Of a DNA stretch of 64,000 nt, positions 1-64,000 are shown piece by piece; positions within the stretch are counted from its first letter, which is position 1, and each line of letters begins with the position of its first letter. The stretch is from contig JAMPAT010000004.1 of NCBI GenBank assembly GCA_023667095.1, forward strand, positions 1 to 64,000, read 5' to 3'. The notes beneath the pieces were generated by a model. That model did not search any database and was not told where the DNA came from. It saw nothing but the letters and a program-made list of their open reading frames with translations. The stretch comes from Bacteroidales bacterium. Its GTDB lineage: Bacteria > Bacteroidota > Bacteroidia > Bacteroidales > UBA932. Made by a program: the position numbers and the translations under genes.

Positions 1-423
1 ATATTCTGCAAAAGTCATCTGCCATACAGAAAATTTCAGTAATTTTGTCATCGGTAATCATCACAGCGATTGTTTTTGTGGTTTTGATGTGTCTGCTTAT
101 TCAAATACACCCCCCCCTTGCTATTTTACTAATATACAATTAATTATATTTAATCAATCTCGTCGAACTGACGTGTTGGTTATGTAATTACGGGTACGGA
201 ATATTCCATACCTGTCTCTGTATAATCTGTTGATATTCTGTTGATTGTATTTTGCAAAGAATGCAGCCTCGCCTCAGCGGCGTATGTGCAGCCAGTGGCA
301 AAAAATCCCGACATTCCGGCATGCAAGACTGATTTCTTGAATGAAAAGTCTTATATTTGTATGATTGGCCGTTACAGTCCAGCATGATATTGATATTAAT
401 GACAGAATATAAAAACAGAAAGG
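1..423. other. Left-edge intergenic region with C8 tract
   Basis: No convincing gene is visible here. The stretch is AT-rich around 118-160 and holds a run of eight C at 110-117. The one ORF on the minus strand (188-385) is Cys/Pro-rich with no recognisable domain and looks like chance. A TAnnTTTG-type -7 element for the M20 peptidase lies at 352-359. Confidence 0.6.
352..359 (+). promoter_or_regulatory. Candidate -7 element for the M20 peptidase gene
   Basis: TATATTTG matches the Bacteroidota -7 consensus TAnnTTTG, about 65 bp before the start codon at 424. No good TTTG -33 box is seen at the usual 17-23 nt spacing, so this is only a candidate. Confidence 0.4.
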
Positions 424-1770
424 ATGAAAAATTATATCGGGAAAAACAGGGAGCGGTTCTTCGATGAACTGTTCTCGCTGCTAAGGATTCCTTCAGTCAG
501 CTCTTCGCCTGAACATGGAAAAGACATGGAACGCTGTGCGCAGAGGCTTGTGGAACTGCTTATGGAAGCAGGTGCGGATGAGGCCGCCGTATATCAGACA
601 GACGGGCATCCGGTGGTTTTCGGACAGAAGCTCATTGACCCTGAGGCAGAGACAGTACTTGTGTACGGACATTATGACGTGCAGCCTGTCGACCCTATAG
701 AACTGTGGAAATCAGACCCGTTCGAGCCTGAGATACGTGACGGGGCGATCTATGCACGCGGTGCCAATGATGACAAGGGGCAGCTCTTCATGCATATCAA
801 GGCCTTTGAATTCATGGTACGTGAAGCAGGTCTAAGGCATAATGTGAAATTCATTCTCGAGGGAGAGGAGGAAATCGGCAGCCCTTCGCTTGCAAAATGG
901 GCAAAGGAGCATAAGGATATGCTTGCCGCAGACATTATACTTGTCTCGGATACTACAATGATTTCAGAGTCCGTGCCGTCCATTAATTGCGGAATGCGCG
1001 GACTTTCTTATGTCGAGGTAAAGGTGACAGGTCCGAACAAGGACCTCCACTCCGGACATTATGGCGGTGCTGTAGCCAATCCGGTAAATGTGCTCTGCGA
1101 CATGATTTCATCACTTATTGACAAGGACGGGCATATCACTGTGAAAGGCTTCTATGACGATGTCGTGGAACTTTCTGCAGAAGACCGCGCAAAGCTTGCA
1201 CGTGCACCGTTTGACATGGACGAGTACAAATCATTCCTTGATATCAATGAAGTCAAGGGAGAGAAAGGATATACGACCCTTGAGCGTACCGGAATCCGTC
1301 CATGCCTGGATGTGAACGGAATATGGGGAGGATTTATAGGGGAAGGCTCCAAGACTGTGCTTCCGTCTGAAGCACACGCAAAAATCTCCATGCGTCTTGT
1401 ACCGAACCAGGACAGCGAGACCATAACAAGGCTTTTCTGCGAGCATTTCAAGGCAATTGCACCTGATTATGTGAAGGTTGAGGTCAAGCCTTGCCACGGG
1501 GGAGACGGCTTCCTTATACCGATTTCATCCAGAGCATACCAGGCTGCATCCAAGGCAATGGCCGAGGTCTATGGTGTTGAGCCTGTCCCTAGCAGGGGCG
1601 GAGGCAGCATCCCGATTCTTGCGGACCTGCAGCGCATCCTCGGCATCGACCCTCTTCTGATGGGGTTCGGCCTGGAACGTGACACAATCCATTCTCCGAA
1701 TGAGAGCTATCTGTTGAAGCAGCTGTTTGCAGGAATGGAGTCAATCGCCCTTTTCTATAGATATTATTAG
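424..1770 (+). CDS. M20 family dipeptidase (zinc metallopeptidase)
   Basis: Cytosolic M20-type metallopeptidase, likely cleaving dipeptides or other small amide substrates. The 448 residues match the usual length of M20 dipeptidases. Expected metal-site residues are visible: H83 and D85 in GHYDVQP, bridging D116 in ARGANDDKG, the catalytic pair E149-E150 in EGEEEIGS, D176 in VSDT, and H423 in the C-terminal IHSPNE. A dimerisation domain should lie between about residues 195 and 320. There is no signal peptide. The gene stands about 150 bp before pyrF and may be separately transcribed. The exact substrate cannot be read from sequence. Confidence 0.9.
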   Translation: MKNYIGKNRERFFDELFSLLRIPSVSSSPEHGKDMERCAQRLVELLMEAGADEAAVYQTDGHPVVFGQKLIDPEAETVLVYGHYDVQPVDPIELWKSDPFEPEIRDGAIYARGANDDKGQLFMHIKAFEFMVREAGLRHNVKFILEGEEEIGSPSLAKWAKEHKDMLAADIILVSDTTMISESVPSINCGMRGLSYVEVKVTGPNKDLHSGHYGGAVANPVNVLCDMISSLIDKDGHITVKGFYDDVVELSAEDRAKLARAPFDMDEYKSFLDINEVKGEKGYTTLERTGIRPCLDVNGIWGGFIGEGSKTVLPSEAHAKISMRLVPNQDSETITRLFCEHFKAIAPDYVKVEVKPCHGGDGFLIPISSRAYQAASKAMAEVYGVEPVPSRGGGSIPILADLQRILGIDPLLMGFGLERDTIHSPNESYLLKQLFAGMESIALFYRYY

Positions 1771-1922
1771 CCTGTCCGGCTGCCGGAACCGGTTCTTTGA
1801 AAACGGCATGGATTGAGCAAAAGCCCACATTTGAGTCTCCATCCTATGGGATGGTGCACGGACAGTGGCAGATGAATGCCCTATCCGGTATTTTATTGTT
1901 AAAAGATTAATATACAGAATAT

Positions 1923-2771
1923 ATGGACAGAGAACAGTTATACAGCCAGATAAAGGCAAAGGGCACAATGCTTTGTGTCGGTCTTGATGTGGATTTCGAC
2001 AAGATGCCGGAGCATATAAAGGCACTTTCCCGTGGAGGTGAGGTGGCTGCAATGGGAAAGCTTTTCAAGGGAAAGGCGCGCTCGATTGTTGAATTCAACA
2101 AGGCCATAGTTGATGCAACTGCAGGACACTGTGTCGCGTATAAGCCGAATCTTGCGTTCTACGAGTGCTATGGCGCAGACGGAATAAGGGCCCTGGAGGC
2201 AACAGTTGACTATATCCGGAGCAATTATCCGGATCAATTCCTGATTGCAGATGCCAAAAGGGGAGACATCGGCAATACAGCAAAAATGTATGCAAAGGCA
2301 TTTTTCGAGGAGATGGACTTCGATGCCGTTACTGTTGCACCTTATATGGGTGCAGACAGTGTGACTCCTTTCCTCGGCTACAAGGACAAGTGGGCAATAG
2401 TCCTGGCTCTGACTTCAAATGCTTCCGCAATGCAGTTCCAGAGTGCACAGAAAGATGGCAAGCCTCTGTATCAGGCAGTAATGGAGGAGATGATGTCAAT
2501 CTCCACACCAGACAACATGATGTTTGTAGTAGGTGCGACCAAGGCTGACAAGCTGGAGGAGATCCGTGGATTCTGTCCGGATAATTTCCTTCTTGTCCCT
2601 GGTGTCGGTGCCCAGGGAGGCTCTGCGGAAGAGGTAATCGCGCATGGGGCCAATGACCATGGCGGCCTGCTGATCAACTCATCACGCGGCATACTGTTCG
2701 CTGACGGTACGGAGGAATTCGCCAAGGTGGCGGGCAAGGTGGCGGGAGAGACTGCCGTGTACCGTATTTAG
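1923..2771 (+). CDS. pyrF: Orotidine 5'-phosphate decarboxylase, long type
   Basis: Converts OMP to UMP, the last step of de novo pyrimidine synthesis. The catalytic cluster is present as DAKRGDIGNTA (D110, K112, D115), preceded by the substrate-binding VGLDVDFDK segment near residues 19-27. At 282 residues it belongs to the longer OMP decarboxylase group common in Bacteroidota rather than the ~230-residue E. coli type. The C-terminal GVGAQGG and SSRGILFA stretches fit the phosphate-binding end of the TIM barrel. The GH31 gene follows after 30 bp, so the two may be cotranscribed although unrelated in function. Confidence 0.95.
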   Translation: MDREQLYSQIKAKGTMLCVGLDVDFDKMPEHIKALSRGGEVAAMGKLFKGKARSIVEFNKAIVDATAGHCVAYKPNLAFYECYGADGIRALEATVDYIRSNYPDQFLIADAKRGDIGNTAKMYAKAFFEEMDFDAVTVAPYMGADSVTPFLGYKDKWAIVLALTSNASAMQFQSAQKDGKPLYQAVMEEMMSISTPDNMMFVVGATKADKLEEIRGFCPDNFLLVPGVGAQGGSAEEVIAHGANDHGGLLINSSRGILFADGTEEFAKVAGKVAGETAVYRI

Positions 2772-2801
2772 TCCAGGAAAACACTAAACACAGAATAACC
2801 A

Positions 2802-5585
2802 ATGAAACGTATCGCTTTTTTTATCCTGATCCTTTCAATCATGGCCGGATGCGGAGGTGTCAGACGCTCCGGCAACAATGTCATAGTCAACGCAGAGAAC
2901 GGTGAAAAGGTCCGCATAGAGGTAATTTCCGGCAATATGGTAAGGGTATCTGCAGCTCCTGAAGGTGCCGGCTTTTCATCAAGGAAATCCTTGGCAGTAT
3001 TGGAAAATCCTGGAAAACAATGTGATTTCATACTTGAAAAGTCGGACAGCGTGGCTGTAATCACCACTTCTTCATTGACGGTCAATGTCAGCAGGGCAAC
3101 AGGAAAGGTAACATTCAATGACCTGGACGGAAATGCCATGCTGGAGGAGGACAGGAGGGAATTCTCGAAAATCGAGGTTGACGGTGATAAAGGGTATTCG
3201 GTAAGGCAGGTGTTCATGTCGCCTGCTGATGAGGCATTCTATGGCCTTGGACAGCACCAGAGCGATGAATTCAATTACAAAGGGAAGAATGAAATATTGT
3301 ATCAGTACAATACGAAAGTATCAGTGCCGTTCATAGTTTCCACCAAAGGGTATGGATTGCTGTGGGACAACTGTTCCCTGACACGCTGGGGCGACCCCCG
3401 GGACTATGCCCAGCTCGATGAGGCTTTTGCCGTACCAGGGCTGAAGGCCACCTACAGGGCTTCTGACGGTACTGTCATAGAGCGTACCGAGAGCCGTCTT
3501 GACTATTCTGACCTTGACAAGGTCAATGAGTTCCCGGAGGGTTTCATGGACAGATTCTATGGCTCGACAATAACATGGGAGGGAGACATTGTTCCGGAAG
3601 AAGACGGGATATATCGTTTTATATTGTATTATGCCGGATATACAACAGTATTTGTTGACGGTGAAGAAATCGTGCCGGAGCATTGGCGCACGGCATGGAA
3701 TCCCAACAGCGTGAAATTCCAGCTTGACATGGAAGCTGGAAAGCCGAGGCATCTGAAGGTGCTGTGGCGTCCTGACGGGGGCGTTTCATATCTTTCGCTG
3801 AAGGCCTTGACCCCGGTTCCTGCCATGGAACAGGAAAAACAGTCATGGTGGAGCGAGATGGGGGACCAGGTTGACTATTATTTCATAGCAGGAGCAAATG
3901 CGGACAAGGTAATTTCCGGCTATCGCCAGCTTACGGGCAAAAGCCAGATTATGCCGAAATGGGCTATGGGGTATTGGCAGAGCCGCGAGCGTTACAAGAC
4001 ACAGGATGAACTCCTCGGGGCACTTGCGGAGAACCGACGCCGTGGAATCGGGATAGACAATATCGTGATGGACTGGTCATATTGGGAGGAGGATGCCTGG
4101 GGAAGCCATGAGTTTGACCCGGTACGTTTCCCTGACCCTAAGGCCATGATAGACAGTGTTCATGCTATGAATGCCAATATAATGATTTCTGTATGGCCGA
4201 AATTCTATGCCTCCACTGAGCATTACAGGGAACTTGACGCAATTGGCGCAATGTACAGGCGTGCAGTCCAGGACAGTGTAAGGGACTGGATCGGACCTGG
4301 ATATATCGGTTCATTCTATGACGCATACAATCCAAAGGCGCGTGAGCTGTTCTGGGAGCAGATGAGCGGGCATCTCTTCTCTAAAGGAATCGATGCGTGG
4401 TGGATGGACGCCTCCGAGCCTGACATCCTTTCGAATGCTTCGCTTGAATACCGCAAGGCACTCTCGACCCCGACATATCTCGGTTCATCTACACGCTATC
4501 TCAATGCCTATGCCCTGATGAATGCCGAGGCAATATATGAGGGACAGCGCGGAGAGTCACCGGACCAGAGGGTGTTCCTGCTGACCAGATCCGGCTTTGC
4601 AGGATTGCAGAGATATTCTACGGCCACATGGTCAGGTGATATCGGTACCTGCTGGGAGGACATGAAGGCGCAGATTTCTGCAGGATTGAACTTCGCCATG
4701 TCCGGAATACCATATTGGACACAGGACATCGGTGGCTTCTGCGTACAGAAAAAGTTTGAGACAGCCGTGGAGGGTACTCCGGAGATGGAGGAATGGCGTG
4801 AGCTCAATGCCAGGTGGCATCAATGGGGCGCATTCTGCCCTCTGTACCGCTCCCATGGGCAGTATCCTTACCGTGAAATCTATAATATAGCTCCTGAAAG
4901 TCATCCTGCATACAGAAGCATGATATATTATAACAAATTAAGGTACAGGCTTATGCCTTATATCTACACAATGGCGGCTGGTACATGGTTCAACGACGGG
5001 ACCATAATGCGTCCGCTTGCAATGGATTTTCCAGATGACCCGGATGTACGTGAAATAGGTGACCAATTCATGTTTGGCTCAGCAATAATGGTCTGCCCAG
5101 TCTATGAATACGGTGCACGTAGCCGGGATGTATATTTCCCTGAAGGACTGTGGTATGACATGAGGACAGGGGAGTGTGTTGAGGGTGGATGCAGACGTGC
5201 CGTACAGGCTCCTTATGAATATACCCCGGTATATGTCCGTGCCGGAAGCATAGTGCCTATGGGACCGGAAATTGAATATACGTCCCAGGAACAGGACGGC
5301 TCGCTGACTCTTGAAGTATATGCAGGGGCGGATGCTTCATTCGAACTCTATGAGGATGAGGGAGTGAACTACAATTATGAGAAAGGTATCTTCTCCACAA
5401 TACGTTTTGACTGGGATGATTCAGGATGCTCCCTTGTTGCCGGTGAACGTAACGGCTCGTTTCCCGGGATGTTCAAGGAAAGGGAAATCTTTGTAAGGGT
5501 GCACGATACAACGGGCGAGACAACAGGGTACAGCTTCCGCTATGACGGAAAAGAAAGAGTCTGTCAGATTGGCTCTCAAAATTGA
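2802..5585 (+). CDS. GH31 alpha-glycosidase lipoprotein (alpha-xylosidase-like) with PA14 insert
   Basis: Surface or periplasmic glycoside hydrolase of family 31. The N-terminus is a lipoprotein signal with lipobox near MAGC (about residue 17). The core shows the expected order: an N-terminal beta domain, a PA14-like insert at roughly residues 245-340 (WEGDIVPEEDGIYRF onward), then the catalytic barrel with nucleophile D536 in WWMDASEPD and likely acid/base D613 in TWSGDIGTCW. A C-terminal beta domain follows. A PA14 insert and a WWMDASEPD nucleophile motif are typical of Bacteroidota alpha-xylosidases, so xylosidase activity is favoured over glucosidase, but this is an inference. No SusCD pair is adjacent; it sits behind pyrF. 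Confidence 0.88.
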   Translation: MKRIAFFILILSIMAGCGGVRRSGNNVIVNAENGEKVRIEVISGNMVRVSAAPEGAGFSSRKSLAVLENPGKQCDFILEKSDSVAVITTSSLTVNVSRATGKVTFNDLDGNAMLEEDRREFSKIEVDGDKGYSVRQVFMSPADEAFYGLGQHQSDEFNYKGKNEILYQYNTKVSVPFIVSTKGYGLLWDNCSLTRWGDPRDYAQLDEAFAVPGLKATYRASDGTVIERTESRLDYSDLDKVNEFPEGFMDRFYGSTITWEGDIVPEEDGIYRFILYYAGYTTVFVDGEEIVPEHWRTAWNPNSVKFQLDMEAGKPRHLKVLWRPDGGVSYLSLKALTPVPAMEQEKQSWWSEMGDQVDYYFIAGANADKVISGYRQLTGKSQIMPKWAMGYWQSRERYKTQDELLGALAENRRRGIGIDNIVMDWSYWEEDAWGSHEFDPVRFPDPKAMIDSVHAMNANIMISVWPKFYASTEHYRELDAIGAMYRRAVQDSVRDWIGPGYIGSFYDAYNPKARELFWEQMSGHLFSKGIDAWWMDASEPDILSNASLEYRKALSTPTYLGSSTRYLNAYALMNAEAIYEGQRGESPDQRVFLLTRSGFAGLQRYSTATWSGDIGTCWEDMKAQISAGLNFAMSGIPYWTQDIGGFCVQKKFETAVEGTPEMEEWRELNARWHQWGAFCPLYRSHGQYPYREIYNIAPESHPAYRSMIYYNKLRYRLMPYIYTMAAGTWFNDGTIMRPLAMDFPDDPDVREIGDQFMFGSAIMVCPVYEYGARSRDVYFPEGLWYDMRTGECVEGGCRRAVQAPYEYTPVYVRAGSIVPMGPEIEYTSQEQDGSLTLEVYAGADASFELYEDEGVNYNYEKGIFSTIRFDWDDSGCSLVAGERNGSFPGMFKEREIFVRVHDTTGETTGYSFRYDGKERVCQIGSQN

Positions 5586-5628
5586 AAATCATCCCTGCCA
5601 AATTGAATTGCCTCCCCAAGAGTTGGAT

Positions 5629-5713
5629 TGAACAGCACCCCAAAAGTTAGGCACAAAACTTTTGGGGTGCTTTATGTATAGACGCCATAATTTTGAAGAA
5701 AGACTGAATATGG
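5629..5713 (+). mobile_element. IS3-family (IS150-like) left-end remnant with truncated orfA
   Basis: The segment opens with a TG-starting end resembling IS3-family terminal repeats (TGAACAGCACCCC, 5629-5641). A perfect 14-bp inverted repeat follows, GCACCCCAAAAGTT at 5635-5648 and its complement at 5657-5670. An ATG at 5674 then begins MYRRHNFEERLNMV, which resembles the start of IS150-type OrfA proteins (motif xFExRLxxV). The reading frame then runs into the tail of the opposing sdaA gene, so the rest of the IS has been lost. The hairpin may now act as a terminator for the pyrF-GH31 transcript. Confidence 0.65.
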
Positions 5714-6964
5714 TCAGCGTTGCTCCACAACTTTTGCAAGGCCTCCCTCGGCGGTCTCCTTATAGACTGACGGGAGGTCTTTTCCTGTCTCTTTCATTAC
5801 ATTGACAACCTGGTCGAAAGAGACCCTGTGCAGCCCGTCTGTATAGAGGGCATAGATGCTGGCATCCAGTGCACGCGCTGCTGCATAGGCATTCCTCTCT
5901 ATACATGGAATCTGTACCAGTCCGCATACAGGGTCACATGTAAGCCCTAGATGATGCTCCAGCCCCATTTCCGCTGCATATTCTATCTGTGACGGGCTTC
6001 CGCCCATAAGCTGCGTAGCTGCAGCTGCTGCCATTGCGCAGGCCACGCCTACTTCTCCCTGGCATCCTACCTCAGCTCCGGATACAGAGGCATTCTGCTT
6101 TACGACATTTCCGACAATGCCGGCTGTGGCAAGCGACCTGACAATCCTCTTGTCGCTGAATCCATATACTTTTTTCAGGTGGTAGAGTACTCCCGGGACA
6201 ACTCCGCAGGAACCGCATGTAGGTGCAGTCACGATTGTGCCTCCGCATGCATTCTCCTCGCTCACGGCAAGGGCGTATGAAAATATAAGTCCACGTGTCC
6301 TCAGGACATCCTTGTAGCCCTCAGCGCGTATGAAATAGCTTGACGCCTTCCTCCTGAGGTGAAGCGGGCCAGGCAATGCACCTTCCTGGTCAATGCCTCT
6401 CTCCACTGCTTCGCACATTACTTTCCAGACCTGTTCCAGGTGTTCCCAGAACCCTGGTGTGGAGCCTTCCTTCTCGTCTACATATTCCCAGAATGCCTTG
6501 CCATTGTGGTTGCACCATTCCAGGATTTCGCTGAGGGTGTCAAGCCCGTAGTATTCCGGAGATACATTCTCTTCCTCCGGAATCTCATCACAGACAATGT
6601 CGCCTCCACCTATGCTGTAGTAGGTCCAGCTGTCAAGGGCAGCCCCTTCTGCATCCATGGCTGATATGGACATCCCGTTTGGATGCCTCTGGAGGAATTC
6701 CTTTGGCTTCCATATTATCTCAACCTGGGTACGGTCTTCCTGGGGGCATCCGTTCTTGTCCTGCCATGAAGAAAAAGCCTCCCTTATGGCCTCGTCCGTA
6801 AGGTGTCCCTTTCCTGTCGCTGCCAGTGAACCATACAGGCTTACGCTAAGCCTTACTGTCTCCGGATGATTTTCAAGATATGAGGCTATGGCCTTGTATG
6901 GTCCCATTGTGTGGCTGCTTGAAGGCCCTTTCCCGATTTTGTATATGTCCCTTATGCTTTTCAT
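5714..6964 (-). CDS. sdaA: L-serine ammonia-lyase, single-chain iron-sulfur type
   Basis: Deaminates L-serine to pyruvate and ammonia using an oxygen-labile [4Fe-4S] cluster. The 416-residue chain carries both the beta domain (GPSSSHTMGP near residues 13-22) and the alpha domain (TCGSCGVVPG, KQNASVSGAEVGCQGEVG, CDPVCGLVQIPC), whose cysteines ligate the cluster. This fused form is the usual one in Bacteroidota. It is the last gene of a leftward run and follows the Gfo/Idh/MocA gene by 32 bp. Its stop codon directly abuts an IS3-family remnant. Confidence 0.95.
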   Translation of the reverse strand: MKSIRDIYKIGKGPSSSHTMGPYKAIASYLENHPETVRLSVSLYGSLAATGKGHLTDEAIREAFSSWQDKNGCPQEDRTQVEIIWKPKEFLQRHPNGMSISAMDAEGAALDSWTYYSIGGGDIVCDEIPEEENVSPEYYGLDTLSEILEWCNHNGKAFWEYVDEKEGSTPGFWEHLEQVWKVMCEAVERGIDQEGALPGPLHLRRKASSYFIRAEGYKDVLRTRGLIFSYALAVSEENACGGTIVTAPTCGSCGVVPGVLYHLKKVYGFSDKRIVRSLATAGIVGNVVKQNASVSGAEVGCQGEVGVACAMAAAAATQLMGGSPSQIEYAAEMGLEHHLGLTCDPVCGLVQIPCIERNAYAAARALDASIYALYTDGLHRVSFDQVVNVMKETGKDLPSVYKETAEGGLAKVVEQR

Positions 6965-6996
6965 ATTTAGTAAGTTGCTTGGAACTGTACTTGAAA

Positions 6997-7980
6997 TTAC
7001 AGTATCTCGCCAGGGAAATGTACTCCCCAGTCTGCCCGCAGGCTGTCCATAATTTCCATTACCTTTATAATTTCGCTGTGCGGCATTGCCTCAGTCTCAA
7101 TCTTTCCTGCCTCTATGGCATCTATACATGCCTGAACCTCATATTCGAATCCGGTAATCTGCTCCGGCACTGGATGGCTCTCCTGCAGGACATGCATATT
7201 GTCGTATACATCAATCCTCAAAGGGTTGTTGATGTTGTCAACCACGACATATCCGTTCTCACCACGTATGATTCCCTGCCTGTCATCGGCACATTCCGCG
7301 CATGCTGTAAGTATGGCTGTGCGCCCGTCCCTGTAGATGAAGACAATGTTGTCTGTCAAGTCGACTCCTGTCATGGATCTCGTACATGTGGAGACAATCC
7401 TTTCCACGTCATGCCCGAAATTCATCAGTGCGAAATTGATGCAGTAGACTCCGAGGTCCAGCAGGGCACCGCCGCCAAGCTCAGGACACATTATCCTGTC
7501 CTTCCACGCCACCGGGTAGCCGAGATGCGCAGTCAGGAGTACAGGTTTGCCGATTGCCCCGCTTCCTATGATGCCATCAATGATTCTCCTTGACGGAAGG
7601 TAGCGTGTCCATATGGCCTCTGCAAGGAAAATACCCTTTTCGTGCGAGAGGGAAATCACATCCATTGTCTCCCTCGCGTTGAGCATGAAAGATTTCTCGC
7701 AGAGTACCGGTTTGCCTTTTTCAAGGCACATCCTTACATGGCTGTAGTGGAATGAGTGCGGTGTGGCTACATATATTAGCTGCACCAGCGGGTCTTCTGC
7801 AAGCTCCTCATAGCATCCGTATGACTTTGCAAAGCCCCATTTCGCCGCAAATTCCTCTGCCTTCTCCTTGTCCCGTGAAGCAATGGCATATGCCTCCACG
7901 TTGTCCATCCCCCTGAGGGTGGCGGACATTTTCTCTGCTATATGTCCGGCTCCGATTATGCCTATCCTGAATCTTTCCAT
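6997..7980 (-). CDS. Gfo/Idh/MocA family NAD(P)-dependent oxidoreductase
   Basis: Predicted sugar- or polyol-type dehydrogenase, cytosolic, 327 residues. The N-terminal Rossmann fold begins with GIIGAGHIAEK (residues 8-18), and the family motif CEKSF carries K96, the lysine normally near the substrate. The C-terminal half is the alpha/beta substrate domain (GGGALLDLGVY near the middle is typical). It lies between the S9 peptidase (6-bp gap) and sdaA in one leftward run. The substrate cannot be inferred from the neighbours. Confidence 0.88.
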   Translation of the reverse strand: MERFRIGIIGAGHIAEKMSATLRGMDNVEAYAIASRDKEKAEEFAAKWGFAKSYGCYEELAEDPLVQLIYVATPHSFHYSHVRMCLEKGKPVLCEKSFMLNARETMDVISLSHEKGIFLAEAIWTRYLPSRRIIDGIIGSGAIGKPVLLTAHLGYPVAWKDRIMCPELGGGALLDLGVYCINFALMNFGHDVERIVSTCTRSMTGVDLTDNIVFIYRDGRTAILTACAECADDRQGIIRGENGYVVVDNINNPLRIDVYDNMHVLQESHPVPEQITGFEYEVQACIDAIEAGKIETEAMPHSEIIKVMEIMDSLRADWGVHFPGEIL

Positions 7981-7986
7981 AGATGC

Positions 7987-9942
7987 CTACAGGTATGTCT
8001 CTATGTATTCGCTGACCTTGTTGTAAAGGTGTACACGCTCCATTCCGAACATGTTGTGCTCGGCAGTGGGGTATGGGAAATAGTCTACCTGTACATTGTT
8101 GTCTATGCACTCCTGCACGAAGCTTAGGCTGTTCTGCCATACCACGACTGGGTCAACAGCTCCCTGGCATATAAGCAGCTTGCCTTTCAGGTCCTTGGCC
8201 TTGTTGATCAGGCTGACTTTCCCATATCCCTCCCGGTTCACAGCCGGGTTGTCCATATACCTCTCTCCGTACATCACCTCGTACCATTTCCAGTCAATCA
8301 CAGGACCACCTGCCACTGCTACCTTGAAAATGTCCGGATAATTGGTAATCAATGAGATTGTCATGAACCCGCCATAGCTCCATCCGTGTACAGCAATGTG
8401 ATCGCTGTCAACGAAAGGCTGGCTCATCATCATCCTGACACCTTCAATCTGGTCAGCCATTTCAGCCTGTCCGCATTGTCCATGTATAGCCTGCTCGAAA
8501 TCAAGTCCACGGTTCTGTGTGCCCCTGTTGTCCTGTACATAGACGATATATCCGCGCTGGGCCATATACATTTCCCATCTGCGCAGCTCTGCCATATAGG
8601 TGTTGCGCACCATCTGTGAATGAGGGCCTCCATAGACATACAGGACCATAGGATATTTCCTTGAAGGATCGAAGTCCTTGGGCAGGATAACCCTATAGTA
8701 ATTGTCGTATTTGCCGTCCGCGCTCTTTACACTTCCAAGCCTTATTTCTGAATATGCGTAGTCCAGTGTCGGATCCTCAGCTGTGTACAGGTTAGTCCTC
8801 TTCTTGCCGTCAGTTGTACACAGGTCAGTCACTCCTGGAACAGAGATATTGCTGTAAAAGTCTATGAACTGCCTGAAGTCCGGGCTGAGTGATACAGTGT
8901 GCCAGCCTTCGGCAAATGTGAGCCTTGTCTTTTTCCCGGTCTTTATATTTACCTTGAACAGATGGTTCTCAACAGGGGAGACCTCTGCGGAAGTGTAATA
9001 GACATCCTTGCCGTCATTGCCTATGTATGCGACATCTGCGTCTGTGACTGTCAGCCTTTTCTGCATTCCGTCTGTGTTGCAGAGGTAAAGGCTGCGGTAG
9101 CCGTCCCTGTTGGCCGTGCGGTAGATGAAGCTGTCTTTGCTGCCCTCAATGAAATAGAGAGGGTCGAGAGGCTCCACATATCTGTCGTTGTCCTCCGAAA
9201 GCACTGTCTTTACAAATTCTCCAGTGGATGCATTGTACATGTTGAGCTTCATGTGCTTCTGGCTGCGGTCAACTACCTGGATGAATATGTTCCTGCTGTC
9301 CGGTGACCACGTTACATTGGTCAGGTAGCGGTCATGTCCGAAATCATTGGCCTTTACATGGAGCGTGTCACCTGACTCTACATTGTATATGCAGAGTCTC
9401 AGCACTTCTGAGGCCATTCCTGCCATAGGGTATTTTATCTGCATAAGCTTGCCGGTCCTTGACTTGATGTCCAGAAGGGGAAAATCCGTTACGGCACTCT
9501 CATCCTTGCGGTAGAATGCAAGCAGGCTGCGGTCCGGAGACCAGAATATCCCGCCACTTATCCCGAACTCGTTGCGGCTGACAGCCTGCCCGTAGACAAT
9601 GTTTCTGTTGCAGTCTTCAGCTATCGCTGTGACATTGCCGAGAGTATCGCGGAGGTACAGTCCGTTTCCCTCCGTAAAGGCCTCAAAGCGATGTCTTGCC
9701 ATTAAAGGGGCTTTCCCTGTGGCCTTGACTGCCTTGTATGATTTGCCCTCCTTTTCCCATCTGAACCTTTCATTCTGAGGATAAAGTTCCCTTGAGAGGA
9801 TGGTCTCCTCCATTGTCAGTATCTTGCCTGTGGACCCATTGGCAGGACGCGATGCAAATGTACCCGGAATCTCCTGCGCGTGCATGCCGGCAGGAAGCAT
9901 TGCAGCCGCCATGGCTGCAAGAAAGCAATTTCTTATTTTCAT
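7987..9942 (-). CDS. S9 family peptidase, dipeptidyl-peptidase IV-like
   Basis: Exported serine peptidase with an N-terminal signal peptide (MKIRNCFLAAMAAAM, ending near MHAQ), a beta-propeller N-terminal domain and a C-terminal alpha/beta-hydrolase domain. The catalytic triad is visible as S522 in HGWSYGGFMT, D597 in CQGAVDPVV and H629 in AEHNMFG. The 651 residues are somewhat short for S9B enzymes (about 700-740). It likely acts in the periplasm, releasing dipeptides. It follows two small hypothetical genes and precedes the Gfo/Idh gene in a tightly packed run. Confidence 0.9.
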   Translation of the reverse strand: MKIRNCFLAAMAAAMLPAGMHAQEIPGTFASRPANGSTGKILTMEETILSRELYPQNERFRWEKEGKSYKAVKATGKAPLMARHRFEAFTEGNGLYLRDTLGNVTAIAEDCNRNIVYGQAVSRNEFGISGGIFWSPDRSLLAFYRKDESAVTDFPLLDIKSRTGKLMQIKYPMAGMASEVLRLCIYNVESGDTLHVKANDFGHDRYLTNVTWSPDSRNIFIQVVDRSQKHMKLNMYNASTGEFVKTVLSEDNDRYVEPLDPLYFIEGSKDSFIYRTANRDGYRSLYLCNTDGMQKRLTVTDADVAYIGNDGKDVYYTSAEVSPVENHLFKVNIKTGKKTRLTFAEGWHTVSLSPDFRQFIDFYSNISVPGVTDLCTTDGKKRTNLYTAEDPTLDYAYSEIRLGSVKSADGKYDNYYRVILPKDFDPSRKYPMVLYVYGGPHSQMVRNTYMAELRRWEMYMAQRGYIVYVQDNRGTQNRGLDFEQAIHGQCGQAEMADQIEGVRMMMSQPFVDSDHIAVHGWSYGGFMTISLITNYPDIFKVAVAGGPVIDWKWYEVMYGERYMDNPAVNREGYGKVSLINKAKDLKGKLLICQGAVDPVVVWQNSLSFVQECIDNNVQVDYFPYPTAEHNMFGMERVHLYNKVSEYIETYL

Positions 9943-9962
9943 GTCTATCTGCTGTTCTTCTG

Positions 9963-10346
9963 TCAGTCTACGGCTATGATGCCGTCAACGATGTATTTCT
10001 GCTGGCCTCTCCATGGGAGGACACCGAGATATTCCTTGTAATGGAGCTGTACGCTCTTGCCGCCGCAGAGGATGAGTGAGTCCGCAATCGACTTGTCTGC
10101 AACAGAGAAGTCGAATTCATATGACTGGACCGTAGCAGATGCAGTGCCTCCTTTGGGAGTCCCCCTGAATCCTGCCTGGATTATGCGTCCTTCGTATGTC
10201 TTGAACACATATCCCTTGTACACGACAAAATTCAGCTCTCCTGTCTTTACTCCTTCGCCGAATACGAAGTAGAACTTGAAATAGATTAATGCCGCAAGAG
10301 CGAGCGCAACGGAAAGTGATGCAATCAGTATTATCTTCCTTTTCAT
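9963..10346 (-). CDS. Small membrane-anchored protein, conserved hypothetical
   Basis: A 127-residue protein with one N-terminal membrane segment (about residues 4-24, IILIASLSVALALAALIYF) and a soluble remainder containing KGYVFKTYEGRIIQAGF. Similar small proteins in Bacteroidota are sometimes mislabelled 6-phosphogluconate dehydrogenase, but no dehydrogenase fold is present. The function is unknown. It is separated from the next upstream gene by 4 bp and from the S9 peptidase by 20 bp, so it is probably cotranscribed with both. Confidence 0.75.
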   Translation of the reverse strand: MKRKIILIASLSVALALAALIYFKFYFVFGEGVKTGELNFVVYKGYVFKTYEGRIIQAGFRGTPKGGTASATVQSYEFDFSVADKSIADSLILCGGKSVQLHYKEYLGVLPWRGQQKYIVDGIIAVD

Positions 10347-10350
10347 GCTG

Positions 10351-10722
10351 TCAAAAAATTTTTATATCTTCTCCAATTTCCTTTGATTTTTCCAGTTCAA
10401 TTATGCCTGCACAGACAAGAAGTCCGATGAACGGGGTCTGCTGCCTCCTGATGTATGGCTTGACCTTGGCAGTGTTGATTACGTCAAGATTCTTGACCGC
10501 ATCGTATGCTGCAATGAAGTCCTTGCCTGTGAGGTACTCTCCTTCATCAGCACGTTTCGTGCCCTTTGTTCCTCCCTTAAGGAAAATACAGCTGCCGACA
10601 AATGTTGCCGTGTATGGGATTCCGGTGACGGACGTGAAGCTTCCGTTTTCCTTTACATACCGGACAACCTTTTCCCAGATCTCGGCTCCGCCCATGTTGA
10701 GATATTCTTGTCTGATTTCCAT
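10351..10722 (-). CDS. Hypothetical protein, 123 aa
   Basis: A soluble 123-residue protein of unknown function. It has no signal peptide or membrane segment. The central stretch GSCIFLKGGTKGTKRADEG is Gly/Lys-rich and is followed by a helical part ending in IGLLVCAGIIELEKSKEI. I do not recognise a family. Its position 13 bp behind gpsA and 4 bp ahead of the small membrane protein supports it being real and cotranscribed. Confidence 0.65.
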   Translation of the reverse strand: MEIRQEYLNMGGAEIWEKVVRYVKENGSFTSVTGIPYTATFVGSCIFLKGGTKGTKRADEGEYLTGKDFIAAYDAVKNLDVINTAKVKPYIRRQQTPFIGLLVCAGIIELEKSKEIGEDIKIF

Positions 10723-10735
10723 TGTGCTATTGATT

Positions 10736-11746
10736 TTATGGGATTAGCTTCTTGACCAGTTCCTTCATGCTTTTCCTGGCAGATGCCTTGCTGTACAGTA
10801 CATTATATACCATGTCGGCTATAGGCATGTCCACTTTGTGCCTGAAGTTGATATGCCTGATGCAGTCCGCTGCAAAATATCCCTCTGCAATCATTGTCAT
10901 CTCATTGAGCGCGCTCTTTACTGTGCATCCATGTCCTATCAGCTGCCCCAGCCTCCTGTTGCGGCTGTATGCAGAATAGCATGTCACGAGCAGGTCACCG
11001 AGATATTCCGGGTTCATGGTGTCCCTTTCCGCAGGGTAGCTTTCCCTGAGGAAACGGGTCATCTCCTTTGCGCAGCACGAAATCAGCATCGCGAGGAAAT
11101 TGTCCCCATAGCCAAGCCCTGTGGCTATTCCGGCTGCCAGTGCATATATGTTTTTCAGGATTGCCGCATATTCCACCCCGTAGATGTCGGACGAGTAGTG
11201 GAGCATGAGGAAGTCTGTTCCGATTCTATGGCCGATTGCCCTTGCATTCTCAATGTCTGTACAGACAACTGAGAGGTATGATGTCCTGCCGCGGGAGACT
11301 TCCTCTGCATGGGACGGTCCAGAGACAATTCCTATCTGCTTGTAGGTCAGATTGTATCTGTCATGCAGATATTCCACGGCTGTCTTGTAGTCCCCTGGAA
11401 TTATCCCCTTGATAGCGGAGACTATGAACTTGTCTTTCAGCGGCACTGTGAGCGGTGCAAGGAAATCTTTCAGATAGGCGGACGGGGCAGCCATGATAAC
11501 TATGTCTGAGCCTGCAACAACTTTGTTGATATCCATTTCCGGATGTATCAGCTTCCTGTCAAATTCTATCTCGTTGAGGTATTTTGGATTCCTGCCCTCT
11601 GTCATCAGGCCTTCATATACTTCCCTGTTGCGGATGTGCCAGTGTACCTCATTGCCGTTCCGTGCCAGGAGACTTACAATGGCTGTTGCCCAGCTGCCGT
11701 ATCCGATTACACCGCAAGATGATTTTTCCCCTATATTGTATTCCAT
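10736..11746 (-). CDS. gpsA: NAD(P)-dependent glycerol-3-phosphate dehydrogenase
   Basis: Makes sn-glycerol 3-phosphate from dihydroxyacetone phosphate for phospholipid synthesis. The N-terminal dinucleotide site reads GVIGYGSWATA (residues 13-23), and the family signatures SAIKGI, GPSHAEEV and AAILKNIYALAAGIATGLGYG follow, including the active-site lysine in the ILKN segment. At 336 residues the length is normal. In many Bacteroidota gpsA is next to pgi; here pgi is about 35 kb away beside hisS. It lies 35 bp after the AraC-type regulator on the same strand. Confidence 0.95.
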   Translation of the reverse strand: MEYNIGEKSSCGVIGYGSWATAIVSLLARNGNEVHWHIRNREVYEGLMTEGRNPKYLNEIEFDRKLIHPEMDINKVVAGSDIVIMAAPSAYLKDFLAPLTVPLKDKFIVSAIKGIIPGDYKTAVEYLHDRYNLTYKQIGIVSGPSHAEEVSRGRTSYLSVVCTDIENARAIGHRIGTDFLMLHYSSDIYGVEYAAILKNIYALAAGIATGLGYGDNFLAMLISCCAKEMTRFLRESYPAERDTMNPEYLGDLLVTCYSAYSRNRRLGQLIGHGCTVKSALNEMTMIAEGYFAADCIRHINFRHKVDMPIADMVYNVLYSKASARKSMKELVKKLIP

Positions 11747-11781
11747 CTCAGAAAGTCCCGTTAAAAATTCGAGTGATCATG

Positions 11782-12945
11782 TCATATTATCTTTTCCGGA
11801 TGCCCGTCAGTCTCACGCCATTTCTTTGGCGAGCATCCCACCAGCTTGACAAACTGGCGGTGGAAATTGGAGCGGTCGCTGAAACCGCACATTTCCCCTG
11901 CAAGGTTGATTGAAATCTCCCTGTTGTCAAGGAGTATCTTTTTTGCATCGTTGATTCTCAGCTCTGTGCGCCAGCTCCTGAAATCCTGGCCTATCCTCTG
12001 TGAGAAATACAGCTGCAGAATCTCGTTCGATGTCCTCAGCTCCTCTGCAATCTCCTCGCGGCTCTTGTCGTATTCCCTGTATTTCTTGCTTTCGACCCAC
12101 TGGGCTATATGCCTGTCAAGTGCCTCGAACTCCTTTTCTATCTTTTTCCTGTCCTTTTCAGGATTGTCTTTCCTCGCTTTCCTCTTGGCCGGGAACAGGT
12201 CCTGCCCAGAAAGAGTCCTGTGCGCAAATGCGTCAAGGATAAGCTTGTGGCTTCCGATGAATGAGATGAAATTTCCTGTGAAATAGAGCATGAACAGTAC
12301 ATACCATGCAATGTATATCTTCATGAATCCGTTTGGCAATACCATATACACGAGCAGGAACATGTCCGTGAGCATGGCAATGATGTAGCAGAAGCGTATC
12401 CACCTTATCTTGTGCTCCTCCTCGTCATCGTAGTATGCCTCAAGCATCTTGCCTGATTTCTTGTATGCCTTGTCAAAAAGGACAATATAGTATATGCTCT
12501 GTATGACAAACAGTGCGATGCAGATGCCGAATATGGCAGGATATACGGAATTTTCGCTGAGGAAGCTCTCTAAAAGTGCAATAGATGCTGCCGTGAGCAG
12601 AAAAATGTTCATCGTGAACCTGTTGCCTGATATGGTCTTGTCATCAAGGAGGTTAATCATTGAGTATGACATCGCCATGGATGAGAATGCCGCAGCCACA
12701 AGCATTGTCAGCGAGGAGAACCGCTCGTAATTCCATACAAGCGGATATTTGTACAGGGAGAATGCCATCATAAGTCCGCAGACAAGGAAGGATATGGCAA
12801 TGGTGTTCTTCGCGTTTGCCAGCTTCTTTGAATATTCTGTCTGGGGAACCTTGATAAGCATTAATATAAAGGCCAGCATGAACGAATCCGTACATGCCAG
12901 CCATTGTATTGTCCTTATGTTTGTAAGGTCGGTTAAGAAATCCAT
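11782..12945 (-). CDS. AraC-family regulator with N-terminal membrane domain
   Basis: A 387-residue protein with about seven hydrophobic segments in the first 240 residues. A charged linker follows (KRKARKDNPEKDRKK, about 255-270), then a C-terminal AraC-type double helix-turn-helix. The second HTH shows AGEMCGFSDRSNFHRQF followed by VGCSPKKWRE, the classic AraC ending. Membrane-anchored AraC regulators of this build are frequent in Bacteroidota, and their signals are mostly unknown. It sits between the deoxyhypusine-synthase-like gene and gpsA on the same strand. The target genes cannot be told from sequence. Confidence 0.88.
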   Translation of the reverse strand: MDFLTDLTNIRTIQWLACTDSFMLAFILMLIKVPQTEYSKKLANAKNTIAISFLVCGLMMAFSLYKYPLVWNYERFSSLTMLVAAAFSSMAMSYSMINLLDDKTISGNRFTMNIFLLTAASIALLESFLSENSVYPAIFGICIALFVIQSIYYIVLFDKAYKKSGKMLEAYYDDEEEHKIRWIRFCYIIAMLTDMFLLVYMVLPNGFMKIYIAWYVLFMLYFTGNFISFIGSHKLILDAFAHRTLSGQDLFPAKRKARKDNPEKDRKKIEKEFEALDRHIAQWVESKKYREYDKSREEIAEELRTSNEILQLYFSQRIGQDFRSWRTELRINDAKKILLDNREISINLAGEMCGFSDRSNFHRQFVKLVGCSPKKWRETDGHPEKII

Positions 12946-12988
12946 TTCTATGTTTCAGAGACCGAGTGCATGGCCATGTTAAGCCATA

Positions 12989-13969
12989 TTACCAGCCCAG
13001 TACATACGAGAAGATGAGCGGAGCCACGATTGTAGCGTCTGACTCTACGATGAAACGCGGAGTGTCAACATCGAGCTTGCCCCATGTAATCTTCTCATTA
13101 GGAACTGCTCCCGAGTAGGAACCGTAAGATGTCGTACAGTCTGAAATCTGGCAGAAATATGCCCATAGCGGCACGTCCGGCCACTCGAGGTCCTGTGCCA
13201 TCATAGGGACTACGCAGATAGGGAAGTCACCTGCTGTACCTCCTCCGATCTGGAAGAATCCTACGCCCTGTCCGCCGCAGTTCTCGCGGTACCACTCTGT
13301 AAGGAATATCATTGTCTCGATACCGTTCTTGATCATGCTTGTCTCGAACTCTCCCCTGATGCAGTGTGCAGTGAAGATGTTTGCTGTAGTACAGTCCTCC
13401 CATGCAGGAACCACGATAGGGATGTTCTTCTCGCATGCTGCAAGTACCCAGCTGTCCTTAGGGTCAATCTCATAGTACTGCTCCAGGACACCGCTGCGCA
13501 GAAGCTTGTAGATTACCTCCCAAGGGAAAAGCCTCTCGCCTGAAGCCTTCATCTCGTTCCATACGTCAACGAGGTGGTGCTCAAGGCGGCGGAATGCCTC
13601 CTCTTCAGGGATGCATGTGTCAGTCACACGGTTCATGTGGTTGTCCAGAAGCTCCTTCTCCTGTGCAGGAGTCAGGTCCCTGTAGTTCGGAACCCTATAG
13701 TAGTGGTTGTGGGCAACCAGGTTCATGATGTCTTCCTCGAGGTTGTTTGCTGAGCATGACACGATCTGTATCTTGTCCTGGCGGATCATCTCTGCAAGTG
13801 AGAGTCCGATTTCTGCGGTACTCATTGCGCCGGCCATCGCCAGCATCATCTTTCCGCCCTTGTTCATGTGCTCGTCATAGGCCTTTGCAGCATCTACGAG
13901 TGCTGCAGAGTTGAAATGGCGATAATGGTGTGTAATGAATTTTGAAATAGCTCCTTTTTCCATTTCCAA
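12989..13969 (-). CDS. Deoxyhypusine synthase-like protein
   Basis: A 326-residue member of the deoxyhypusine synthase family. It keeps the NAD-dependent core: AMAGAMSTAEIG near residue 45, SCSANNLEED near 92, a GGGTAGD segment, and the catalytic lysine K298 in ITWGKLDVD, which corresponds to the enzyme-imine lysine of the eukaryotic enzyme. Bacteria lack the eIF5A substrate, so bacterial relatives are thought to act in polyamine metabolism (for example, aminobutyl transfer to another amine). That role here is an inference. First gene of a leftward run; no other polyamine gene is adjacent, although lysA lies nearby on the other strand. Confidence 0.85.
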   Translation of the reverse strand: MEMEKGAISKFITHHYRHFNSAALVDAAKAYDEHMNKGGKMMLAMAGAMSTAEIGLSLAEMIRQDKIQIVSCSANNLEEDIMNLVAHNHYYRVPNYRDLTPAQEKELLDNHMNRVTDTCIPEEEAFRRLEHHLVDVWNEMKASGERLFPWEVIYKLLRSGVLEQYYEIDPKDSWVLAACEKNIPIVVPAWEDCTTANIFTAHCIRGEFETSMIKNGIETMIFLTEWYRENCGGQGVGFFQIGGGTAGDFPICVVPMMAQDLEWPDVPLWAYFCQISDCTTSYGSYSGAVPNEKITWGKLDVDTPRFIVESDATIVAPLIFSYVLGW

Positions 13970-14354
13970 TATCTGTTTAATCTAAAATACTTTTCCTTTT
14001 AATTGCAGTCCCTTTCAGAACCAGCCGCGAAATTAACGAATTTTTCCATATTTTCGCAACCGTTCGTGGAATAATCGCATAATCTCCCCTGAAAAATCAT
14101 GTGCTTTTCCCGTAGAGATTCTTTGTCCTGTATGCCGTCAGTCCGGTACAATGGCATGAGTGCCGGATCTGCGGTGTCCTATGGACAGTGTTTTATATAG
14201 AATGAAATTTTTGTAACTTTGGGAAATTAAAGTAAATAAGTCTATGTATGGAAAATGATACACCACCTTGGTATACTTTGATGCTTCTATGTGGAATGAC
14301 TGGCATGGAAGTTTAAAACAGTGCCGTGATTATCGATAGATTAAAATTTGTCTT
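13970..14354. other. Divergent intergenic region
   Basis: This 385-bp region separates the leftward deoxyhypusine-synthase-like gene from the rightward lipoprotein pair. A near-consensus minus-strand -7 box (CGAAATTA, 14028-14035) and a plus-strand TAACTTTG at 14214-14221 are visible. No ORF of interest is seen. Confidence 0.5.
14214..14221 (+). promoter_or_regulatory. Candidate -7 element for the lipoprotein pair
   Basis: TAACTTTG fits the Bacteroidota -7 consensus TAnnTTTG. It would give a leader of roughly 125 nt before the ATG at 14355. A matching -33 box is not clear. Confidence 0.4.
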
Positions 14355-14615
14355 ATGAAAATATTCTATAGCTGTTTAATGCTGTCTTTATCTATATGCT
14401 TTTGCATATCTTGCAGCAAAGACATGGCATCAGGTGAAAAAGAAGATGCTGAAACTATTGATAATATCTTATATCCTTGTGTTCAAAAGGCCAGTGTTGT
14501 CAAGTCTGAATATGATAAATGGATGCTAAGTTCTGGCCGTAAATTGACTGGCGATAAAGGACAGGGATTGAAAGATGGGAGTAAGGCAGCTGTGAACGCA
14601 TTTGTCAATAGGTAG
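14355..14615 (+). CDS. Small lipoprotein of unknown function
   Basis: An 86-residue protein with a lipoprotein signal peptide (lipobox near CISC, about residues 17-20). The mature part is short, charged and probably helical. I do not recognise a family. The next lipoprotein gene starts two bases after its stop codon, so they are almost certainly cotranscribed and may work together at the outer membrane. Confidence 0.6.
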   Translation: MKIFYSCLMLSLSICFCISCSKDMASGEKEDAETIDNILYPCVQKASVVKSEYDKWMLSSGRKLTGDKGQGLKDGSKAAVNAFVNR

Positions 14616-14617
14616 TT

Positions 14618-15088
14618 ATGAAAAGGATATGTATATTGTTCATTGCACTTCTGGCCTTAGGTTGTGGTCCGGGCAGGCATACAGTTGAAACCGTGGATAA
14701 TTCTACAGCAGAACTAATCTCGTCCGGCTGCTTTAAACTGGATATAGAGCAGGTATTTGAACCGGACAGTCCGGCTGTGTCTCCTGGTTATGGGAGTACG
14801 ATACAGTATGAAAATGGCAATGTGACGGTCAGATTTTCTCCTGAGGTTGACATAATCTGCAACACATATTTGCCGGCGATGTTTTTTGACAGGCCTGCCT
14901 CTGTAAGCAATGTCGGTGGACGGAGGTATAGGATTGATGTCAGGAATTGTACGGAATTTCCGTCATACAGGTATATTTATGTCGAATTTTCTGTTGACAG
15001 GCAGTCAAATATCTGCCATGGGAGCATCTGGAGCAATAAAAGAATCACCAGCAATTTCAAAGGACGGATCCTGCCATTGGATGATTGA
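14618..15088 (+). CDS. Lipoprotein, possibly DUF4251-like
   Basis: A 156-residue lipoprotein with lipobox ALGC near residues 13-16. The mature part is beta-rich; its ending SIWSNKRITSNFKGRI resembles the C-terminal strand of DUF4251 proteins, which Bacteroidota carry in multiple copies. The usual DUF4251 LPYFGRAY motif appears as TYLPAMFFDRPA, so the assignment is tentative. The function is unknown. It lies directly behind the 86-residue lipoprotein gene, and a hairpin at 15114-15161 may end the transcript. Confidence 0.65.
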   Translation: MKRICILFIALLALGCGPGRHTVETVDNSTAELISSGCFKLDIEQVFEPDSPAVSPGYGSTIQYENGNVTVRFSPEVDIICNTYLPAMFFDRPASVSNVGGRRYRIDVRNCTEFPSYRYIYVEFSVDRQSNICHGSIWSNKRITSNFKGRILPLDD

Positions 15089-15113
15089 CATTGCATGCTT
15101 ATTTAAATAATTG

Positions 15114-15161
15114 CCGCTTCTCTGATCTACAGTCCTTTCCGCATTGTGATCAGGGAAGCGG
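15114..15161 (+). terminator. Hairpin downstream of the lipoprotein pair
   Basis: CCGCTTCTCTGATC (15114-15127) pairs with GATCAGGGAAGCGG (15148-15161) with a single wobble. No T-run follows, so it may be a terminator-like or RNA-stabilising hairpin. Confidence 0.5.
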
Positions 15162-15323
15162 AATTTGATAAATCCTGATGGCTCTCAAGGAAACAGAAGG
15201 ACTGGCTTGTCTCTCCGTTTTTATATGTTTCTCCTTTATGTTCAACTGTCGTTGTCGGGGCGTGGTATGATTGTCTGGCTTTGGCCAAAAGGGCAGGATA
15301 GTTCATCTGGAACGCAGCAATTC

Positions 15324-15463
15324 AGCAAGCACGCTTTGAAAATATAACTATCTGAAAACGAAGTATTTCCATTTGAAGACTGTGCCGAAACATGCTAAAT
15401 TCAGTGCCAGAAAGCACACAAAAGTATCATGGAGAGCGTAAAATGCAGATTTGTGTGCTTGCT
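15324..15463. repeat. 140-bp palindromic element, copy 1
   Basis: Outer inverted arms AGCAAGCACGC (15324-15334) and GTGTGCTTGCT (15453-15463) lie exactly 140 bp apart. Inside are a TGTGC half-site at 15381 and a perfect 10-bp stem AGCACACAAA (15413-15422) with its complement at 15450-15459, enclosing a 27-nt loop that holds CATGGAGAGCGTA. The same layout recurs at 37388-37527 and 41685-41824. The flanks are TTC on the left and CA on the right, as in the other copies, but the arms do not extend further outward in this copy. Confidence 0.75.
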
Positions 15464-15638
15464 CATGGTGGATATTTCAGATGTATTCTATAGGAGAGGG
15501 ATGATTGGCAAGAGTGAGGCAAGTGTGAAACGGTATGTCAAGTCTCCTGTTGATGCTGGTCTTGTTGAATACCGCAATTCAAAAAAGACAGGGGGACTTT
15601 ATGTGAAAACATATCCGGGTTATCCTTATTCCAGGTAA
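15429..15638 (+). pseudogene. Fragment resembling a C-terminal winged-helix domain
   Basis: The open frame encodes MIGKSEASVKRYVKSP and LVEYRNSKKTGGLYVK. These resemble the winged-helix end of Fic-type or RecG-like (AlbA) regulators, which often finish with an IEYRGSKKTGGYY-type wing. The catalytic part is missing and the upstream portion overlaps the palindromic element copy 1, so it is probably the leftover of a gene disrupted there. The call rests on a short match. Confidence 0.35.
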
Positions 15639-15660
15639 AGTCAATCTGATACTGGGTATA

Positions 15661-15693
15661 TTGCAATACTTAACGATTTTTTCCCTATTTTTG
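15661..15693 (+). promoter_or_regulatory. Candidate lysA promoter
   Basis: TTG at 15661-15663 and TATTTTTG at 15686-15693 (22-nt spacing) fit the Bacteroidota -33/-7 pattern and lie about 70 bp before the lysA start. Confidence 0.45.
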
Positions 15694-15765
15694 CAACCGT
15701 TTTGACAAATTATGTGACAATTGGCCGGAGACGGCCTGCATTGATGCTTTCCGGATTTGAGTAAT

Positions 15766-16974
15766 ATGTTTGATGTCAACAGGATAGAATTTTTTGAACA
15801 GGTAGAGACACCATTCTACTTCTATGATATGGACCGCTTGCGCAGTACAGTCGGGAAGGTGGTGGAACTGTCTGGAAGATACGGCATCATGGCGCATTAT
15901 GCAGTGAAAGCCAATGTTGAGAGGCGTATCCTTGAATACATATCCTCCATGGGCCTTGGCGCGGACTGTGTCAGCGGAAACGAGGTCCAGCATGCCTGCA
16001 GCTGCAGGTTTCCTGCGGAGAATATCGTCTTTGCCGGGGTAGGGAAGAGTGACCGGGAGATTGCAGAGGCCATAAGGGCCGGAATAGGGATGTTCAACTG
16101 CGAGTCGCTGCAGGAGATATTTGTCGTGAATGCCATGGCCGCGAAATTTGGCCGTACGGTCAATGTCAGCATACGTGTGAATCCTGGTGTTGATGCCCAT
16201 ACACACCGGTATATCACCACAGGCACATACGAGAACAAGTTCGGTATATCCGACCATGAGTTCATGGCTGCAGTGGAGATGATAAGGAGATGCCATAACA
16301 TACATTTTGCGGGGCTTCATTTCCATATCGGCTCCCAGATTACAGATGTCGGGGAAGTGTTCTCGCTCGAATGCACACGTGCCAATGAGATAGTGGAGTG
16401 GTTCGAGGCACATGGACTTGCTGTCGACAATGTAAATCTCGGTGGAGGCCTTGGGGTAGACTATGAGGACCCGGACGGAAATCCGGAGCCGGATTTTGAG
16501 GCGTGGTTCAGGGCGATAGACAGGAATATCGTGCGCAGGCCAGGACGTACAATCCATGTAGAGCCAGGACGTTCGCTGGTTGCCCAGTGCGCGAGCCTCA
16601 TATCCCGTGTCCTGTTCGTCAAGACGGGGGAGACCAAGAATTTCCTTGTCCTGGATGCCGGAATGAACGACCTGATAAGGCCTGCCCTCTATGGCGCATA
16701 TCACAGGATAGAGAACATATCGGCCATATTGCGTCCTAACCTTCCCCAGTCGCAGGTCTATGACGTTGTCGGGCCTGTCTGTGAATCGAGTGACGTGTGG
16801 GGAGCCGGCAGGCTGCTCCCGCTAAGTGTCCGCGGTGACCTTATGGCAATACGCTCCGCAGGTGCATACGGGCAGGTAATGGCCAGCAGGTACAATCTCC
16901 GTGACTTTGCTCCTGCTGTGTATTCCGATGACATGCATGGGGCACGCCTCAGGACAGAATATTTTGAGAATTGA
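15766..16974 (+). CDS. lysA: Diaminopimelate decarboxylase
   Basis: PLP-dependent fold-III decarboxylase making L-lysine from meso-diaminopimelate. The PLP lysine is in AHYAVKAN near the N-terminus; HIGSQITD, NLGGGLGVDY, VEPGRSLVA and the C-terminal VCESSDVWG segment (active-site cysteine across the dimer) are all present. About 402 residues, normal length. I chose the ATG at 15766 (MFDVNRIEFFEQ); an in-frame TTG at 15757 would add three residues. Carboxynorspermidine decarboxylase is a related alternative, but the EPGR and CESSD signatures favour LysA. ffh follows 31 bp downstream. Confidence 0.9.
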   Translation: MFDVNRIEFFEQVETPFYFYDMDRLRSTVGKVVELSGRYGIMAHYAVKANVERRILEYISSMGLGADCVSGNEVQHACSCRFPAENIVFAGVGKSDREIAEAIRAGIGMFNCESLQEIFVVNAMAAKFGRTVNVSIRVNPGVDAHTHRYITTGTYENKFGISDHEFMAAVEMIRRCHNIHFAGLHFHIGSQITDVGEVFSLECTRANEIVEWFEAHGLAVDNVNLGGGLGVDYEDPDGNPEPDFEAWFRAIDRNIVRRPGRTIHVEPGRSLVAQCASLISRVLFVKTGETKNFLVLDAGMNDLIRPALYGAYHRIENISAILRPNLPQSQVYDVVGPVCESSDVWGAGRLLPLSVRGDLMAIRSAGAYGQVMASRYNLRDFAPAVYSDDMHGARLRTEYFEN

Positions 16975-17005
16975 CCCTATAATTGAATAATTAAAGAGAA
17001 AATAT

Positions 17006-18319
17006 ATGTTTGAAAATTTATCAGAGCGCATTGAACGGTCCTTCAAGATCCTTAAGGGAGAGGGAAAGATTACTGAAATCAATATCGCCGAGGCACTGAA
17101 AGACATCCGCAGGGCTTTGCTGGATGCCGATGTAAGCTACAAGATAGCAAAGCAGTTCTGTGACGATGTCAAGCAGAAGGCACTTGGGCAGAATGTCCTG
17201 ACTGCTGTCAAGCCGCAGCAGATGATTGTCAAGATCGTACATGACGAACTGGCTGCCTTGATGGGAAGCAATTCATCTGACATCAATGTCAAGGGCAACC
17301 CTGCTGTGGTGCTTGTGGCAGGTCTCAACGGTTCAGGTAAGACCACTTTCTCAGGCAAGCTTGCCCTGAACATCAAGAGCAAGAGGGGGATGAAGGTCCT
17401 TCTTGCAGCGTGTGACACATTCCGTCCTGCAGCAATTGACCAGTTGAAGGTCCTTGGTGAGCAGATCGGAGTACCAGTATATTCTGAGACAGAAGTCAAG
17501 GATCCTGTGAAGATTGCAAGGAATGCAATCTCCAAGGCAAAGGCAGAGGGATATTCAGTCGTGATTGTCGATACAGCCGGACGTCTTGCAGTCGACCAGG
17601 AGCTGATGGACGAGATTTCAGCACTCAAGGAGGCGGTGCAGCCTACAGAGACCCTGTTTGTAGTCGATGCCATGACAGGACAGGATGCAGTGGAGACAGC
17701 AAAGGCATTCAATGACCGCCTTGATTTTGATGGAGTCGTCCTGACAAAGATGGACGGTGACACACGTGGCGGTGCAGCCCTTTCAATCAAGGCTGTTGTC
17801 GGCAAGCCGATCAAATTTGTCAGCTCTGGCGAGAAGATGGAGGCACTTGACGTGTTCCATCCAGCACGTATTGCAGACCGTATCCTTGGAATGGGTGACG
17901 TCGTGTCCCTCGTCGAGAAGGCACAGGAGCAGTTTGACGAGAAACAGGCACGTGAACTCAAGAAAAAGCTGGCGAAGAACCAGTTCACCCTAATGGATTT
18001 CTACAACCAGATCCAGCAGATAAAGAAGATGGGCAACATCAAGGATCTTGCATCCATGATTCCTGGAATGGGCAAGGCCCTCAAGGATGTAGATATGGAC
18101 AACGATTCGTTCAAGGGCATAGAGGCAATAATCCTTTCAATGACGCCTGCCGAGAGGGAGCGTCCTGAAATCATCAATGGAAGCCGCCGTAAGCGTATCG
18201 CAGACGGTAGCGGTACATCAATACAGGAGGTCAACCGCCTTCTGAAGCAGTTCGAGGGCACCCGCTCGATGATGAAGAGTGTGATGACAGGTAATTTCCC
18301 TGGAATGCGCCGCAGGTAA
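17006..18319 (+). CDS. ffh: Signal recognition particle GTPase Ffh
   Basis: Binds signal sequences and 4.5S RNA and delivers ribosomes to FtsY for co-translational membrane insertion. The 437 residues show the N domain (helical, 1-90), the G domain with P-loop GLNGSGKTT (about 108-116), DTAGRL and TKMDGDTRGG, and the methionine-rich M domain ending in GNFPGMRRR. Length and order are standard. A strong terminator follows at 18374-18413. The 4.5S RNA gene is not visible in this window. Confidence 0.97.
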   Translation: MFENLSERIERSFKILKGEGKITEINIAEALKDIRRALLDADVSYKIAKQFCDDVKQKALGQNVLTAVKPQQMIVKIVHDELAALMGSNSSDINVKGNPAVVLVAGLNGSGKTTFSGKLALNIKSKRGMKVLLAACDTFRPAAIDQLKVLGEQIGVPVYSETEVKDPVKIARNAISKAKAEGYSVVIVDTAGRLAVDQELMDEISALKEAVQPTETLFVVDAMTGQDAVETAKAFNDRLDFDGVVLTKMDGDTRGGAALSIKAVVGKPIKFVSSGEKMEALDVFHPARIADRILGMGDVVSLVEKAQEQFDEKQARELKKKLAKNQFTLMDFYNQIQQIKKMGNIKDLASMIPGMGKALKDVDMDNDSFKGIEAIILSMTPAERERPEIINGSRRKRIADGSGTSIQEVNRLLKQFEGTRSMMKSVMTGNFPGMRRR

Positions 18320-18373
18320 GTATCTATGGATTGCCTGTTTATCAGGAGTTGAGCCAATCAGGACATATGGCAA

Positions 18374-18413
18374 AAAAGCAGGGCGGCCCTAAGTCATGGG
18401 CCGCCCTGCTTTT
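18374..18413. terminator. Strong (bidirectional) terminator after ffh
   Basis: AAAAGCAGGGCGGCCC (18374-18389) pairs perfectly with GGGCCGCCCTGCTTTT (18398-18413). The A-tract and T-tract on either side let it work in both directions, serving ffh and possibly the convergent GH20 gene. Confidence 0.9.
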
Positions 18414-18488
18414 GCCATGTGCATTATGAGGCTGTCGGGAGGGCTTCCAAAAATGAAAATCACCCTCCGGTTGTATCCTGATTCAGGT

Positions 18489-20723
18489 TCAGTGCTTCAG
18501 CATTCCTTTGCCGAAAGGTATATGTTTTCCGTGCCTGTCCGTCATACCTGCCTCCAGTATCCCTCCATTCGAGTCAAAATACCTTAGCGTGAACTTGTGT
18601 ACACCTTTTTTCAGGGCTGTCTGTCCTGTCTTTTCGGTCCTTGAATGGGGACCGTCATTGTCAACCACAAGTTCCCCGTCTATATGGATTGTGCTTCCAT
18701 CATCGGAATATGTATAGAACTGGTATATACCGTCTTCCGGAATCATGATGTATCCGTTGAATATCAGACCTATATTGCCTGTCACATCGTCAGGGATGCA
18801 TATGGTATGGCATGTAAAGCTTTCCTTTATCGGTGACTTGTCAATATCTGTGCAGTTTTCTCCATTGAAGTCATACCAGTTGACAAGAAGACCGTCAGAG
18901 AGGGCAGGGCAGTCCTGTATGGCCGGCAGATATTCACTTTCCACGAACTGTGCCTTACATAGTTCTCCTGCGACCCCACGGCTGTTGTAGCATCTGTATT
19001 TCAGGATGCAGCTGTCCTTTACAGTGAATGGCCCGGTATATTCATTTGATGACATTCCAGGGACAGAACCGTCAAGTGTATAATAAAGGGCCGCTCCTTC
19101 CGGTATTTCAAGTGAAACATTGGCTTTCCCTATTATTACATTCCTGTCGAATATGCCGCCGACATCATTCATCCTGTATTTCCAGCCGGCCTTGTCAAGC
19201 TCCCTCAGATGTACCGGAAGACGGTGTACGAAATCATCATAGTCCTTTTTCTCCGGCTGGCTCCATGCTGTCTCTGCTATGGCAAGCATCCGTGGAAACA
19301 GACGTTCGCCTACAGCCTCTATTGTTGCTGCCTTTTCGCTCCAGACATGTGCCTGGATTCCCTGTATGCCATCTCCATTGATGCTTGAGGCATTGTTCGC
19401 CGGCTCATGGAGATATACCTTTGCCAATGTGTTGCGGTCCTGGTCTTCAGAGAAATAATAGTATTCACAAGGGCTGGCAATTACAGGATGTCCGTCATTG
19501 AGTGCCTTGTTGAGTGCCGCCGGATTCCAGTCGCGCCACCACATGATTATGCTTCCTTCATTGGTAAGGTTGTCATCTGCAACCTCGTCCCAGCCGACCA
19601 TAGTCTTGCCATGTGCATTGCAATAGCTTTCAAGCTCGCGCGTAAACCATGCCTGGAGGTTCTCTGTGCCGTTTATTCCGCAATCCTTTATCCTTTTCTG
19701 GCATTTCGGGCAATTTTCCCATTCAGTCCTTTCCACCTCGTCTCCTCCGATATGTACATATCTTGACGGGAACAGTGCGAATACTTCGTCCAGCACCTTT
19801 TTGCAGAACTGGATGACCTCGTCATTCCCGAGGCAGAGAGGTGAGGAGAAATTTGTTCCCCATGAGCCTCCATTGCCGTCACAGGAAAACTGAGGATATG
19901 ACCTCAGCACAGCCAGTGAATGTCCCGGGAAATCAATTTCCGGTATTGTCTCTATTCCTCTTTCTGCCGCGTATTCAACTATCTCCCTTATCTGTTCCTG
20001 TGTGTACCATCCGCCATACAGGCCATTGGAAATCCTGTCTTCCGGCAGCAGGAATTTCGGGTCGGCAGTCTCCTCTGCAATCTCCCTGCAGGCAATGTCA
20101 TGGTTGTTCATTTTGCGCCATGCCCCTTTCTCTGTAAGTCCAGGAAGTGATTTGATTTCCATCCTCCATCCCTGGTCATCCGTGAGATGCCAGTGCAGCC
20201 TGTTGAACTTGTACAATGCCATCCTGTCAATGAGCATCTTCATCTCTTCAACGGTGAAAAAATGCCTTGCCACATCAATCATTACACCTCTCCACTGGAA
20301 ACGCGGCGAGTCGTTTATCTCAATCCCCGGGAGCTCTTTCCCGCAGCTCCATATAATCTGTCTCAGTGTAGTAATGCCGCTGATTACCGATTCGTATGAG
20401 CCTCCTTTGATATCTATCCCGGCTCCATTTATGCATAGCCTGTAGGATTGCGCGGCGTCGGTGCTGTCAATGGCAAGTGTTATCCTGACCTTGCCGTCAG
20501 TATCTATATACTCTTCTGAAAGTCCGCTGCACAGATAATCTGCAGCAGGTTGCAGCGATGGGCATGTAAACTGGACCGACACACCGTCAGCCAGGTTGCA
20601 TGATGCCTTGACATAGTCCAGGGCAGCCGGCTGCGGTATCAGGTCCGGCTGGCGGTTCTCTTCTCTGGAGCAGGCACCTAACACAAGCAGTGATGCCAGT
20701 CCTGCCAATATTCTTGTCTTCAT
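18489..20723 (-). CDS. GH20 beta-N-acetylhexosaminidase lipoprotein with PA14 domain
   Basis: Removes terminal beta-GlcNAc or GalNAc from glycans. I chose the start at 20723 (MKTRILAGLASLLVLGAC), which gives a clean lipoprotein signal with lipobox LGAC; an upstream start at 20750 would mask it. Order: GH20b domain (about 30-150), catalytic barrel with D328-E329 in HIGGDEVERTEW, a short Ig-like CHB_HEX_C module (about 555-610), then a C-terminal PA14-like domain with IMIPEDGIYQFYTYSDDGS. It is the last gene of the SusCD locus and may have its own promoter upstream (20830-20837). Confidence 0.92.
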   Translation of the reverse strand: MKTRILAGLASLLVLGACSREENRQPDLIPQPAALDYVKASCNLADGVSVQFTCPSLQPAADYLCSGLSEEYIDTDGKVRITLAIDSTDAAQSYRLCINGAGIDIKGGSYESVISGITTLRQIIWSCGKELPGIEINDSPRFQWRGVMIDVARHFFTVEEMKMLIDRMALYKFNRLHWHLTDDQGWRMEIKSLPGLTEKGAWRKMNNHDIACREIAEETADPKFLLPEDRISNGLYGGWYTQEQIREIVEYAAERGIETIPEIDFPGHSLAVLRSYPQFSCDGNGGSWGTNFSSPLCLGNDEVIQFCKKVLDEVFALFPSRYVHIGGDEVERTEWENCPKCQKRIKDCGINGTENLQAWFTRELESYCNAHGKTMVGWDEVADDNLTNEGSIIMWWRDWNPAALNKALNDGHPVIASPCEYYYFSEDQDRNTLAKVYLHEPANNASSINGDGIQGIQAHVWSEKAATIEAVGERLFPRMLAIAETAWSQPEKKDYDDFVHRLPVHLRELDKAGWKYRMNDVGGIFDRNVIIGKANVSLEIPEGAALYYTLDGSVPGMSSNEYTGPFTVKDSCILKYRCYNSRGVAGELCKAQFVESEYLPAIQDCPALSDGLLVNWYDFNGENCTDIDKSPIKESFTCHTICIPDDVTGNIGLIFNGYIMIPEDGIYQFYTYSDDGSTIHIDGELVVDNDGPHSRTEKTGQTALKKGVHKFTLRYFDSNGGILEAGMTDRHGKHIPFGKGMLKH

Positions 20724-20767
20724 ATATACATATAAATGATTATCCTTCAATGAAACATGACAATTCC

Positions 20768-20794
20768 GGATTAAGCTGGCATCCAGCTTAATCC
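20768..20794 (-). other. Perfect 12-bp hairpin between the DUF1573 and GH20 genes
   Basis: GGATTAAGCTGG (20768-20779) and CCAGCTTAATCC (20783-20794) form a stem with a 3-nt loop. It has no T-run in the leftward direction. It lies between the DUF1573 stop and the GH20 start, and could be an attenuator, a processing site or an mRNA-stabilising hairpin. Confidence 0.6.
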
Positions 20795-20829
20795 ATGTGG
20801 ATTGCCAGGTTTCCCGTTTAATTGGGGGA

Positions 20830-20837
20830 CAAAAATA
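20830..20837 (-). promoter_or_regulatory. Candidate -7 element for GH20
   Basis: CAAAAATA on the plus strand is TATTTTTG on the minus strand, matching TAnnTTTG. No clear -33 box. A transcript from here would carry the 20768-20794 hairpin in its leader. Confidence 0.35.
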
Positions 20838-20848
20838 ATAAAAAGACT

Positions 20849-21631
20849 TTAATCCTGGTTTCCCTCCAGCTTTCCTATGGCTCCTTTAAGTATGATGTCT
20901 CTTGTAGGGATACCGTCCGCCACAATGAAAAACGACAGTTGCCAGTCCCCCTCAGGCAATCCGGAAGTGTCTACGGAAACAGTCACTTTTGCTGATTCTC
21001 CTGGGGCAAGCCTGACCTGTGTCCCTGCCTTGACATTGCTGTATGCTGACATGCAGCTGAGTGACTTTATGCTTCCTGATGAATTATATATTGACATTTC
21101 CTTGACAGAAGTCTCTCTGCTCCGGGTGAGCCGCATACCTACAGTATCAATGCTGGCCCTCAGGCCATCAGCAAGCTCATACGGAAACCTTATCTCTTCT
21201 TCTGTGACATCCCTCTGGACATATCCATGAACTGTCAATGTGCTGAACTTCCTGTAGTCCCCGTTGGTTGCAATTACCGTCAGGTGTCTGTCCTGTTCCG
21301 CAAAGAGATGTGACGGGTCAAAAAGTACATCAATATTTCCGTAGTGTCCTGGCGCGACGCTTTCACGTGAGAATGACGGTTTAGCGCATCCGCATTGTGT
21401 CCGCACATCAAGGATGGTGACAGGCTTGTCGCTGATATTCTCAAAGGTGAAATGCAGGGCCAAAGCCCCGGCGTCATATCTGACAGTGTCTATCTCCATT
21501 ACCGGCTGGGTGAAACGTAATAAGCGCGGGGTCTGCCCCGACATGGATGTGCTCCATGCAAGGCAGACTCCGGCAATAAATGCTCCAAATCTGGAGAAAT
21601 CAGTCAATGACAGGACATTTGAGGCCTTCAT
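20849..21631 (-). CDS. DUF1573 domain protein
   Basis: Exported protein of about 260 residues. The N-terminus has a hydrophobic signal-like stretch (FGAFIAGVCLAWSTSMSGQ). Next comes a DUF1573 domain with FTFENISDKPVTILDVRTQCGC and the following APG turn, an Ig-like fold with a conserved CGC. The C-terminal part holds a second beta domain. Such proteins are common in Bacteroidota glycan loci; their role is unclear. The chosen start at 21631 overlaps the 3' end of the LamG gene by about 32 bp; a longer start at 21658 is possible. Translational coupling to the upstream gene is likely. Confidence 0.75.
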   Translation of the reverse strand: MKASNVLSLTDFSRFGAFIAGVCLAWSTSMSGQTPRLLRFTQPVMEIDTVRYDAGALALHFTFENISDKPVTILDVRTQCGCAKPSFSRESVAPGHYGNIDVLFDPSHLFAEQDRHLTVIATNGDYRKFSTLTVHGYVQRDVTEEEIRFPYELADGLRASIDTVGMRLTRSRETSVKEMSIYNSSGSIKSLSCMSAYSNVKAGTQVRLAPGESAKVTVSVDTSGLPEGDWQLSFFIVADGIPTRDIILKGAIGKLEGNQD

Positions 21632-22760
21632 ACCATTTAAAATTACCGCTTGGTACACCGTCGTTCCCGTTTCCTGTCAGGTCCTTGAACTTGCCGTCAA
21701 CCAGTTCGTCAAGCCTCCAGTATCCGATAAGGCCGTCTGAACTTGGGTCAACATAGCACTGGTTGTTTTCAAGCTCGATTACATTCAGGGCCCTGTTCCA
21801 TACACGTGCCTCGCTGACAACACCGTTCATCATACGTCCCCTCTCCGAGAATCCGATATGGAATCCGTCCATGTAGTCCCATGCAAGGTTGATTGCGCTC
21901 TTTCCAGAAGAATCGACTGTTCCCTCGACATTTCCGTTTACATAGAGTGTCAGGGTGGAGCCGTTGTCGACTACTGCTATGTGGTACCATACACCTGGGC
22001 TGAAATGGCTTGAAGATGTTATGGAGGCACCACGTCCTGCATACTGGAGCTGGTTCTTGTCGCATGAAATGTCACCGAAGCGGAGCAGGAAGTTCTCCTC
22101 CACACCGATTACTGATGCGATACCAGGGTTTGCAGATGCACTGTAGAACGAATTCATGAGCACCCTGATCTCCATCGTACATGCCGGCATGTTATTGTAC
22201 ATCGGGTTGTTGATGATGGTAGGGAAGCTTACGTAATGGCTCTGCGCAAGGTTCGGTCCCTGGGTTGTGATAATCTGGTTGATTACGATATAGGTTGTCC
22301 GGGATGCATTCAGGATGTCCATCCCGTTTGAGGTTTCGGTCAGGCGGACAGGTACACAGTAGAGAGCTCCGTCCTCGAAATCGTCCATGGACAGGATCTC
22401 GAAGTTCACAGGAAGCGATACGCTTTTCCCGTTCTCGATTATGAATTGCTCCTCATTGAGCTTGTAGCTGCCTTCAGGGAGCATCTGATACTCGATTCCC
22501 TGTGATGCACTGAATGATTTCAAGGCATCAGGGTCTACCTTGACCCCGACAGTCATGTCGGAAGTCACCTTTGAAGATGATGTCACGGTGAGGCCCATTG
22601 CGGTAGGGCCTTCCACGTACATGCTGGTTACAGGTGAAGTTTCTGTCCCTGTGAAATAGACAACATCCCTGTACTCGATTGACTTCTGGCAGGCTCCCGC
22701 AGCGAGTGCTGCGGTTGCCAGGAATGCCATTGATAATTTATTGAATCTCATGATTTTCAT
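21600..22760 (-). CDS. Surface glycan-binding lipoprotein, DUF1735 plus LamG-like domain
   Basis: A 386-residue lipoprotein (lipobox AAGAC near residues 20-24). Residues about 30-160 form a DUF1735 (BT_3987-type N-terminal) domain with the GSYKLNEEQFIIENGKS stretch. Residues about 170-380 form a concanavalin-A/LamG-like jelly roll with WYHIAVVDNGSTLTLYVNG and EARVWNRAL. This architecture fits an outer-surface glycan-binding protein of a SusCD system. It lies 8 bp behind the F5/8C-repeat lipoprotein gene. Whether the LamG domain binds sugar or has a catalytic role cannot be told. Confidence 0.82.
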   Translation of the reverse strand: MKIMRFNKLSMAFLATAALAAGACQKSIEYRDVVYFTGTETSPVTSMYVEGPTAMGLTVTSSSKVTSDMTVGVKVDPDALKSFSASQGIEYQMLPEGSYKLNEEQFIIENGKSVSLPVNFEILSMDDFEDGALYCVPVRLTETSNGMDILNASRTTYIVINQIITTQGPNLAQSHYVSFPTIINNPMYNNMPACTMEIRVLMNSFYSASANPGIASVIGVEENFLLRFGDISCDKNQLQYAGRGASITSSSHFSPGVWYHIAVVDNGSTLTLYVNGNVEGTVDSSGKSAINLAWDYMDGFHIGFSERGRMMNGVVSEARVWNRALNVIELENNQCYVDPSSDGLIGYWRLDELVDGKFKDLTGNGNDGVPSGNFKWYEGLKCPVID

Positions 22761-22768
22761 GTCTCTGA

Positions 22769-25483
22769 TTATTTAGCATAGATGTTGAACTCGGATGTTC
22801 CCATATTTGAACCGTATCCGGCCTCGATCTTCAGGTATCTGACAGTCTTTGAACCGTAGAATGATACGTATGAAGATGGCTTTGAAGCCACGAGGGTGCC
22901 CTCAGAAGAGGCTGCAGTTCCGAAGTCTGTATACTCATCTCCGTCAACGCTTCCCCTTACAGATATTGAAGTCGGCTGGTACCCTGCGTATGAGTTGTTG
23001 TCTGTACGTGCAGTGATTACCAGTCCTGTCATCTCGTATTCCTTGCCAAGGTCTACAGTGAACTGTACAGGGCCTCCCCATGTCCTGATATAGGTTGTGG
23101 TGTTGCCATCGAAAAGTTCCGGATATGAACCGCTATGGATTCCTCCCTCGTCACAGTCGACAATCGTCCATCCGCTCCTGTCTGCAACCTGTGTTCCGGC
23201 AATGCTTTCTATTGAGAATCCTGACTGCATTACGGCATCGCTCTTCTCTACTGCCACTGCGACATAGACAACGCCTCTTCCTTCGCTTGTGACTGCTCCA
23301 GGTGCTGTCAGCTTGACAGGTATAAGGTAGCCGTTGGTGTTTGTAAGCTTTGAAAGGTCGCCTTTCAGTGCAACTGAAATTGTACCGGCAGACTTGTTGG
23401 CACCGCCCGCAATCTGGCAAGGCACACCGGAAATCTCGATGTATGAGGCATCAAGTGAAGCATAGCTTGTGCGGTTTCTTGAATTGAATGCAGCCACAAG
23501 CGAGTTGTCAACCTCGGCACCGACAGCATATCCGTCTGCAGATGAGACTGTAGTCATTGCATTGAATGATGCGCTGAGGCTTGCGCTTGAACCTGCGATC
23601 ACATGATGGGTAATCTTTCCATTGAGCACATTGTCATTTCCGCATACTGTGTAGATTGTAGGCTCTGTGCTCTCGATTTCATAGATATTCATTTCTCCCA
23701 TGGAAGCATAGTATCCTGAGAATCCGAATGAAAGACGCAGATATGCAGCCTCTATATAGTCTGCGAATGCCATGTACCAGTCACCTGCGGACCATGAACT
23801 TCCGGTGAATACCCTTTCATTGTCAGCAACAGTTCCGGCAGACTTCCATGAAGTGCCGTCAAGGCTGTATTCAATGCTGAGGTTATTCATGCTGTAGCAG
23901 TTGAATCCAAGTCCAGTCACAAGATGCTTGCCTCCGAGGTTTACAGTCATTACATTTCCGCTGTTCTGGAAATTGACCCTTGTGCTGTTGTTGCCGTCGA
24001 AGAGCTGCTCTGCTCCTTCAACATCTGCCGACCATGACGACCTTCCGCCTGCAGGGAATCCTACGATCTCATCCACAGAGGAGATTGCCCTGATGAGGTT
24101 GGTTTCTGACTTGATGACAGCATATACTGTTCCCCTGCTTTCGCTGACAACGGCTCCTGCAGCCTCAAGCTTGAGAGGCACAAGATATCCGTCCTCGTCA
24201 TTGAGCTGCGACAAGTCTCCGGCAAGGGAGATGCTGATGTTCTCGGATGAAGAGTTTGCACCAGGAGCTATGCTGGCGTTTGCCTGGAGGTCAAGGTTTC
24301 CTGACGGAAGTGCCTTGTAGGCAGTACCGTGCTTCGAGTTGAATGCGCTTATGAGCGAGTTGTCCACTTTTGCAGTCACTGTGTATCCCTTGTCTGAGGA
24401 GATGGTTGTGAATGCCTTGAACGAAGCGGAGAAGTCGCTTGTCGAGCCCACGCCTTTCTTGTGTACAACCTTGCCTGTCACGACATTGTCTGCTCCGGTC
24501 TCAGTGTAGATTGTAGGCTCTGTGCTTTCAATCATGTAGACGGAGATTTCATTGATTGTGTTGTAGTAGCCGGACATGTCGAATGAAAGGCGGAGGTAGC
24601 GTGCCGTGAAATAGTCATATACGGCAGCATACCAGTCTCCTGCGCTCCATGATGAGCCGGTGGAGATGAATTCCCCGCTTACAGGAGTGCCGGCCTGTGA
24701 CCATTCAGACCCGTCTTCGCTGTACTCGATTGACACATTGTCGATTGTGTAGCCGTTTACCTTCAGGCCGGTTACCATGATTGACTTTTTCATGTCAATT
24801 GTGAGCACATTCCTATTGTCAGTTGAGAAGCCTGTGCCTGTGCTGTTGCTGCCGTCAAAGAGATTCTTGTAGTCAGCACAGTCTGCAGTCCATTCTGAAG
24901 TGCCTCCGGCTGCAAAGCCTATCATGTCGGAAGCTGACTCAAGAGGACGGATGAGGTTGACTTCTGTGTTGACTATGAACCAGAGGTTACCCATCTGCTC
25001 ACTGGCCTTCAGGCCGTCGGCAACCAGACGGAAAGGGGCGAGGTATGAACGTTCTGTCAATTTTGACAGGTCAGCCTCCTGGTTGAGCATTATCCTTACC
25101 GTGTCGCGTGATGCTGTGGTGTCAGCTGCAATTACTACGTTCGGATTCTCCATGAGGATGAATTCCTCCGGAAGTATTGAATATGCTGTACCGTTTTTCT
25201 GGTTGTATTCTGCCACAAGGTCAGCATCATATCCTACATTTACATTGACGGCAGAATGGTCTGTCGTGTTGCAGTTCACCTGGAACTCGGTCGAGAAGCT
25301 TCCGGTGCTTCCTGTAGGACGGTGTACAATGAGTGTAGAGAATGTGTCGCCGCCTTTCGGGTTCACATATGCCAGCTTCGGTGCCGCATCGATGGTGGTC
25401 TGGTAGTCCACCATTTCCTCGCAGGAAGCGAGTGAGAGCAGTGCCATGGCTGAAATTGCTGTAATTTCAATATGCTTTTTCAT
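22769..25483 (-). CDS. Large surface lipoprotein with three DUF1735 + F5/8C repeats
   Basis: A 904-residue lipoprotein (signal ending LASCEEM). The chain has three copies of a DUF1735 domain followed by a discoidin-like F5/8 type C domain. Rough positions: 35-165 with 175-315, 325-460 with 475-605, and 620-745 with 760-904. Repeats one and two share WSAGDWY and YLRLSF signatures; all share the SYAPLP-like and GTAYxxLP DUF1735 turns. It likely binds glycans at the cell surface and hands them to the GH18 enzyme and SusCD. The threefold unit suggests internal duplication. Confidence 0.85.
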   Translation of the reverse strand: MKKHIEITAISAMALLSLASCEEMVDYQTTIDAAPKLAYVNPKGGDTFSTLIVHRPTGSTGSFSTEFQVNCNTTDHSAVNVNVGYDADLVAEYNQKNGTAYSILPEEFILMENPNVVIAADTTASRDTVRIMLNQEADLSKLTERSYLAPFRLVADGLKASEQMGNLWFIVNTEVNLIRPLESASDMIGFAAGGTSEWTADCADYKNLFDGSNSTGTGFSTDNRNVLTIDMKKSIMVTGLKVNGYTIDNVSIEYSEDGSEWSQAGTPVSGEFISTGSSWSAGDWYAAVYDYFTARYLRLSFDMSGYYNTINEISVYMIESTEPTIYTETGADNVVTGKVVHKKGVGSTSDFSASFKAFTTISSDKGYTVTAKVDNSLISAFNSKHGTAYKALPSGNLDLQANASIAPGANSSSENISISLAGDLSQLNDEDGYLVPLKLEAAGAVVSESRGTVYAVIKSETNLIRAISSVDEIVGFPAGGRSSWSADVEGAEQLFDGNNSTRVNFQNSGNVMTVNLGGKHLVTGLGFNCYSMNNLSIEYSLDGTSWKSAGTVADNERVFTGSSWSAGDWYMAFADYIEAAYLRLSFGFSGYYASMGEMNIYEIESTEPTIYTVCGNDNVLNGKITHHVIAGSSASLSASFNAMTTVSSADGYAVGAEVDNSLVAAFNSRNRTSYASLDASYIEISGVPCQIAGGANKSAGTISVALKGDLSKLTNTNGYLIPVKLTAPGAVTSEGRGVVYVAVAVEKSDAVMQSGFSIESIAGTQVADRSGWTIVDCDEGGIHSGSYPELFDGNTTTYIRTWGGPVQFTVDLGKEYEMTGLVITARTDNNSYAGYQPTSISVRGSVDGDEYTDFGTAASSEGTLVASKPSSYVSFYGSKTVRYLKIEAGYGSNMGTSEFNIYAK

Positions 25484-25499
25484 ATTCTATTGTCCCATT

Positions 25500-26642
25500 T
25501 TAATATTTGACTGCAGGGTTCTGGAGCTGGATTGCATGGCGCAGATGTCCGTAAGGAGTGTCCTTGTCAGCTCCTGAGTCTGTAGTGTTGTAGTCACGCT
25601 GTCCGTGGAATGCACCGAATCCGCCTTTCCTTCCGCCTGTAGATGGCTGGAATGCAGCCTGCTGCTCCATGACTCCTCCGGTCTTCCATGTGTCACCGAT
25701 ATTCTCGGTGAAAATCAGCTGTGAGTTCTTCCAGCCGGAGCGGTTGAAGTTGCTTTCACCGATGGTGCGCCCGTAGCTCTGTGAGATCCAGTATGTGCAT
25801 AGCTCCTCGGTCCCTGCCGGAGGCTGGTTGCCGTCCACGGCAAGTATTGTCTTCGGGTTTGGTGATGCCGGCCCTATGAACTGTGAGAGATACTGGACAA
25901 ATGTCTTCATGCACTCACCGCTGAGGGCATCCCCCTCCGGCTCATAGTCGAGGTCATATCCGTCAAGGTCATTGTCCCATACCTCTTTCATGATCGAGCC
26001 TCCTGCATATTCACACCATTCAGGATAGATCCACTCCGGATTCTCCTCTGTTGTGCCTTCCTTTAGTGTACGTGAAGGATTGGCCCTCATGTCTGCAATC
26101 AAGGCGCGTGTTCCGGCCATACGTGCTGCAGACTCTGCAGCAGCGGCAGCTACAGTCTCGCTGTCACCGGCCTCGATCCTTGCATCGTAGGTCTCCTTGT
26201 ATGTGTCATGATATCCCTTGTTGTCGCCATATCCGTTCATATATGCAGGGACCTCGATTTCAAGTGCCCATGAAGGTAGATATGTGGTATGTGCAAGACG
26301 GATAATCTTGACACCGACTATCTTGGTGCCTTTCTTGTCCCTCATCTCGTACATCTCCTTCCTGTCAAGGGTCCCTTCTTTAGGTATACCTCCCCAGAGA
26401 GAGACTACGTCCACACTGTCCGGGATACCTGCAAAGCGGTATGCAAGGGAAGACGGCACTCCATAGTCCGCAAACCATACGTAGCAGATTGAGTGGTCGC
26501 TGTTCTTGTAGGCACGGAGTGCCTCATAATATGCTTCCGTATATTTATATTCCGGCTGGAGATTCAGTGCTTCCGGCTTGGTGCAGGAGAACATTGCGCC
26601 TGCAGCCACAGCAGAAGCCAATATTATTGCTGATTTCTTCAT
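25500..26642 (-). CDS. GH18 family endo-beta-N-acetylglucosaminidase-like lipoprotein
   Basis: A 380-residue lipoprotein with lipidation cysteine C20. The GH18 signature DGYDLDYE is intact: D227, D230, D232 and the catalytic acid E234 (DxxDxDxE). Many related proteins in SusCD loci have lost the glutamate and only bind glycans, so its presence argues for an active endoglycosidase that cuts the chitobiose core of N-glycans. That substrate is an inference from family and locus. The gene follows susD by 18 bp and precedes the F5/8C lipoprotein by 16 bp. Confidence 0.85.
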   Translation of the reverse strand: MKKSAIILASAVAAGAMFSCTKPEALNLQPEYKYTEAYYEALRAYKNSDHSICYVWFADYGVPSSLAYRFAGIPDSVDVVSLWGGIPKEGTLDRKEMYEMRDKKGTKIVGVKIIRLAHTTYLPSWALEIEVPAYMNGYGDNKGYHDTYKETYDARIEAGDSETVAAAAAESAARMAGTRALIADMRANPSRTLKEGTTEENPEWIYPEWCEYAGGSIMKEVWDNDLDGYDLDYEPEGDALSGECMKTFVQYLSQFIGPASPNPKTILAVDGNQPPAGTEELCTYWISQSYGRTIGESNFNRSGWKNSQLIFTENIGDTWKTGGVMEQQAAFQPSTGGRKGGFGAFHGQRDYNTTDSGADKDTPYGHLRHAIQLQNPAVKY

Positions 26643-26660
26643 TTCGCTTGAACTTAATTA

Positions 26661-28274
26661 TTAGAATCTTGTGTTCTTGTCCCACCATACGCGTGTACCG
26701 CCGTTGTCTCCTGTACCGAGTGATGACTCGCTGTTGAGTGTGTTTGCGGCAGCCCTGACATTGTCGGCATTTGTACGGTATTCGGATGACGGATAGTTCA
26801 GACGTCTGATCTGACGCTGTGTGTCAATCTGTCCGCCGCTCCTGTTGTTTGAGTAAGGAATCACCTTAGGGTAGCCTGTACGGCGGAATTCCGACCATGC
26901 CTCCTGGCCCTCAGGGAAGACTGCGATGTATTTCTGGGTAATGATCTGCTCCAGGTTGTTCTCGAAGTTTCCCGATGCATTCCATGCCACTGTAATGTTT
27001 GAAAGGGCATTGTTGTATGAGTTTCCTCCATTGACCACATCCACAAAGCTTCCTGGAGTGTGCTCGCTGTCTGCGATATAGTCGTCGGCACCGGATGTTC
27101 CCCATACGTCGAATGAGACGCGGATACCTTCCTCATAGCACTGCCTTGCCTGGTTCTTGTCTCCTTTGCGCAGCCAGTATTCTGCCTTGAGGAACCATGC
27201 CTCTGCCGGGTTCATCCACATCATGTCATCATTGTTGGTGCAGTTGAAGGTGGAGAGCAGGCTTGAGTTCTGGTAGTCTGCAGTGAGGCTGATTCCGTTG
27301 CGCACGCCATGGTACTGGCCGTCTGAACCTGCAACGAAATATTTCGGCATACGTGGATCATTGAACCCGTTCATATAGGCTTCAATTGTTGCTCCGATAC
27401 GGTCATCGTTGAAGCTGTACTGGATTACGTACAGAGGGTTTTCCCATGCTCCAGATGAAGGCTTCCTGAATGCAGCAAGGTCTGCTGAAGTTGTCATCAG
27501 TCCTGCAGGGCTGTTCAGTGCGGCCTCTGCCTGCTCCATTGCAAGGGCATTGTCAGCATAGACCACGCGCATTGCAAGACGCATACGGAGGGTGTTTGCG
27601 AATTTCAGCCATTTACTGAGGTCTCCGTTGTAGACATTGTCATAGTCTGCAAGAAGCTTGGTGTCAGGCTGGGCCTGCCAGAATGAGGTGAGGGTGCTGA
27701 TTGCAGAGTCAAGCTCCTCAAAGAATTTCCTGTAGACAGTCTCCTGTGAGTCATACTGCATAGTCACGAGACCTTTACCTATCTGAAGGTATGGGATAGG
27801 GCCGTATGTGTCGGTTACCCTGTGCATTACTGCAACCTTGAGGATGTCTCCCATTGCAGCTGCCTCCGGTGATTCATCCCTGTGCATGTCAAGGCTTTCC
27901 CATGAACCTGTCGCACGGACGTATGCATCATTGAACATGGCCTCATACCATGCCCTTGCTGTGATGTCATAGACGTTGTTTGCGTTGAATCCTGTGTTTA
28001 CCACACCGATATATCCTGCAAAGAGGTTTCCTGTAAGGTCCTGGACAACCTGGTAGTTTGCACTTCCGTATTCCTCGGTCCCGATAAGCTGGAAGGTCGG
28101 GATTACGTTCCTTGTCATCTGTGCGAAAGCCGAACCTGCAAGGAGGTTGTCCCATGTCAGCATCTCGTCAGTCGCCTCTTCCGGATTGGTGTTCCTCTCC
28201 ACGAAGCCTTTCGTGCAGGACACTGTTGCAGCAAGTGCTGCCACTGCTATAGACAAATATTTAATTTTCTTCAT
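26661..28274 (-). CDS. SusD-like nutrient-binding outer membrane lipoprotein
   Basis: A 537-residue SusD/RagB-type lipoprotein (signal ending TVSCTKG). It should form the lid over the SusC channel and bind the incoming oligosaccharide. Helical TPR-like segments are visible (AEAWFLKAEYWLRKGDKNQARQ, a typical SusD stretch near residue 350), and the C-terminus WSEFRRTGYPKVIP is a SusD family hallmark. It lies 10 bp behind the SusC gene. It resembles the SusD-like_2 group. Confidence 0.93.
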   Translation of the reverse strand: MKKIKYLSIAVAALAATVSCTKGFVERNTNPEEATDEMLTWDNLLAGSAFAQMTRNVIPTFQLIGTEEYGSANYQVVQDLTGNLFAGYIGVVNTGFNANNVYDITARAWYEAMFNDAYVRATGSWESLDMHRDESPEAAAMGDILKVAVMHRVTDTYGPIPYLQIGKGLVTMQYDSQETVYRKFFEELDSAISTLTSFWQAQPDTKLLADYDNVYNGDLSKWLKFANTLRMRLAMRVVYADNALAMEQAEAALNSPAGLMTTSADLAAFRKPSSGAWENPLYVIQYSFNDDRIGATIEAYMNGFNDPRMPKYFVAGSDGQYHGVRNGISLTADYQNSSLLSTFNCTNNDDMMWMNPAEAWFLKAEYWLRKGDKNQARQCYEEGIRVSFDVWGTSGADDYIADSEHTPGSFVDVVNGGNSYNNALSNITVAWNASGNFENNLEQIITQKYIAVFPEGQEAWSEFRRTGYPKVIPYSNNRSGGQIDTQRQIRRLNYPSSEYRTNADNVRAAANTLNSESSLGTGDNGGTRVWWDKNTRF

Positions 28275-28284
28275 AATGATTCAA

Positions 28285-31200
28285 TTAGAAAGTGATTTTG
28301 GCAGAAAATCCGAGGCTTCTTGTTGAAGGCATCATAAAGTAGTCGATTCCTGTAGAGTAGTTTCCTGCTCCTGATGCAACTTCAGGGTCGAAAGGTGCCT
28401 TGCAGTAGATCATGGCAAGGTTACGTCCTACGAATGATACATTCAGCTTCTTGATTGCCTTCTGCCATTTCTCTACCGGTATGTCGTAGCCGATTGACAG
28501 CTCGCCCAGCCTGATGTTTGTCATGGAGTAAGTGTAGTATGCACCGAGTGCACTTGTCCCGTTTCCTCCGATTGTCTCATAGTATGCCTGTGCAGGGATA
28601 CGCTGGCCGTTGACGAGGGCACCGCCGTTGTCGCGTGCATCAGCTGTGCGCTGTGACATACCGAATGAGTCAAGGGTTGCCTCAGTGAGTGATACACCTA
28701 CTCCGCCGACACGTGCTGTAATCAGGAATCCGAGTGAGATGCCTTTCCAGCTGAAGTCGTTTCTCCATGAGCCTGTCCAGCTTGGGTTGATGTTTCCTGC
28801 ATAGATGAGTGACTCTATTCCTCCGTCAACAGGCGCAGGCACTACAGTAGATGCAGTAGGGGATACCCAAATATGTCCGTGCTCGTCTGTCTTGAGTCCA
28901 CGTACATAGAGGTCTCCGATGCTGCTGCCCTTGGTAAGCCACATCTGTACACCGGTTGTTCCTCCGACAGAAAGCTGGTCGCTCTGGAACCTTGTGCCGT
29001 TGATGGTAGCGTCAAGCATGTCGACAATCTTGTTCTTGTTCCTTGAGTAGATAAGGTTGGATGTCCAGTCTACAGGTCCGATGTTCTGCCTCAGCTCTAT
29101 GGACAGCTCGACACCCTGGTTGTCCACACGTCCTGAGTTTACGTAGAATGTGCTGTAGCGGAAAGATGCCGGAAGCTCAGGTGTGAAGACCTGGTTGAAT
29201 GTCATTGAGTGGTAGTATGTCGCGCTAAGGTTGAGCTTGCCTTTCCAGAGCCTTACATCTGCACCGACCTCGAATGATCTTGTGCGCTCTGGCCTGAAGT
29301 CATCGGACACACCGTATGTATTCTCAGCAGGCGAACCGTTTGTCACAGGATGTGTAGGCACTGTGAGGAATCGCATGATAGGGCTTCCGACCTCTGCGTA
29401 TGAACCGCGTATCTTTGCGTATGTGAACCAGTTGGACTTGACATTGAAGATATCTGTCAGGATTGCGGAAAGACCGACTGAAGGATACCACAAAGGAAGC
29501 GAGTTTGTGTTTACAAGCTGTGTGTTCCAGTCACCCCTTACGGTAGCGTCGAGGAATACCATGTTCCTGTAGCCTACCTGTGCTGTCGCGAATACTGACT
29601 GTGTCTGGTCGCGGTATGTGTTCTTGTAGAATCCCTTGTCTGTGTTCATGTTGGTAAGCGCGAAAAGGTTAGGGACTCCGAGAAGGTCACCTGCAATGTA
29701 TGTCTGCCTGTAGTTGTAGTCCTCGATTGATGCACCGATGTTGGCATTCAGCTGGATGAGGTTGTCTCCGAATGTCTTGTGGATGTTGAGGAGCACATCG
29801 GCATAGACCTGCATTGTGGTGCTCTGGTTGTTGAAATAACGTCCTTTGCTTCCTGCGAACAGACCGCTTGTGGAAGCATAGTTCCTCTGCTCTGCGAGCG
29901 AATTGTTGTAGTCCATGCGGGCACGGCCTGAAATGTCAAGCCAGTCAAGGATGTCATATTTGAGCGAACCTCCTACAAGGTAACGGTTCTTGTTGGTGTT
30001 GAACATGTTGCGGTTGACTGTCCAGAACGGGTTCTGTGCCTGTAGGTCAAGGCTGCCCCATGACCAGTACTGTACAGGGAAGTTCCTGGATGCGTCATAA
30101 CGCTCGTACACTGAATATTTGTCGAGGTCATCTGACGGAGACATAAGGTACAGTGGAACCAGAGGGTTGTAGTACTGTCCGCCTGTGAGCATGTTCTGCT
30201 CCTTCACGTTCATGTACATGGCGAGGATGCTTAGGTGCATCTTGTTGTTCAGGAAGTCCTCAGAGTGGTTAGCGGTCACATTGTAACGTCTGTAGTCGTT
30301 GTTAGGGATAACACCCTGTGCATCATTGAAACCGGCTGAAACGTACGTGTGGCTGTTTTCGCGCCCTATTGAGAGGCTGATGCTGTGCTGTGTGTTGTAG
30401 CCTGTCTGGAAGAAGTCCTTTACTGACCAGTTCTGGCTTGACAGCATCTTGTTGCCCCATGAAGAGTACATGCCTTCCTTTGCTCCGTATGTGCTCTGCA
30501 GCTGAGGAAGCATTACCGGATCGGAGAAAGTGGTGTTGGTGCTGTATGAGACATGTGTGCCCTCTTCTGCTGAACGTGTTGTGAGCATCAGGATACCGTT
30601 CTGTGCCTTGTATCCGTAAAGTGCGGATGCCGAAGGACCTACGAGAGCCGACATATTGGCGATATCGTCAGGGTTGAAGTTTGAGATACCGTCTCCGGAG
30701 ATTGCACTTCCGTTGTAGATTGAATAATTGTCTCCAGGTCTTGTCATTGACAGTGTCGGAAGTGGAATACCGTCAAGGGTATAGAGTGCGGTGTTGGAGT
30801 TTGCAAGTGACTTGGAACCACGCATCACGACCTTTGTCTCTGCTCCTGGACCTGCTGATGTCGTGTTTATCTGTACACCGGCGAGCTTGCCCTGGAGGCT
30901 GTTCACCAGGTTGGCCTCACGTGTCTTGAACACGCTCTCATCCATTGTCTGGACATTGTAGGTGACTGACCTTTCGGATTTCTTGATGCCGAGTGCTGTC
31001 ACGACCGAAGTCTCAAGAAGCTGTGTGTCTTCGAGAAGGACAATCTGCATAGTACTGCGTCCTCCTACCGCTATGCTTTGTGAGGCATAGCCGAGGAAAG
31101 ATACCTCGAGAGTTGCATCTGCAATCTGCCTGCTCCAAGGGAATGAGAATGTACCGTCAATGTCTGATATTGCATACTGTGTGGCATTTCCTGCAACAAG

Positions 31201-31638
31201 TATGGCAGCTCCGGTTATAGGCGCACCATTGCGGTCCACTACCTTTCCTTCAAGCCTTGTTACAGGCTGGCTTGTGCCGGAGGCCGCCTGCTGCCTTGAA
31301 AGGATTACATGCTTGTCATCGATGGACCATGAAATTCCGGTTCCAGCGAAGACCTTGTTGAGGGCAGCTTTCAGCTCACTGTCCTTCAAGGATACTGTGA
31401 CAACGGTCTGCACATTCACATCATTGTTGTAGAAGAATGTGTAGCCGCTCTGCTGCTCAATCTGTCTGATGACTGTTGAAATAGGGGCTGCATCCGCATT
31501 AAGCGTGATGCCTTTCTGCTCCTGTCCAAACATCGGGAAGGCGACCAATGCCAATGCAAGACATAATGCCTTGACATATTTTGCCGAAATACGGCAAGCC
31601 TTCCACAGAAAAATTTCTTTGTGGTTGTTTTTTTCCAT
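28285..31638 (-). CDS. SusC/RagA-type TonB-dependent transporter with STN domain
   Basis: An outer membrane transporter for oligosaccharides, about 1117 residues. I chose the start at 31638 (MEKNNHKEIFLW); an upstream in-frame codon at 31674 would add 12 residues. The order is signal segment (ALCLALALVAFPMFGQ), STN domain (ITLNADAAPISTVIRQIEQ), carboxypeptidase-regulatory-like domain (LEGKVVDRNGAPITGA), plug domain (TALGIKKSERSVTYNVQ) and a beta-barrel ending in FSAKITF. The STN domain is the part that signals to a FecR anti-sigma factor, matching the FecR gene directly upstream. Confidence 0.96.
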   Translation of the reverse strand: MEKNNHKEIFLWKACRISAKYVKALCLALALVAFPMFGQEQKGITLNADAAPISTVIRQIEQQSGYTFFYNNDVNVQTVVTVSLKDSELKAALNKVFAGTGISWSIDDKHVILSRQQAASGTSQPVTRLEGKVVDRNGAPITGAAILVAGNATQYAISDIDGTFSFPWSRQIADATLEVSFLGYASQSIAVGGRSTMQIVLLEDTQLLETSVVTALGIKKSERSVTYNVQTMDESVFKTREANLVNSLQGKLAGVQINTTSAGPGAETKVVMRGSKSLANSNTALYTLDGIPLPTLSMTRPGDNYSIYNGSAISGDGISNFNPDDIANMSALVGPSASALYGYKAQNGILMLTTRSAEEGTHVSYSTNTTFSDPVMLPQLQSTYGAKEGMYSSWGNKMLSSQNWSVKDFFQTGYNTQHSISLSIGRENSHTYVSAGFNDAQGVIPNNDYRRYNVTANHSEDFLNNKMHLSILAMYMNVKEQNMLTGGQYYNPLVPLYLMSPSDDLDKYSVYERYDASRNFPVQYWSWGSLDLQAQNPFWTVNRNMFNTNKNRYLVGGSLKYDILDWLDISGRARMDYNNSLAEQRNYASTSGLFAGSKGRYFNNQSTTMQVYADVLLNIHKTFGDNLIQLNANIGASIEDYNYRQTYIAGDLLGVPNLFALTNMNTDKGFYKNTYRDQTQSVFATAQVGYRNMVFLDATVRGDWNTQLVNTNSLPLWYPSVGLSAILTDIFNVKSNWFTYAKIRGSYAEVGSPIMRFLTVPTHPVTNGSPAENTYGVSDDFRPERTRSFEVGADVRLWKGKLNLSATYYHSMTFNQVFTPELPASFRYSTFYVNSGRVDNQGVELSIELRQNIGPVDWTSNLIYSRNKNKIVDMLDATINGTRFQSDQLSVGGTTGVQMWLTKGSSIGDLYVRGLKTDEHGHIWVSPTASTVVPAPVDGGIESLIYAGNINPSWTGSWRNDFSWKGISLGFLITARVGGVGVSLTEATLDSFGMSQRTADARDNGGALVNGQRIPAQAYYETIGGNGTSALGAYYTYSMTNIRLGELSIGYDIPVEKWQKAIKKLNVSFVGRNLAMIYCKAPFDPEVASGAGNYSTGIDYFMMPSTRSLGFSAKITF

Positions 31639-31707
31639 ATATTTGAAAATATATTGTTGAATTCTGCGTGGCATCTTTGTCTTTTTCCACGCGTTTTCGG
31701 TTTGTTG

Positions 31708-31734
31708 TACGGGGAACTTCGCGGGTTTCCCGTA
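31708..31734 (-). promoter_or_regulatory. Hairpin in the SusC leader
   Basis: TACGGGGAA (31708-31716) pairs with TTTCCCGTA (31726-31734) over 9 bp with one wobble, 70 bp upstream of the SusC start and within the 174-bp gap after the FecR gene. No TAnnTTTG box is seen in the gap, consistent with ECF-sigma control of SusC. The role of the hairpin is unknown. Confidence 0.45.
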
Positions 31735-31812
31735 TTTAGTTTAAATGTTTTAGCAGTTCTTATCTCATGTGCTGTAGGTTTTAAAGGGTTGTTAACAATA
31801 TTGTACGTGGTT

Positions 31813-32823
31813 TTATATGACTTCGTATATGCTTCTTCCTGCCGAGCCGTCCCGTCCGCTCTGGCGTTCGTCAATCTGCCTGAATCCGATATTTGACGAT
31901 ATGCTGAAATAGCGCAGTATCACATCCAGGCTCTGGTTGGAGAATGTTCCTGTGAACTTGTAGTGCCTGTGTGCCGGATTGCTTATGATGAACTGTACAT
32001 TGTATTTGTTGCCGATCATCCTGAGAGCGTCCTCCAGGCATGTGTTGTCCAGTACAATCTTGCCGTCTTTCCATGATGTGTTGCAGCGGACATTCTCTAC
32101 GCTGAGCAGCATGACACCGGTTTTCGTGTTGTAGACAGCCTGCTGTGAAGGCATGAGCCTGAGGCTTTTCCTGTGATGCAGTTCGTTGTCATAGTTGACA
32201 TCGACTATTCCGGAAACGAGAGTGGTCCTGATGTACTCGTCATCGTATGACTCAACATTGAATTCTGTGCCATGTACAACTATTTCAGATGATTTTGCTT
32301 CAACGATGAATTTGTGCTTAGGATCCTTGGTCACCTCGAAATAGCCTTCGCCATATAGCTTGACCATTCTTTCCTTTCCGAACCTTGACGGATATCTCAG
32401 GTATGAGCCTGAATTCAGCCAGACCCTGGAATTGTCCGGCAGGGTTACACAGCTGACCATTCCTGCAGTTGATGAAATCTCGATTGTCGAGTTGAAATCC
32501 TTTGCCATGTCCACAAGCAGCCAGGCACTCAGGCAGATGAACGGGATGAGGAGAATGGCTGCAATCTTCTGTACACCATGCATAATCCTCCTTGCACTGT
32601 TTGCACCTATCTGACGCTGCACTTTTTTCATGGCAGCGTCTGTATCTATCTCCTTTTGTATCTTGATGGCGTCTGAGGCAAAGCATATATAATATATCTG
32701 CTCGGCAAGCTTCATGTTTTCTGCCGATTCATTTATCCATGACTCGGCTTCCTTTATTTCTTCTGAAGTGAGTTCCCCGTCGTAGTATCTGATGAGCAGA
32801 TCCTCTATATTGCAATGTTCCAT
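31813..32823 (-). CDS. FecR family anti-sigma factor
   Basis: Inner membrane protein of 336 residues that should hold an ECF sigma factor until SusC senses its glycan. The N-terminal cytoplasmic part (about 1-85, containing RYYDGELTSEEIKEAESWI) binds sigma; one membrane segment follows (about 88-107, IAAILLIPFICLSAWLLVDM); the periplasmic FecR domain contains VWLNSGSYLRYPSRFG and the C-terminal DUF4974-like part. The cognate sigma factor is most likely the divergent ECF gene at 32981. Confidence 0.93.
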   Translation of the reverse strand: MEHCNIEDLLIRYYDGELTSEEIKEAESWINESAENMKLAEQIYYICFASDAIKIQKEIDTDAAMKKVQRQIGANSARRIMHGVQKIAAILLIPFICLSAWLLVDMAKDFNSTIEISSTAGMVSCVTLPDNSRVWLNSGSYLRYPSRFGKERMVKLYGEGYFEVTKDPKHKFIVEAKSSEIVVHGTEFNVESYDDEYIRTTLVSGIVDVNYDNELHHRKSLRLMPSQQAVYNTKTGVMLLSVENVRCNTSWKDGKIVLDNTCLEDALRMIGNKYNVQFIISNPAHRHYKFTGTFSNQSLDVILRYFSISSNIGFRQIDERQSGRDGSAGRSIYEVI

Positions 32824-32919
32824 AATTCAGTTCTGTAAACTGGTGACATGCCCTTGCTTTCAACTTTTTCCAGGGCTTTGGTCACCTCATTTTTGTGGTT
32901 TTTCGCATAATAGACCCCT

Positions 32920-32928
32920 GGGGGGGGG
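32920..32928. repeat. G9 homopolymer between FecR and ECF sigma genes
   Basis: Nine consecutive G (preceded by CCCCT) lie in the 157-bp divergent region. A tract of this length can slip during replication, and it sits about 20 bp upstream of the sigma-gene -33 box. Confidence 0.7.
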
Positions 32929-32946
32929 AATATCCTAAACAAAAAA

Positions 32947-32976
32947 TTGAATTTTTGTAAAAAGTACATAAATTTG
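32947..32976 (+). promoter_or_regulatory. Promoter of the ECF sigma gene
   Basis: TTG at 32947-32949 and TAAATTTG at 32969-32976, spaced by 19 nt. The predicted transcription start falls at or next to the ATG at 32981, so the message may be leaderless or nearly so. Confidence 0.5.
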
Positions 32977-32980
32977 CACC

Positions 32981-33565
32981 ATGCGCTTGTCAGAAAACAC
33001 ATCGGATATCATTCTACTTGACCTTCTTAGTCGTAGTAGCCGTCCGGCGTACAAGCTTCTGTTTTCAAGATATTATTCACCCCTGTGTGCGTATGCCTGC
33101 CTGTTTGTCAAGGACCGCGACACATGTGAGAATATAGTGCAGGAACTGATGGTCTGGCTATGGGAGAACCGTGTCTCCCTGCATATCTCCGAGTCGCTTT
33201 CACGCTATCTGTTTACAGCGACGCGCAACAGGTGCCTCAAGCACATAAGCCATGGGATGGTGGAGCGGCGTGTCTTCGAGGATTTCCGGAAACGTCTCAA
33301 CAGCCAGTTCGAGTCGCCTGACTTCTATATAGTAAAGGAACTGGAGGAAAAGATACGTGAGGCTGTGGCCGCCTTGCCTGAATCCTACCGCCAGGCTTTT
33401 GTGCTCAACCGTTTCCAGGGCAGGACATACAATGAAATAGCACAGATGCTCAATGTCTCTACGAAGACGGTGGACTACCGCATACAGCAGAGCCTAAAGC
33501 TGCTCCGTGTCTCTCTGAAGGACTATCTCCCGGCATTGGCTGCTTTCCTTGCCTTGTATGATTGA
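32981..33565 (+). CDS. ECF sigma factor of the SusCD locus
   Basis: RNA polymerase sigma-70 family ECF protein of 194 residues. Region 2 (LLFSRYYSPLCAYACLFVKDRDTCENIVQE, core binding and -10 recognition) and region 4 (ALPESYRQAFVLNRFQGRTYNEIAQMLNVSTKTVDYRI, HTH for -35 recognition) are plain. It is divergent from FecR rather than in the same operon, which is less common for this system. It probably drives the SusC promoter and perhaps fecR. A terminator follows at 33581-33610. Confidence 0.93.
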   Translation: MRLSENTSDIILLDLLSRSSRPAYKLLFSRYYSPLCAYACLFVKDRDTCENIVQELMVWLWENRVSLHISESLSRYLFTATRNRCLKHISHGMVERRVFEDFRKRLNSQFESPDFYIVKELEEKIREAVAALPESYRQAFVLNRFQGRTYNEIAQMLNVSTKTVDYRIQQSLKLLRVSLKDYLPALAAFLALYD

Positions 33566-33580
33566 CTTGCAATAAACCAC

Positions 33581-33610
33581 AAAAGCCCGACCTTCACAGG
33601 CCGGACTTTT
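33581..33610 (+). terminator. Terminator after the ECF sigma gene
   Basis: AAAAGCCCGACC (33581-33592) pairs with GGCCGGACTTTT (33599-33610) with two mismatches. The T-tract follows. Confidence 0.7.
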
Positions 33611-33692
33611 ATAATTATTCAATATTTTATGCTAAACTAACTATTCGGTCAGCATTTATTTCAAATCCTGTGCCAAAACACATGAATATTTG

Positions 33693-34043
33693 TCAATCAA
33701 CTTTGATTCCTGAAAGCATTGATGCATCTATCCCGAGAAGTTTCATCCTTTTGAGTATCTGTGGAAGTTCCTTTTCGAGGAATGCCTGTCTCTGCTGTTC
33801 CAGGACCTTTTTCTTGGCATCAGGGGCAATGAAATATCCGATGCCTCTCTTGTTGTAGATTATCCCCTCATTGGTAAGTTTCTCGTAGCTTCGCATCACG
33901 GTGTTGGGGTTGACCCCGATTTCTGAACCGTATTCACGCACGGAAAGTATCCTTGCATCTGGCTTGAGTGTGCCTCCGAGGATCTGTTCGCAGATGCTGT
34001 CGCAAATCTGCAGGTATATAGCCTTGTTTGAATTGAATTCCAT
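33693..34043 (-). CDS. GntR family regulator, YtrA subfamily
   Basis: A 116-residue repressor-type protein with only the winged-helix domain and a short C-terminal dimerisation helix, as in the YtrA subfamily. The motif ILSVREYGSEIGVNPNTVMRSYEKLTNEG covers the HTH and wing. YtrA regulators usually sit with the ABC transporter they control, and this one is the last gene behind an ABC ATPase and two membrane proteins on the same strand. It likely regulates that operon in response to an unknown signal. Confidence 0.9.
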   Translation of the reverse strand: MEFNSNKAIYLQICDSICEQILGGTLKPDARILSVREYGSEIGVNPNTVMRSYEKLTNEGIIYNKRGIGYFIAPDAKKKVLEQQRQAFLEKELPQILKRMKLLGIDASMLSGIKVD

Positions 34044-34131
34044 AATGATAGTGTTTTAAACTGTCTGAATCTGTCCTTGTCCGCCATTCTCCGGATGTTT
34101 TCCGGGCCGACTGTACAGTTGGGGACGGTTC

Positions 34132-34980
34132 CTAATGTTTCAAGGTCTTTACCCTGAAGAATATTCCGGCAAGTGATATGACAATCACTGCAATGTCGTT
34201 GATTGTGTCAATCAGTGCCAGGTTGCCGAACAGGCTGTTGGAGAAGAACTCATCCAGTGACATTGCAGGGTTGCTTGCAAGTGCTTCCACATAGCTATGG
34301 ATAAATGGAGTCCCGATAATGCTCATTGCCATTGACAATGCCATCAGGCAAAGTATGGTCTTCGCAACTTTCGCATTCCTGAAGAATATTGCCCCAAGGA
34401 GGAATATAAGTATAATGCCAATAATGTCATCTATATAGGAAAGCGGGTTGATAAGGCCTCCTATCGCTGATATTACTTCTGTCGGTATTTCATCCCTGTA
34501 GCCGAAAATTTCCTTGCCGATATGGCAGATTGTCACTCCACATGTGCTGTCTATGGTGCACAGCAGGGCATCAACTCCAAGATATATCCCAATGAAGAGG
34601 GCAGGGACAATCACAGCGCAGATCAGTACCATGGACAGGTATTTCTCGAATGTTGATGCCGGTATCATCAGCCATGTCGATCCGGCCCGTTTCTCTGTAA
34701 TGTGCCCGTACAGTTTTTGCGGCATGGTCAATACAAGGACTGCAACGCATATTGCAAATGTGGCAGTGCGGAAGAATACCTCCGGACCTCCCCATGTGCC
34801 CTTGATGAGAAATCCCATAATTACTGTCCCTGCATATATTATTACTCCCATGAAACTGATAATCAGGAAGCTTAGTGCATATCTTGATGCGGATGACCTG
34901 AGGTCGGAAACAAAATATTTCCAGAATCTCTTTATGTCGAATATTTCTTTCATTTCTGATGTCTTTAAATGATTTTCCAC
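34132..34980 (-). CDS. ABC transporter membrane protein (282 aa)
   Basis: Integral membrane protein with about six hydrophobic segments and no catalytic motif. The segment EKRAGSTWLMIPASTFEKYLSMVL has a counterpart in the next upstream protein (DRRKGSNFLMLPASHTEKFISMVL), so the two are paralogous permease subunits. It lies 12 bp behind that gene. Substrate unknown; YtrA-linked exporters often act on peptides or cell-envelope compounds. Confidence 0.82.
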   Translation of the reverse strand: MENHLKTSEMKEIFDIKRFWKYFVSDLRSSASRYALSFLIISFMGVIIYAGTVIMGFLIKGTWGGPEVFFRTATFAICVAVLVLTMPQKLYGHITEKRAGSTWLMIPASTFEKYLSMVLICAVIVPALFIGIYLGVDALLCTIDSTCGVTICHIGKEIFGYRDEIPTEVISAIGGLINPLSYIDDIIGIILIFLLGAIFFRNAKVAKTILCLMALSMAMSIIGTPFIHSYVEALASNPAMSLDEFFSNSLFGNLALIDTINDIAVIVISLAGIFFRVKTLKH

Positions 34981-34992
34981 TGTTGAATCCTT

Positions 34993-35733
34993 CTAAAGCT
35001 GGATTCTCTTAGTCTTTATATATGTGTAGACGAGGCAGCAGACTGTGCAGAATCCCTGGAATATATACCAGGCTGCTTTGCCGTCCACAGGTTCGCTGCC
35101 ATAGGCATTGCCTGCGCATCTGTATGAAATGGTGAACATTGTCAGGCATAGCAGGATGAATGACACCGCACATGTAAGGAATGTCTTTGACGCCTTTCTG
35201 CTTTTGAAGAGCAGCGCACCGCAAATCCCTGCTGCCGAAACCATCGCAGGCAGGAAGAAAAGCGGCATGGAACTGCTTCCGTCTTCCATGATTCCCAGGA
35301 ACAGAATTTCCTCAAACCTTGAAGGAAAGGCTATGCAGCACAGGGCATCCAATCCGAGGTAGAGCAGGCTGAATATTGCAGGGAATATCACTATGCTGTT
35401 GAGTACCATGCTGATGAATTTCTCGGTATGTGAGGCCGGGAGCATCAGGAAATTGCTGCCTTTTCTCCTGTCTGTCAGTTCCCCGTAGCATGAAATCGGT
35501 GTGAAGAGTAAATACAGTACAGAAACTACTGCACAGACAAATTGAGTGAACTCTATGTCAAGGCTCCAGCCGTCCATACCGATGGATGTAAAGCAGATGG
35601 CCGCCCCGATGAGCATTATTACAGGAATAAGGCAGGTTGCCAATGTCGCCAGTCCTGTCCTCTTTATGCATCTGAGGAAGTCATGGATAAAATATCTCCA
35701 GAATCTTTCTGGATTGAAAGTCTTGTTTTGCAT
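34993..35733 (-). CDS. ABC transporter membrane protein (246 aa)
   Basis: Integral membrane protein with about six predicted segments, paralogous to its downstream neighbour through the KGSNFLMLPASHTEKFISMV motif after the second segment. It probably pairs with it to form a heterodimeric permease driven by the ATPase encoded 9 bp upstream. No signal peptide and no extracellular domain of note. Confidence 0.82.
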   Translation of the reverse strand: MQNKTFNPERFWRYFIHDFLRCIKRTGLATLATCLIPVIMLIGAAICFTSIGMDGWSLDIEFTQFVCAVVSVLYLLFTPISCYGELTDRRKGSNFLMLPASHTEKFISMVLNSIVIFPAIFSLLYLGLDALCCIAFPSRFEEILFLGIMEDGSSSMPLFFLPAMVSAAGICGALLFKSRKASKTFLTCAVSFILLCLTMFTISYRCAGNAYGSEPVDGKAAWYIFQGFCTVCCLVYTYIKTKRIQL

Positions 35734-35742
35734 GTCGCTATC

Positions 35743-36570
35743 CTATTTGCTGAACATTCCCTTTACGATATCCTTGTGCAGGTGTACTGTGTTGAACAGT
35801 GCCTCGATGTTGACCCTGCTGTCCTCTCCTGTGGCGTTCGGAGTTACCTGGACGCATCCTCCAGGTGTCATCTCGCTATAGAGTGCCCCTGGCCTTATCT
35901 CGTTGCTGTAGTCGAAATACAGCTTTTCGGAAATCTCTGAAATGCTTGCGTTAAGGAGTACATCCTGCCTGTCAAGGATGATGATAGGGTCAATGATATT
36001 CTCAAGGTCACGTACCTGGTGTGTCGAGATGAGCAGGGTAGAGTCTTCACTGGTGTATTTTGTGACAGCTTTCCTGAACTGTGCCTTTGAAGGGATGTCA
36101 AGTCCGTTGGTCGGCTCATCCATGAATATGTATTTGCAGTTGCATGCAAGCGCAAATGAGATATATGTCTTCTTGAGCTGTCCGAATGACATCCTGTTCA
36201 TCTTCTTCTGTGGGTCATTCTCGAACACATCCATGATTTCGATGAATTTGTCCATGTCGAACTTCTCCCAGAATTTGCCATAGTTGCGTGCGTAGTCCAC
36301 TGCCTTCATGTTCACCTCCGGCACTTCATCACTGAGGTAATACTGGTTGCTCAGGAATGATGGCTCCCTTTTGTACGGAGTGTGTCCGTCTACATTGATG
36401 CTTCCTGTCTTTACGTTCTTGAGCCCGCACAGGAGGGTCAGCAGTGTAGTCTTTCCGACTCCGTTCTCTCCGAGCAGACCGTAGATCTTGCCCTCTTCCA
36501 GGGTCATTGTGATGTTTTTCAGCACTACGCTCTCGCCGTAGCTGAATCCAAGGTTTTCAATCTTAATCAT
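35743..36570 (-). CDS. ABC transporter ATP-binding protein
   Basis: Cytosolic ATPase subunit of 275 residues. Walker A GENGVGKTT (about 34-42), a signature loop RMSFGQLKK in place of the canonical LSGGQ, Walker B KYIFMDEPTNGLD and the switch histidine in LLISTHQ are all visible. The MSFGQ-type signature is seen in several Bacteroidota exporters. First gene of the operon with two membrane proteins and a GntR regulator. Its leader may be very long (see the promoter at 37324-37354). Confidence 0.92.
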   Translation of the reverse strand: MIKIENLGFSYGESVVLKNITMTLEEGKIYGLLGENGVGKTTLLTLLCGLKNVKTGSINVDGHTPYKREPSFLSNQYYLSDEVPEVNMKAVDYARNYGKFWEKFDMDKFIEIMDVFENDPQKKMNRMSFGQLKKTYISFALACNCKYIFMDEPTNGLDIPSKAQFRKAVTKYTSEDSTLLISTHQVRDLENIIDPIIILDRQDVLLNASISEISEKLYFDYSNEIRPGALYSEMTPGGCVQVTPNATGEDSRVNIEALFNTVHLHKDIVKGMFSK

Positions 36571-36927
36571 ATTGCAGTATCTATTTGTTGTTTATGTATT
36601 TTAATCTGTATGTACCCGTCTGTTGGCTACATGATGGCTTTAACCTGGCAGTATCTGCTATGTTATGGGAATTTAGCCTGTCAGTGTGACTTTCCCCGAT
36701 TTTTGTTGACAATTGTCACTGACAGTGTTTACAGCCGGTGTTTTATCTCTAAAAGCCTTTACACTGTCTCTGTTTTTGTATCTATATATATAATTCAATT
36801 TATCCTTGTCTATCTTTCTGTCTGCATTAATGGTCTATGTACTCCGGCCTGCTTGCCTATGGTCACCTGCAGTTTTCTTTCTTCCTCACATTCCCTTCCT
36901 CACTTTCATTTTCTCGCTGCCTTTCTT

Positions 36928-37030
36928 TCCCTCGTACATTCTCGCTTCTTTTCTTTCTCTGCTTCTCTTTCCCAATTACCTCCTCTCTTTCTCTCGCACT
37001 GTCACTGTCTCTTACGTGCGCTGCCTTTCT
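36928..37030. repeat. Polypyrimidine direct repeat, copy 1
   Basis: A ~100-bp block starting CCCTCGTACATTCTCGCTTC and ending GCTGCCTTTCT recurs at 37138-37241. The last 37 bp (36994-37030) match the second copy at 35 of 37 positions; the front part has small indels. Confidence 0.75.
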
Positions 37031-37137
37031 CCTGCTTCTCGGCCATTGCTTCTCCTCTTTACTCTTCTCCTTTTTCTTTATCTATTTCCTCTCTTGCTTG
37101 TTTCTTTCTTCCCCTCTGGCAAATTCAGCTTGCTGCT

Positions 37138-37241
37138 CCCTCGCACATTCTTGCTTCTTCTTTTTCCCAATCTCCTCCTCTCTTTCTCTCACTTTCTCTT
37201 TCATTCGCACTGTCGCTGTCTCTTACGTACGCTGCCTTTCT
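37138..37241. repeat. Polypyrimidine direct repeat, copy 2
   Basis: Second copy of the block at 36928-37030, offset by about 210 bp. It shares CCCTCGCACATTCTTGCTTC, the CTCCTCTCTTTCTCT stretch and the 37-bp core 37205-37241. Confidence 0.75.
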
Positions 37242-37323
37242 GTCCTCTATCTCATATCTCAGTATCGTTTTTTGGGGGGTGGAGGGGAGTACCATAGCGC
37301 AGTATTAGTGAAATAGTACACCG

Positions 37324-37354
37324 CAAAAGTAATCACATTTTTTGAATCTGCAAT
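37324..37354 (-). promoter_or_regulatory. Leftward promoter candidate for the ABC operon
   Basis: Read on the minus strand: ATTG (37351-37354), 19 nt, TACTTTTG (37324-37331). This is near-consensus. The only minus-strand gene ahead is the ABC ATPase at 36570, which would give a purine-rich 5' leader of about 745 nt. Confidence 0.4.
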
Positions 37355-37387
37355 GTTTTTTCTGTCTTTTTTGAGATTTTGCTGTTC

Positions 37388-37527
37388 AGTAAGCACATGG
37401 TTTAAATGTAATTAGCTTATTATTAAATACTTAATTTTTATAAGTGTGCCAATTGCCATGATTTTATAGGGTAATAGGCACACCAATCTGCAATATACGC
37501 GATGTGTGGCACATTTGTGTGCTTGCT
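37388..37527. repeat. 140-bp palindromic element, copy 2 (next to the transposase)
   Basis: Outer arms AGTAAGCACAT (37388-37398) and GTGTGCTTGCT (37517-37527) are exactly 140 bp apart. Pairing can extend outward to TTTGC (37378-37382) and GCAAA (37533-37537), giving a 160-bp element. Inside are GTGTGCC (37444-37450) with GGCACAC (37477-37483), and GCACACCAA (37478-37486) with TTTGTGTGC (37514-37522) around a 27-nt loop. The half-sites have the same offsets as in copy 1. The copy ends about 20 bp before the transposase promoter. Confidence 0.8.
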
Positions 37528-37556
37528 CAAATGCAAACAGATAGGTCTTGCAGAAA

Positions 37557-37587
37557 TTTGTAGATTGGCCGAAAAAGAATACCTTTG
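37557..37587 (+). promoter_or_regulatory. Promoter of the RAYT-like transposase
   Basis: TTTG at 37557-37560, 19 nt, TACCTTTG at 37580-37587: a perfect match to the Bacteroidota -33/-7 pattern. It supports the ATG at 37636 over the upstream TTG at 37585, which would lie inside the promoter. Confidence 0.75.
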
Positions 37588-37635
37588 TCGCAGGAGAGGC
37601 AAATACATGATGTGTGTAATAAATATGACCATATT

Positions 37636-38550
37636 ATGTATAGGAAAACATTGACAGGTCTGTATCATGTCTTTACTGATGGCCTGAAACAGTCTTTGCT
37701 CTTTAATTCAGATGCCGATTTCATTGCTGCAATGAACCGTCTGGCTTTCTGCACTATTACGTGCAACGTAAGAATTGCGGCATTTTGCCTTATGGATAAC
37801 CATATCCATGTAATCCTCCGTGGAACCTATGACAATAGCCGTAAATTTGTAAATACATTTTTCCGGGCATATTCCATCTATTCTTCCAGACACGCGTCAA
37901 TTATCCGGAAAGAAGCGGTAGATGTCGGAATCAAGGCAATCAAAGATGCTGACTACCTTTGCAAGGTGATAGCGTATGTCCTGCGCAACCCGATGAGTGC
38001 TGGGGACAATACATTCTTTTCGGACTATCCATGGAGTTCCGCCGGGCTTTATTTCAGGAGAAAAGGATATTGCATCCCTTCATGGATATTTATTGGTGAG
38101 GAAGCAGGCAGATGTGAATGGGTACATCTTAAGGATATAAAGTCAAGGCAGCGGAGGATGCTGCTTGGTACAAGGCTATGTGTTCCGGAAGACTGGATAT
38201 GTGATGCCACTTCTGGAATGATATGGCCTGGCTGCTATGTTGATTATGCCTTTGTGGAAAATACATATCGGACAGTAAGGCGTTTCATATATTATTTGAG
38301 CCAGCGGAATGAAGAGGAGATGGATGCAGAGCTTGATCTGCTGGATGTTGCCAGGCTTTCGGACAAGGACCTGAGGACAATGGTAATGGAGATGTCAAAG
38401 ACGGACTATGGCACATCCAATGTCAATTCGCTTGGCTATGAGGAAAAGCTGGCATTGGCAAGAACGGCAAGGCGGAAGCTCGGCGTCCCGTTCCGTCAGT
38501 TGTCACGTGTGGTAGGCCTGCCGGAAGAAACATTGAAAAGCTATGTATGA
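37636..38550 (+). CDS. RAYT-like (REP-associated, Y1/IS200-like) transposase
   Basis: A 304-residue single-strand DNA transposase of the HUH superfamily. The HUH motif is H56-I-H58 in MDNHIHVIL, with candidate catalytic tyrosines Y79 and Y82 in FFRAYSIYSSRH. The domain continues with AYVLRNPMSAG and DYPWSSAGLYF, which are typical of RAYTs. The C-terminal part ends in a helix-turn-helix (LGVPFRQLSRVVGLPEETLKSY), like the DnaA-type HTH of some RAYTs. These enzymes do not normally carry terminal repeats; they act on small palindromic elements elsewhere in the genome. Copy 2 of the 140-bp element lies just upstream. Confidence 0.85.
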   Translation: MYRKTLTGLYHVFTDGLKQSLLFNSDADFIAAMNRLAFCTITCNVRIAAFCLMDNHIHVILRGTYDNSRKFVNTFFRAYSIYSSRHASIIRKEAVDVGIKAIKDADYLCKVIAYVLRNPMSAGDNTFFSDYPWSSAGLYFRRKGYCIPSWIFIGEEAGRCEWVHLKDIKSRQRRMLLGTRLCVPEDWICDATSGMIWPGCYVDYAFVENTYRTVRRFIYYLSQRNEEEMDAELDLLDVARLSDKDLRTMVMEMSKTDYGTSNVNSLGYEEKLALARTARRKLGVPFRQLSRVVGLPEETLKSYV

Positions 38551-38929
38551 CGCAGGGGGACTGTCCTTTGGCTTGGGAAACCATATTCTTCATCGGGCCG
38601 GTCCAGCTATAAATTCTCCATTTTTGTTATTTTTGCAGAGTGATTGATGTGTGACCATGCTGTCATCCGGATTGTTTCCGGCAGGTCTCCTGTAAGCGGA
38701 TAGAGACTTAGGCTGGGACCGGGACCGTAACTGTAGCTGAGACTGTAACTGCAGCTATGGCTTGGACTTTGACCATGACTGGTACTCCTGCTGGGACTAT
38801 AGCTGCAGCCGGAACTGTTAATGCCGCTGTGAGTTGGACCATAGCTATGGCTGGTCTCCAGTAATATGGCCTATTGGTCTTGAAGCAGGAACACTTGTCT
38901 TGTGATGATGGCAATGAATTGACTGGACT
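38551..38929. other. Gene-free region with degenerate short repeats upstream of umuD
   Basis: From about 38701 to 38860 the sequence is a degenerate array of units like GGGACTGTAACTGCAGCT, phased near 18-24 bp. The minus-strand ORF over it ends in an Ala/Val/Thr-Pro repeat and is a composition artefact. A TATTTTTG box at 38628-38635 may be part of a promoter. No gene is seen. Confidence 0.6.
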
Positions 38930-39346
38930 ATGGGCAATATGGAGAAAAATGACAATATGGTGATACCTGTGGCTATAGAAGGAATCCATGCAGGATTCCC
39001 GTCTCCGGCACAAGGGTATATGGACCAGTTCATCGATTTGAACAGGGAACTGGTGCGTCATCCGTCTGCTACATTCTATGGACGTGTGGTGGGGGATTCC
39101 ATGATTGATGCAGGGGTGGAGGAGGGGGATGTGCTGGTGATAGACAAGGCGATAGAAGCCAGGGACGGTGATATGGCAGTTTGCTTTGTTGATGGTGAAT
39201 TCACTCTGAAATACCTTTCTTTCGGTGAAGGATTCCTGCGCCTTGTCCCTGCCAACAAGGCGTATCCGGAAATCAAGATTACGGAAGTCAATGACTTTAC
39301 AGTGTGGGGTGTGGTTACCTATGTAATAAAAAAGGTGCACAGGTAG
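38930..39346 (+). CDS. umuD: UmuD-like S24 peptidase (translesion synthesis accessory)
   Basis: A 138-residue self-cleaving protein of the LexA/UmuD S24 family. The cleavage site is A21-G22 in IHAGFPSPAQ; the Ser-Lys dyad is S57 in VGDSMIDAG and K94 in FTLKYL. There is no DNA-binding domain, so it is UmuD rather than LexA. After RecA-stimulated cleavage it should partner with UmuC in error-prone bypass. The start is uncertain among M1, M4 and M10. Unusually, 488 bp of repetitive DNA separate it from umuC. Confidence 0.9.
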   Translation: MGNMEKNDNMVIPVAIEGIHAGFPSPAQGYMDQFIDLNRELVRHPSATFYGRVVGDSMIDAGVEEGDVLVIDKAIEARDGDMAVCFVDGEFTLKYLSFGEGFLRLVPANKAYPEIKITEVNDFTVWGVVTYVIKKVHR

Positions 39347-39834
39347 GCTGACGGCCTGTACCGGCAAGCATGCATATCCTGAGATACATATCGCTTAGAA
39401 CCGATGATTTTGTGGCTTGTGGAGATGCAACAGATGTGATAAAGAAAGTCCTCGCTGACCGTTGCTGGTGTATTGACATAGGAACTTGTATCAACCTAAG
39501 ATGTTACACCGCTGAATATATTTATTTCAGATATTGTCCCGGCCTAAGATGTTGTGATGATGTCAGATTTCAGGTCGTCTTGGCCGCAGATGTTGCTCTG
39601 CCCCTGGACATAAGAGGCCGCACTGGTTTACGAATTTGCGCAGACTCCTGTGTCGCACAGGTTTCAGAAGTGGTGCAGGCTCCGGTGCAGCACTGATTTC
39701 AGAAGTAGCGCAGACTTCTCAGGTGTTGCACTTATTTCAGATCTTGCACAGGCTTCGGTGTTGCACTGCTCCTGAAGTCGTACTGACTATGGGTCGGGCT
39801 TGCCTCAGATTTAGTAATTATTGAATTGATTGCC
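39347..39834. other. umuD-umuC spacer
   Basis: No gene. The right part holds a degenerate tandem array (see 39515-39775). The left part repeats CCTAAGATGTT at about 39496 and 39543. Neither a promoter nor a terminator is clear. Confidence 0.6.
39515..39775. repeat. Degenerate ~35-38 bp tandem repeat
   Basis: Units beginning TTTCAGA (or variants such as TTTACGA) and containing GCRCAGRCTYC then GTGTTGCACTG follow each other at 35-38 bp periods. The best three run from about 39660 to 39770; older, more diverged units lie to the left. There are no conserved repeat-spacer boundaries, so this is a minisatellite-like array and not a CRISPR. Confidence 0.65.
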
Positions 39835-41148
39835 ATGTATGCTCTTGTAGACTGCAATAATTTTTTCGTGTCGTGTGAAAGGGCTTTCCAGCCTCAGCTG
39901 GAGGGCAGGCCTGTTGTTGTACTTTCCAACAATGACGGGTGTGTCGTGTCCAGGAGCAATGAGAGCAAGGCGATGGGGATCAAGATGTGCACTCCATTCT
40001 ATAAGATAAAGCATCTTGTTGACGCCGGATGCCTTTATGCAAGGTCTTCCAATTATGCGCTTTATGGCGACCTGTCGGCCCGTGTGATGTCTATTCTTGC
40101 AGATGCCGTACCTAAGATAGAGGTATATTCGATCGATGAGGCATTCCTTGTGATGGATGGGATAGGGCAGGAAAAGCAGGTGGAGATATGCCGCGGCCTT
40201 GTGTCCCGGATACGGAAATGGGTCGGGATACCAGTAAGTATCGGAGTCGCCCAGACTAAGACATTGGCGAAAGCAGCAAGTCATTTTGCAAAGAAATATC
40301 CTGGCTATCATGGCGTCTGCGTGATTGATACTGAGGAGAAAAGAGACAAGGCACTGTCCATTTTCCCGATAGGGGAGGTCTGGGGTGTAGGGCGCAGGAA
40401 CCTGGCGAAGATGACTGATGCAGGTATATCCACAGCAGCTGATTTTGTGGCACGCCCGAGGCAATGGGTCAGTGACAATTTCATGTTGCAGGGGCTGAGG
40501 ACATGGAATGAACTTAGGGGGATGCCATGTGTCTCCGGGGAACTTCCGGACAAGCGCAAGTCAATATGTACATCAAGGTCCTTTGCCGACATGGTGGGGG
40601 ACCGTCAGGAGCTGGCGGCGAAAGTTGCTGACTTTGCAGCCCAGTGTGCAGACAAGTTGAGGAAAGAGAATACGGTTGCCGGCAAGGTGACTGTGTTCAT
40701 GTGGACAAACCGTTTCCGTGATGACCTTGAACAGTACTGTCCGTCAGCCACTGTGTGTCTCCCTGTTGCTGCAAGCAACACACAGGAGATTGTCTCTGCT
40801 GCCATGCGCGGAATGGATATTATATATAGGGATGGGTTCCTGTATAAAAAGGCTGGGGTGATAGTCGATGACATCATGGATGCTGATTCTGTTCAGCCGG
40901 CGATGTTTGACTTTGACATGGAACAGCGCAGGAAGCATGATGTGATTTCAGCTGTCATGGACAGGCTGAATGGGAATTCCATATCATCAAGGCCGGTACC
41001 TGGTGGCCGTGCGGGGCTGCTTCGTATGGCATCACAGAGTGCAGGATGTTTCTCTGATGGCATCAGGACGGAGTACAGGTCAAGGCATTTTACAACAGAT
41101 TTTGACGATATCCTGGAGGTGTTTTGCCGGACAGATACAAAAAAATGA
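39835..41148 (+). CDS. umuC: Y-family DNA polymerase UmuC (Pol V catalytic subunit)
   Basis: Error-prone translesion polymerase of 437 residues. The first catalytic motif is YALVDCNNFFVSCERAF at the N-terminus, the second is YSIDEAF with the metal-binding DE pair, and the helix-hairpin-helix VWGVGRRNLAKM and little-finger region follow. The ATG at 39835 is chosen; an in-frame TTG at 39826 would add MIA. It depends on cleaved UmuD and RecA. The initiator tRNA gene begins 60 bp after its stop. Confidence 0.93.
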   Translation: MYALVDCNNFFVSCERAFQPQLEGRPVVVLSNNDGCVVSRSNESKAMGIKMCTPFYKIKHLVDAGCLYARSSNYALYGDLSARVMSILADAVPKIEVYSIDEAFLVMDGIGQEKQVEICRGLVSRIRKWVGIPVSIGVAQTKTLAKAASHFAKKYPGYHGVCVIDTEEKRDKALSIFPIGEVWGVGRRNLAKMTDAGISTAADFVARPRQWVSDNFMLQGLRTWNELRGMPCVSGELPDKRKSICTSRSFADMVGDRQELAAKVADFAAQCADKLRKENTVAGKVTVFMWTNRFRDDLEQYCPSATVCLPVAASNTQEIVSAAMRGMDIIYRDGFLYKKAGVIVDDIMDADSVQPAMFDFDMEQRRKHDVISAVMDRLNGNSISSRPVPGGRAGLLRMASQSAGCFSDGIRTEYRSRHFTTDFDDILEVFCRTDTKK

Positions 41149-41167
41149 TGAATTTTCTCAAAAAAAG

Positions 41168-41198
41168 TTTGGAGTTTCAAAAATCGTTCGTATCTTTG
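41168..41198 (+). promoter_or_regulatory. Promoter of the initiator tRNA gene
   Basis: TTTG (41168-41171), 19 nt, TATCTTTG (41191-41198): consensus Bacteroidota promoter ending 10 bp before the tRNA. Confidence 0.75.
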
Positions 41199-41208
41199 TA
41201 ACCGAAAT

Positions 41209-41281
41209 CGCGGGGTAGAGCAGTTGGTAGCTCGTCGGGCTCATAACCCGGAGGCCGGAGGTTCGAGTCCTTCCCCCGCTA
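41209..41281 (+). tRNA. Initiator tRNA-fMet (CAT)
   Basis: A complete cloverleaf of 73 nt without an encoded CCA (CTA follows). The anticodon CAT is at 41242-41244. It is the initiator rather than the elongator Met tRNA because positions 1 and 72 are an unpaired C and T, and the anticodon stem carries the three G-C pairs GGG/CCC. The sequence is close to bacterial tRNA-fMet overall, with acceptor start CGCGGGG. A promoter and a terminator flank it. Confidence 0.95.
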
Positions 41282-41288
41282 CTAAGCA

Positions 41289-41317
41289 GGACAATCCAGT
41301 AGGGATTGTCCTTTTTT
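41289..41317 (+). terminator. Terminator of the tRNA-fMet gene
   Basis: GGACAATCC (41289-41297) pairs with GGATTGTCC (41303-41311), followed by six T. Confidence 0.9.
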
Positions 41318-41684
41318 CTTTTTATGTCAGTAAAGAAATGGGTATATTTGTGTACATGGGTCATGGAAAATAGCATTGAAAGACACCGTTTTTCTATGTG
41401 CCATCTCTTCGCTGTTGCACACATGCCGCTGCTATTGCCGGACGATTATGGATATTGGTATTGTACTTTCGATAAACCGCTGTGCGGGAAGGCCATCATT
41501 GTTCTCGATGCTATATATGGAGTCAATGCAGTGGGTTATTATGGTGGAGGTGTTGTTATGTTGCTCATGTGACGTCTGTATTATGGTTCATCGTTTATTG
41601 GCCCGTTATATCTGAATGGAAAGTTTGACTGTTGTTTTGGCATATATGCCAATGATTCGTCTGTGCCGCTGTAGTTTGCCAATG

Positions 41685-41824
41685 GGCGAGCACGCAAAAG
41701 TGCCATGGAGAGCGTAGAATGGGGATTTGCGTGTCCGGTGGTACTAAAAAAGGGCGCATGAAGCACGTTTCTAAAAAATAAATGATTGTTATATAGTGAA
41801 TTATGATTTTGGAGTGTGCTCGCT
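41685..41824. repeat. 140-bp palindromic element, copy 3 (inverted relative to copy 1)
   Basis: Outer arms GGCGAGCACGC (41685-41695) and GTGTGCTCGCT (41814-41824) are again exactly 140 bp apart. Pairing extends outward to TTTGCCA (41675-41681) and TGGCAAA (41828-41834). The hairpin CACGCAAA (41691-41698) with TTTGCGTG (41726-41733) encloses a 27-nt loop containing GTGCCATGGAGAGCGTAGAATG. Relative to copy 1, A-T pairs in both stems are replaced by G-C on both sides, which is compensatory change. Confidence 0.8.
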
Positions 41825-42057
41825 GAATGGCAAAACTTATACACAAATCCTCAGTGTAGATATTGCCTTCCCGATTCTGGGAATAAGAACAGTGTCCTGT
41901 TGTCAATCGTGGATTGTCAGTCAAGTATGGTGACAAAACCTGTGACCCTGCTTGTCGAAGTAAGGCCAGCCTTGTTTGAGACCCTGTCTATCAAATCAGG
42001 ACCTTTCATTTTGGAGGCCCTGCCTGCATGCATGTTGCATTTTACCTTATTGCATTG

Positions 42058-42089
42058 TTTGCATCGAATCTCGTTTTTCTTTAATTTTG
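42058..42089 (+). promoter_or_regulatory. Promoter of the HAD hydrolase gene
   Basis: TTTG (42058-42061), 20 nt, TAATTTTG (42082-42089), about 55 bp before the ATG at 42146. Confidence 0.7.
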
Positions 42090-42145
42090 GCCATGCAATT
42101 CATCTGCAATGGCACATTGCCGTGCAGACATAAATTTCAATCGAT

Positions 42146-42850
42146 ATGAAGAATCTTAAGGACAGGATAAAGGTAGTGGCATTTGATGCCGATGACACGT
42201 TGTGGGACAACCAGTCGTATTATGACAATGCAGAGCAGGTGCTCAGCCGTGTACTTGCGGGCTATGGGACGCATGATGAAATCTCTGCTGCATTGCTGGA
42301 AACAGAGACGAGGAATATGCAGTCGCTTGGATATGGAGCCAAGGCTTTTACAATATCGTTGATGGAAACTGCACTGGATGTGACCTCCAATTCAGCTACA
42401 GGTGATATGCTTGCGGAGATTCTTAATGCCGGAAAGTCTGTCCTGGACATGTCGGCAGAACCTTTTCCAGGGGTGGAGGAAACCTTGAATACGATAAAGG
42501 AATCCGGACGCTACAGGATGGTGCTCTTCACAAAGGGTGACCTGCTTGATCAGCAGAACAAGATTGAACGCTCCGGCCTTGGCTGCCATTTTGACCATAT
42601 AGAGATTGTCTCTACCAAGACTGTAAGGGAATACCGTGACCTGTGCCGGCGTATGGATGTCATGCCGGAAGAGTTCCTTATGATCGGAAATTCGTTCAAG
42701 TCGGATATCGCCCCGGTCCTTGAAATGGGTGGCTATGGCATCCATATCCCGTTTGAACGTACCTGGCAGCATGAACTGATTGAGGAATATGACCATGGAC
42801 ATCTTGTCCGTATCTCCTCTTTGGTGGAAATCATGCCTTTCCTGCTGTAG
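42146..42850 (+). CDS. HAD family hydrolase
   Basis: A 234-residue haloacid dehalogenase-like phosphatase. Motif I is VVAFDADDTLWDN with nucleophile and acid Asp residues, motif II is MVLFTKGD, and motif III/IV is EFLMIGNSFKSDIAPV. The DADDTLWDN variant is shared by a Bacteroidota group of small phosphatases, probably acting on a sugar or nucleotide phosphate. The substrate is unknown. It is transcribed alone from a good promoter and faces the convergent transporter gene. Confidence 0.88.
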   Translation: MKNLKDRIKVVAFDADDTLWDNQSYYDNAEQVLSRVLAGYGTHDEISAALLETETRNMQSLGYGAKAFTISLMETALDVTSNSATGDMLAEILNAGKSVLDMSAEPFPGVEETLNTIKESGRYRMVLFTKGDLLDQQNKIERSGLGCHFDHIEIVSTKTVREYRDLCRRMDVMPEEFLMIGNSFKSDIAPVLEMGGYGIHIPFERTWQHELIEEYDHGHLVRISSLVEIMPFLL

Positions 42851-42904
42851 CTGCCTGCGTCATTTTCGCAAGATTCTGCACAATGGAATGGATAGGCGGA
42901 GCTG

Positions 42905-43864
42905 TCATTGCTGTTTCTGCCGCTCCTTTTTATGAGCAGAAGAGAGGACCATGAAGACTATGGCTGCCATTGTCAGGACTATCCCGGTTATTACGTTGAC
43001 GGTGATTTTCTCACCGAAGGCAAGCGCACCGACAAGTATGGCTGTAACCGGCTCGAATACGCCCATTACTGATGCCTTGGTCGCACCGATTATCCTGGTG
43101 GCTACTGCGAGTGTGGCAGTGGAGACGATTGTCGGCAGGATGGCCAGCCCTGCAAGTTCAAGCCATGACATCGGGCTGTCGATGCCTTCAAGGAGCGGTT
43201 TGCCGGAATGCATTGCCAGGCAGAAGAATACAACGGACCCTACAGCAAGTGAATAGAATGTCAGCAGGGTGCTCGAAACAGTTCTCAGCTGTCGGCTGCG
43301 GTTGATTATCACAATGAAGAACGCGTACGCAAGTGCCCCTGCCCCAGCCATCAGTATCCCTTTCCACTGGAAATGCATCTGGCTGTCTCCACGGCACAGG
43401 ATGAATACACCGATGAATGTCGCTACGATGGACAGCCATACCTGCCATGTCGGATACACCTTCATGAATACCATGATGATTGCAACAAATACAGGATAGA
43501 GGAAGACTATTGTTGTGGCGAGTCCAGACGGGATATACCGGTATGCCTCAAACAGCCCAAGGCTGCTCAGGGTGAACAGGAGACCTATGATAATCAGGCG
43601 TATAGCCTGTTTCCTGCTGACCTTGAAGCCTTCTTTCCTGACAGCAAGCCATCCTCCGAGGATGGCTACTGAAAGGAAATACCTGAAAAACAGTATGCTT
43701 TCAATCTGTGCACCGCCTTTCATAAGAGGCATTGCAAAAAGGGGATTGAGCCCATATGTTACTCCTGTGATGATTCCGGCCACATAGCCCCAGAAACTGC
43801 CCATTGATCTCTTATCTGACAGGTTTCCTGTTATGGGCTCCTTGCATGGCTTATCTGTTCTCAT
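42905..43864 (-). CDS. EamA/DMT family transporter
   Basis: A 319-residue inner membrane protein with ten predicted helices in two EamA repeats (first about residues 24-150, second about 165-308). Typical elements are LFEAYRYIPSGLATTIVFLYPVFVAI in the first half and ASVMGVFEPVTAILVGALAFGE in the second. Members export metabolites such as amino acids, or take them up. The start at 43864 leaves a 24-residue cytoplasmic head. Substrate unknown. Confidence 0.88.
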   Translation of the reverse strand: MRTDKPCKEPITGNLSDKRSMGSFWGYVAGIITGVTYGLNPLFAMPLMKGGAQIESILFFRYFLSVAILGGWLAVRKEGFKVSRKQAIRLIIIGLLFTLSSLGLFEAYRYIPSGLATTIVFLYPVFVAIIMVFMKVYPTWQVWLSIVATFIGVFILCRGDSQMHFQWKGILMAGAGALAYAFFIVIINRSRQLRTVSSTLLTFYSLAVGSVVFFCLAMHSGKPLLEGIDSPMSWLELAGLAILPTIVSTATLAVATRIIGATKASVMGVFEPVTAILVGALAFGEKITVNVITGIVLTMAAIVFMVLSSAHKKERQKQQ

Positions 43865-43987
43865 TATTCTTGATGTGCATTGTGTTAGGGAGTTACAGTG
43901 ATATCGGATGTTCTTGCCATTGCTCCAGCTGATCCTTTTGTAATTGTTCCTGTAAACCTCTCTGCTATTCCTTGATGCTATTATTAA

Positions 43988-44030
43988 TTCAGTAGCTGGA
44001 TCAAAATTACTTTTTGACCCAGCTACTGAA
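43988..44030. other. Long inverted repeat between the transporter and hisS
   Basis: TTCAGTAGCTGGATCAAAA (43988-44006) pairs with TTTTGACCCAGCTACTGAA (44012-44030) with one A-C mismatch, giving 18 pairs around a five-base loop. It follows the hisS stop by about 15 bp on the minus strand. There is no T-run, so it may be an atypical terminator, a MITE remnant or a protein-binding palindrome. Confidence 0.6.
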
Positions 44031-44045
44031 AAAGATTGTATTGTC

Positions 44046-45458
44046 CTAAAGGATAAATTTAGTTATTGTCTCGATGTCATCCTTTGCAAATGTCTTTTGC
44101 TCGCCAGTAGAAAGATTTTTCATATTTACAGAGCCGTTTGCAGCTTCATCGCCTCCGATGATGGAGATGAACTGTATTGCCTTCTTGGCAGCGTAGTCAA
44201 ACTGCTTCTTGAGCTTTGTCTGCTCCGGATATATCTCACAGGCTATACCGTGCTCGCGTAGCTGCTTGACAATAGGAATCAGATATCTCAGTTCTTCCGG
44301 ACCCATGTTTGCAAAGAGGATCTTTGTGGATGATGTGACTTCGGACGGGAATTTGTCCAGCCCTTTCAGCACATCATATATACGGTCTGCACCGAACGAA
44401 ATCCCGACCCCGGACATGTCCGGAAGGCCGAAGATGCCTGTAAGGTTGTCGTAGCGTCCGCCTCCGCAGATGCTTCCGATAGGGAAGTCCTTGGCCTTGA
44501 CCTCGAAGATGGCTCCGGTATAGTAGTTCAGTCCGCGTGCAAGAGACAGGTCAATCTCTACATCCTGCTGTATTCCGGCTGCGTCTATCAGCGAGAACAG
44601 CTCCTCAAGCTCATCGAGTCCCTTCAAGCCTGTCTCCGAGACAATTCCTGAAGCGGATGCACCGCTCATCAGCCCGCGCATTACGGACAGCTTTTCAGAG
44701 GTGCTTCCTGAAAGTGACAGGACTGGACGGATGACGGCAACAGCCTCTTCGCTGAGGCCCTTTTCCCTCATTTCAGCCTCTACAGCCTCCAGCCCGATCT
44801 TGTCGATCTTGTCAATGGCTACAGTTATGTCGACTACCTTGTCCGGGAATCCGCATATCTCTGAAAGCCCGGTGAGGACCTTTCTGTTGTTTATCTTGAT
44901 ACAGACTGCAACATCAAACAGATGGAATACGCGGTCCACAATCTGTACAAGCTCCAGTTCGTTCAGCAGCGACTTTGAGCCGATTACATCGACATCGCAC
45001 TGGTAGAATTCCCTGTAGCGGCCTTTCTGCGGCCTGTCTGCTCTCCAGACAGGCTGTATCTGATACCTCTTGAACGGGAATGAAAGCTCGTTCTGGTGCT
45101 GAACTACAAATCTGGCAAAAGGCACTGTCAGGTCATATCTGAGACCTTTCTCGCATACTTTCAGCGAGAGGGCCTTGCTGTTATAGTCAGTTTCACTGCC
45201 TCCCTCCACATGGTACTGTCCGAAGTCGATTCCTGAGAATGCGTCCCCTGAATTGAGTATCCTGAAAAGCAGCTTGTCCCCCTCCTCTCCGTATTTGCCG
45301 AGCAGGGTGCTTAGGTTCTCCATTGACGGGGTCTCTATCGGGGAGTATCCGTAAGTCTTGAAGACAGAGCGGATTGTGTCGAAGATATAGTTCCTCCCGG
45401 CCATTTCGGCAGGTCCGAAATCCCTTGTCCCCTTTGGTATTGACGGTTTCTGTGCCAT
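44046..45458 (-). CDS. hisS: Histidyl-tRNA synthetase
   Basis: Class II synthetase charging tRNA-His. Motif 1 lies near [24 protein letters not shown], motif 2 is [13 protein letters not shown] and motif 3 is [15 protein letters not shown]; the histidine-binding [14 protein letters not shown] is present. I chose the ATG at 45458 ([15 protein letters not shown]), 4 bp behind the pgi stop codon; an upstream alternative at 45500 would overlap pgi. About 470 residues, slightly long. Cotranscribed with pgi. Confidence 0.95.
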
Positions 45459-45462
45459 GCTG

Positions 45463-46800
45463 CTAAAGTCTTTCCTGGAGTGCCTTTGCCTGCTCCTCAT
45501 AGCCTGGCTTGCCGAGCAGGGCGAACATATTCTTCTTGTATGCCTCTACACCAGGTTGGTTGAATGGATTCACATCAAGGATGTAGCCGCTGATTCCACA
45601 TGCTTTCTCAAAGAAGTAGAACAGTCCTCCGAGGTTGAACTCGTCGATTTTCTCAATGGAGACAGAGAGCTGCGGTACACCGCCATCTATATGTGCCAGC
45701 TTGGTTCCAAGCTCTGCCATTGCGTTGCACTCCTCAATATGCTTTCCTGAAAGGAAGTTAAGGCCGTCAAGATTCTGAGGGTCATTTGCGATTGTCATGC
45801 TGCGGTTGCTCTTCTCCACAGTGACAACAGTCTCCATAAGCATCCTTTCACCATCCTGGATATACTGTCCCATGGAGTGGAGGTCGGTCGTGAAGCTTAC
45901 AGATGCAGGGAAGATTCCTTTCCCGTCCTTGCCCTCTGACTCTCCGTAGAGCTGTTTCCACCATTCTCCGAGATACTGGAGCTTAGGGTTGTATGAGACA
46001 AGAATCTCTACTTTCTTGCCATTGTTGTAGAGCAGATTACGCATTGCAGCATATTCTACCGCAGGGTTCTCTGCAGAACGCACAGCACATGCCTTCTCCA
46101 TTTCCTCTGCACCGCGCATCATTGCCCTCATGTCGAAGCCGGCAAGCACGATAGGGAGGATTCCGACTGGAGTAAGGACAGAGAAACGGCCACCTACATT
46201 GTCCTCAATCACGAATGTCCTGTAGCCCTCCTGGGTTGAAAGCGACTTAAGCGCACCCCTCTTTGCATCTGTAACTGCAACGATGCGCTCAGCAGCCTCC
46301 TTTGTTCCGTATGTTGTCTCAATGTATTGCTTGATAAGCCTGAATGCAACTGCAGGCTCAGTTGTAGTGCCTGACTTTGAGATTACGACAGCAGCTACGT
46401 TGCGCTCTTTCATTAGGTCCATCAGCTCGCAGATGTATTCCTCGGAAAGGTTGTGTCCTGCAAATACAATCTCAGGTGCATCCTTCTTGCCGGACAGCTG
46501 CTTTGCAAAAGAGTGTGAAAGGGCCTCGATAGCGCATTTTGCGCCGAGATATGAGCCTCCGATGCCGATTACTACGACAAGGTCAACTCCTTTCCCTTTC
46601 CAGTCGTCCCTGATTGCCTCGCAGTCTGCGATGAGGGATTCCGGTGTCTGGCTCGGAAGATGTTTCCAGCCAAGGAAATCGTTACCTGCACCCGATTCAT
46701 TCTCAAGTACATCAAAAGCGTTCAGGGCCTTTTCTGCATATTCCCTGTAATCTGCATCTTTGACAAAGGAGCTGCAGCCTCCAAGATTAACCTTTACCAT
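45463..46800 (-). CDS. pgi: Glucose-6-phosphate isomerase
   Basis: Interconverts glucose 6-phosphate and fructose 6-phosphate. The 445-residue chain belongs to the shorter bacterial type. [25 protein letters not shown] (sugar-phosphate SIS motif) and the catalytic glutamate/histidine region [15 protein letters not shown] and [11 protein letters not shown] are visible. First gene of a pgi-hisS unit, with a CAAAAATA box (46904-46911, TATTTTTG on the minus strand) about 100 bp upstream as possible -7 element. Confidence 0.95.
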
Positions 46801-46903
46801 TGTATATTAATTTTATCTGTTTGCATCAATTGAACACAGGACAAGGCCTGCAATCCATTTACGGACGTTGTCCTCCAAAGCCTGAGGGACAGTTCAAACC
46901 TCG

Positions 46904-46911
46904 CAAAAATA
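46904..46911 (-). promoter_or_regulatory. Candidate -7 element for pgi-hisS
   Basis: Minus-strand TATTTTTG, about 100 bp before the pgi start. No clear -33 box. Confidence 0.35.
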
Positions 46912-46957
46912 GTCTTTTTTATTGAAAAAACGGCTGTTTTTCGGGAAAATGAAAATT

Positions 46958-46992
46958 TTTGGACAGATTCTGCGACATCTTCCATATATTTG
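46958..46992 (+). promoter_or_regulatory. Promoter candidate of the GDPD gene
   Basis: TTTG (46958-46961), 23 nt, TATATTTG (46985-46992). The leader then contains a G6 run at about 47032-47037 with a CTCCC partner, a possible small hairpin. Confidence 0.5.
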
Positions 46993-47069
46993 TCCTCCCT
47001 AAAACATGGGAGAAACTTAAAATTCACTTTTGGGGGGTGCTCCCATAAAACCAATAAACCGAATCTATC

Positions 47070-47891
47070 ATGAAAAAGATTTTGACAGCAGTTGTCATGG
47101 CAGCAGTTACAGCTGCATCATTTGTAAATGCAGGGGCCAAGGCACCTCAGAAACGTGAACTCGGAATCGTTGCGCACCGCGGATTCTGGAATTGTGAGGA
47201 GGCAGGCTATGCCAAAAATTCTGTGGCAGCTCTCAAATGTGCGCAGGATGCAGGCTTCTGGGGAAGCGAATTTGATGTGAATATCACTTCTGACGGTGTC
47301 CTGCTTGTCTTCCATGACGGCAAGATTGACGGGAAGGTCATTGCAGAATATCCATACAGCGAGTTCCAGGACATCACAATCAGGAACGGTGAGAGAATCC
47401 CGACTCTGCAGCAGTATCTGGAGCAGGGGCTGAAATCTAAAAAGACCATGCTTGTGTGCGAGTTGAAGTCGCAGCCGACTGCCCGGAAGGAGGATGAACT
47501 CCTTGACAAGGTGGTCGCACAGCTCAAGTCATACGGGCTGCTTACCCCAAGGAGGGTGATGTTCATATCGTTCAGCAGGCATATCTGCGACCGGATTGCC
47601 CGGGAGATGCCGAAGTTCACCAACCAGTACCTGTCCAATGACTACAGCCCTGCACAGCTTGCAGAGACCGGAATCAACGGAATTGATTTCCATTATCCGT
47701 GGTTTACAGAGCATCCGGAATGGTATCCGGAGGCAAGGCATGGCGGTATGTCCGTCAATTGCTGGACAGTGGACAAGGAGCCGGACATGAGGAACATGAT
47801 TGAACTCGGTGTCGATTACATTACCACAGACTGTCCGGATGTGCTCCGCAGGCTTGTAGGTGAACTGGAGGTCATCGAACTCCGCAAATAG
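47070..47891 (+). CDS. Glycerophosphodiester phosphodiesterase, exported
   Basis: Hydrolyses deacylated phospholipid head groups to glycerol 3-phosphate and an alcohol. It has a signal peptide (MKKILTAVVMAAVTAASFVNAGA) and the GDPD core: IVAHRG with catalytic histidine, the metal-binding SEFDVNITSDG pair, and VFHDGKIDG with the second histidine. CELKSQP and VNCWTVDKE complete the barrel. 273 residues, normal for periplasmic GDPDs. A strong terminator follows. Confidence 0.93.
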   Translation: MKKILTAVVMAAVTAASFVNAGAKAPQKRELGIVAHRGFWNCEEAGYAKNSVAALKCAQDAGFWGSEFDVNITSDGVLLVFHDGKIDGKVIAEYPYSEFQDITIRNGERIPTLQQYLEQGLKSKKTMLVCELKSQPTARKEDELLDKVVAQLKSYGLLTPRRVMFISFSRHICDRIAREMPKFTNQYLSNDYSPAQLAETGINGIDFHYPWFTEHPEWYPEARHGGMSVNCWTVDKEPDMRNMIELGVDYITTDCPDVLRRLVGELEVIELRK

Positions 47892-47911
47892 GGGACGCAT
47901 AGCAATATAAA

Positions 47912-47949
47912 AGCCGCAGCCATGTCTGGTTGATTGGCTGCGGCTTTTA
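47912..47949 (+). terminator. Terminator after the GDPD gene
   Basis: AGCCGCAGCC (47912-47921) pairs with GGCTGCGGCT (47936-47945), followed by TTT. Confidence 0.85.
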
Positions 47950-48038
47950 TATTTTGGCTTCCTGCCGGGCTTTATTCAGCGAGACTTTTCAATAGCTATC
48001 CACATGGTCTGTCTTTCGCTGAGCTTCAAGCTACCGTC

Positions 48039-48500
48039 CTATTCGTCATCTTCGGTTCCGTCATCGAAGCCGAAGTCGGCTGCAAAACGGTCAGCAACAT
48101 CGTCAGGGACATCTTCAAAGGAAAGTGAGTCCCATAGCATATCCATCTGCCTCCTGTCCTTTTTGGTAGGGCGTCCCGCACCGGCATCCCTTTTCAGGAA
48201 GAATGTCTCTACCGGATGTCTCAGCTTGTCCAGTTCCTCCTGAGGCGTGATGTTCTCGGCATAGTTCGGGATAAGTTTTGCCCCCTGCCTTTTCTCAATC
48301 AGTGCCAGTACCCTATATGTATAGCAGATTGCTCCTTTCCTTGCACTTATTATGTCGCCGGCCTTCACTGCCTTGGATGGCTTGATGTCATTGCCGTTGA
48401 CCCTGATTTTCCCGCCTTTGCAGGCGTCTGTGGCCTCGCTTCTTGTCTTGAATACCCTGATGGCCCACAGGTATTTGTCAATCCTTACTTCCTCTGCCAT
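48039..48500 (-). CDS. S4-domain RNA-binding protein (Hsp15-like)
   Basis: A 153-residue protein beginning with an S4 RNA-binding domain (RIDKYLWAIRVFKTRSEATDACKGGKIRVNG, about residues 6-36). It resembles Hsp15, which recycles blocked 50S subunits carrying peptidyl-tRNA. A basic stretch GAGRPTKKDRRQM and an acidic tail (DDGTEDDE) follow. It lies 9 bp behind manA and is the last gene of a leftward run gmk-nadD-manA-S4. Confidence 0.88.
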   Translation of the reverse strand: MAEEVRIDKYLWAIRVFKTRSEATDACKGGKIRVNGNDIKPSKAVKAGDIISARKGAICYTYRVLALIEKRQGAKLIPNYAENITPQEELDKLRHPVETFFLKRDAGAGRPTKKDRRQMDMLWDSLSFEDVPDDVADRFAADFGFDDGTEDDE

Positions 48501-48509
48501 GGCAAACGT

Positions 48510-49844
48510 CTAGTCTTTGTGGTGGTGATGTCCGCATCCGCAGCTGTGCCCTCCGTCTTCATGGCAATGGCATTCACCGTCATGATGATGCCCGTCATGG
48601 CAGTGGCATCCGGCGTCACCACATCCATCCTCATCATATCCGTCCTCTACACCATCATAGTCCTCACCGTCAAGATAAGGGTTGGTGTCCGGGTCGATAT
48701 ATCCGTCCTCTTCCTCGAATTTCTCGACCATTGCCTCCAGAAGCCTTGAACCCCTGTCGACAGGCACGATGAAAAAGTCTGGCATATCAGCTGGGATAAG
48801 GATTGTCTCGCCCTTTTTCAGATACCAGTTGTCCATCTTGTTTCCGCCTTTTTCGTCCTGTGACGGAACCTGGATTGAAACTTCGCCCTCGATACATATA
48901 TATATGATGAATCTTCCGAACTTTTCGGTATATATGTGCAGAGGGTCGCTGACTTTCAACTCATTTACTGTGAATTCCCTTGTCTGTACGAGCTTCCGTA
49001 CGACTTCATCTTCATGATGATGGTGCCCTTCATGCTCTCCGTCATGTCCGCAGCAGCAATGGCCATGGTTGTCTTTCCAAAGCGGACCCTTTATATATTG
49101 GCTTTCATCGAACCTGCTGTAGTTGATGAGGTCTATGGCCTCTTCGAGATGCATCTGCCTTGCCGTCTTGGGATTGAATTCGCGTCCCCAGTCATAGAGA
49201 CGGAATGTGAGGTCGGACGATTCCTGGATTTCAGCAATGAGCAGTCCTCCATCCGCGGCGTGTACAGTGCCTGGCTTTATATGGATGACATCGCCTTTTT
49301 TCGGATATATGACGTTGAGTATCTCCTCGACTGTGCCGTTATGGCATCTGTCATAAAGCTCCTGTGCACTTACCTCGCGGTTGAATCCCATGTAGACCTT
49401 CGAGTCTGGTGCTGCCTCAAGCACATACCATATCTCGCTCTTGCCCAAGGCGTCATATCTCTGTTCCGCAATCTCGTCATCCGGATGTACCTGGACAGAG
49501 AGCTTGTCCTTGATGTCCAGGAATTTTATCAGGAGAGGGAACTGCCTGCCATAATACTGGTAGATGTCCTCCCCGACAATCCTTTCCATATATGTCTCCA
49601 TGAGTTCGCCTATGGTGTTGCCTGCAAGCCATCCTTCAGCAACCACAGAATCCTCGAATCCCATGTCTGCAAGTTCCCAGCTTTCACCGATCTTGTCATT
49701 TGTTGTCAGGGAAGCCTCGTTGCCGTCATCATCCACTTCCACGAATTCCTTGTCCAGCTTGTTTATCAGGTCGCTGCCTCCCCAGACCCTCCTGGATGCT
49801 ATAGGGATGAATTTCAGCGGGTATAGTTGCTTCTTTGTTTCCAT
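48510..49844 (-). CDS. manA: Mannose-6-phosphate isomerase, type I, with His/Cys-rich insert and tail
   Basis: Zinc-dependent isomerase of mannose and fructose 6-phosphate. The zinc site is seen in LSVQVHPDDE (Q118, H120), the EIW at about 137-139 and PGTVHA (H195). The 444-residue chain is longer than the usual ~320-residue Bacteroidota form because of a Cys/His-rich insert (about 258-280, HGHCCCGHDGEHEGHHHH) and a C-terminal tail after residue 380. The tail is first acidic and then, from 408 to 444, holds 12 His and 7 Cys. These may buffer or deliver zinc; that is an inference. Confidence 0.92.
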   Translation of the reverse strand: METKKQLYPLKFIPIASRRVWGGSDLINKLDKEFVEVDDDGNEASLTTNDKIGESWELADMGFEDSVVAEGWLAGNTIGELMETYMERIVGEDIYQYYGRQFPLLIKFLDIKDKLSVQVHPDDEIAEQRYDALGKSEIWYVLEAAPDSKVYMGFNREVSAQELYDRCHNGTVEEILNVIYPKKGDVIHIKPGTVHAADGGLLIAEIQESSDLTFRLYDWGREFNPKTARQMHLEEAIDLINYSRFDESQYIKGPLWKDNHGHCCCGHDGEHEGHHHHEDEVVRKLVQTREFTVNELKVSDPLHIYTEKFGRFIIYICIEGEVSIQVPSQDEKGGNKMDNWYLKKGETILIPADMPDFFIVPVDRGSRLLEAMVEKFEEEDGYIDPDTNPYLDGEDYDGVEDGYDEDGCGDAGCHCHDGHHHDGECHCHEDGGHSCGCGHHHHKD

Positions 49845-49911
49845 ATATTTAAAAATTTATCTGTAAGGTGCTTCTGTATGTCATGCAGATTGGCCCTCAG
49901 GACCTGCAAAA

Positions 49912-49926
49912 GCCGGATTATCCGGC
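49912..49926 (-). terminator. Small hairpin after nadD
   Basis: GCCGGATTATCCGGC is a 6-bp stem with a 3-nt loop, followed on the minus strand by TTTT. Possible weak terminator or attenuator between nadD and manA. Confidence 0.5.
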
Positions 49927-49956
49927 ATGCCTTGCGGCATATTCAAGACATGACGT

Positions 49957-50544
49957 CTACATCAAATATGCCGAGACGTCAATGCCTGCCATAATGGCAT
50001 TCCTCAGCTCTGTAGATGAGATATCCACCATAGGGGCATCCATCAGCTGTATCCTGTACCACATTCCTGTACATCTTGACTCCATACAGCCGGAACATTC
50101 CCGCATAAGGTCTTCCTTTATCTCCTGCAGGTCAAATCCTTTGCGCGGATATACTGCGACCCCGAATTCCGTAAGGATAGTCCTGTATTCTCTCCATCGG
50201 CGGATGTCAGCAAGCTGGTCCGCTCCCATGATCAGCGTGAAACTGTTGCCAGGTTCGCGCTTCCGGAGTGCCTCCAGAGTCTTGACCGTATATTGTGGGG
50301 ACGGCATCCTGAGCTCGATGTCGTCCACTTTGACTTTATCCAGTCCGCATCTGTCCACAGCCTCCACTGCTGCCCTGAACCTGGCCGGGCCTGAGTCTGC
50401 ACTTATCTCACCCTTCAGCGGATTCTTCGGAGAGACAATTAGATAGACCATGTCAAAGTCCATATGGGAAGTCAGATATTCCATTATTGCCCTGTGCCCG
50501 ATATGCAGTGGGTTGAACGATCCTGAGTAGACGGCTATTTTCAT
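49957..50544 (-). CDS. nadD: Nicotinate-nucleotide adenylyltransferase
   Basis: Adenylates nicotinate mononucleotide in NAD synthesis. The nucleotidyltransferase signature GSFNPLHIGH (with HxGH) is at the N-terminus, and the C-terminal SSTELRNAI is the ISSTxxR phosphate-binding motif. 195 residues, normal. It lies 24 bp behind gmk on the same strand. Confidence 0.95.
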   Translation of the reverse strand: MKIAVYSGSFNPLHIGHRAIMEYLTSHMDFDMVYLIVSPKNPLKGEISADSGPARFRAAVEAVDRCGLDKVKVDDIELRMPSPQYTVKTLEALRKREPGNSFTLIMGADQLADIRRWREYRTILTEFGVAVYPRKGFDLQEIKEDLMRECSGCMESRCTGMWYRIQLMDAPMVDISSTELRNAIMAGIDVSAYLM

Positions 50545-50568
50545 CTTTGCAGACCTTTTGTAAAGAAT

Positions 50569-51144
50569 CTATCCCTGTATGAATTCATCCACAATCCTCC
50601 CGGCTTCAGCCAATGCTGTCTCAAGATTGTCATTCACAAGGATATAGTCAAATTTGCCATCAGCAAATTCCATTTCGGAAGCTGCCTTGGATACCCTTTT
50701 CTCAATCGCCTCGGCAGAGTCTGTCGCCCGTGAAATCAGCCTATTGCGTAGCACTTCCACTGATGGTGCCTGTATGAAAATCGAGAAGGCCTTGTCCCCG
50801 AATATCCTTTTCAGGTTCACGCCGCCCTTGACATCGATGTCGAACACGATGACATGTCCCTTGGCCCAGATCCTTTCAACCTCTGAGCGGAGGGTCCCGT
50901 AGAATGAGCCGGAGTAGACTTCCTCATACTCCACAAACTTGTCTTCGGCAACCATCTGCCTGAACTGGTCTGCCGTAAAGAAATAGTATTCAACCCCATC
51001 CTTTTCCTGTCCCCTTGGTGCACGTGAAGTCGCTGAGATGGAGAATTCCATTTCCGGATGCTGCTTGAGGAGATGATTCACGATTGTGCTCTTGCCGGCT
51101 CCGGATGGTGCCGAAAATATGATTACCTTGTTGTCCATGGGCAT
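50569..51144 (-). CDS. gmk: Guanylate kinase
   Basis: Phosphorylates GMP to GDP. The P-loop is FSAPSGAGKST near residues 9-19; the GMP-binding segment SATSRAPRGQEKDGVEYYFF and the lid region RAT follow. 191 residues. Start at 51144 (MPMDNK) or 51138 (MDNK) cannot be separated. First gene of the gmk-nadD-manA-S4 run. Confidence 0.95.
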   Translation of the reverse strand: MPMDNKVIIFSAPSGAGKSTIVNHLLKQHPEMEFSISATSRAPRGQEKDGVEYYFFTADQFRQMVAEDKFVEYEEVYSGSFYGTLRSEVERIWAKGHVIVFDIDVKGGVNLKRIFGDKAFSIFIQAPSVEVLRNRLISRATDSAEAIEKRVSKAASEMEFADGKFDYILVNDNLETALAEAGRIVDEFIQG

Positions 51145-51248
51145 TATTGCAGTTTAAGAATAGGTTTTACAAAATTCTATTTCTGAAATTTAGGCACTTC
51201 CCGGACAATGCCGGATGAAACTTGTGTCTATATTTTTCGAAATTTTCG

Positions 51249-51266
51249 CAAAAATAGTTAATTTTG
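51249..51266. promoter_or_regulatory. Overlapping divergent -7 elements (gmk and fba)
   Basis: Minus-strand TATTTTTG (51249-51256) faces gmk, and plus-strand TAATTTTG (51259-51266) faces fba. A TTTC at 51235-51238, 20 nt before the latter, is a near -33 box. Confidence 0.5.
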
Positions 51267-51363
51267 CCAAGTTTTTTGAAAAAAGGTGAATGAATCTGCA
51301 TTGTGGCAGAGTGCTTGCTGCGGTCCAGATCCGAATTAGAGATTCATTTAATAATTATAGATT

Positions 51364-52365
51364 ATGGTATCTTACAAAGAAATCGGTCTTGTAAACACTA
51401 AGGAGATGTTTGCAAAGGCTATTGATGGCGGCTACGCTATCCCTGCATTCAACTTCAACAACATGGAGCAGCTCCAGGCTATCATCCAGGCTGCAGCAGA
51501 GACTAAGTCTCCTGTTATCCTCCAGGTTTCAAAGGGTGCACGCAACTATGCTAACCAGACTCTTCTCCGCTATATGGCAGAGGGTGCTGTAGAGTATGCA
51601 AAGGAACTCGGATGGGAGAATCCGCAGATTGTCATTCATCTTGACCATGGTGATTCTTTCGAGCTTTGCAAGAGCTGCGTGGACATGGGATTCTCATCAG
51701 TCATGATTGACGGTTCACACCTTCCATACGATGAGAACGTTGCCCTTACAAAGAAAGTTGTAGAGTACGCACACCAGTTCGATGTTACAGTTGAGGGTGA
51801 GCTTGGAGTGCTCGCAGGTGTAGAGGATGAGGTCAGCTCAGATCACCACACATACACAAAACCTGAGGAGGTTGTTGACTTCGTTACCAAGACTGGATGC
51901 GACTCACTCGCTATCTCTATCGGAACATCACATGGAGCATACAAGTTTACTCCAGAGCAGTGCACAACAGATCCTGAGACAGGTCTTCTCGTACCTCCGA
52001 TGCTTGCATTCGATGTACTTGAGGGTGTAGAGAAGGAGCTTCCTGGATTCCCTATCGTTCTCCACGGTTCTTCATCAGTTCCTCAGGACGAGGTCGCTAC
52101 TATCAACAAATTCGGCGGTGCCCTCAAGTCTGCTATCGGAATTCCTGAGCCTTGGCTCCGCAAGGCTGCCAAGTCAGCTGTATGCAAGATTAACATTGAC
52201 TCAGATTCACGTCTTGCAATGACTGCTGCTATCCGCCAGGTATTTGCAGAGAAACCGGCAGAGTTCGACCCACGTAAATATCTCGGACCTGCACGTGACA
52301 ACATGAAGAAGCTCTACATGCACAAGATCATCAATGTTCTTGGCTCAGACGGAAAGGCTCTCTAA
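51364..52365 (+). CDS. fba: Fructose-1,6-bisphosphate aldolase, class II
   Basis: Zinc-dependent glycolytic and gluconeogenic aldolase, 333 residues. The motif IVIHLDHGDSFELCK carries the zinc histidine and catalytic aspartate; the GELGVLAGVEDEV, GTSHGAYKF and VLHGSSSVP stretches give the remaining zinc and phosphate ligands. Codon use is noticeably biased toward a few codons (CTT/CTC, TCA, GCA/GCT), as in tpiA, which suggests high expression. A hairpin terminator follows. Confidence 0.96.
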   Translation: MVSYKEIGLVNTKEMFAKAIDGGYAIPAFNFNNMEQLQAIIQAAAETKSPVILQVSKGARNYANQTLLRYMAEGAVEYAKELGWENPQIVIHLDHGDSFELCKSCVDMGFSSVMIDGSHLPYDENVALTKKVVEYAHQFDVTVEGELGVLAGVEDEVSSDHHTYTKPEEVVDFVTKTGCDSLAISIGTSHGAYKFTPEQCTTDPETGLLVPPMLAFDVLEGVEKELPGFPIVLHGSSSVPQDEVATINKFGGALKSAIGIPEPWLRKAAKSAVCKINIDSDSRLAMTAAIRQVFAEKPAEFDPRKYLGPARDNMKKLYMHKIINVLGSDGKAL

Positions 52366-52387
52366 TTTGAGTCCACAATATTCAGAT

Positions 52388-52416
52388 GAAGCCGGCCCCG
52401 ATATGGAGCCGGCTTC
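52388..52416 (+). terminator. Hairpin terminator after fba
   Basis: GAAGCCGGC (52388-52396) pairs with GCCGGCTTC (52408-52416), followed by a T/G-rich tail. Confidence 0.7.
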
Positions 52417-52582
52417 TGTTTGTTGTATGACGGTCATGTCAGTGTCAAAGTCTCGGATATGTCGTGCAGTACCAGTTCCATGTTTTTGGGGACCGGTGTA
52501 CAAAAAATCAAGGAAAAAGTTGTATGCCACCATGAGCTGGCTACAGAATCATCGTAGTTCACTATGGTATCTCAATAAAAAT

Positions 52583-52614
52583 AAGGAAGCGATTGAATAT
52601 TCAACCGCTTCCTT
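52583..52614 (-). terminator. Terminator after rpmH
   Basis: AAGGAAGCG (52583-52591) pairs with CGCTTCCTT (52606-52614), and the inner TTGAA/TTCAA extends the stem. It begins two bases after the rpmH stop on the minus strand. Confidence 0.75.
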
Positions 52615-52615
52615 G

Positions 52616-52768
52616 TTAGAATCTGTCTTCAGATGAAACTGTCAGTTTCTTGCGACCACGACGACGGCGTGCTGCAAGTACGCGACGTCCATTAGGAGTT
52701 GACATACGCTCACGGAAACCATGTTTGTTGCGACGTTTCCTCTTTGAAGGTTGATATGTTCTTTTCAT
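52616..52768 (-). CDS. rpmH: Ribosomal protein bL34
   Basis: A 50-residue, strongly basic protein of the large ribosomal subunit. It begins [20 protein letters not shown] and continues with [20 protein letters not shown], the classic L34 pattern, and ends in LTVSSEDRF. It is shorter than common ORF cut-offs and is easily missed. A consensus promoter lies at 52810-52840 inside the end of rsmG, and a hairpin terminator overlaps its downstream side. Confidence 0.97.
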
Positions 52769-52809
52769 ATTCTAAATTTTATATATATTCACGTATAGTT
52801 TTGGGAGTG

Positions 52810-52840
52810 CAAAGGTAGTGTTTTTCGATTTAATTACAAA
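52810..52840 (-). promoter_or_regulatory. rpmH promoter
   Basis: Read on the minus strand: TTTG (52837-52840), 19 nt, TACCTTTG (52810-52817). This matches the consensus perfectly and overlaps the rsmG stop region. Confidence 0.75.
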
Positions 52841-53510
52841 TATTTTCTATAAAAATAACAAGTTTCTCTGCAAAGTATCCGTCATGCAGCCAGCTTTTGA
52901 CAGGCCATGTGTGCACTGAACCTTTAGGCATCCTGTATTTTCCCATTACGGTTGCAATCTCCTCAACCATGTATCCACCTTTCAGGTAGAATATCCCCCT
53001 GCTGTATTTGCCGTGTACCCATGGCATGAACTTGTCAAGTGATGTGACGGCGCGTGAGACTATGTAGTCAAATGTCTTTCCGAGGTTTTCAGCCCTGCCG
53101 TTGACTATTGTCACATTTTCCAGGCCGAGTGCCTTGCTGACTTCCCCCGCCACGACAGTCTTCTTCCCGACCGAGTCGCAAAGGGTGAAATGCACCTTGG
53201 GAAACATTATGGCGAGAGGGATGCCTGGGAAGCCGCCTCCCGTCCCGAGATCCAGGACCTCTATCTGTCCGTCTCCTGTACAGAATGCAGAATATGTTTC
53301 CGGAAGCTGTGCCGCAATATATTGCGCAATGGCGAGGGAGTGCAGGACATGATGGAGGTACAGCCCGTCAATGTCTTTCCTTGAAATAACGTTTATCTTT
53401 TCATTCCATTTCCTGTACAGCCCGTCAAGTGCTGCAAACTGTGCCTCCTGTTCCTTGCCGATGCCTGGAAAGCTTTCTTTTGTAAAATCTATGAATTGTC
53501 CGTATGTCAT
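52830..53510 (-). CDS. rsmG: 16S rRNA (guanine-527-N7)-methyltransferase
   Basis: SAM-dependent methyltransferase (GidB family) acting on 16S rRNA G527. The SAM-binding glycine motif is VLDLGTGGGFPGIPLAI; DSVGKKTVVAGEVSKALGLENV and YIVSRAV complete the Rossmann core. 226 residues. It follows the ECF sigma gene by 44 bp on the same strand. Confidence 0.95.
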   Translation of the reverse strand: MTYGQFIDFTKESFPGIGKEQEAQFAALDGLYRKWNEKINVISRKDIDGLYLHHVLHSLAIAQYIAAQLPETYSAFCTGDGQIEVLDLGTGGGFPGIPLAIMFPKVHFTLCDSVGKKTVVAGEVSKALGLENVTIVNGRAENLGKTFDYIVSRAVTSLDKFMPWVHGKYSRGIFYLKGGYMVEEIATVMGKYRMPKGSVHTWPVKSWLHDGYFAEKLVIFIENICN

Positions 53511-53554
53511 ATCTATATATTTATAGGGATGTATTGCAGGATGTATCCGGCAGC

Positions 53555-54154
53555 TTAAAGCAGTTCATCAGAAATATCCATCATTTTGAGCAGCTGTGCC
53601 TTTGCTCTCCTTATCCTGGTCTTTACAGTGTTTATCGGAATCTCCAGCTCATCAGCAATTTCCTTGTATCCGAAATTGTCTATGAGGTTCATCCGTGCGA
53701 TAATCCTGTATTCGTCCTTGAGCTTTTCTATATTTGTCAGCCATTTGTCATATTCCTGCTGTGTAATTATTTCGTCCTCAGGGTTATGCATGGTTGCCGG
53801 AATTTCGTTCATCTCAGCGATGGTTTCGCTTATCGATGTTGTAGGCAGGTTGTTCTTTTCCCTGTCCTTGCGGCTTATATGGTCGAAGGCCGTGTTCCTC
53901 GCTATCCTGTAAAGCCATGTGGAGAACTTATATTCCGGCTTATATGTCTTGATTTGGCTGAACGCCTTCTGAAAACTTTCAAGGCAGATATCCTCTATGT
54001 CTTCCTTCTGCGTGATATAATGCGCAATATGTGCCCTTACACCTGCGTTGTATCTGGTGTAAAGGACAATATATGCAGCCTGGTTCTGCCCGGAGGCAAG
54101 GGCGACAAGCTCAATGTCGCTGAGATTAGTGAGCTTCGAGCCAGTTCTTTCCAT
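53555..54154 (-). CDS. RNA polymerase sigma factor, ECF-type
   Basis: A 199-residue sigma-70 family protein. Region 2 is visible as ALASGQNQAAYIVLYTRYNAGVRAHI and KFSTWLYRIARNTAFDHIS; region 4 is RMNLIDNFGYKEIADELEIPINTVKTRIRRAKAQL. There is no partner anti-sigma gene next to it. Its start overlaps the end of polA by about 29 bp, so its translation may be coupled to polA. Probably a general stress or envelope-type ECF factor; the regulon is unknown. Confidence 0.92.
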   Translation of the reverse strand: MERTGSKLTNLSDIELVALASGQNQAAYIVLYTRYNAGVRAHIAHYITQKEDIEDICLESFQKAFSQIKTYKPEYKFSTWLYRIARNTAFDHISRKDREKNNLPTTSISETIAEMNEIPATMHNPEDEIITQQEYDKWLTNIEKLKDEYRIIARMNLIDNFGYKEIADELEIPINTVKTRIRRAKAQLLKMMDISDELL

Positions 54155-56777
54155 AATTGCATTCTACAGTCAGTGGCACTGACAGGGTTATTACATTCTC
54201 CATTTCGCTGACAACAATCTCCTTCAGTGTCTCAACTTCCGACGGGACAGTGTCAAAGACAAGCTCATCGTGCACCTGGAGCACCATACGGCTTTTCAGC
54301 CCGGCCCCGGCAATTCGTGTGTCAACTCTGGCCATGGCTTTCTTTATTATGTCTGCGGAAGTTCCCTGTATAGGGGCGTTTATTGCATTCCTCTCAGCAA
54401 GTGCCCTTACTGAGGCATTCCTGGAATTTATGTCAGGCAGATAGCGTCTCCTGCCGAACAGGGTCTCTGCATATCCGCATTCACGTACGGAAGCTATCGT
54501 GTTCTCTATATAGGATGATATTGACGGGAAATTGGCGAAATAGTCGTCTATAATTCTCTTCGCATCTGCCCTTGCAATCTTCAGCCTCTGGGAAAGCCCG
54601 AATGCCGAGATTCCGTACATTATCCCGAAGTTGGCTGTCTTGGCAATGCGCCTCTGGTCCGGAGTTACATCTTCCGGACTTATGCCGAATATCTTTGCCG
54701 CTGTTATTGAGTGTACATCCATGTTTTTCCGGAAGGCCTTTATCAGATGCCCGTCACCGCTCAGGTGTGCCATGATCCTCAACTCTATCTGTGAATAGTC
54801 TGCGGAAAGGATCAGTCCGTCGGCTGTACCGGGGATAAATGCCTTGCGTATCTCCTTTCCCCTTTCTGTCCGGATAGGGATGTTCTGCAGGTTTGGCTTT
54901 GAGGAACTTAGGCGTCCTGTCGAGGTGAGGGCCTGGTTGAATGTCGTGTGTATCTTTCCTGTCTGTGGGGAGACATAGTTGGGGAAAGGCTCTATGTATG
55001 TAGACAGCAGTTTCTTGACTCCACGGTATTCCAGGATTTCGTTTATGATAGGATGTTTATCAGAGAGTGACGCAAGTGTCTCTTCATCCGTGGAATAGCT
55101 GTAGCGTGCCCCTGTCTTTGCCTTGACTTTTGGATCCAGGGCAAGCTTTTCGAATATTATATGCCCTATCTGTTTTGTGGAAAGGACATTGAGATCTGGC
55201 TCCCCGGCCATGTCCCGGACTCGTTGCTGTATCTGTTCCAGTTCAGCATTGAGGCTTGAAGCATATTGTCTCAGCTGGTTCAGGTCCACCTTTATCCCGC
55301 TGCATTCCATCTTTGAAAGCACCCTTATGAGAGGTTCCTCCATCTCATCGTAGAGCCTTGACATGGACAGTGCGTCCATCTCTTCTGCAATCCTTTTGCA
55401 TAGCAGGCATGACACAACGGCCTCCCTTGTATGTGAGACCTTGCTGTATCCTGTTTCCGGCTCATCGAAAAGGGACAGGCTTACCGGCTCTGCAGTACTC
55501 TGCTCCATATCAATCTCAAGGTAGCTTTTGGCAAGAATGTCAATCCTGTGGCTCTTTTCAGGGTTGATGAGATAATGCATCAGCTCAATGTCGCATAATT
55601 TTCCTGCAAGGCATATTCCGTTGTTGCTGAGTATGTCGCATTGCCTCTTCAGGTCGTATCCTGTCTTTGTGATATTTCCGTTGCTGATTATGCTGATGAA
55701 ATCCTTGACTGACCCTTCTGCCGCAAAGTTGCCTTCGGGTGCGGCAATCCCGACAGTGACAGATGAAACCGGAGAAAATATGCTGTCTCCATCGCATGAC
55801 GTGACAATGGCGCAAATTCCCTCCCTGCCTGCAATCTTTACCGCCTCTGCAGCTGTTATCTCCTTAATTTCAAGAGTTTTGCATGTGCTTTCGGTGACAG
55901 GGGCACTGATGTGGCCGATATGTTTTTTCAGCGAGCCGAATTCATACCTGTCGAACAGTTCTGCTATCTGTGGCGCATATTCGAAGTCTATGGCCATTTC
56001 CGATGTGTCACTCTGGAGCGGGACATCAGTCCGGATTGTTACCAGGTCATGGCTCATCCCTATATGTTCCCTTGCTGCCTCAAATGCCGCCTTCTGCTTT
56101 GCCGTCAATTCGTCCAGATGCCTGTAGATATTCTCTACGGAGCCATATCTGGATATCAGCTTTCCAGCCCCGACTTCCCCGACGCCCTTTACCCCGGGTA
56201 CGTTGTCTGAAGTGTCGCCGCAGATTGTAAGCATCTCTATTACCTGCTCCGGCGAGCTGATTCCGTATTTCGAGCATATGTCTGCCGGCCCGAGTATCTC
56301 ATTGTCGCTTCCTGACTTGCCCGGCTTGTATTGCAGTACATGGTCTGAGACAAGCTGGCCGTAATCCTTGTCCGGAGTCACCATGTAGACAGTGAATCCC
56401 TCTTTCTCAGCTTGCTTTGCCACTGTGCCTATTACGTCATCGGCCTCATACCCTTTCATCATGAGCACAGGTATCCTCAATGCCTGGCATATTTCTGTCA
56501 GCGGTTCGAGCGCATCAATTACAAGCTGTGGAGTCTCTGACCTTGTGCCTTTGTAGTCCGGATACATCTCATGCCTGAATGTCCCGCCAGGAGGGTCGAA
56601 TGACACGGCAAGGTGCGTAGGCTGCTCCTTCTCTATAAGTTCAAGGAGATATTTCGTAAAACCAAACAGTATCGAGGTATCCTGCCCCTTTGAATTTATC
56701 ATCGGATGCCTTAAAAAGGCATAGTACATCTTGAATATAAGGGCGTGCCCGTCTATGAGGAAAAGTTTCTTATCCAT
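54126..56777 (-). CDS. polA: DNA polymerase I
   Basis: Gap-filling and Okazaki-processing polymerase, 883 residues. The N-terminal 5'-3' exonuclease (about 1-270) has LIDGHALIFKMYYA, GYEADDVIG and TPDKDYGQL. The polymerase domain has SADYSQIELR (motif A), RRIAKTANFGIMYG (motif B) and LQVHDELVFD (motif C). The middle domain has lost the usual DTE proofreading motif: ICAIVTSCDGDS stands where FDTET is expected, and the second and third acidic positions also look replaced. It therefore probably lacks 3'-5' exonuclease. Confidence 0.95.
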   Translation of the reverse strand: MDKKLFLIDGHALIFKMYYAFLRHPMINSKGQDTSILFGFTKYLLELIEKEQPTHLAVSFDPPGGTFRHEMYPDYKGTRSETPQLVIDALEPLTEICQALRIPVLMMKGYEADDVIGTVAKQAEKEGFTVYMVTPDKDYGQLVSDHVLQYKPGKSGSDNEILGPADICSKYGISSPEQVIEMLTICGDTSDNVPGVKGVGEVGAGKLISRYGSVENIYRHLDELTAKQKAAFEAAREHIGMSHDLVTIRTDVPLQSDTSEMAIDFEYAPQIAELFDRYEFGSLKKHIGHISAPVTESTCKTLEIKEITAAEAVKIAGREGICAIVTSCDGDSIFSPVSSVTVGIAAPEGNFAAEGSVKDFISIISNGNITKTGYDLKRQCDILSNNGICLAGKLCDIELMHYLINPEKSHRIDILAKSYLEIDMEQSTAEPVSLSLFDEPETGYSKVSHTREAVVSCLLCKRIAEEMDALSMSRLYDEMEEPLIRVLSKMECSGIKVDLNQLRQYASSLNAELEQIQQRVRDMAGEPDLNVLSTKQIGHIIFEKLALDPKVKAKTGARYSYSTDEETLASLSDKHPIINEILEYRGVKKLLSTYIEPFPNYVSPQTGKIHTTFNQALTSTGRLSSSKPNLQNIPIRTERGKEIRKAFIPGTADGLILSADYSQIELRIMAHLSGDGHLIKAFRKNMDVHSITAAKIFGISPEDVTPDQRRIAKTANFGIMYGISAFGLSQRLKIARADAKRIIDDYFANFPSISSYIENTIASVRECGYAETLFGRRRYLPDINSRNASVRALAERNAINAPIQGTSADIIKKAMARVDTRIAGAGLKSRMVLQVHDELVFDTVPSEVETLKEIVVSEMENVITLSVPLTVECNYGKNWLEAH

Positions 56778-56800
56778 GTTTCATGCAAAGCAAAATCTTC

Positions 56801-56838
56801 CAAAGATAGCATTTTTTCTTGAAAAATTTTTATCTTTG
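56801..56838. promoter_or_regulatory. Divergent -7 elements (polA and PepSY-like gene)
   Basis: Minus-strand TATCTTTG at 56801-56808 faces polA; plus-strand TATCTTTG at 56831-56838 faces the PepSY-like gene at 56914. The -33 boxes are poor. Confidence 0.45.
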
Positions 56839-56913
56839 ATGTCCTTTTTGGCAAATTATATGTATAAGGGTCAAAAAGACATTGCCGTTAAAGTTTTACA
56901 TTAAAAGATAGCT

Positions 56914-57351
56914 ATGAACAGGATTTTTACATTTGTTGTGCTTATGCTTGCATTTGCAGGTATCGCAAAGGCTGATGACAAGCCAATCTCATTTGAACAG
57001 CTTCCTCTGCAGGCAAGGAACTTCATCCAGGAGAATTTCCCTGATGAGACATTGATGTTTGCTGCCAAGGACATTGACTTCGCAGGTACATCCTATGATG
57101 TGCGTTTCAGTTCCGGTCTCAAGCTGGAGTTCAACTCCAAGGGGGAGTGGAAGGAGATAGAGTCAAAATATTCCGCTGTAGATGTCAAGTTCATCCCCGT
57201 ACAGATCAGGAAGTATGTGGATAGCCGCTGGACCGGGGTAAAGTACAGGAAAATAGAAAAGAAGAGGAATGGCGGCTATGAAGTGAAGCTTGCCAATGGC
57301 CTTGAGGTGGAGTTCGACAGGAACTTCAATGTGATAGACATAGATGACTGA
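56914..57351 (+). CDS. PepSY-like (DUF2874) periplasmic protein, paralog A
   Basis: A 145-residue exported protein (signal MNRIFTFVVLMLAFAGIAKA) with two PepSY-like repeats. The first contains LPLQARNFIQENFPDETL and VRFSSGLKLEFNSKGEWKEIE; the second contains FIPVQIRKYVDS and YEVKLANGLEVEFDRNFNVIDIDD. These proteins are common in Bacteroidota; their function is unknown, possibly inhibitor or binding. Its stop overlaps the rmuC start by one base. A close paralog lies at 58772. Confidence 0.85.
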   Translation: MNRIFTFVVLMLAFAGIAKADDKPISFEQLPLQARNFIQENFPDETLMFAAKDIDFAGTSYDVRFSSGLKLEFNSKGEWKEIESKYSAVDVKFIPVQIRKYVDSRWTGVKYRKIEKKRNGGYEVKLANGLEVEFDRNFNVIDIDD

Positions 57352-58733
57352 TGCCTATAGGGATGACAGAGATGTTTCTGATTTTTTTAGCCGTGGCTGC
57401 CATCGTTGCCGCGGCTGTTGTTTTTGTGCTGTACAGTGGCTGCCGGAAGCGTCTGGAGGATCTCTCCTCCTCCCTTGATGACTCAGCTGCGGAGAATGCG
57501 TCCAGGATGGAGAGGATTCTTTCGCTCGAAAAGGAGAATTCATCCCTCAGGGCCAGGATAGCCGGCCAGGATGATATGGCGGCACGGATGCAGCAGCTCC
57601 ATGACAGGACTGTCGAGAATATAAAGGAGCAGCATCTCAGGGACATGGAGCTGATGAGGGACCAGTTCAAGGCCACGGCAGCGGAGATTGCCGCAAAGAA
57701 TACTCATGAGTTCAAGGAGCAGAGTGCCGGACGTCTGTCTGACATACTGAATCCGATAAAGGAGAAGTTCACTGAGTTTTCCAGGAGTGTAGATGATTCA
57801 AGGACAGCTTCTGTGGCGATGAAGACGTCATTGGAGGAGCAGATAAGGAATCTGATGGACCAGTCCGGAAAGGTCGGAGAAGAGGCACGTAACCTGGCGA
57901 ACGCCCTGACAAGCCGTTCCAAGGTGCAGGGAGATTTCGGTGAGCTTATACTGAAGGATATACTTGTCAATGCCGGCCTTATGGAAGGTGTGCATTTCAT
58001 CTGCCAGGGTGTAATCACAGACACTGACGGGCATGAGGTGAAAAGCATTGACGGCAGGACTCTTATCCCCGATGTCCTTGTGTTCTATCCAGATGACACA
58101 ATGGTTGTTGTGGACTCAAAGGTGAGCCTTACCGGCTATGCCTCATATATGTCAGCCAATGATGATGCACAGAGGGAACTGTTTGCCCGCCAGCATATTG
58201 AGAGCATAAGGAAGCATGTCAATGAACTTGCAGACAAGAATTACGCATCGTATGTCCCTGATGACAAGAAAAAGGTAGACTACAATATCATGTTCATCCC
58301 TAATGAGGGTGCATTCCAGATGATGCTGGAGCGTGCTCCGAGGATGTGGCAGGAGGCAAAGGACCGCAATGTACTTGTTGTAAGCCAGATGACACTGGTA
58401 ATAGTCCTTAATATGATCCAGATGGTCTGGAAACAGGCGGAGCGGGAACGGAATATAGAGGAGATACACCGTACAGCTTCGGAACTCATGACCCAGCTGC
58501 AGTCTTGGCTGGCAAGCTATGCCGCTATCGGGGAGCAGATTGAAAAAGTGGCAAAAAGCTATTCAGAATCACGGAGAAAGCTTGTGGATTCCAATCAGTC
58601 CGTAATCCAGAAGATACGCAAGCTGGAGAGGCAGGGGCTTGCCCCGAAGAAGACAGCCGTAAAGTCATCCTCCCGTAAATCAGGGGCAGAATCTGTAATT
58701 CCTCCATCCCTTTCTGGTGAAGATGTACAATAA
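57351..58733 (+). CDS. rmuC: DNA recombination protein RmuC
   Basis: A 460-residue protein with an N-terminal membrane segment (about 5-26), a long coiled coil (about 30-165) and the RmuC nuclease-like domain (about 180-400) containing VQGDFGELILKDILVNAGL and DVLVFYPDDTMVVVDSKVSL, a PD-(D/E)XK-type core. It limits DNA inversions at short inverted repeats in E. coli. It is encoded between two PepSY-like genes and overlaps the first by one base. Confidence 0.93.
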   Translation: MPIGMTEMFLIFLAVAAIVAAAVVFVLYSGCRKRLEDLSSSLDDSAAENASRMERILSLEKENSSLRARIAGQDDMAARMQQLHDRTVENIKEQHLRDMELMRDQFKATAAEIAAKNTHEFKEQSAGRLSDILNPIKEKFTEFSRSVDDSRTASVAMKTSLEEQIRNLMDQSGKVGEEARNLANALTSRSKVQGDFGELILKDILVNAGLMEGVHFICQGVITDTDGHEVKSIDGRTLIPDVLVFYPDDTMVVVDSKVSLTGYASYMSANDDAQRELFARQHIESIRKHVNELADKNYASYVPDDKKKVDYNIMFIPNEGAFQMMLERAPRMWQEAKDRNVLVVSQMTLVIVLNMIQMVWKQAERERNIEEIHRTASELMTQLQSWLASYAAIGEQIEKVAKSYSESRRKLVDSNQSVIQKIRKLERQGLAPKKTAVKSSSRKSGAESVIPPSLSGEDVQ

Positions 58734-58737
58734 TGAC

Positions 58738-58745
58738 TATATTTG
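58738..58745 (+). promoter_or_regulatory. Candidate -7 element for PepSY-like paralog B
   Basis: TATATTTG, 26 bp before the ATG at 58772. Confidence 0.4.
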
Positions 58746-58771
58746 CGCCTTGTAATCAACTAAATTGACAT

Positions 58772-59191
58772 ATGAAACGTTTTCTATTGGTTTTTGCTGC
58801 AATGTTTGCATTTGCAGCCGCATCGAGGGCTGCAAAGCCTCTTAATTTTGAGAAATTGCCTATCCAGGCCCAGGAATATGTAAAGGCTAACGTTCCTGAC
58901 CTTTCAATTTCGCTTATCAAGAAAGACGGAAGTGAGTACGATGTCGTGTTTGCAAACGGAATGAAAATCTCCTTTGACAAGAAGGGGAGCTGGAGGGAAA
59001 TCAAATGCAAGAAGTACCATGTCGATGAAAGGCTGGTTCCTGCTCTGATACGTGAAAAGGTCAATGAACTGTATCCGGGCTCGTTCTATGAGAAGATTGA
59101 AAAGGACGGAAAGAACTATGAGGTCGAGCTTCTGAGTGGAATAGAGCTTACTTTCAATGCAAAATATAAGCTTACACATATAGATGACTAA
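58772..59191 (+). CDS. PepSY-like (DUF2874) periplasmic protein, paralog B
   Basis: A 139-residue exported protein (signal MKRFLLVFAAMFAFAAASRA) with the same two-repeat PepSY-like build as the protein at 56914, for example LPIQAQEYVKANVPDLSI, VFANGMKISFDKKGSWREIK and YEVELLSGIELTFNAKYKLTHIDD. Both end in an IDD tail. The next gene starts 8 bp before its stop. Confidence 0.85.
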   Translation: MKRFLLVFAAMFAFAAASRAAKPLNFEKLPIQAQEYVKANVPDLSISLIKKDGSEYDVVFANGMKISFDKKGSWREIKCKKYHVDERLVPALIREKVNELYPGSFYEKIEKDGKNYEVELLSGIELTFNAKYKLTHIDD

Positions 59192-60071
59192 AATCTTTAC
59201 CGGAAGGCGGCTGTTTTCAGTTATACTGTCTACAGCCGCCTTTGTCATGCCGGCCCTTGCCCGGCATGACAGTCAAAATACTGTTTTCACGGAGAGGGAC
59301 TCGGCCGCATTTGTCAATGCCGCATGGAACTGGAATACAGCAGTCAATGGTGCGGAATATGCAACAGTGCAGATAGAAATGTTCAACTCGGTGCAGACTG
59401 TCTCTGTAGTGCGTTATCCGCTCCGGCGTTTCAGGACGGGTGTGATTCATTGCCCCGGTGAGGACAGGGGGACAGTGAGCGAGATTGGAATGGAGGGACA
59501 TGCCGGCTTTGCCATAAACGGAGGGTACTTCAATATGGGTACCCTGTATCCTGTGACATATCTGAGAGTAAAGGGACATGAAAAGGGATATGTGGATAAG
59601 GATGAGATAACATACAGGTCAAACGGTGCAGTCGCATTCAGCAGGAGAGGTATACAGATATATGTGTGTGACACTTCAGGATATGGACATATACCGTCAC
59701 GCTGCCTGGATGTGCTTGCGGCAGGGCCAGTGCTTGTATATGATGGCAATATTGTGGATTATACGGATGACAGCAGCTTCTATTCTTCAAGGCATCCACG
59801 TAGCTTTATAGGGTATACCTCTGATGGAATGGTGTATATGGTTGTAATCGACGGGCGTTTCAACGGACTTGCAGACGGGGCTACCATAGCAGAAGCTGCA
59901 TTTATAGCAAGGATGCTCGGCCTGGATGCCGCCTTGAATCTAGACGGTGGAGGCTCTTCTTCGCTCTGGATTTCAGGGAAAGGGGTGCTCAGTCACCCGA
60001 CGGACAACCGGAAATTTGACCATGAAGGGGAGAGGGAAGTGCCGAACTGCATAATAGCCACAGCACGGTAG
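59184..60071 (+). CDS. Phosphodiester glycosidase (NAGPA/DUF2233) family protein
   Basis: An exported 295-residue protein (signal ending MPALA near residue 26) with the phosphodiester glycosidase domain: GFAINGGYFN, LAAGPVLVYDG, HPRSFIGYT and AALNLDGGGSSSLW. In animals the family removes GlcNAc from phosphodiesters, and bacterial members are thought to trim exopolysaccharide or wall glycans. It overlaps the PepSY-like gene by 8 bp, so the two are likely coupled. The substrate is unknown. Confidence 0.9.
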   Translation: MTKIFTGRRLFSVILSTAAFVMPALARHDSQNTVFTERDSAAFVNAAWNWNTAVNGAEYATVQIEMFNSVQTVSVVRYPLRRFRTGVIHCPGEDRGTVSEIGMEGHAGFAINGGYFNMGTLYPVTYLRVKGHEKGYVDKDEITYRSNGAVAFSRRGIQIYVCDTSGYGHIPSRCLDVLAAGPVLVYDGNIVDYTDDSSFYSSRHPRSFIGYTSDGMVYMVVIDGRFNGLADGATIAEAAFIARMLGLDAALNLDGGGSSSLWISGKGVLSHPTDNRKFDHEGEREVPNCIIATAR

Positions 60072-61277
60072 CTACCTGTATCTCAATACCGGCAGCAATG
60101 CAATGATATATCCTATGGCAGCCACACCTGCTGCCGTCATTGCTATATCTGTCCATGACAGGATAATTGGGTATGCCTGGATTATGAAATTTCCCGGCAT
60201 TGCTATGAATCCGAATTTCTGCTGCAGAAGTGCGAATCCTATTCCAGTTACAAGCCCTGCAGCAAGGCCTGTCAATGATATCATCCAGCCTTCAATGATA
60301 AATATCCTGCGTATAAGGGAATCTGTTGCGCCCATGCTCCTGAATGTCCCTATGTCATCCTTTTTCTCGATTATCAGCATGGTCAGCGAACCGAAGACAT
60401 TGAAGGCTATGATGATGATTACGAATATGAGTATAAGGTATATGGATGCCTTTTCATATTTCATCATCCTGTAGAGTGACTCATTCTGCTGAAAACGGTT
60501 GCTCACCCTGAAGCCAGGCCCAAGCATGCGTTCCAGTTCATTCTGTATTTCCTGTATTTCCTTTGGTGCCGTACCATCCTGCATCCTGATTTCAACGGCA
60601 GATACCTCGTCTTCATATTCAAGCAGTTCCCTCATTGTTTCTATAGGAAGTATAAGGTACTCGTTGTCAATGTCATTGTTTATTGCAAATATTCCGGATG
60701 GATAGACATTCACTGTCTCTATGGAGGCAGCGGGATTTGACAATGAAATGCTTCTTGTCCTTGCCGGGAAATATATTTCAACAGGGGTTACGAACCGTGG
60801 GCTGATCCCCATCTTCCCGGCCAGCCCTGCCCCGACACAGGCCAACGGAACATCTCCGCGGTGCAGGATGAAATGCCCGTCCCTCAGATGCTCCTTCAGG
60901 GGAGATTCTTCCTCATATATGGAATCCACTCCCTTTGCCTTTGCAATGCTCTGCCTGTTACCATAGCTGATGAATACATTCTCCTGGAGCACGGTGCATA
61001 TAGTCTTTACTTCAGGACGCCCGTACAGCCAGCTGTATGCCTCTCCTTCAGGGACGAACACCTTTCCCCCGGCAGGGGTAACCAGAAGTTCCGGTTCGAT
61101 GTTGCTGAGCATTGACTTGACCAGTGAGTCAAACCCGTTGTATATTGAAAGGATGATTACAAGTGCAGCAGTGCCTATGGCCATCCCGATTGCACTTATC
61201 GCCGATATTATGTTGATCACATTATGTGACTTTTTTGCGAAAAGGTATCTCCTGGCTATGAAAAAAGGCAGATTCAT
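60072..61277 (-). CDS. FtsX/LolC-type ABC permease
   Basis: Inner membrane protein with one N-terminal membrane helix, a large periplasmic MacB-like domain (about 50-255) and three C-terminal helices (about 270-395), the standard FtsX family layout. The start at 61277 (MNLPFFIARRYLFAKKSHNVINIISAIS) matches the LolC/E pattern; an upstream alternative at 61343 adds 22 residues that fit poorly. It may form part of a lipoprotein release system or another exporter, but no ATPase gene is adjacent. It follows rbfA by 71 bp. Confidence 0.88.
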   Translation of the reverse strand: MNLPFFIARRYLFAKKSHNVINIISAISAIGMAIGTAALVIILSIYNGFDSLVKSMLSNIEPELLVTPAGGKVFVPEGEAYSWLYGRPEVKTICTVLQENVFISYGNRQSIAKAKGVDSIYEEESPLKEHLRDGHFILHRGDVPLACVGAGLAGKMGISPRFVTPVEIYFPARTRSISLSNPAASIETVNVYPSGIFAINNDIDNEYLILPIETMRELLEYEDEVSAVEIRMQDGTAPKEIQEIQNELERMLGPGFRVSNRFQQNESLYRMMKYEKASIYLILIFVIIIIAFNVFGSLTMLIIEKKDDIGTFRSMGATDSLIRRIFIIEGWMISLTGLAAGLVTGIGFALLQQKFGFIAMPGNFIIQAYPIILSWTDIAMTAAGVAAIGYIIALLPVLRYR

Positions 61278-61348
61278 GACTTGCACACCATTCTTGTAAT
61301 ATATACTGTGTTGATACGGTTCCCTGGCCATTACGGGGCACAAAGGAG

Positions 61349-61696
61349 CTATTTTTTCAATAGCTCCTCGATATGCTCTACATAGTCAAGTGAACTGTCC
61401 AGATAGAAGATCAGCTCCGGGACAATCCTCAGCTGCTTTGCTACCCTTGAGCCAAGTTCGCCTCTGATTGACCTTATATTCGCGTTGAGGATCTCCATTA
61501 CGGATGCCGCCTTGTCTGACGGGAATATGCTGACGTAGACCTTGGCTACGGAAAGGTCAGGGCTGACCTTTACACCGCTGACAGTGACAAGTGCTCCTCC
61601 GAAGATGGCCATGCCCTTGCTGCGTATGATTTCAGCCATGTCCTTCTGCAGCTCCTTGGCAACCTTCAGCTGCCTTGTGCTTTCTGTGCTTTCCAT
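61349..61696 (-). CDS. rbfA: Ribosome-binding factor A
   Basis: Small 30S maturation factor of 115 residues with a type-II KH fold. The pattern RQLKVAKELQKDMAEII, VTVSGVKVSPDLSVAKVYVSIFP and LRIVPELIFYLDSSLDYVEHIEELLKK is diagnostic. It begins at the tyrS stop codon (one-base overlap), so the two are cotranscribed. Confidence 0.95.
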   Translation of the reverse strand: MESTESTRQLKVAKELQKDMAEIIRSKGMAIFGGALVTVSGVKVSPDLSVAKVYVSIFPSDKAASVMEILNANIRSIRGELGSRVAKQLRIVPELIFYLDSSLDYVEHIEELLKK

Positions 61697-62985
61697 TATT
61701 TCACTGTAATAAGGTAATAATTCTTCTTGCCACGCTGTGCAAGGATATATTTGCCGTCAATGAAAGACTCGCTGCCTACAGATGCATTGACATCGGATAC
61801 CTTGTCCTTGTTGATGCTTACACCGCCTCCCTGGAGCATCTTGCGGCATTCTCCCTTTGACGGGAATACCTGCGTCTCGACAGAAAGCAGGTCAATGATG
61901 CCCATCGGGAACCTGTCTGCAGAGACCTCAAACGTAGGCACACCGTCAAATACCTGGAGGAAAGTCTTCTCGTCAAGTGATTTCAGGGCCTCGGAAGTTG
62001 CGTTGCCGAACAGCATGCCGGATGCGGCGACTGCCTTTTCGTATTCCTCCCCGCCATGTACCATTGTGGTAATTTCCTTTGCAAGGAGCTTCTGGAGGAC
62101 ACGCAGGTGAGGCGCCTGGGCATGCTCTGCTATGGCAGCCTCAATCTCTTCCTTGCCGAGCATTGTGAATATCCTGATATATTTGGCGGCATCATCATCG
62201 GAAACATTGAGCCAGAACTGGTAGAACTGGTATGGTGAAGTCCTTTCAGGGTCAAGCCAGATGTTGCCTTTCTCTGTCTTCCCGAATTTTCCGCCGTCTG
62301 ACTTGGTGATGAGGGGACAGGTGAGTGCAAATGCCTCCTTGCCGAGAATCCTGCGGATAAGCTCCGAGCCTGTGGTGATGTTGCCCCACTGGTCCGCACC
62401 TCCCATCTGGAGCGTGCATCCCTTGTGCTCATATAGATAAAGGAAGTCATATCCCTGGAGAAGCTGGTAAGTGAATTCTGTGAATGACATTCCCTCTCGG
62501 GACTCGCTTGAGAGCCTTTTCTTTACTGAATCCTTCGCCATCATGTAGTTGACGGTGATGTGTTTTCCGATGTCACGTGTGAAGTCAAGGAATGTGTAGT
62601 TCTTCATCCAGTCATAGTTGTTGACAAGCTCTGCCCTGTTGGGGGCATCAGACTCGAAGTCAAGGAATCTGGAAAGCTGCGCCTTGATGCAGGCCACATT
62701 GTGTGCAAGCGTCTCCTCATCAAGGAGATTCCTCTCCTGTGACTTCATGGAAGGGTCGCCTATCATTCCTGTTGCGCCTCCTACAAGGGCGAAAGGCTTG
62801 TGCCCGCAGTTCTGGAAATGCTTGAGAATCATCACACTTACAAGATGACCGATATGCAGTGAGTCTGCTGTCGGGTCTATGCCGACGTATGCTCCTGTAG
62901 GGCCTTCCATAAGTTTCTCCTCTGTGCCAGGCATGATCTCCTGTATCATGCCTCTCCACTTGAGTTCCTCTACAAAATTCTTCAT
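61696..62985 (-). CDS. tyrS: Tyrosyl-tRNA synthetase
   Basis: Class I synthetase, 429 residues. HIGH motif in [13 protein letters not shown], tyrosine-binding [25 protein letters not shown], and a KMSKS variant KFGKTEKG. The C-terminal S4-like domain appears as [13 protein letters not shown]. It faces away from tpiA; a minus-strand TACCTTTG box at 63035-63042 is a candidate -7. Confidence 0.96.
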
Positions 62986-63034
62986 AATTATAATGTTTTT
63001 ATATTATTCTAAACCGTTATCGTCAGAAAACTGA

Positions 63035-63064
63035 CAAAGGTAATCATATTTTTTCTTAAATTTG
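63035..63064. promoter_or_regulatory. Divergent -7 elements (tyrS and tpiA)
   Basis: Minus-strand TACCTTTG at 63035-63042 and plus-strand TAAATTTG at 63057-63064. The -33 boxes are not clear. Confidence 0.45.
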
Positions 63065-63133
63065 CGCGCCAAAAGGAATGAAAGTCAAGTTTTGTATCCT
63101 GAAAGTTTAAGAATAAATATAAATCCAAAGATT

Positions 63134-63886
63134 ATGAGAAAAAACATTGTAGCCGGAAACTGGAAAATGAACACCACAGTTCCGGAGGGCGTAGAGCTCG
63201 CAAAGGCAGTAGTTGCAAAGGCAGGTGAGGTTCCTGCATCTGTAAAGCTTATCATTGCACCTCCATTCACTCACCTCGTACCTGTATCTGAGGCAGTAAA
63301 GGGTTCAGTAGTAGGCCTGTCAGCACAGAACTGCGCAGACAAGGTGAACGGAGCATACACTGGAGAGGTTTCTGTAAAGATGCTTGCTTCAGCAGGATGC
63401 GAGTACACTATCCTCGGCCATTCAGAGCGTCGCCAGTACTACGGAGAGACTGATGCAAAGCTTGTTGAGAAGGTAAAGCTTGCAATTGCAGAGGGACTTT
63501 CACCAATCTTCTGTGTAGGTGAGAACCTTGATGAGCGTGAGTCAGGACGTCACTTCGATGTGGTTTCAGAGCAGGTGAAGAATGTACTCTACACCCTTTC
63601 AGCAGAGGAAATGGCAAAGGTAGTTGTAGCATACGAGCCTGTATGGGCTATCGGAACGGGCAAGACTGCGACTGCAGAGCAGGCTCAGGAAATCCACGCA
63701 TGCATCCGCAAGGTGCTTGCAGAGAAGTTCGGTGCACTTGCAGAGGAAATCACTATCCTCTATGGCGGAAGCTGCAAGCCATCAAACGCAAAGGAGCTTT
63801 TTGCATGTCCTGACATCGATGGAGGACTTATCGGAGGAGCAGCCCTCAAGGCTGATGACTTCATCGCAATCGCCCTTTCATTCTAA
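63134..63886 (+). CDS. tpiA: Triosephosphate isomerase
   Basis: Interconverts dihydroxyacetone phosphate and glyceraldehyde 3-phosphate. Catalytic residues are seen as K in AGNWKMN, H in LGHSERR and E in [11 protein letters not shown]; the phosphate loop is GGSCKPSNA with [10 protein letters not shown] chose the ATG at 63134 ([13 protein letters not shown]), giving 250 residues, as the upstream in-frame start at 63062 adds residues not found in the family. Codon use is biased as in fba. Confidence 0.96.
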
Positions 63887-63982
63887 TTTACTGGAATAAC
63901 GTTTCAGGGGTCTTGCCTTCTGTTTTCCGGTTTTTCCGGGAAGCTGATGCAGGACCTTTTTATTTTTATTCGGACAACAGGT

Positions 63983-64000
63983 ATGAAACGAATTTTTATA
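63983..64000 (+). CDS. Start of an exported protein gene (partial)
   Basis: An ATG at 63983 begins MKRIFI and runs off the window. In many Bacteroidota the gene after tpiA encodes a SPOR-domain protein, and a basic-hydrophobic start would fit its signal peptide. Only six codons are visible, so this is weak. Confidence 0.3.

Follow-up and report, generated by a model that had tools for sequence, protein, structure and literature searches.

The window analysed here, a stretch of 64,000 nucleotides from the genome of a gut Bacteroidota bacterium, carries a gene for a RAYT-like transposase whose promoter is preceded by a copy of a dispersed palindromic element of ~160 bp. This arrangement raises the question of whether the enzyme and the element belong together, as an earlier note on this DNA had proposed. 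RAYTs belong to the small number of bacterial transposases that have been domesticated; to our knowledge no benefit to their hosts has been established, and the RAYT experiments known to us were nearly all carried out in Proteobacteria. We consider the window RAYT and the ~160-bp element to be a cognate pair with a probability of roughly 0.7.

The RAYT open reading frame is intact (37636–38550, forward strand) and encodes 304 amino acids, with the start set at the ATG at 37636 by homologue alignment. The protein matched the NCBIfam model REP_Tyr_transpos at E = 6e-7 with 29.4 bits, below the curated cut-off of 80, and matched Pfam Y1_Tnp weakly; among 32 homologues from the genus, REP_Tyr_transpos was matched by 23 and Y1_Tnp by 15. 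When the AlphaFold2 model of the protein (pLDDT 87.4) was compared with the PDB by Foldseek, the top match (E = 1.8e-4) was 4er8, in which the E. coli RAYT is bound to a REP hairpin. This was the sole fold match below 1e-3, and the next among Y1 enzymes were the IS608 and ISDra2 transposases; sequence profiles found no relatives in the PDB. Both histidines of the HUH motif H56-I-H58 (37801–37809, forward strand) and the putative catalytic tyrosine Y114 (37975–37977, forward strand) are invariant in two alignments, of 32 and of 40 homologues, and Y114-V-L-R-N-P provides the Y---NP signature of class 2. The fold and these invariant residues bear out the earlier description of the product as a RAYT-like HUH single-strand transposase. 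The tyrosines then singled out for mutation, Y79 and Y82, were the wrong ones: neither is conserved in either alignment, and Y114 is invariant instead. The protein lacks the W[EQ] motif known from published RAYT subclasses, no tryptophan lying between the HUH motif and Y114. A C-terminal extension of ~160 residues ends in helices resembling a helix-turn-helix (HTH), a similarity that is weak at the sequence level (Xre-like HTH at E = 0.2 in the window RAYT; HTH_23 in 1 of 32 homologues). No relatives of the RAYT were found in plasmids, and mobility on plasmids was rejected on this ground.

The element copy beside the RAYT occupies 37378–37538 on the forward strand. In nhmmer the family profile, which had been built with this copy included, matched it from end to end (107.6 bits), and parts of it were also recovered by an independent BLAST search with the 15305–15475 copy as query. 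Its outer half-sites, 1 (37378–37397) and 4 (37518–37537, both forward strand), form a 20-nt inverted repeat with 80% complementarity. Between them lies a central hairpin (37444–37483, forward strand) that joins half-site 2, GTGTGCCAATTGCC, and half-site 3, GGTAATAGGCACAC, across a 12-nt loop; its 14-nt arms (37444–37457 and 37470–37483) are retained in the single-strand fold. The sequence TTTG-N19-TACCTTTG at 37557–37587 (forward strand; boxes at 37557 and 37580) precedes the RAYT open reading frame, and we take it to fit the Bacteroidota promoter consensus. The element does end 20 bp before the promoter, as had been noted earlier. Just upstream of the element, 36880–37260 is pyrimidine-rich and of low complexity, with imperfect direct repeats of ~68 bp.

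At least 31 copies of the element family are present in the source genome (3.33 Mb, 52 contigs), the best full-length matches having E values of 1e-34 to 1e-49, far beyond chance. At least 23 of the 31 are extragenic, in that no open reading frame of 110 amino acids covers them. The copies fall into two types according to the orientation of an inner 46-bp core, and three lie inside the window: a type I copy with the core inverted (15315–15468, forward strand), found by BLAST and with the family profile; the type II copy before the RAYT; and a second type II copy on the reverse strand (41674–41834). Longer flanks are common to ~9 copies, and three copies make up a tandem with a 252-bp period (contig C22, 158201–158852), so that there have been fewer independent insertions than copies. 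Two copies, L012 and L026, have ~470 bp of internally repeated right flank in common at 90% identity, possibly as part of a larger duplication. An Rfam search gave no match at E 0.1, and a known RNA family was accordingly rejected; mobility on phages was rejected as well, the core being absent from viral contigs. The core pattern had no matches among the other species that the genome collection covers.

The type II consensus runs from TTTTGCCATTCAGCGAGCACGC through ~46 AT-rich nucleotides to GTGTGCC and, after a further ~26 nucleotides, to GGCACGCAAATCCNCATTCTACGCTCTCCATGGCACTTTTGCGTGC TCGCCCATTGGCAAAC, and the family half-sites are GCGTGC/GCACGC. Two arrangements of the four half-sites are possible, pairing 1-4 with 2-3 or 1-2 with 3-4. 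Under the 1-2/3-4 arrangement, standard pairs filled 95.7% of cells and there were 11 double changes (shuffled mean 7), a count of 11 or more being reached in 13 of 500 shuffles; the nested arrangement had less covariation. Single-stranded DNA folding was applied to the three window copies: two of them exceeded shuffles modestly (z about −1.9 and −1.7), the third did not. Both the modest covariation and the folds of single copies, which barely exceed those of shuffles or do not exceed them, count against the pairing of element and RAYT.

Two copies of the element lie within 3.1 kb of the RAYT, where 0.07 would be expected by chance (probability ~0.002, with the radius chosen afterwards). One is the copy directly upstream; the other, the next nearest, is the 41674–41834 copy, 3.1 kb downstream, beyond three genes and inverted relative to the first. 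When genomes with and without the RAYT were compared for element copy number, as the earlier note had suggested, the RAYT lineage (>40% identity) was found in 1 of 400 genomes of the genus, the source genome, and the element in that same genome, with one 30-bp partial match elsewhere. This co-occurrence agrees with the pairing, the number of positive genomes being one.

A broader view was obtained from RAYT loci across the genus, probably a Cryptobacteroides-like group; named relatives are metagenome-assembled genomes of Candidatus Cryptobacteroides, Coprenecus and other Bacteroidales. Repeats of more than 40 bits running from flank to flank were present at 58 of the 96 non-redundant loci with enough flank, the maximum in a control of 100 random placements in the window being 35 bits. 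These palindromic units are nearly species-specific. The two 1.4-kb flanks of the window RAYT itself have no repeat in common. Directly upstream of the closest sister RAYTs (35–39% identity; in genomes G026, G380, there as locus L121, G021 and G024) lies an element of four half-sites and AT-rich arms, with a weaker second copy across the gene, and these elements are local rather than dispersed. Taken together, the element copy before the window RAYT and the private repeats around related RAYTs indicate that pairing of RAYTs with palindromes is probably real and widespread in the genus. Many genomes of the genus contain several divergent RAYTs, most with units of their own, providing dozens of natural enzyme-substrate pairs from which a recognition code could be read.

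The source genome itself provides such a comparison. The window RAYT is single-copy there, and the genome has four further RAYTs, ~28% identical to it, all of which sit inside two-sided arrays of their own dyad units (73–84/146–168 bp): 84/168 bp at L032 on contig C49, 73/146 bp at L033 on contig C18, ~148 bp at L034 on contig C48 and 154 bp at L035 on contig C29. The units of these paralogues are mostly local, whereas the window family is genome-wide, and half-site sequences appear to be particular to each of the genome's RAYTs. The units of the C18 array match the core of the window family at E = 1e-6. In the RAYT-adjacent copy the matching stretch is 37480–37519 on the reverse strand, which has 85% identity to the C18 array-unit core across 40 bp (E = 2e-5; local score 28, shuffle maximum 15). 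TGCCAYAGAG was rejected as a general loop motif of RAYT units, being exact in 3 of 102 loci, with one-mismatch matches at the level of shuffles; given this rarity, we claim a common core for the window family and C18 only, with L052 as a possible third case. Arrays with a C18-type core also occur away from the C18 RAYT locus, at C11:125154–125792 and C40:780–1188.

The pairing proposed earlier is thus supported by the palindromic units that accompany RAYTs of this family, by the same design upstream of sister RAYTs and by the restriction of both partners to the same single genome of 400. That this enzyme binds or moves the element we infer; judged from sequence, it is likely the one acting on the family. 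Further observations count against the pairing. The sister elements are not dispersed. Units like those of locus L037 are present in G065, G074, G076 and G079, genomes that have no close RAYT, one at least 53% identical to that of L037 being found only in G029 and G077; persistence of REPs after the loss of their RAYT could explain such units. At the window locus, no array surrounds the RAYT and the adjacent copy is the most diverged of 20 aligned type II copies (64% identity to the majority of the others).

This divergence also fits an unlikely alternative, in which the element is a MITE-like family of another transposase and an old copy came to lie before the RAYT by chance. The 20-bp terminal inverted repeat, the length of 160 bp and the dispersed copies agree with such a family, and any given gene would be preceded by a copy with a chance of a few per cent. 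However, the element copies have no target-site duplications, no length standing clearly above permuted pairs, and on this ground a DDE-type MITE was rejected. A family foreign to RAYTs also sits poorly with a core common to the units flanking the C18 RAYT of the same genome, with genus RAYTs typically flanked by such units, and with sister RAYTs that have the same design in the same place. Slightly less probable again is that the upstream copy is a mere regulatory structure, an operator or terminator of a domesticated RAYT that has ceased to mobilise anything. Its position 20 bp before the promoter, the like position of the elements of sister RAYTs and the weakly HTH-like C-terminal extension would suit this role, but something must have mobilised the element in the past to give ~31 dispersed copies, and the active-site residues are intact. 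Very improbable is ownership of the family by another RAYT of the source genome, above all that of C18, because the core match noted above is offset by wholly different half-sites (GGTTGG/CCAACC at C18), which are the part that differs between RAYT systems, and because the copy beside the window RAYT carries the family half-sites at full length.

For the cognate pair, a mechanism can be proposed by analogy with TnpA-REP, the model for binding, nicking and rejoining of REP hairpins in single strands (PMC8266576); the fold, the active site and the association are what we observed here. In this reading the window gene, which is chromosomal, encodes an HUH tyrosine endonuclease of RAYT type (TnpA-REP-like) whose family is abundant in the genus. 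The enzyme would most likely recognize the GC-rich half-sites of its cognate element as folded single strands, for instance on the lagging-strand template. Y114 would nick beside the half-sites and form a 5'-phosphotyrosine link, after which the ends would be rejoined. In this way the element could have been copied to ~31 mostly extragenic sites while the RAYT gene stayed single-copy, and the copy beside the RAYT promoter might permit autoregulation.

The inner 46-bp core is found in both orientations among the element copies. In type I copies it is reverse-complemented in place, as seen from opposite-strand matches at the same position; among the 28 copies that were aligned there are eight of these, and the near-duplicate L004 is a further one (L001–L009 are labelled type I, and L010–L030 and L075 type II). 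A tree built from the left arms alone requires at least three orientation switches, forced by well-supported branches, and 0 of 200 bootstraps gave a single-switch tree. These switches indicate that inversion of the core, or its exchange between copies, happened on more than one occasion. Inversion could arise if the DNA were cleaved at half-sites 3 and 4 and rejoined crosswise, or by template switching within the palindrome at the replication fork, and the data favour neither RAYT rejoining nor fork template switching. Recurrent inversion would in either case be a visible trace of hairpin handling, by the enzyme or by the replication fork. A wider scenario, which we put forward tentatively and regard as somewhat doubtful, is that a long-RAYT lineage in a large Bacteroidota genus built private repeat systems, several per genome, one of which spread across its genome as a composite element of four half-sites, with a 46-bp core that was repeatedly flipped, possibly through RAYT cleavage and rejoining at the hairpin. 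If true, this would be an invertible REP-like element and would offer a view of DNA rearrangement by RAYT-type enzymes.

The system resembles RAYT/TnpA-REP pairs, or REPtrons (PMC2817692, PMC8266576), in its HUH/Y1 fold, its Y-x-x-x-N-P motif, its single chromosomal gene, and private palindromic repeats at the gene and genome-wide in lineage-specific pairs; Nunvar 2010 (PMC2817692) describes two modes of repeat distribution, genome-wide and RAYT-proximal. It differs in that the 304-residue protein has a long C-terminal extension and lacks W[EQ], and in that its units of 150–160 bp contain four half-sites, compared with REP palindromes of 20–40 bp, and occur in moderate copy number. Like GTAG-type REPs the element is multi-copy and extragenic, whereas its length (~160 bp) and the absence of a GT[AG]G foot from the consensus set it apart. 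The earlier suggestion that a Bacteroidota version would be new was overstated, because subclass 2.6 (Bertels group 5), listed earlier by Quentin 2018 (PMC6006769), comprises Bacteroidetes RAYTs with an NH[LIV]H motif whose genes lie between atypical secondary structures that also have copies at other places in the genome. In contrast to the window RAYT, with 304 residues, no W[EQ] and YVLRNP, members of subclass 2.6 have a median of 179 residues, WQ and YIH[QN]NP. TIRYTs (subclass 2.1; PMC3733652, Quentin 2018) likewise have a long C-terminal extension, in their case ending in an HTH to which the end of the window RAYT has weak similarity, and terminal inverted repeats rather than GTAG REPs, but their GGGGWSAS inverted-repeat motif is absent from the element consensus, and the element copies are dispersed and composite. 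With the IS200/IS605 enzymes of IS608 and ISDra2 the protein has the Y1 HUH fold in common, as lower-ranked fold matches; unlike them, the window gene is no multi-copy insertion sequence, its nearest paralogue being 28% identical. The RAYT/REP kind itself is known; the long protein, together with a composite 160-bp unit, the private arrays of each paralogue and the flipping core, makes the present system a new version of that kind.

Downstream of the RAYT, the window encodes a UmuD-like S24 peptidase (38930–39346) and a UmuC-like polymerase (39826–41148), followed by a tRNA-Met (41209–41282) and then by the third element copy of the window.

Follow-up and report, generated by a model that had tools for sequence, protein, structure and literature searches.

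A second, genus-restricted mannose-6-phosphate isomerase paralogue with His/Cys-rich segments as a candidate carrier of a metal buffer

The gene manA2 (48510..49844, minus strand) lies in a stretch of 64,000 nucleotides, the whole of which is called the window below. It is predicted to encode a class I mannose-6-phosphate isomerase (ManA) paralogue of 444 aa, in which one stretch rich in histidine and cysteine is inserted between the two domains and another forms the C-terminus. ManA is a zinc enzyme, and the original prediction had proposed that these segments could store zinc or deliver it, either to the enzyme itself or to other proteins. The question raised by this locus is what such segments may do on a sugar isomerase. 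The reading that appears to fit best is a disordered metal buffer as found on SlyD or on HspA of Helicobacter pylori, and the analysis leans, by a modest degree, towards the segments of ManA2 being flexible, exposed metal-binding appendages of the SlyD/HspA type that form part of the metal buffer of the cell.

The manA2 gene and the ManA2 clade

A single open reading frame of 444 codons occupies 48510-49844 on the minus strand, with the start and stop given in the original prediction. The predicted protein matches the catalytic domain of type I phosphomannose isomerases (PF20511, 42.3 bits, cut-off 22) and a solved ManA structure (1qwr, phmmer E 5.6e-31), which bears out its identification as a mannose-6-phosphate isomerase. 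The catalytic part is followed by the interdomain insert, the C-terminal cupin and the tail; ManA domains were the only ones detected at an E value of 0.001, and the FKBP domain that characterises SlyD was not found. Alignment columns place the zinc ligands at Gln118 and His120 (49485..49493), Glu137 (49434..49436) and His195 (49260..49262), and the active-site arginine at Arg215 (49200..49202), all on the minus strand; these roles are taken here to be those known from ManA structures. As all five residues are present, the window protein may be a working isomerase too.

The same genome (G000, 3.33 Mb) also includes an ordinary ManA of 327 residues, encoded at C48 beside a ROK-family sugar kinase gene and devoid of both insert and tail. 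This protein passes the cut-off of the NCBIfam equivalog TIGR00218 (141.1 bits, cut-off 116.2), whereas ManA2 falls just below it (107.6 bits), and ManA2 was therefore classified by its sequence as a divergent paralogue and not as a TIGR00218 equivalog. The isomerase reading thus stands, with the addition that this manA is divergent and that the genome has an ordinary one as well.

The name ManA2 is given here to the clade containing the window protein in a quick IQ-TREE phylogeny (LG+G4, SH-aLRT only), which was built from 131 distinct sequences, without the insert and tail columns, after removal of a fragment (L044) and of identical sequences from 138 rows. The clade comprises 110 of the 131 rows, the window included, with a support of 100; the ordinary ManA of this genus (12 rows) falls outside it, as do the ManA of other families. 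Relatives were drawn from the top of similarity rankings (30, 12, 30 and then the 60 next-ranked loci, some overlapping) and do not form a census, so the fractions reported below are not genus-wide frequencies. Within this sample, ManA2 was seen only in the genus of the window. The named relatives of the window protein are metagenome-assembled genomes (MAGs) of Bacteroidales, and two of the 12 are labelled Candidatus Cryptobacteroides, on which the genus name is based. Judged by sequence, the window protein is a second class I ManA paralogue restricted to this genus.

Upstream of manA2 is nadD (49957..50544, minus strand; TIGR00482, 128.2 bits, cut-off 112.45). The reading frame of manA2 closes with an in-frame stop, and 9 bases downstream starts hsp15 (48039..48500, minus strand), predicted to encode an S4-domain ribosome-associated heat shock protein (PF01479; NF007673 at 60.6 bits, below the cut-off of 148). 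Among loci with at least 400 bases downstream, hsp15 directly follows manA2 in 91 of 109 (L043, the nearest row outside the clade, being counted with the clade) and the corresponding gene in none of 19 loci that lie outside it. The neighbourhood of manA2 showed no gene linked to metals.

Composition and variation of the insert and tail

The insert (residues 258-280; 49005..49073, minus strand) contains 8 His and 3 Cys, i.e. 11 in 23 residues, and the tail (residues 408-444; 48513..48623, minus strand) contains 12 His and 7 Cys, i.e. 19 in the last 37 residues, exactly as counted in the original prediction. Given the mean His+Cys frequency of the window (3.5%), the binomial chance of such a composition is 1e-10 for the insert and 2e-18 for the tail; across 50 long open reading frames of the window, the richest other stretch of 37 residues contains 7 His+Cys versus 19 in the tail. 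An AlphaFold model made from 11 sequences, weak as a whole (mean pLDDT 53), assigned confidence values below 50 to residues 256-279 and 378-444, and disorder of insert and tail is likely on the basis of this model. Both segments have the composition, rich in His, Cys and acidic residues, of SlyD/HspA-type extensions, and the original description of them as being of a metal-binding type was right as far as composition goes. Metal binding by the ManA2 segments, the metal bound, its exchange, the abundance of the protein and the benefit to the cell are inferred.

Two technical origins of the segments were ruled out. Slippage at a DNA tandem repeat is one, as no repeat or array underlies the insert or the tail of the window copy; both synonymous codons of each residue occur in these segments (CAT and CAC for His, TGC and, once, TGT for Cys). 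The other is the local assembly error that had been allowed for in the case of the tail: both segments are present in L033, the closest relative (84% identical), which is an independent MAG record.

The survey of orthologues suggested in the original prediction revealed that 41 of the 131 aligned sequences carry such segments at the two positions seen in the window protein, a copy being called rich when it has at least 5 His+Cys in the insert or in the tail. All 41 are ManA2 proteins, whose distribution on the tree requires 14 changes or more. L033 has both segments and the next four relatives (L034-L037) have neither, thus the trait differs between close species.

The strongest rival to the metal buffer is that the interdomain loop and the C-terminus are permissive, accepting nearly any low-complexity insert, so that the His/Cys-rich ones would appear and grow longer with no function; about one chance in a few is granted to it. 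The range of lengths in ManA2 (0-85 residues for the insert, 0-64 for the tail) is as this explanation expects. Among the 38 inserts of at least 20 residues, 7 have less than 5% His+Cys, showing that the insert site accepts other sequence too, but 29 share one unusual composition, with at least 20% His+Cys compared with a core mean of 3.2%. For the 81 tails of at least 20 residues the corresponding figures are 65 below 5% and 13 at 20% or above.

Codon changes between relatives also speak against inserts without function. In 14 close pairs, insert and tail codons encoding His or Cys in either partner were identical in 132 cases and differed synonymously in 60 and non-synonymously in 53. The synonymous share of 0.53 (60/113) is near that of two-fold codons in the core (0.62) and above the values obtained when codons were shuffled within the segments (mean 0.25, maximum 0.30 in 60 runs). 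A stricter comparison limited to ungapped segments of equal length gave 11 synonymous and 17 non-synonymous changes, which is not significant, all 17 of the latter coming from one protein pair. Overall, these comparisons provide moderate evidence for selection on the segment residues.

Carriers other than intact isomerases

Segments could also be retained for the benefit of the enzyme that bears them. Some Cu,Zn superoxide dismutases have a His-rich N-terminus that has been proposed to be a self-loading metallochaperone, and the segments of ManA2 might likewise gather zinc for its own site when zinc is scarce. The complete set of ligands in the window copy is consistent with this, as is the occurrence of rich segments in 28 of the 49 ManA2 copies in which all five residues (Gln, His, Glu, His, Arg) are present. 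Yet 13 of the remaining 61 copies, each lacking at least one of these residues, are rich as well. All 13 have lost the equivalents of both Gln118 and Glu137, and from their sequences the segments can hardly serve a zinc site of their own; among the other 48 some lack just one residue and may still be able to bind zinc. The ordinary ManA of the same genome, moreover, has no segments, and similar ones occur in SlyD and in chorismate synthase, an enzyme that does not depend on zinc. From the site-less copies and from chorismate synthase, zinc delivery to the own active site appears unlikely as the general role of the segments, and a built-in metallochaperone is regarded as improbable. Consequently, that part of the original proposal is disfavoured, while a store or delivery route for other proteins is retained as its best reading. 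ManA-like genes devoid of the zinc ligands and the arginine are many in the genus, most of them within loci L105-L148, and hold a fixed place before hsp15; hsp15 follows 50 of the 61 ManA2 copies in which one or more of the five residues are missing.

Chorismate synthases of a group of relatives (L196-L214) carry a large His/Cys-rich insert in place of a short loop; family membership is illustrated by L193 (TIGR00033, 290.3 bits, cut-off 212.2). In a search of 151 genomes, this loop was rich in 19 of the best 30 loci. It was rich in none of 20 further genomes chosen among ManA2 carriers, 14 of which have a rich ManA2, nor is it rich in the genome of the window. Altogether the loop was looked at in 51 of the 151 genomes, 50 of them informative, as L222, one of the 11 non-rich loci among the best 30, is a fragment ending before the loop. 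A ManA-like match was found in 14 of the 15 genomes with a rich chorismate synthase that were searched, and none of these matches has more than 5 His+Cys in 30 residues. The same loop holds long stretches rich in Ser, Gly and Ala in L215, L223 and L225, and a 14-base repeat motif is present once in L199 and five times in L206. Both observations favour a loop that tolerates almost any insert, and the motif is a possible source of new insert sequence.

A recurrent unit, GHECHC, points the other way. Of 400 genomes from the genus searched for it as DNA, 29 have it; a phylum sample of 395 gave a single genome, where the match is a chance frame of 30 codons, so that no real GHECHC frame was present in that sample. 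At least one locus was read in each of the 29 genomes, places without a locus (two on other contigs in G250 and G235) being left out; 6 genomes had chance frames and 23 a credible reading frame. The carrier was ManA2 in 14 genomes, the tail of a SlyD-type FKBP protein in 4, chorismate synthase in 4, and the N-terminus of a P-type ATPase of the Zn/Cd family in one (L189; TIGR01512, 323.7 bits, cut-off 313.5). The presence of the unit on SlyD and on such an exporter is not what functionless filling of permissive loops would predict. The tails of 14 of 16 SlyD loci were read and were all His/Cys-rich, and the genome of the window, too, encodes a SlyD-type protein whose tail is of this sort (L055). 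The N-terminus of the ATPase (L189:1483-3018) has about 60 residues that are mostly His, Glu and Gly and include GHECHC. Another frame of the window's genome (L053, 481 codons) has a stretch rich in Trp, Tyr and His and a long C-terminal half rich in Ser, Thr and Gly, and is probably a surface protein.

The exporter is in line with detoxification, according to which the main task of the segments would be to trap metal that is foreign or in excess (Zn, Cd, Ni or Cu) and not to feed any enzyme. The extension of HspA takes part in nickel resistance, as stated in the available text of PMC4671568, which is also in its favour. No resistance gene was recognised beside manA2, the observations fit storage and detoxification alike, and this role as the main one is rated the least probable of the explanations considered, with little weight given to it.

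SlyD itself was detected in 108 of the 151 genomes of the genus and went undetected in 43, a count to which incomplete MAGs add false absences. None of the 19 genomes with a rich chorismate synthase gave a SlyD match, versus 24 of the 31 whose loop was read and proved not to be rich. That chorismate synthase strictly compensates for the loss of SlyD was rejected, since SlyD is missing as well from five genomes whose chorismate synthases are close but carry no insert (G034, G081, G164, G165 and G172); from these, SlyD loss probably came before the rich loop. The absence of SlyD together with the rich loop may also be one event in one clade. A tentative extension of the metal-buffer reading, which we hold to be rather doubtful, is that interchangeable His/Cys cassettes spread one cytosolic buffer function over unrelated housekeeping proteins: SlyD, ManA2 (dead isomerases included) and, in a species group without detectable SlyD, chorismate synthase.

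Proposed role and comparison with known systems

In the favoured metal-buffer reading, the two stretches of ManA2, with 20 His and 10 Cys, would in principle suffice for as many as about seven sites of four ligands each. Surplus Zn(II) or Ni(II) would be bound loosely by them and then released; cytosolic ManA2 would thereby join the metal buffer of the cell, with the isomerase fold as carrier. If so, ordinary metabolic enzymes can be fitted with a metal-buffering function, and a paralogue can outlast its own catalytic site by carrying such an addition. A practical warning concerns annotation: in this gut genus, some of the genes labelled mannose-6-phosphate isomerase may encode inactive proteins. 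New here are the isomerase as carrier, a second site inside the protein, the retention of segments by site-less copies and the GHECHC unit in chorismate synthase; within the terms searched and the portions of text they returned, no paper dealt with a His-rich form of either ManA or chorismate synthase, or with proteins of this kind in Cryptobacteroides.

Compared with class I mannose-6-phosphate isomerases (TIGR00218), ManA2 has the same catalytic domain, zinc ligands, arginine and cupin domain, but scores below the family cut-off and has the added segments. His-rich runs are shared with HypB and UreE, to which the original prediction had pointed; those, however, are dedicated nickel chaperones, and ManA2 is likened to them by these runs alone. 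For some HypB proteins such stretches have been suggested to store nickel, according to the available part of PMC7055735.

The same text describes the tails of SlyD as unstructured stretches with many His, Cys, Asp and Glu residues, different between species and thought to store metal; the protein of Escherichia coli binds up to 7 Ni(II), that of H. pylori 2.4 Ni(II) or 3.3 Zn(II) (PMC7055735). ManA2 has a similar His/Cys-rich tail, and so does L055 of its own genome, but ManA2 is without the FKBP domain and its insert is located between two folded parts. HspA is, in the available text of PMC4671568, a GroES protein with a His/Cys-rich C-terminal extension absent from bacteria other than Helicobacter, which is involved in nickel sequestration, a nickel chaperone role and hydrogenase maturation. 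Like HspA as described there, ManA2 is a housekeeping protein with a His/Cys-rich extension in one lineage that is absent elsewhere. The two differ in that the segments are here borne by a sugar isomerase paralogue, at two positions of which one is internal, in that they vary between close species, and in that metal binding by ManA2 is deduced from its sequence.
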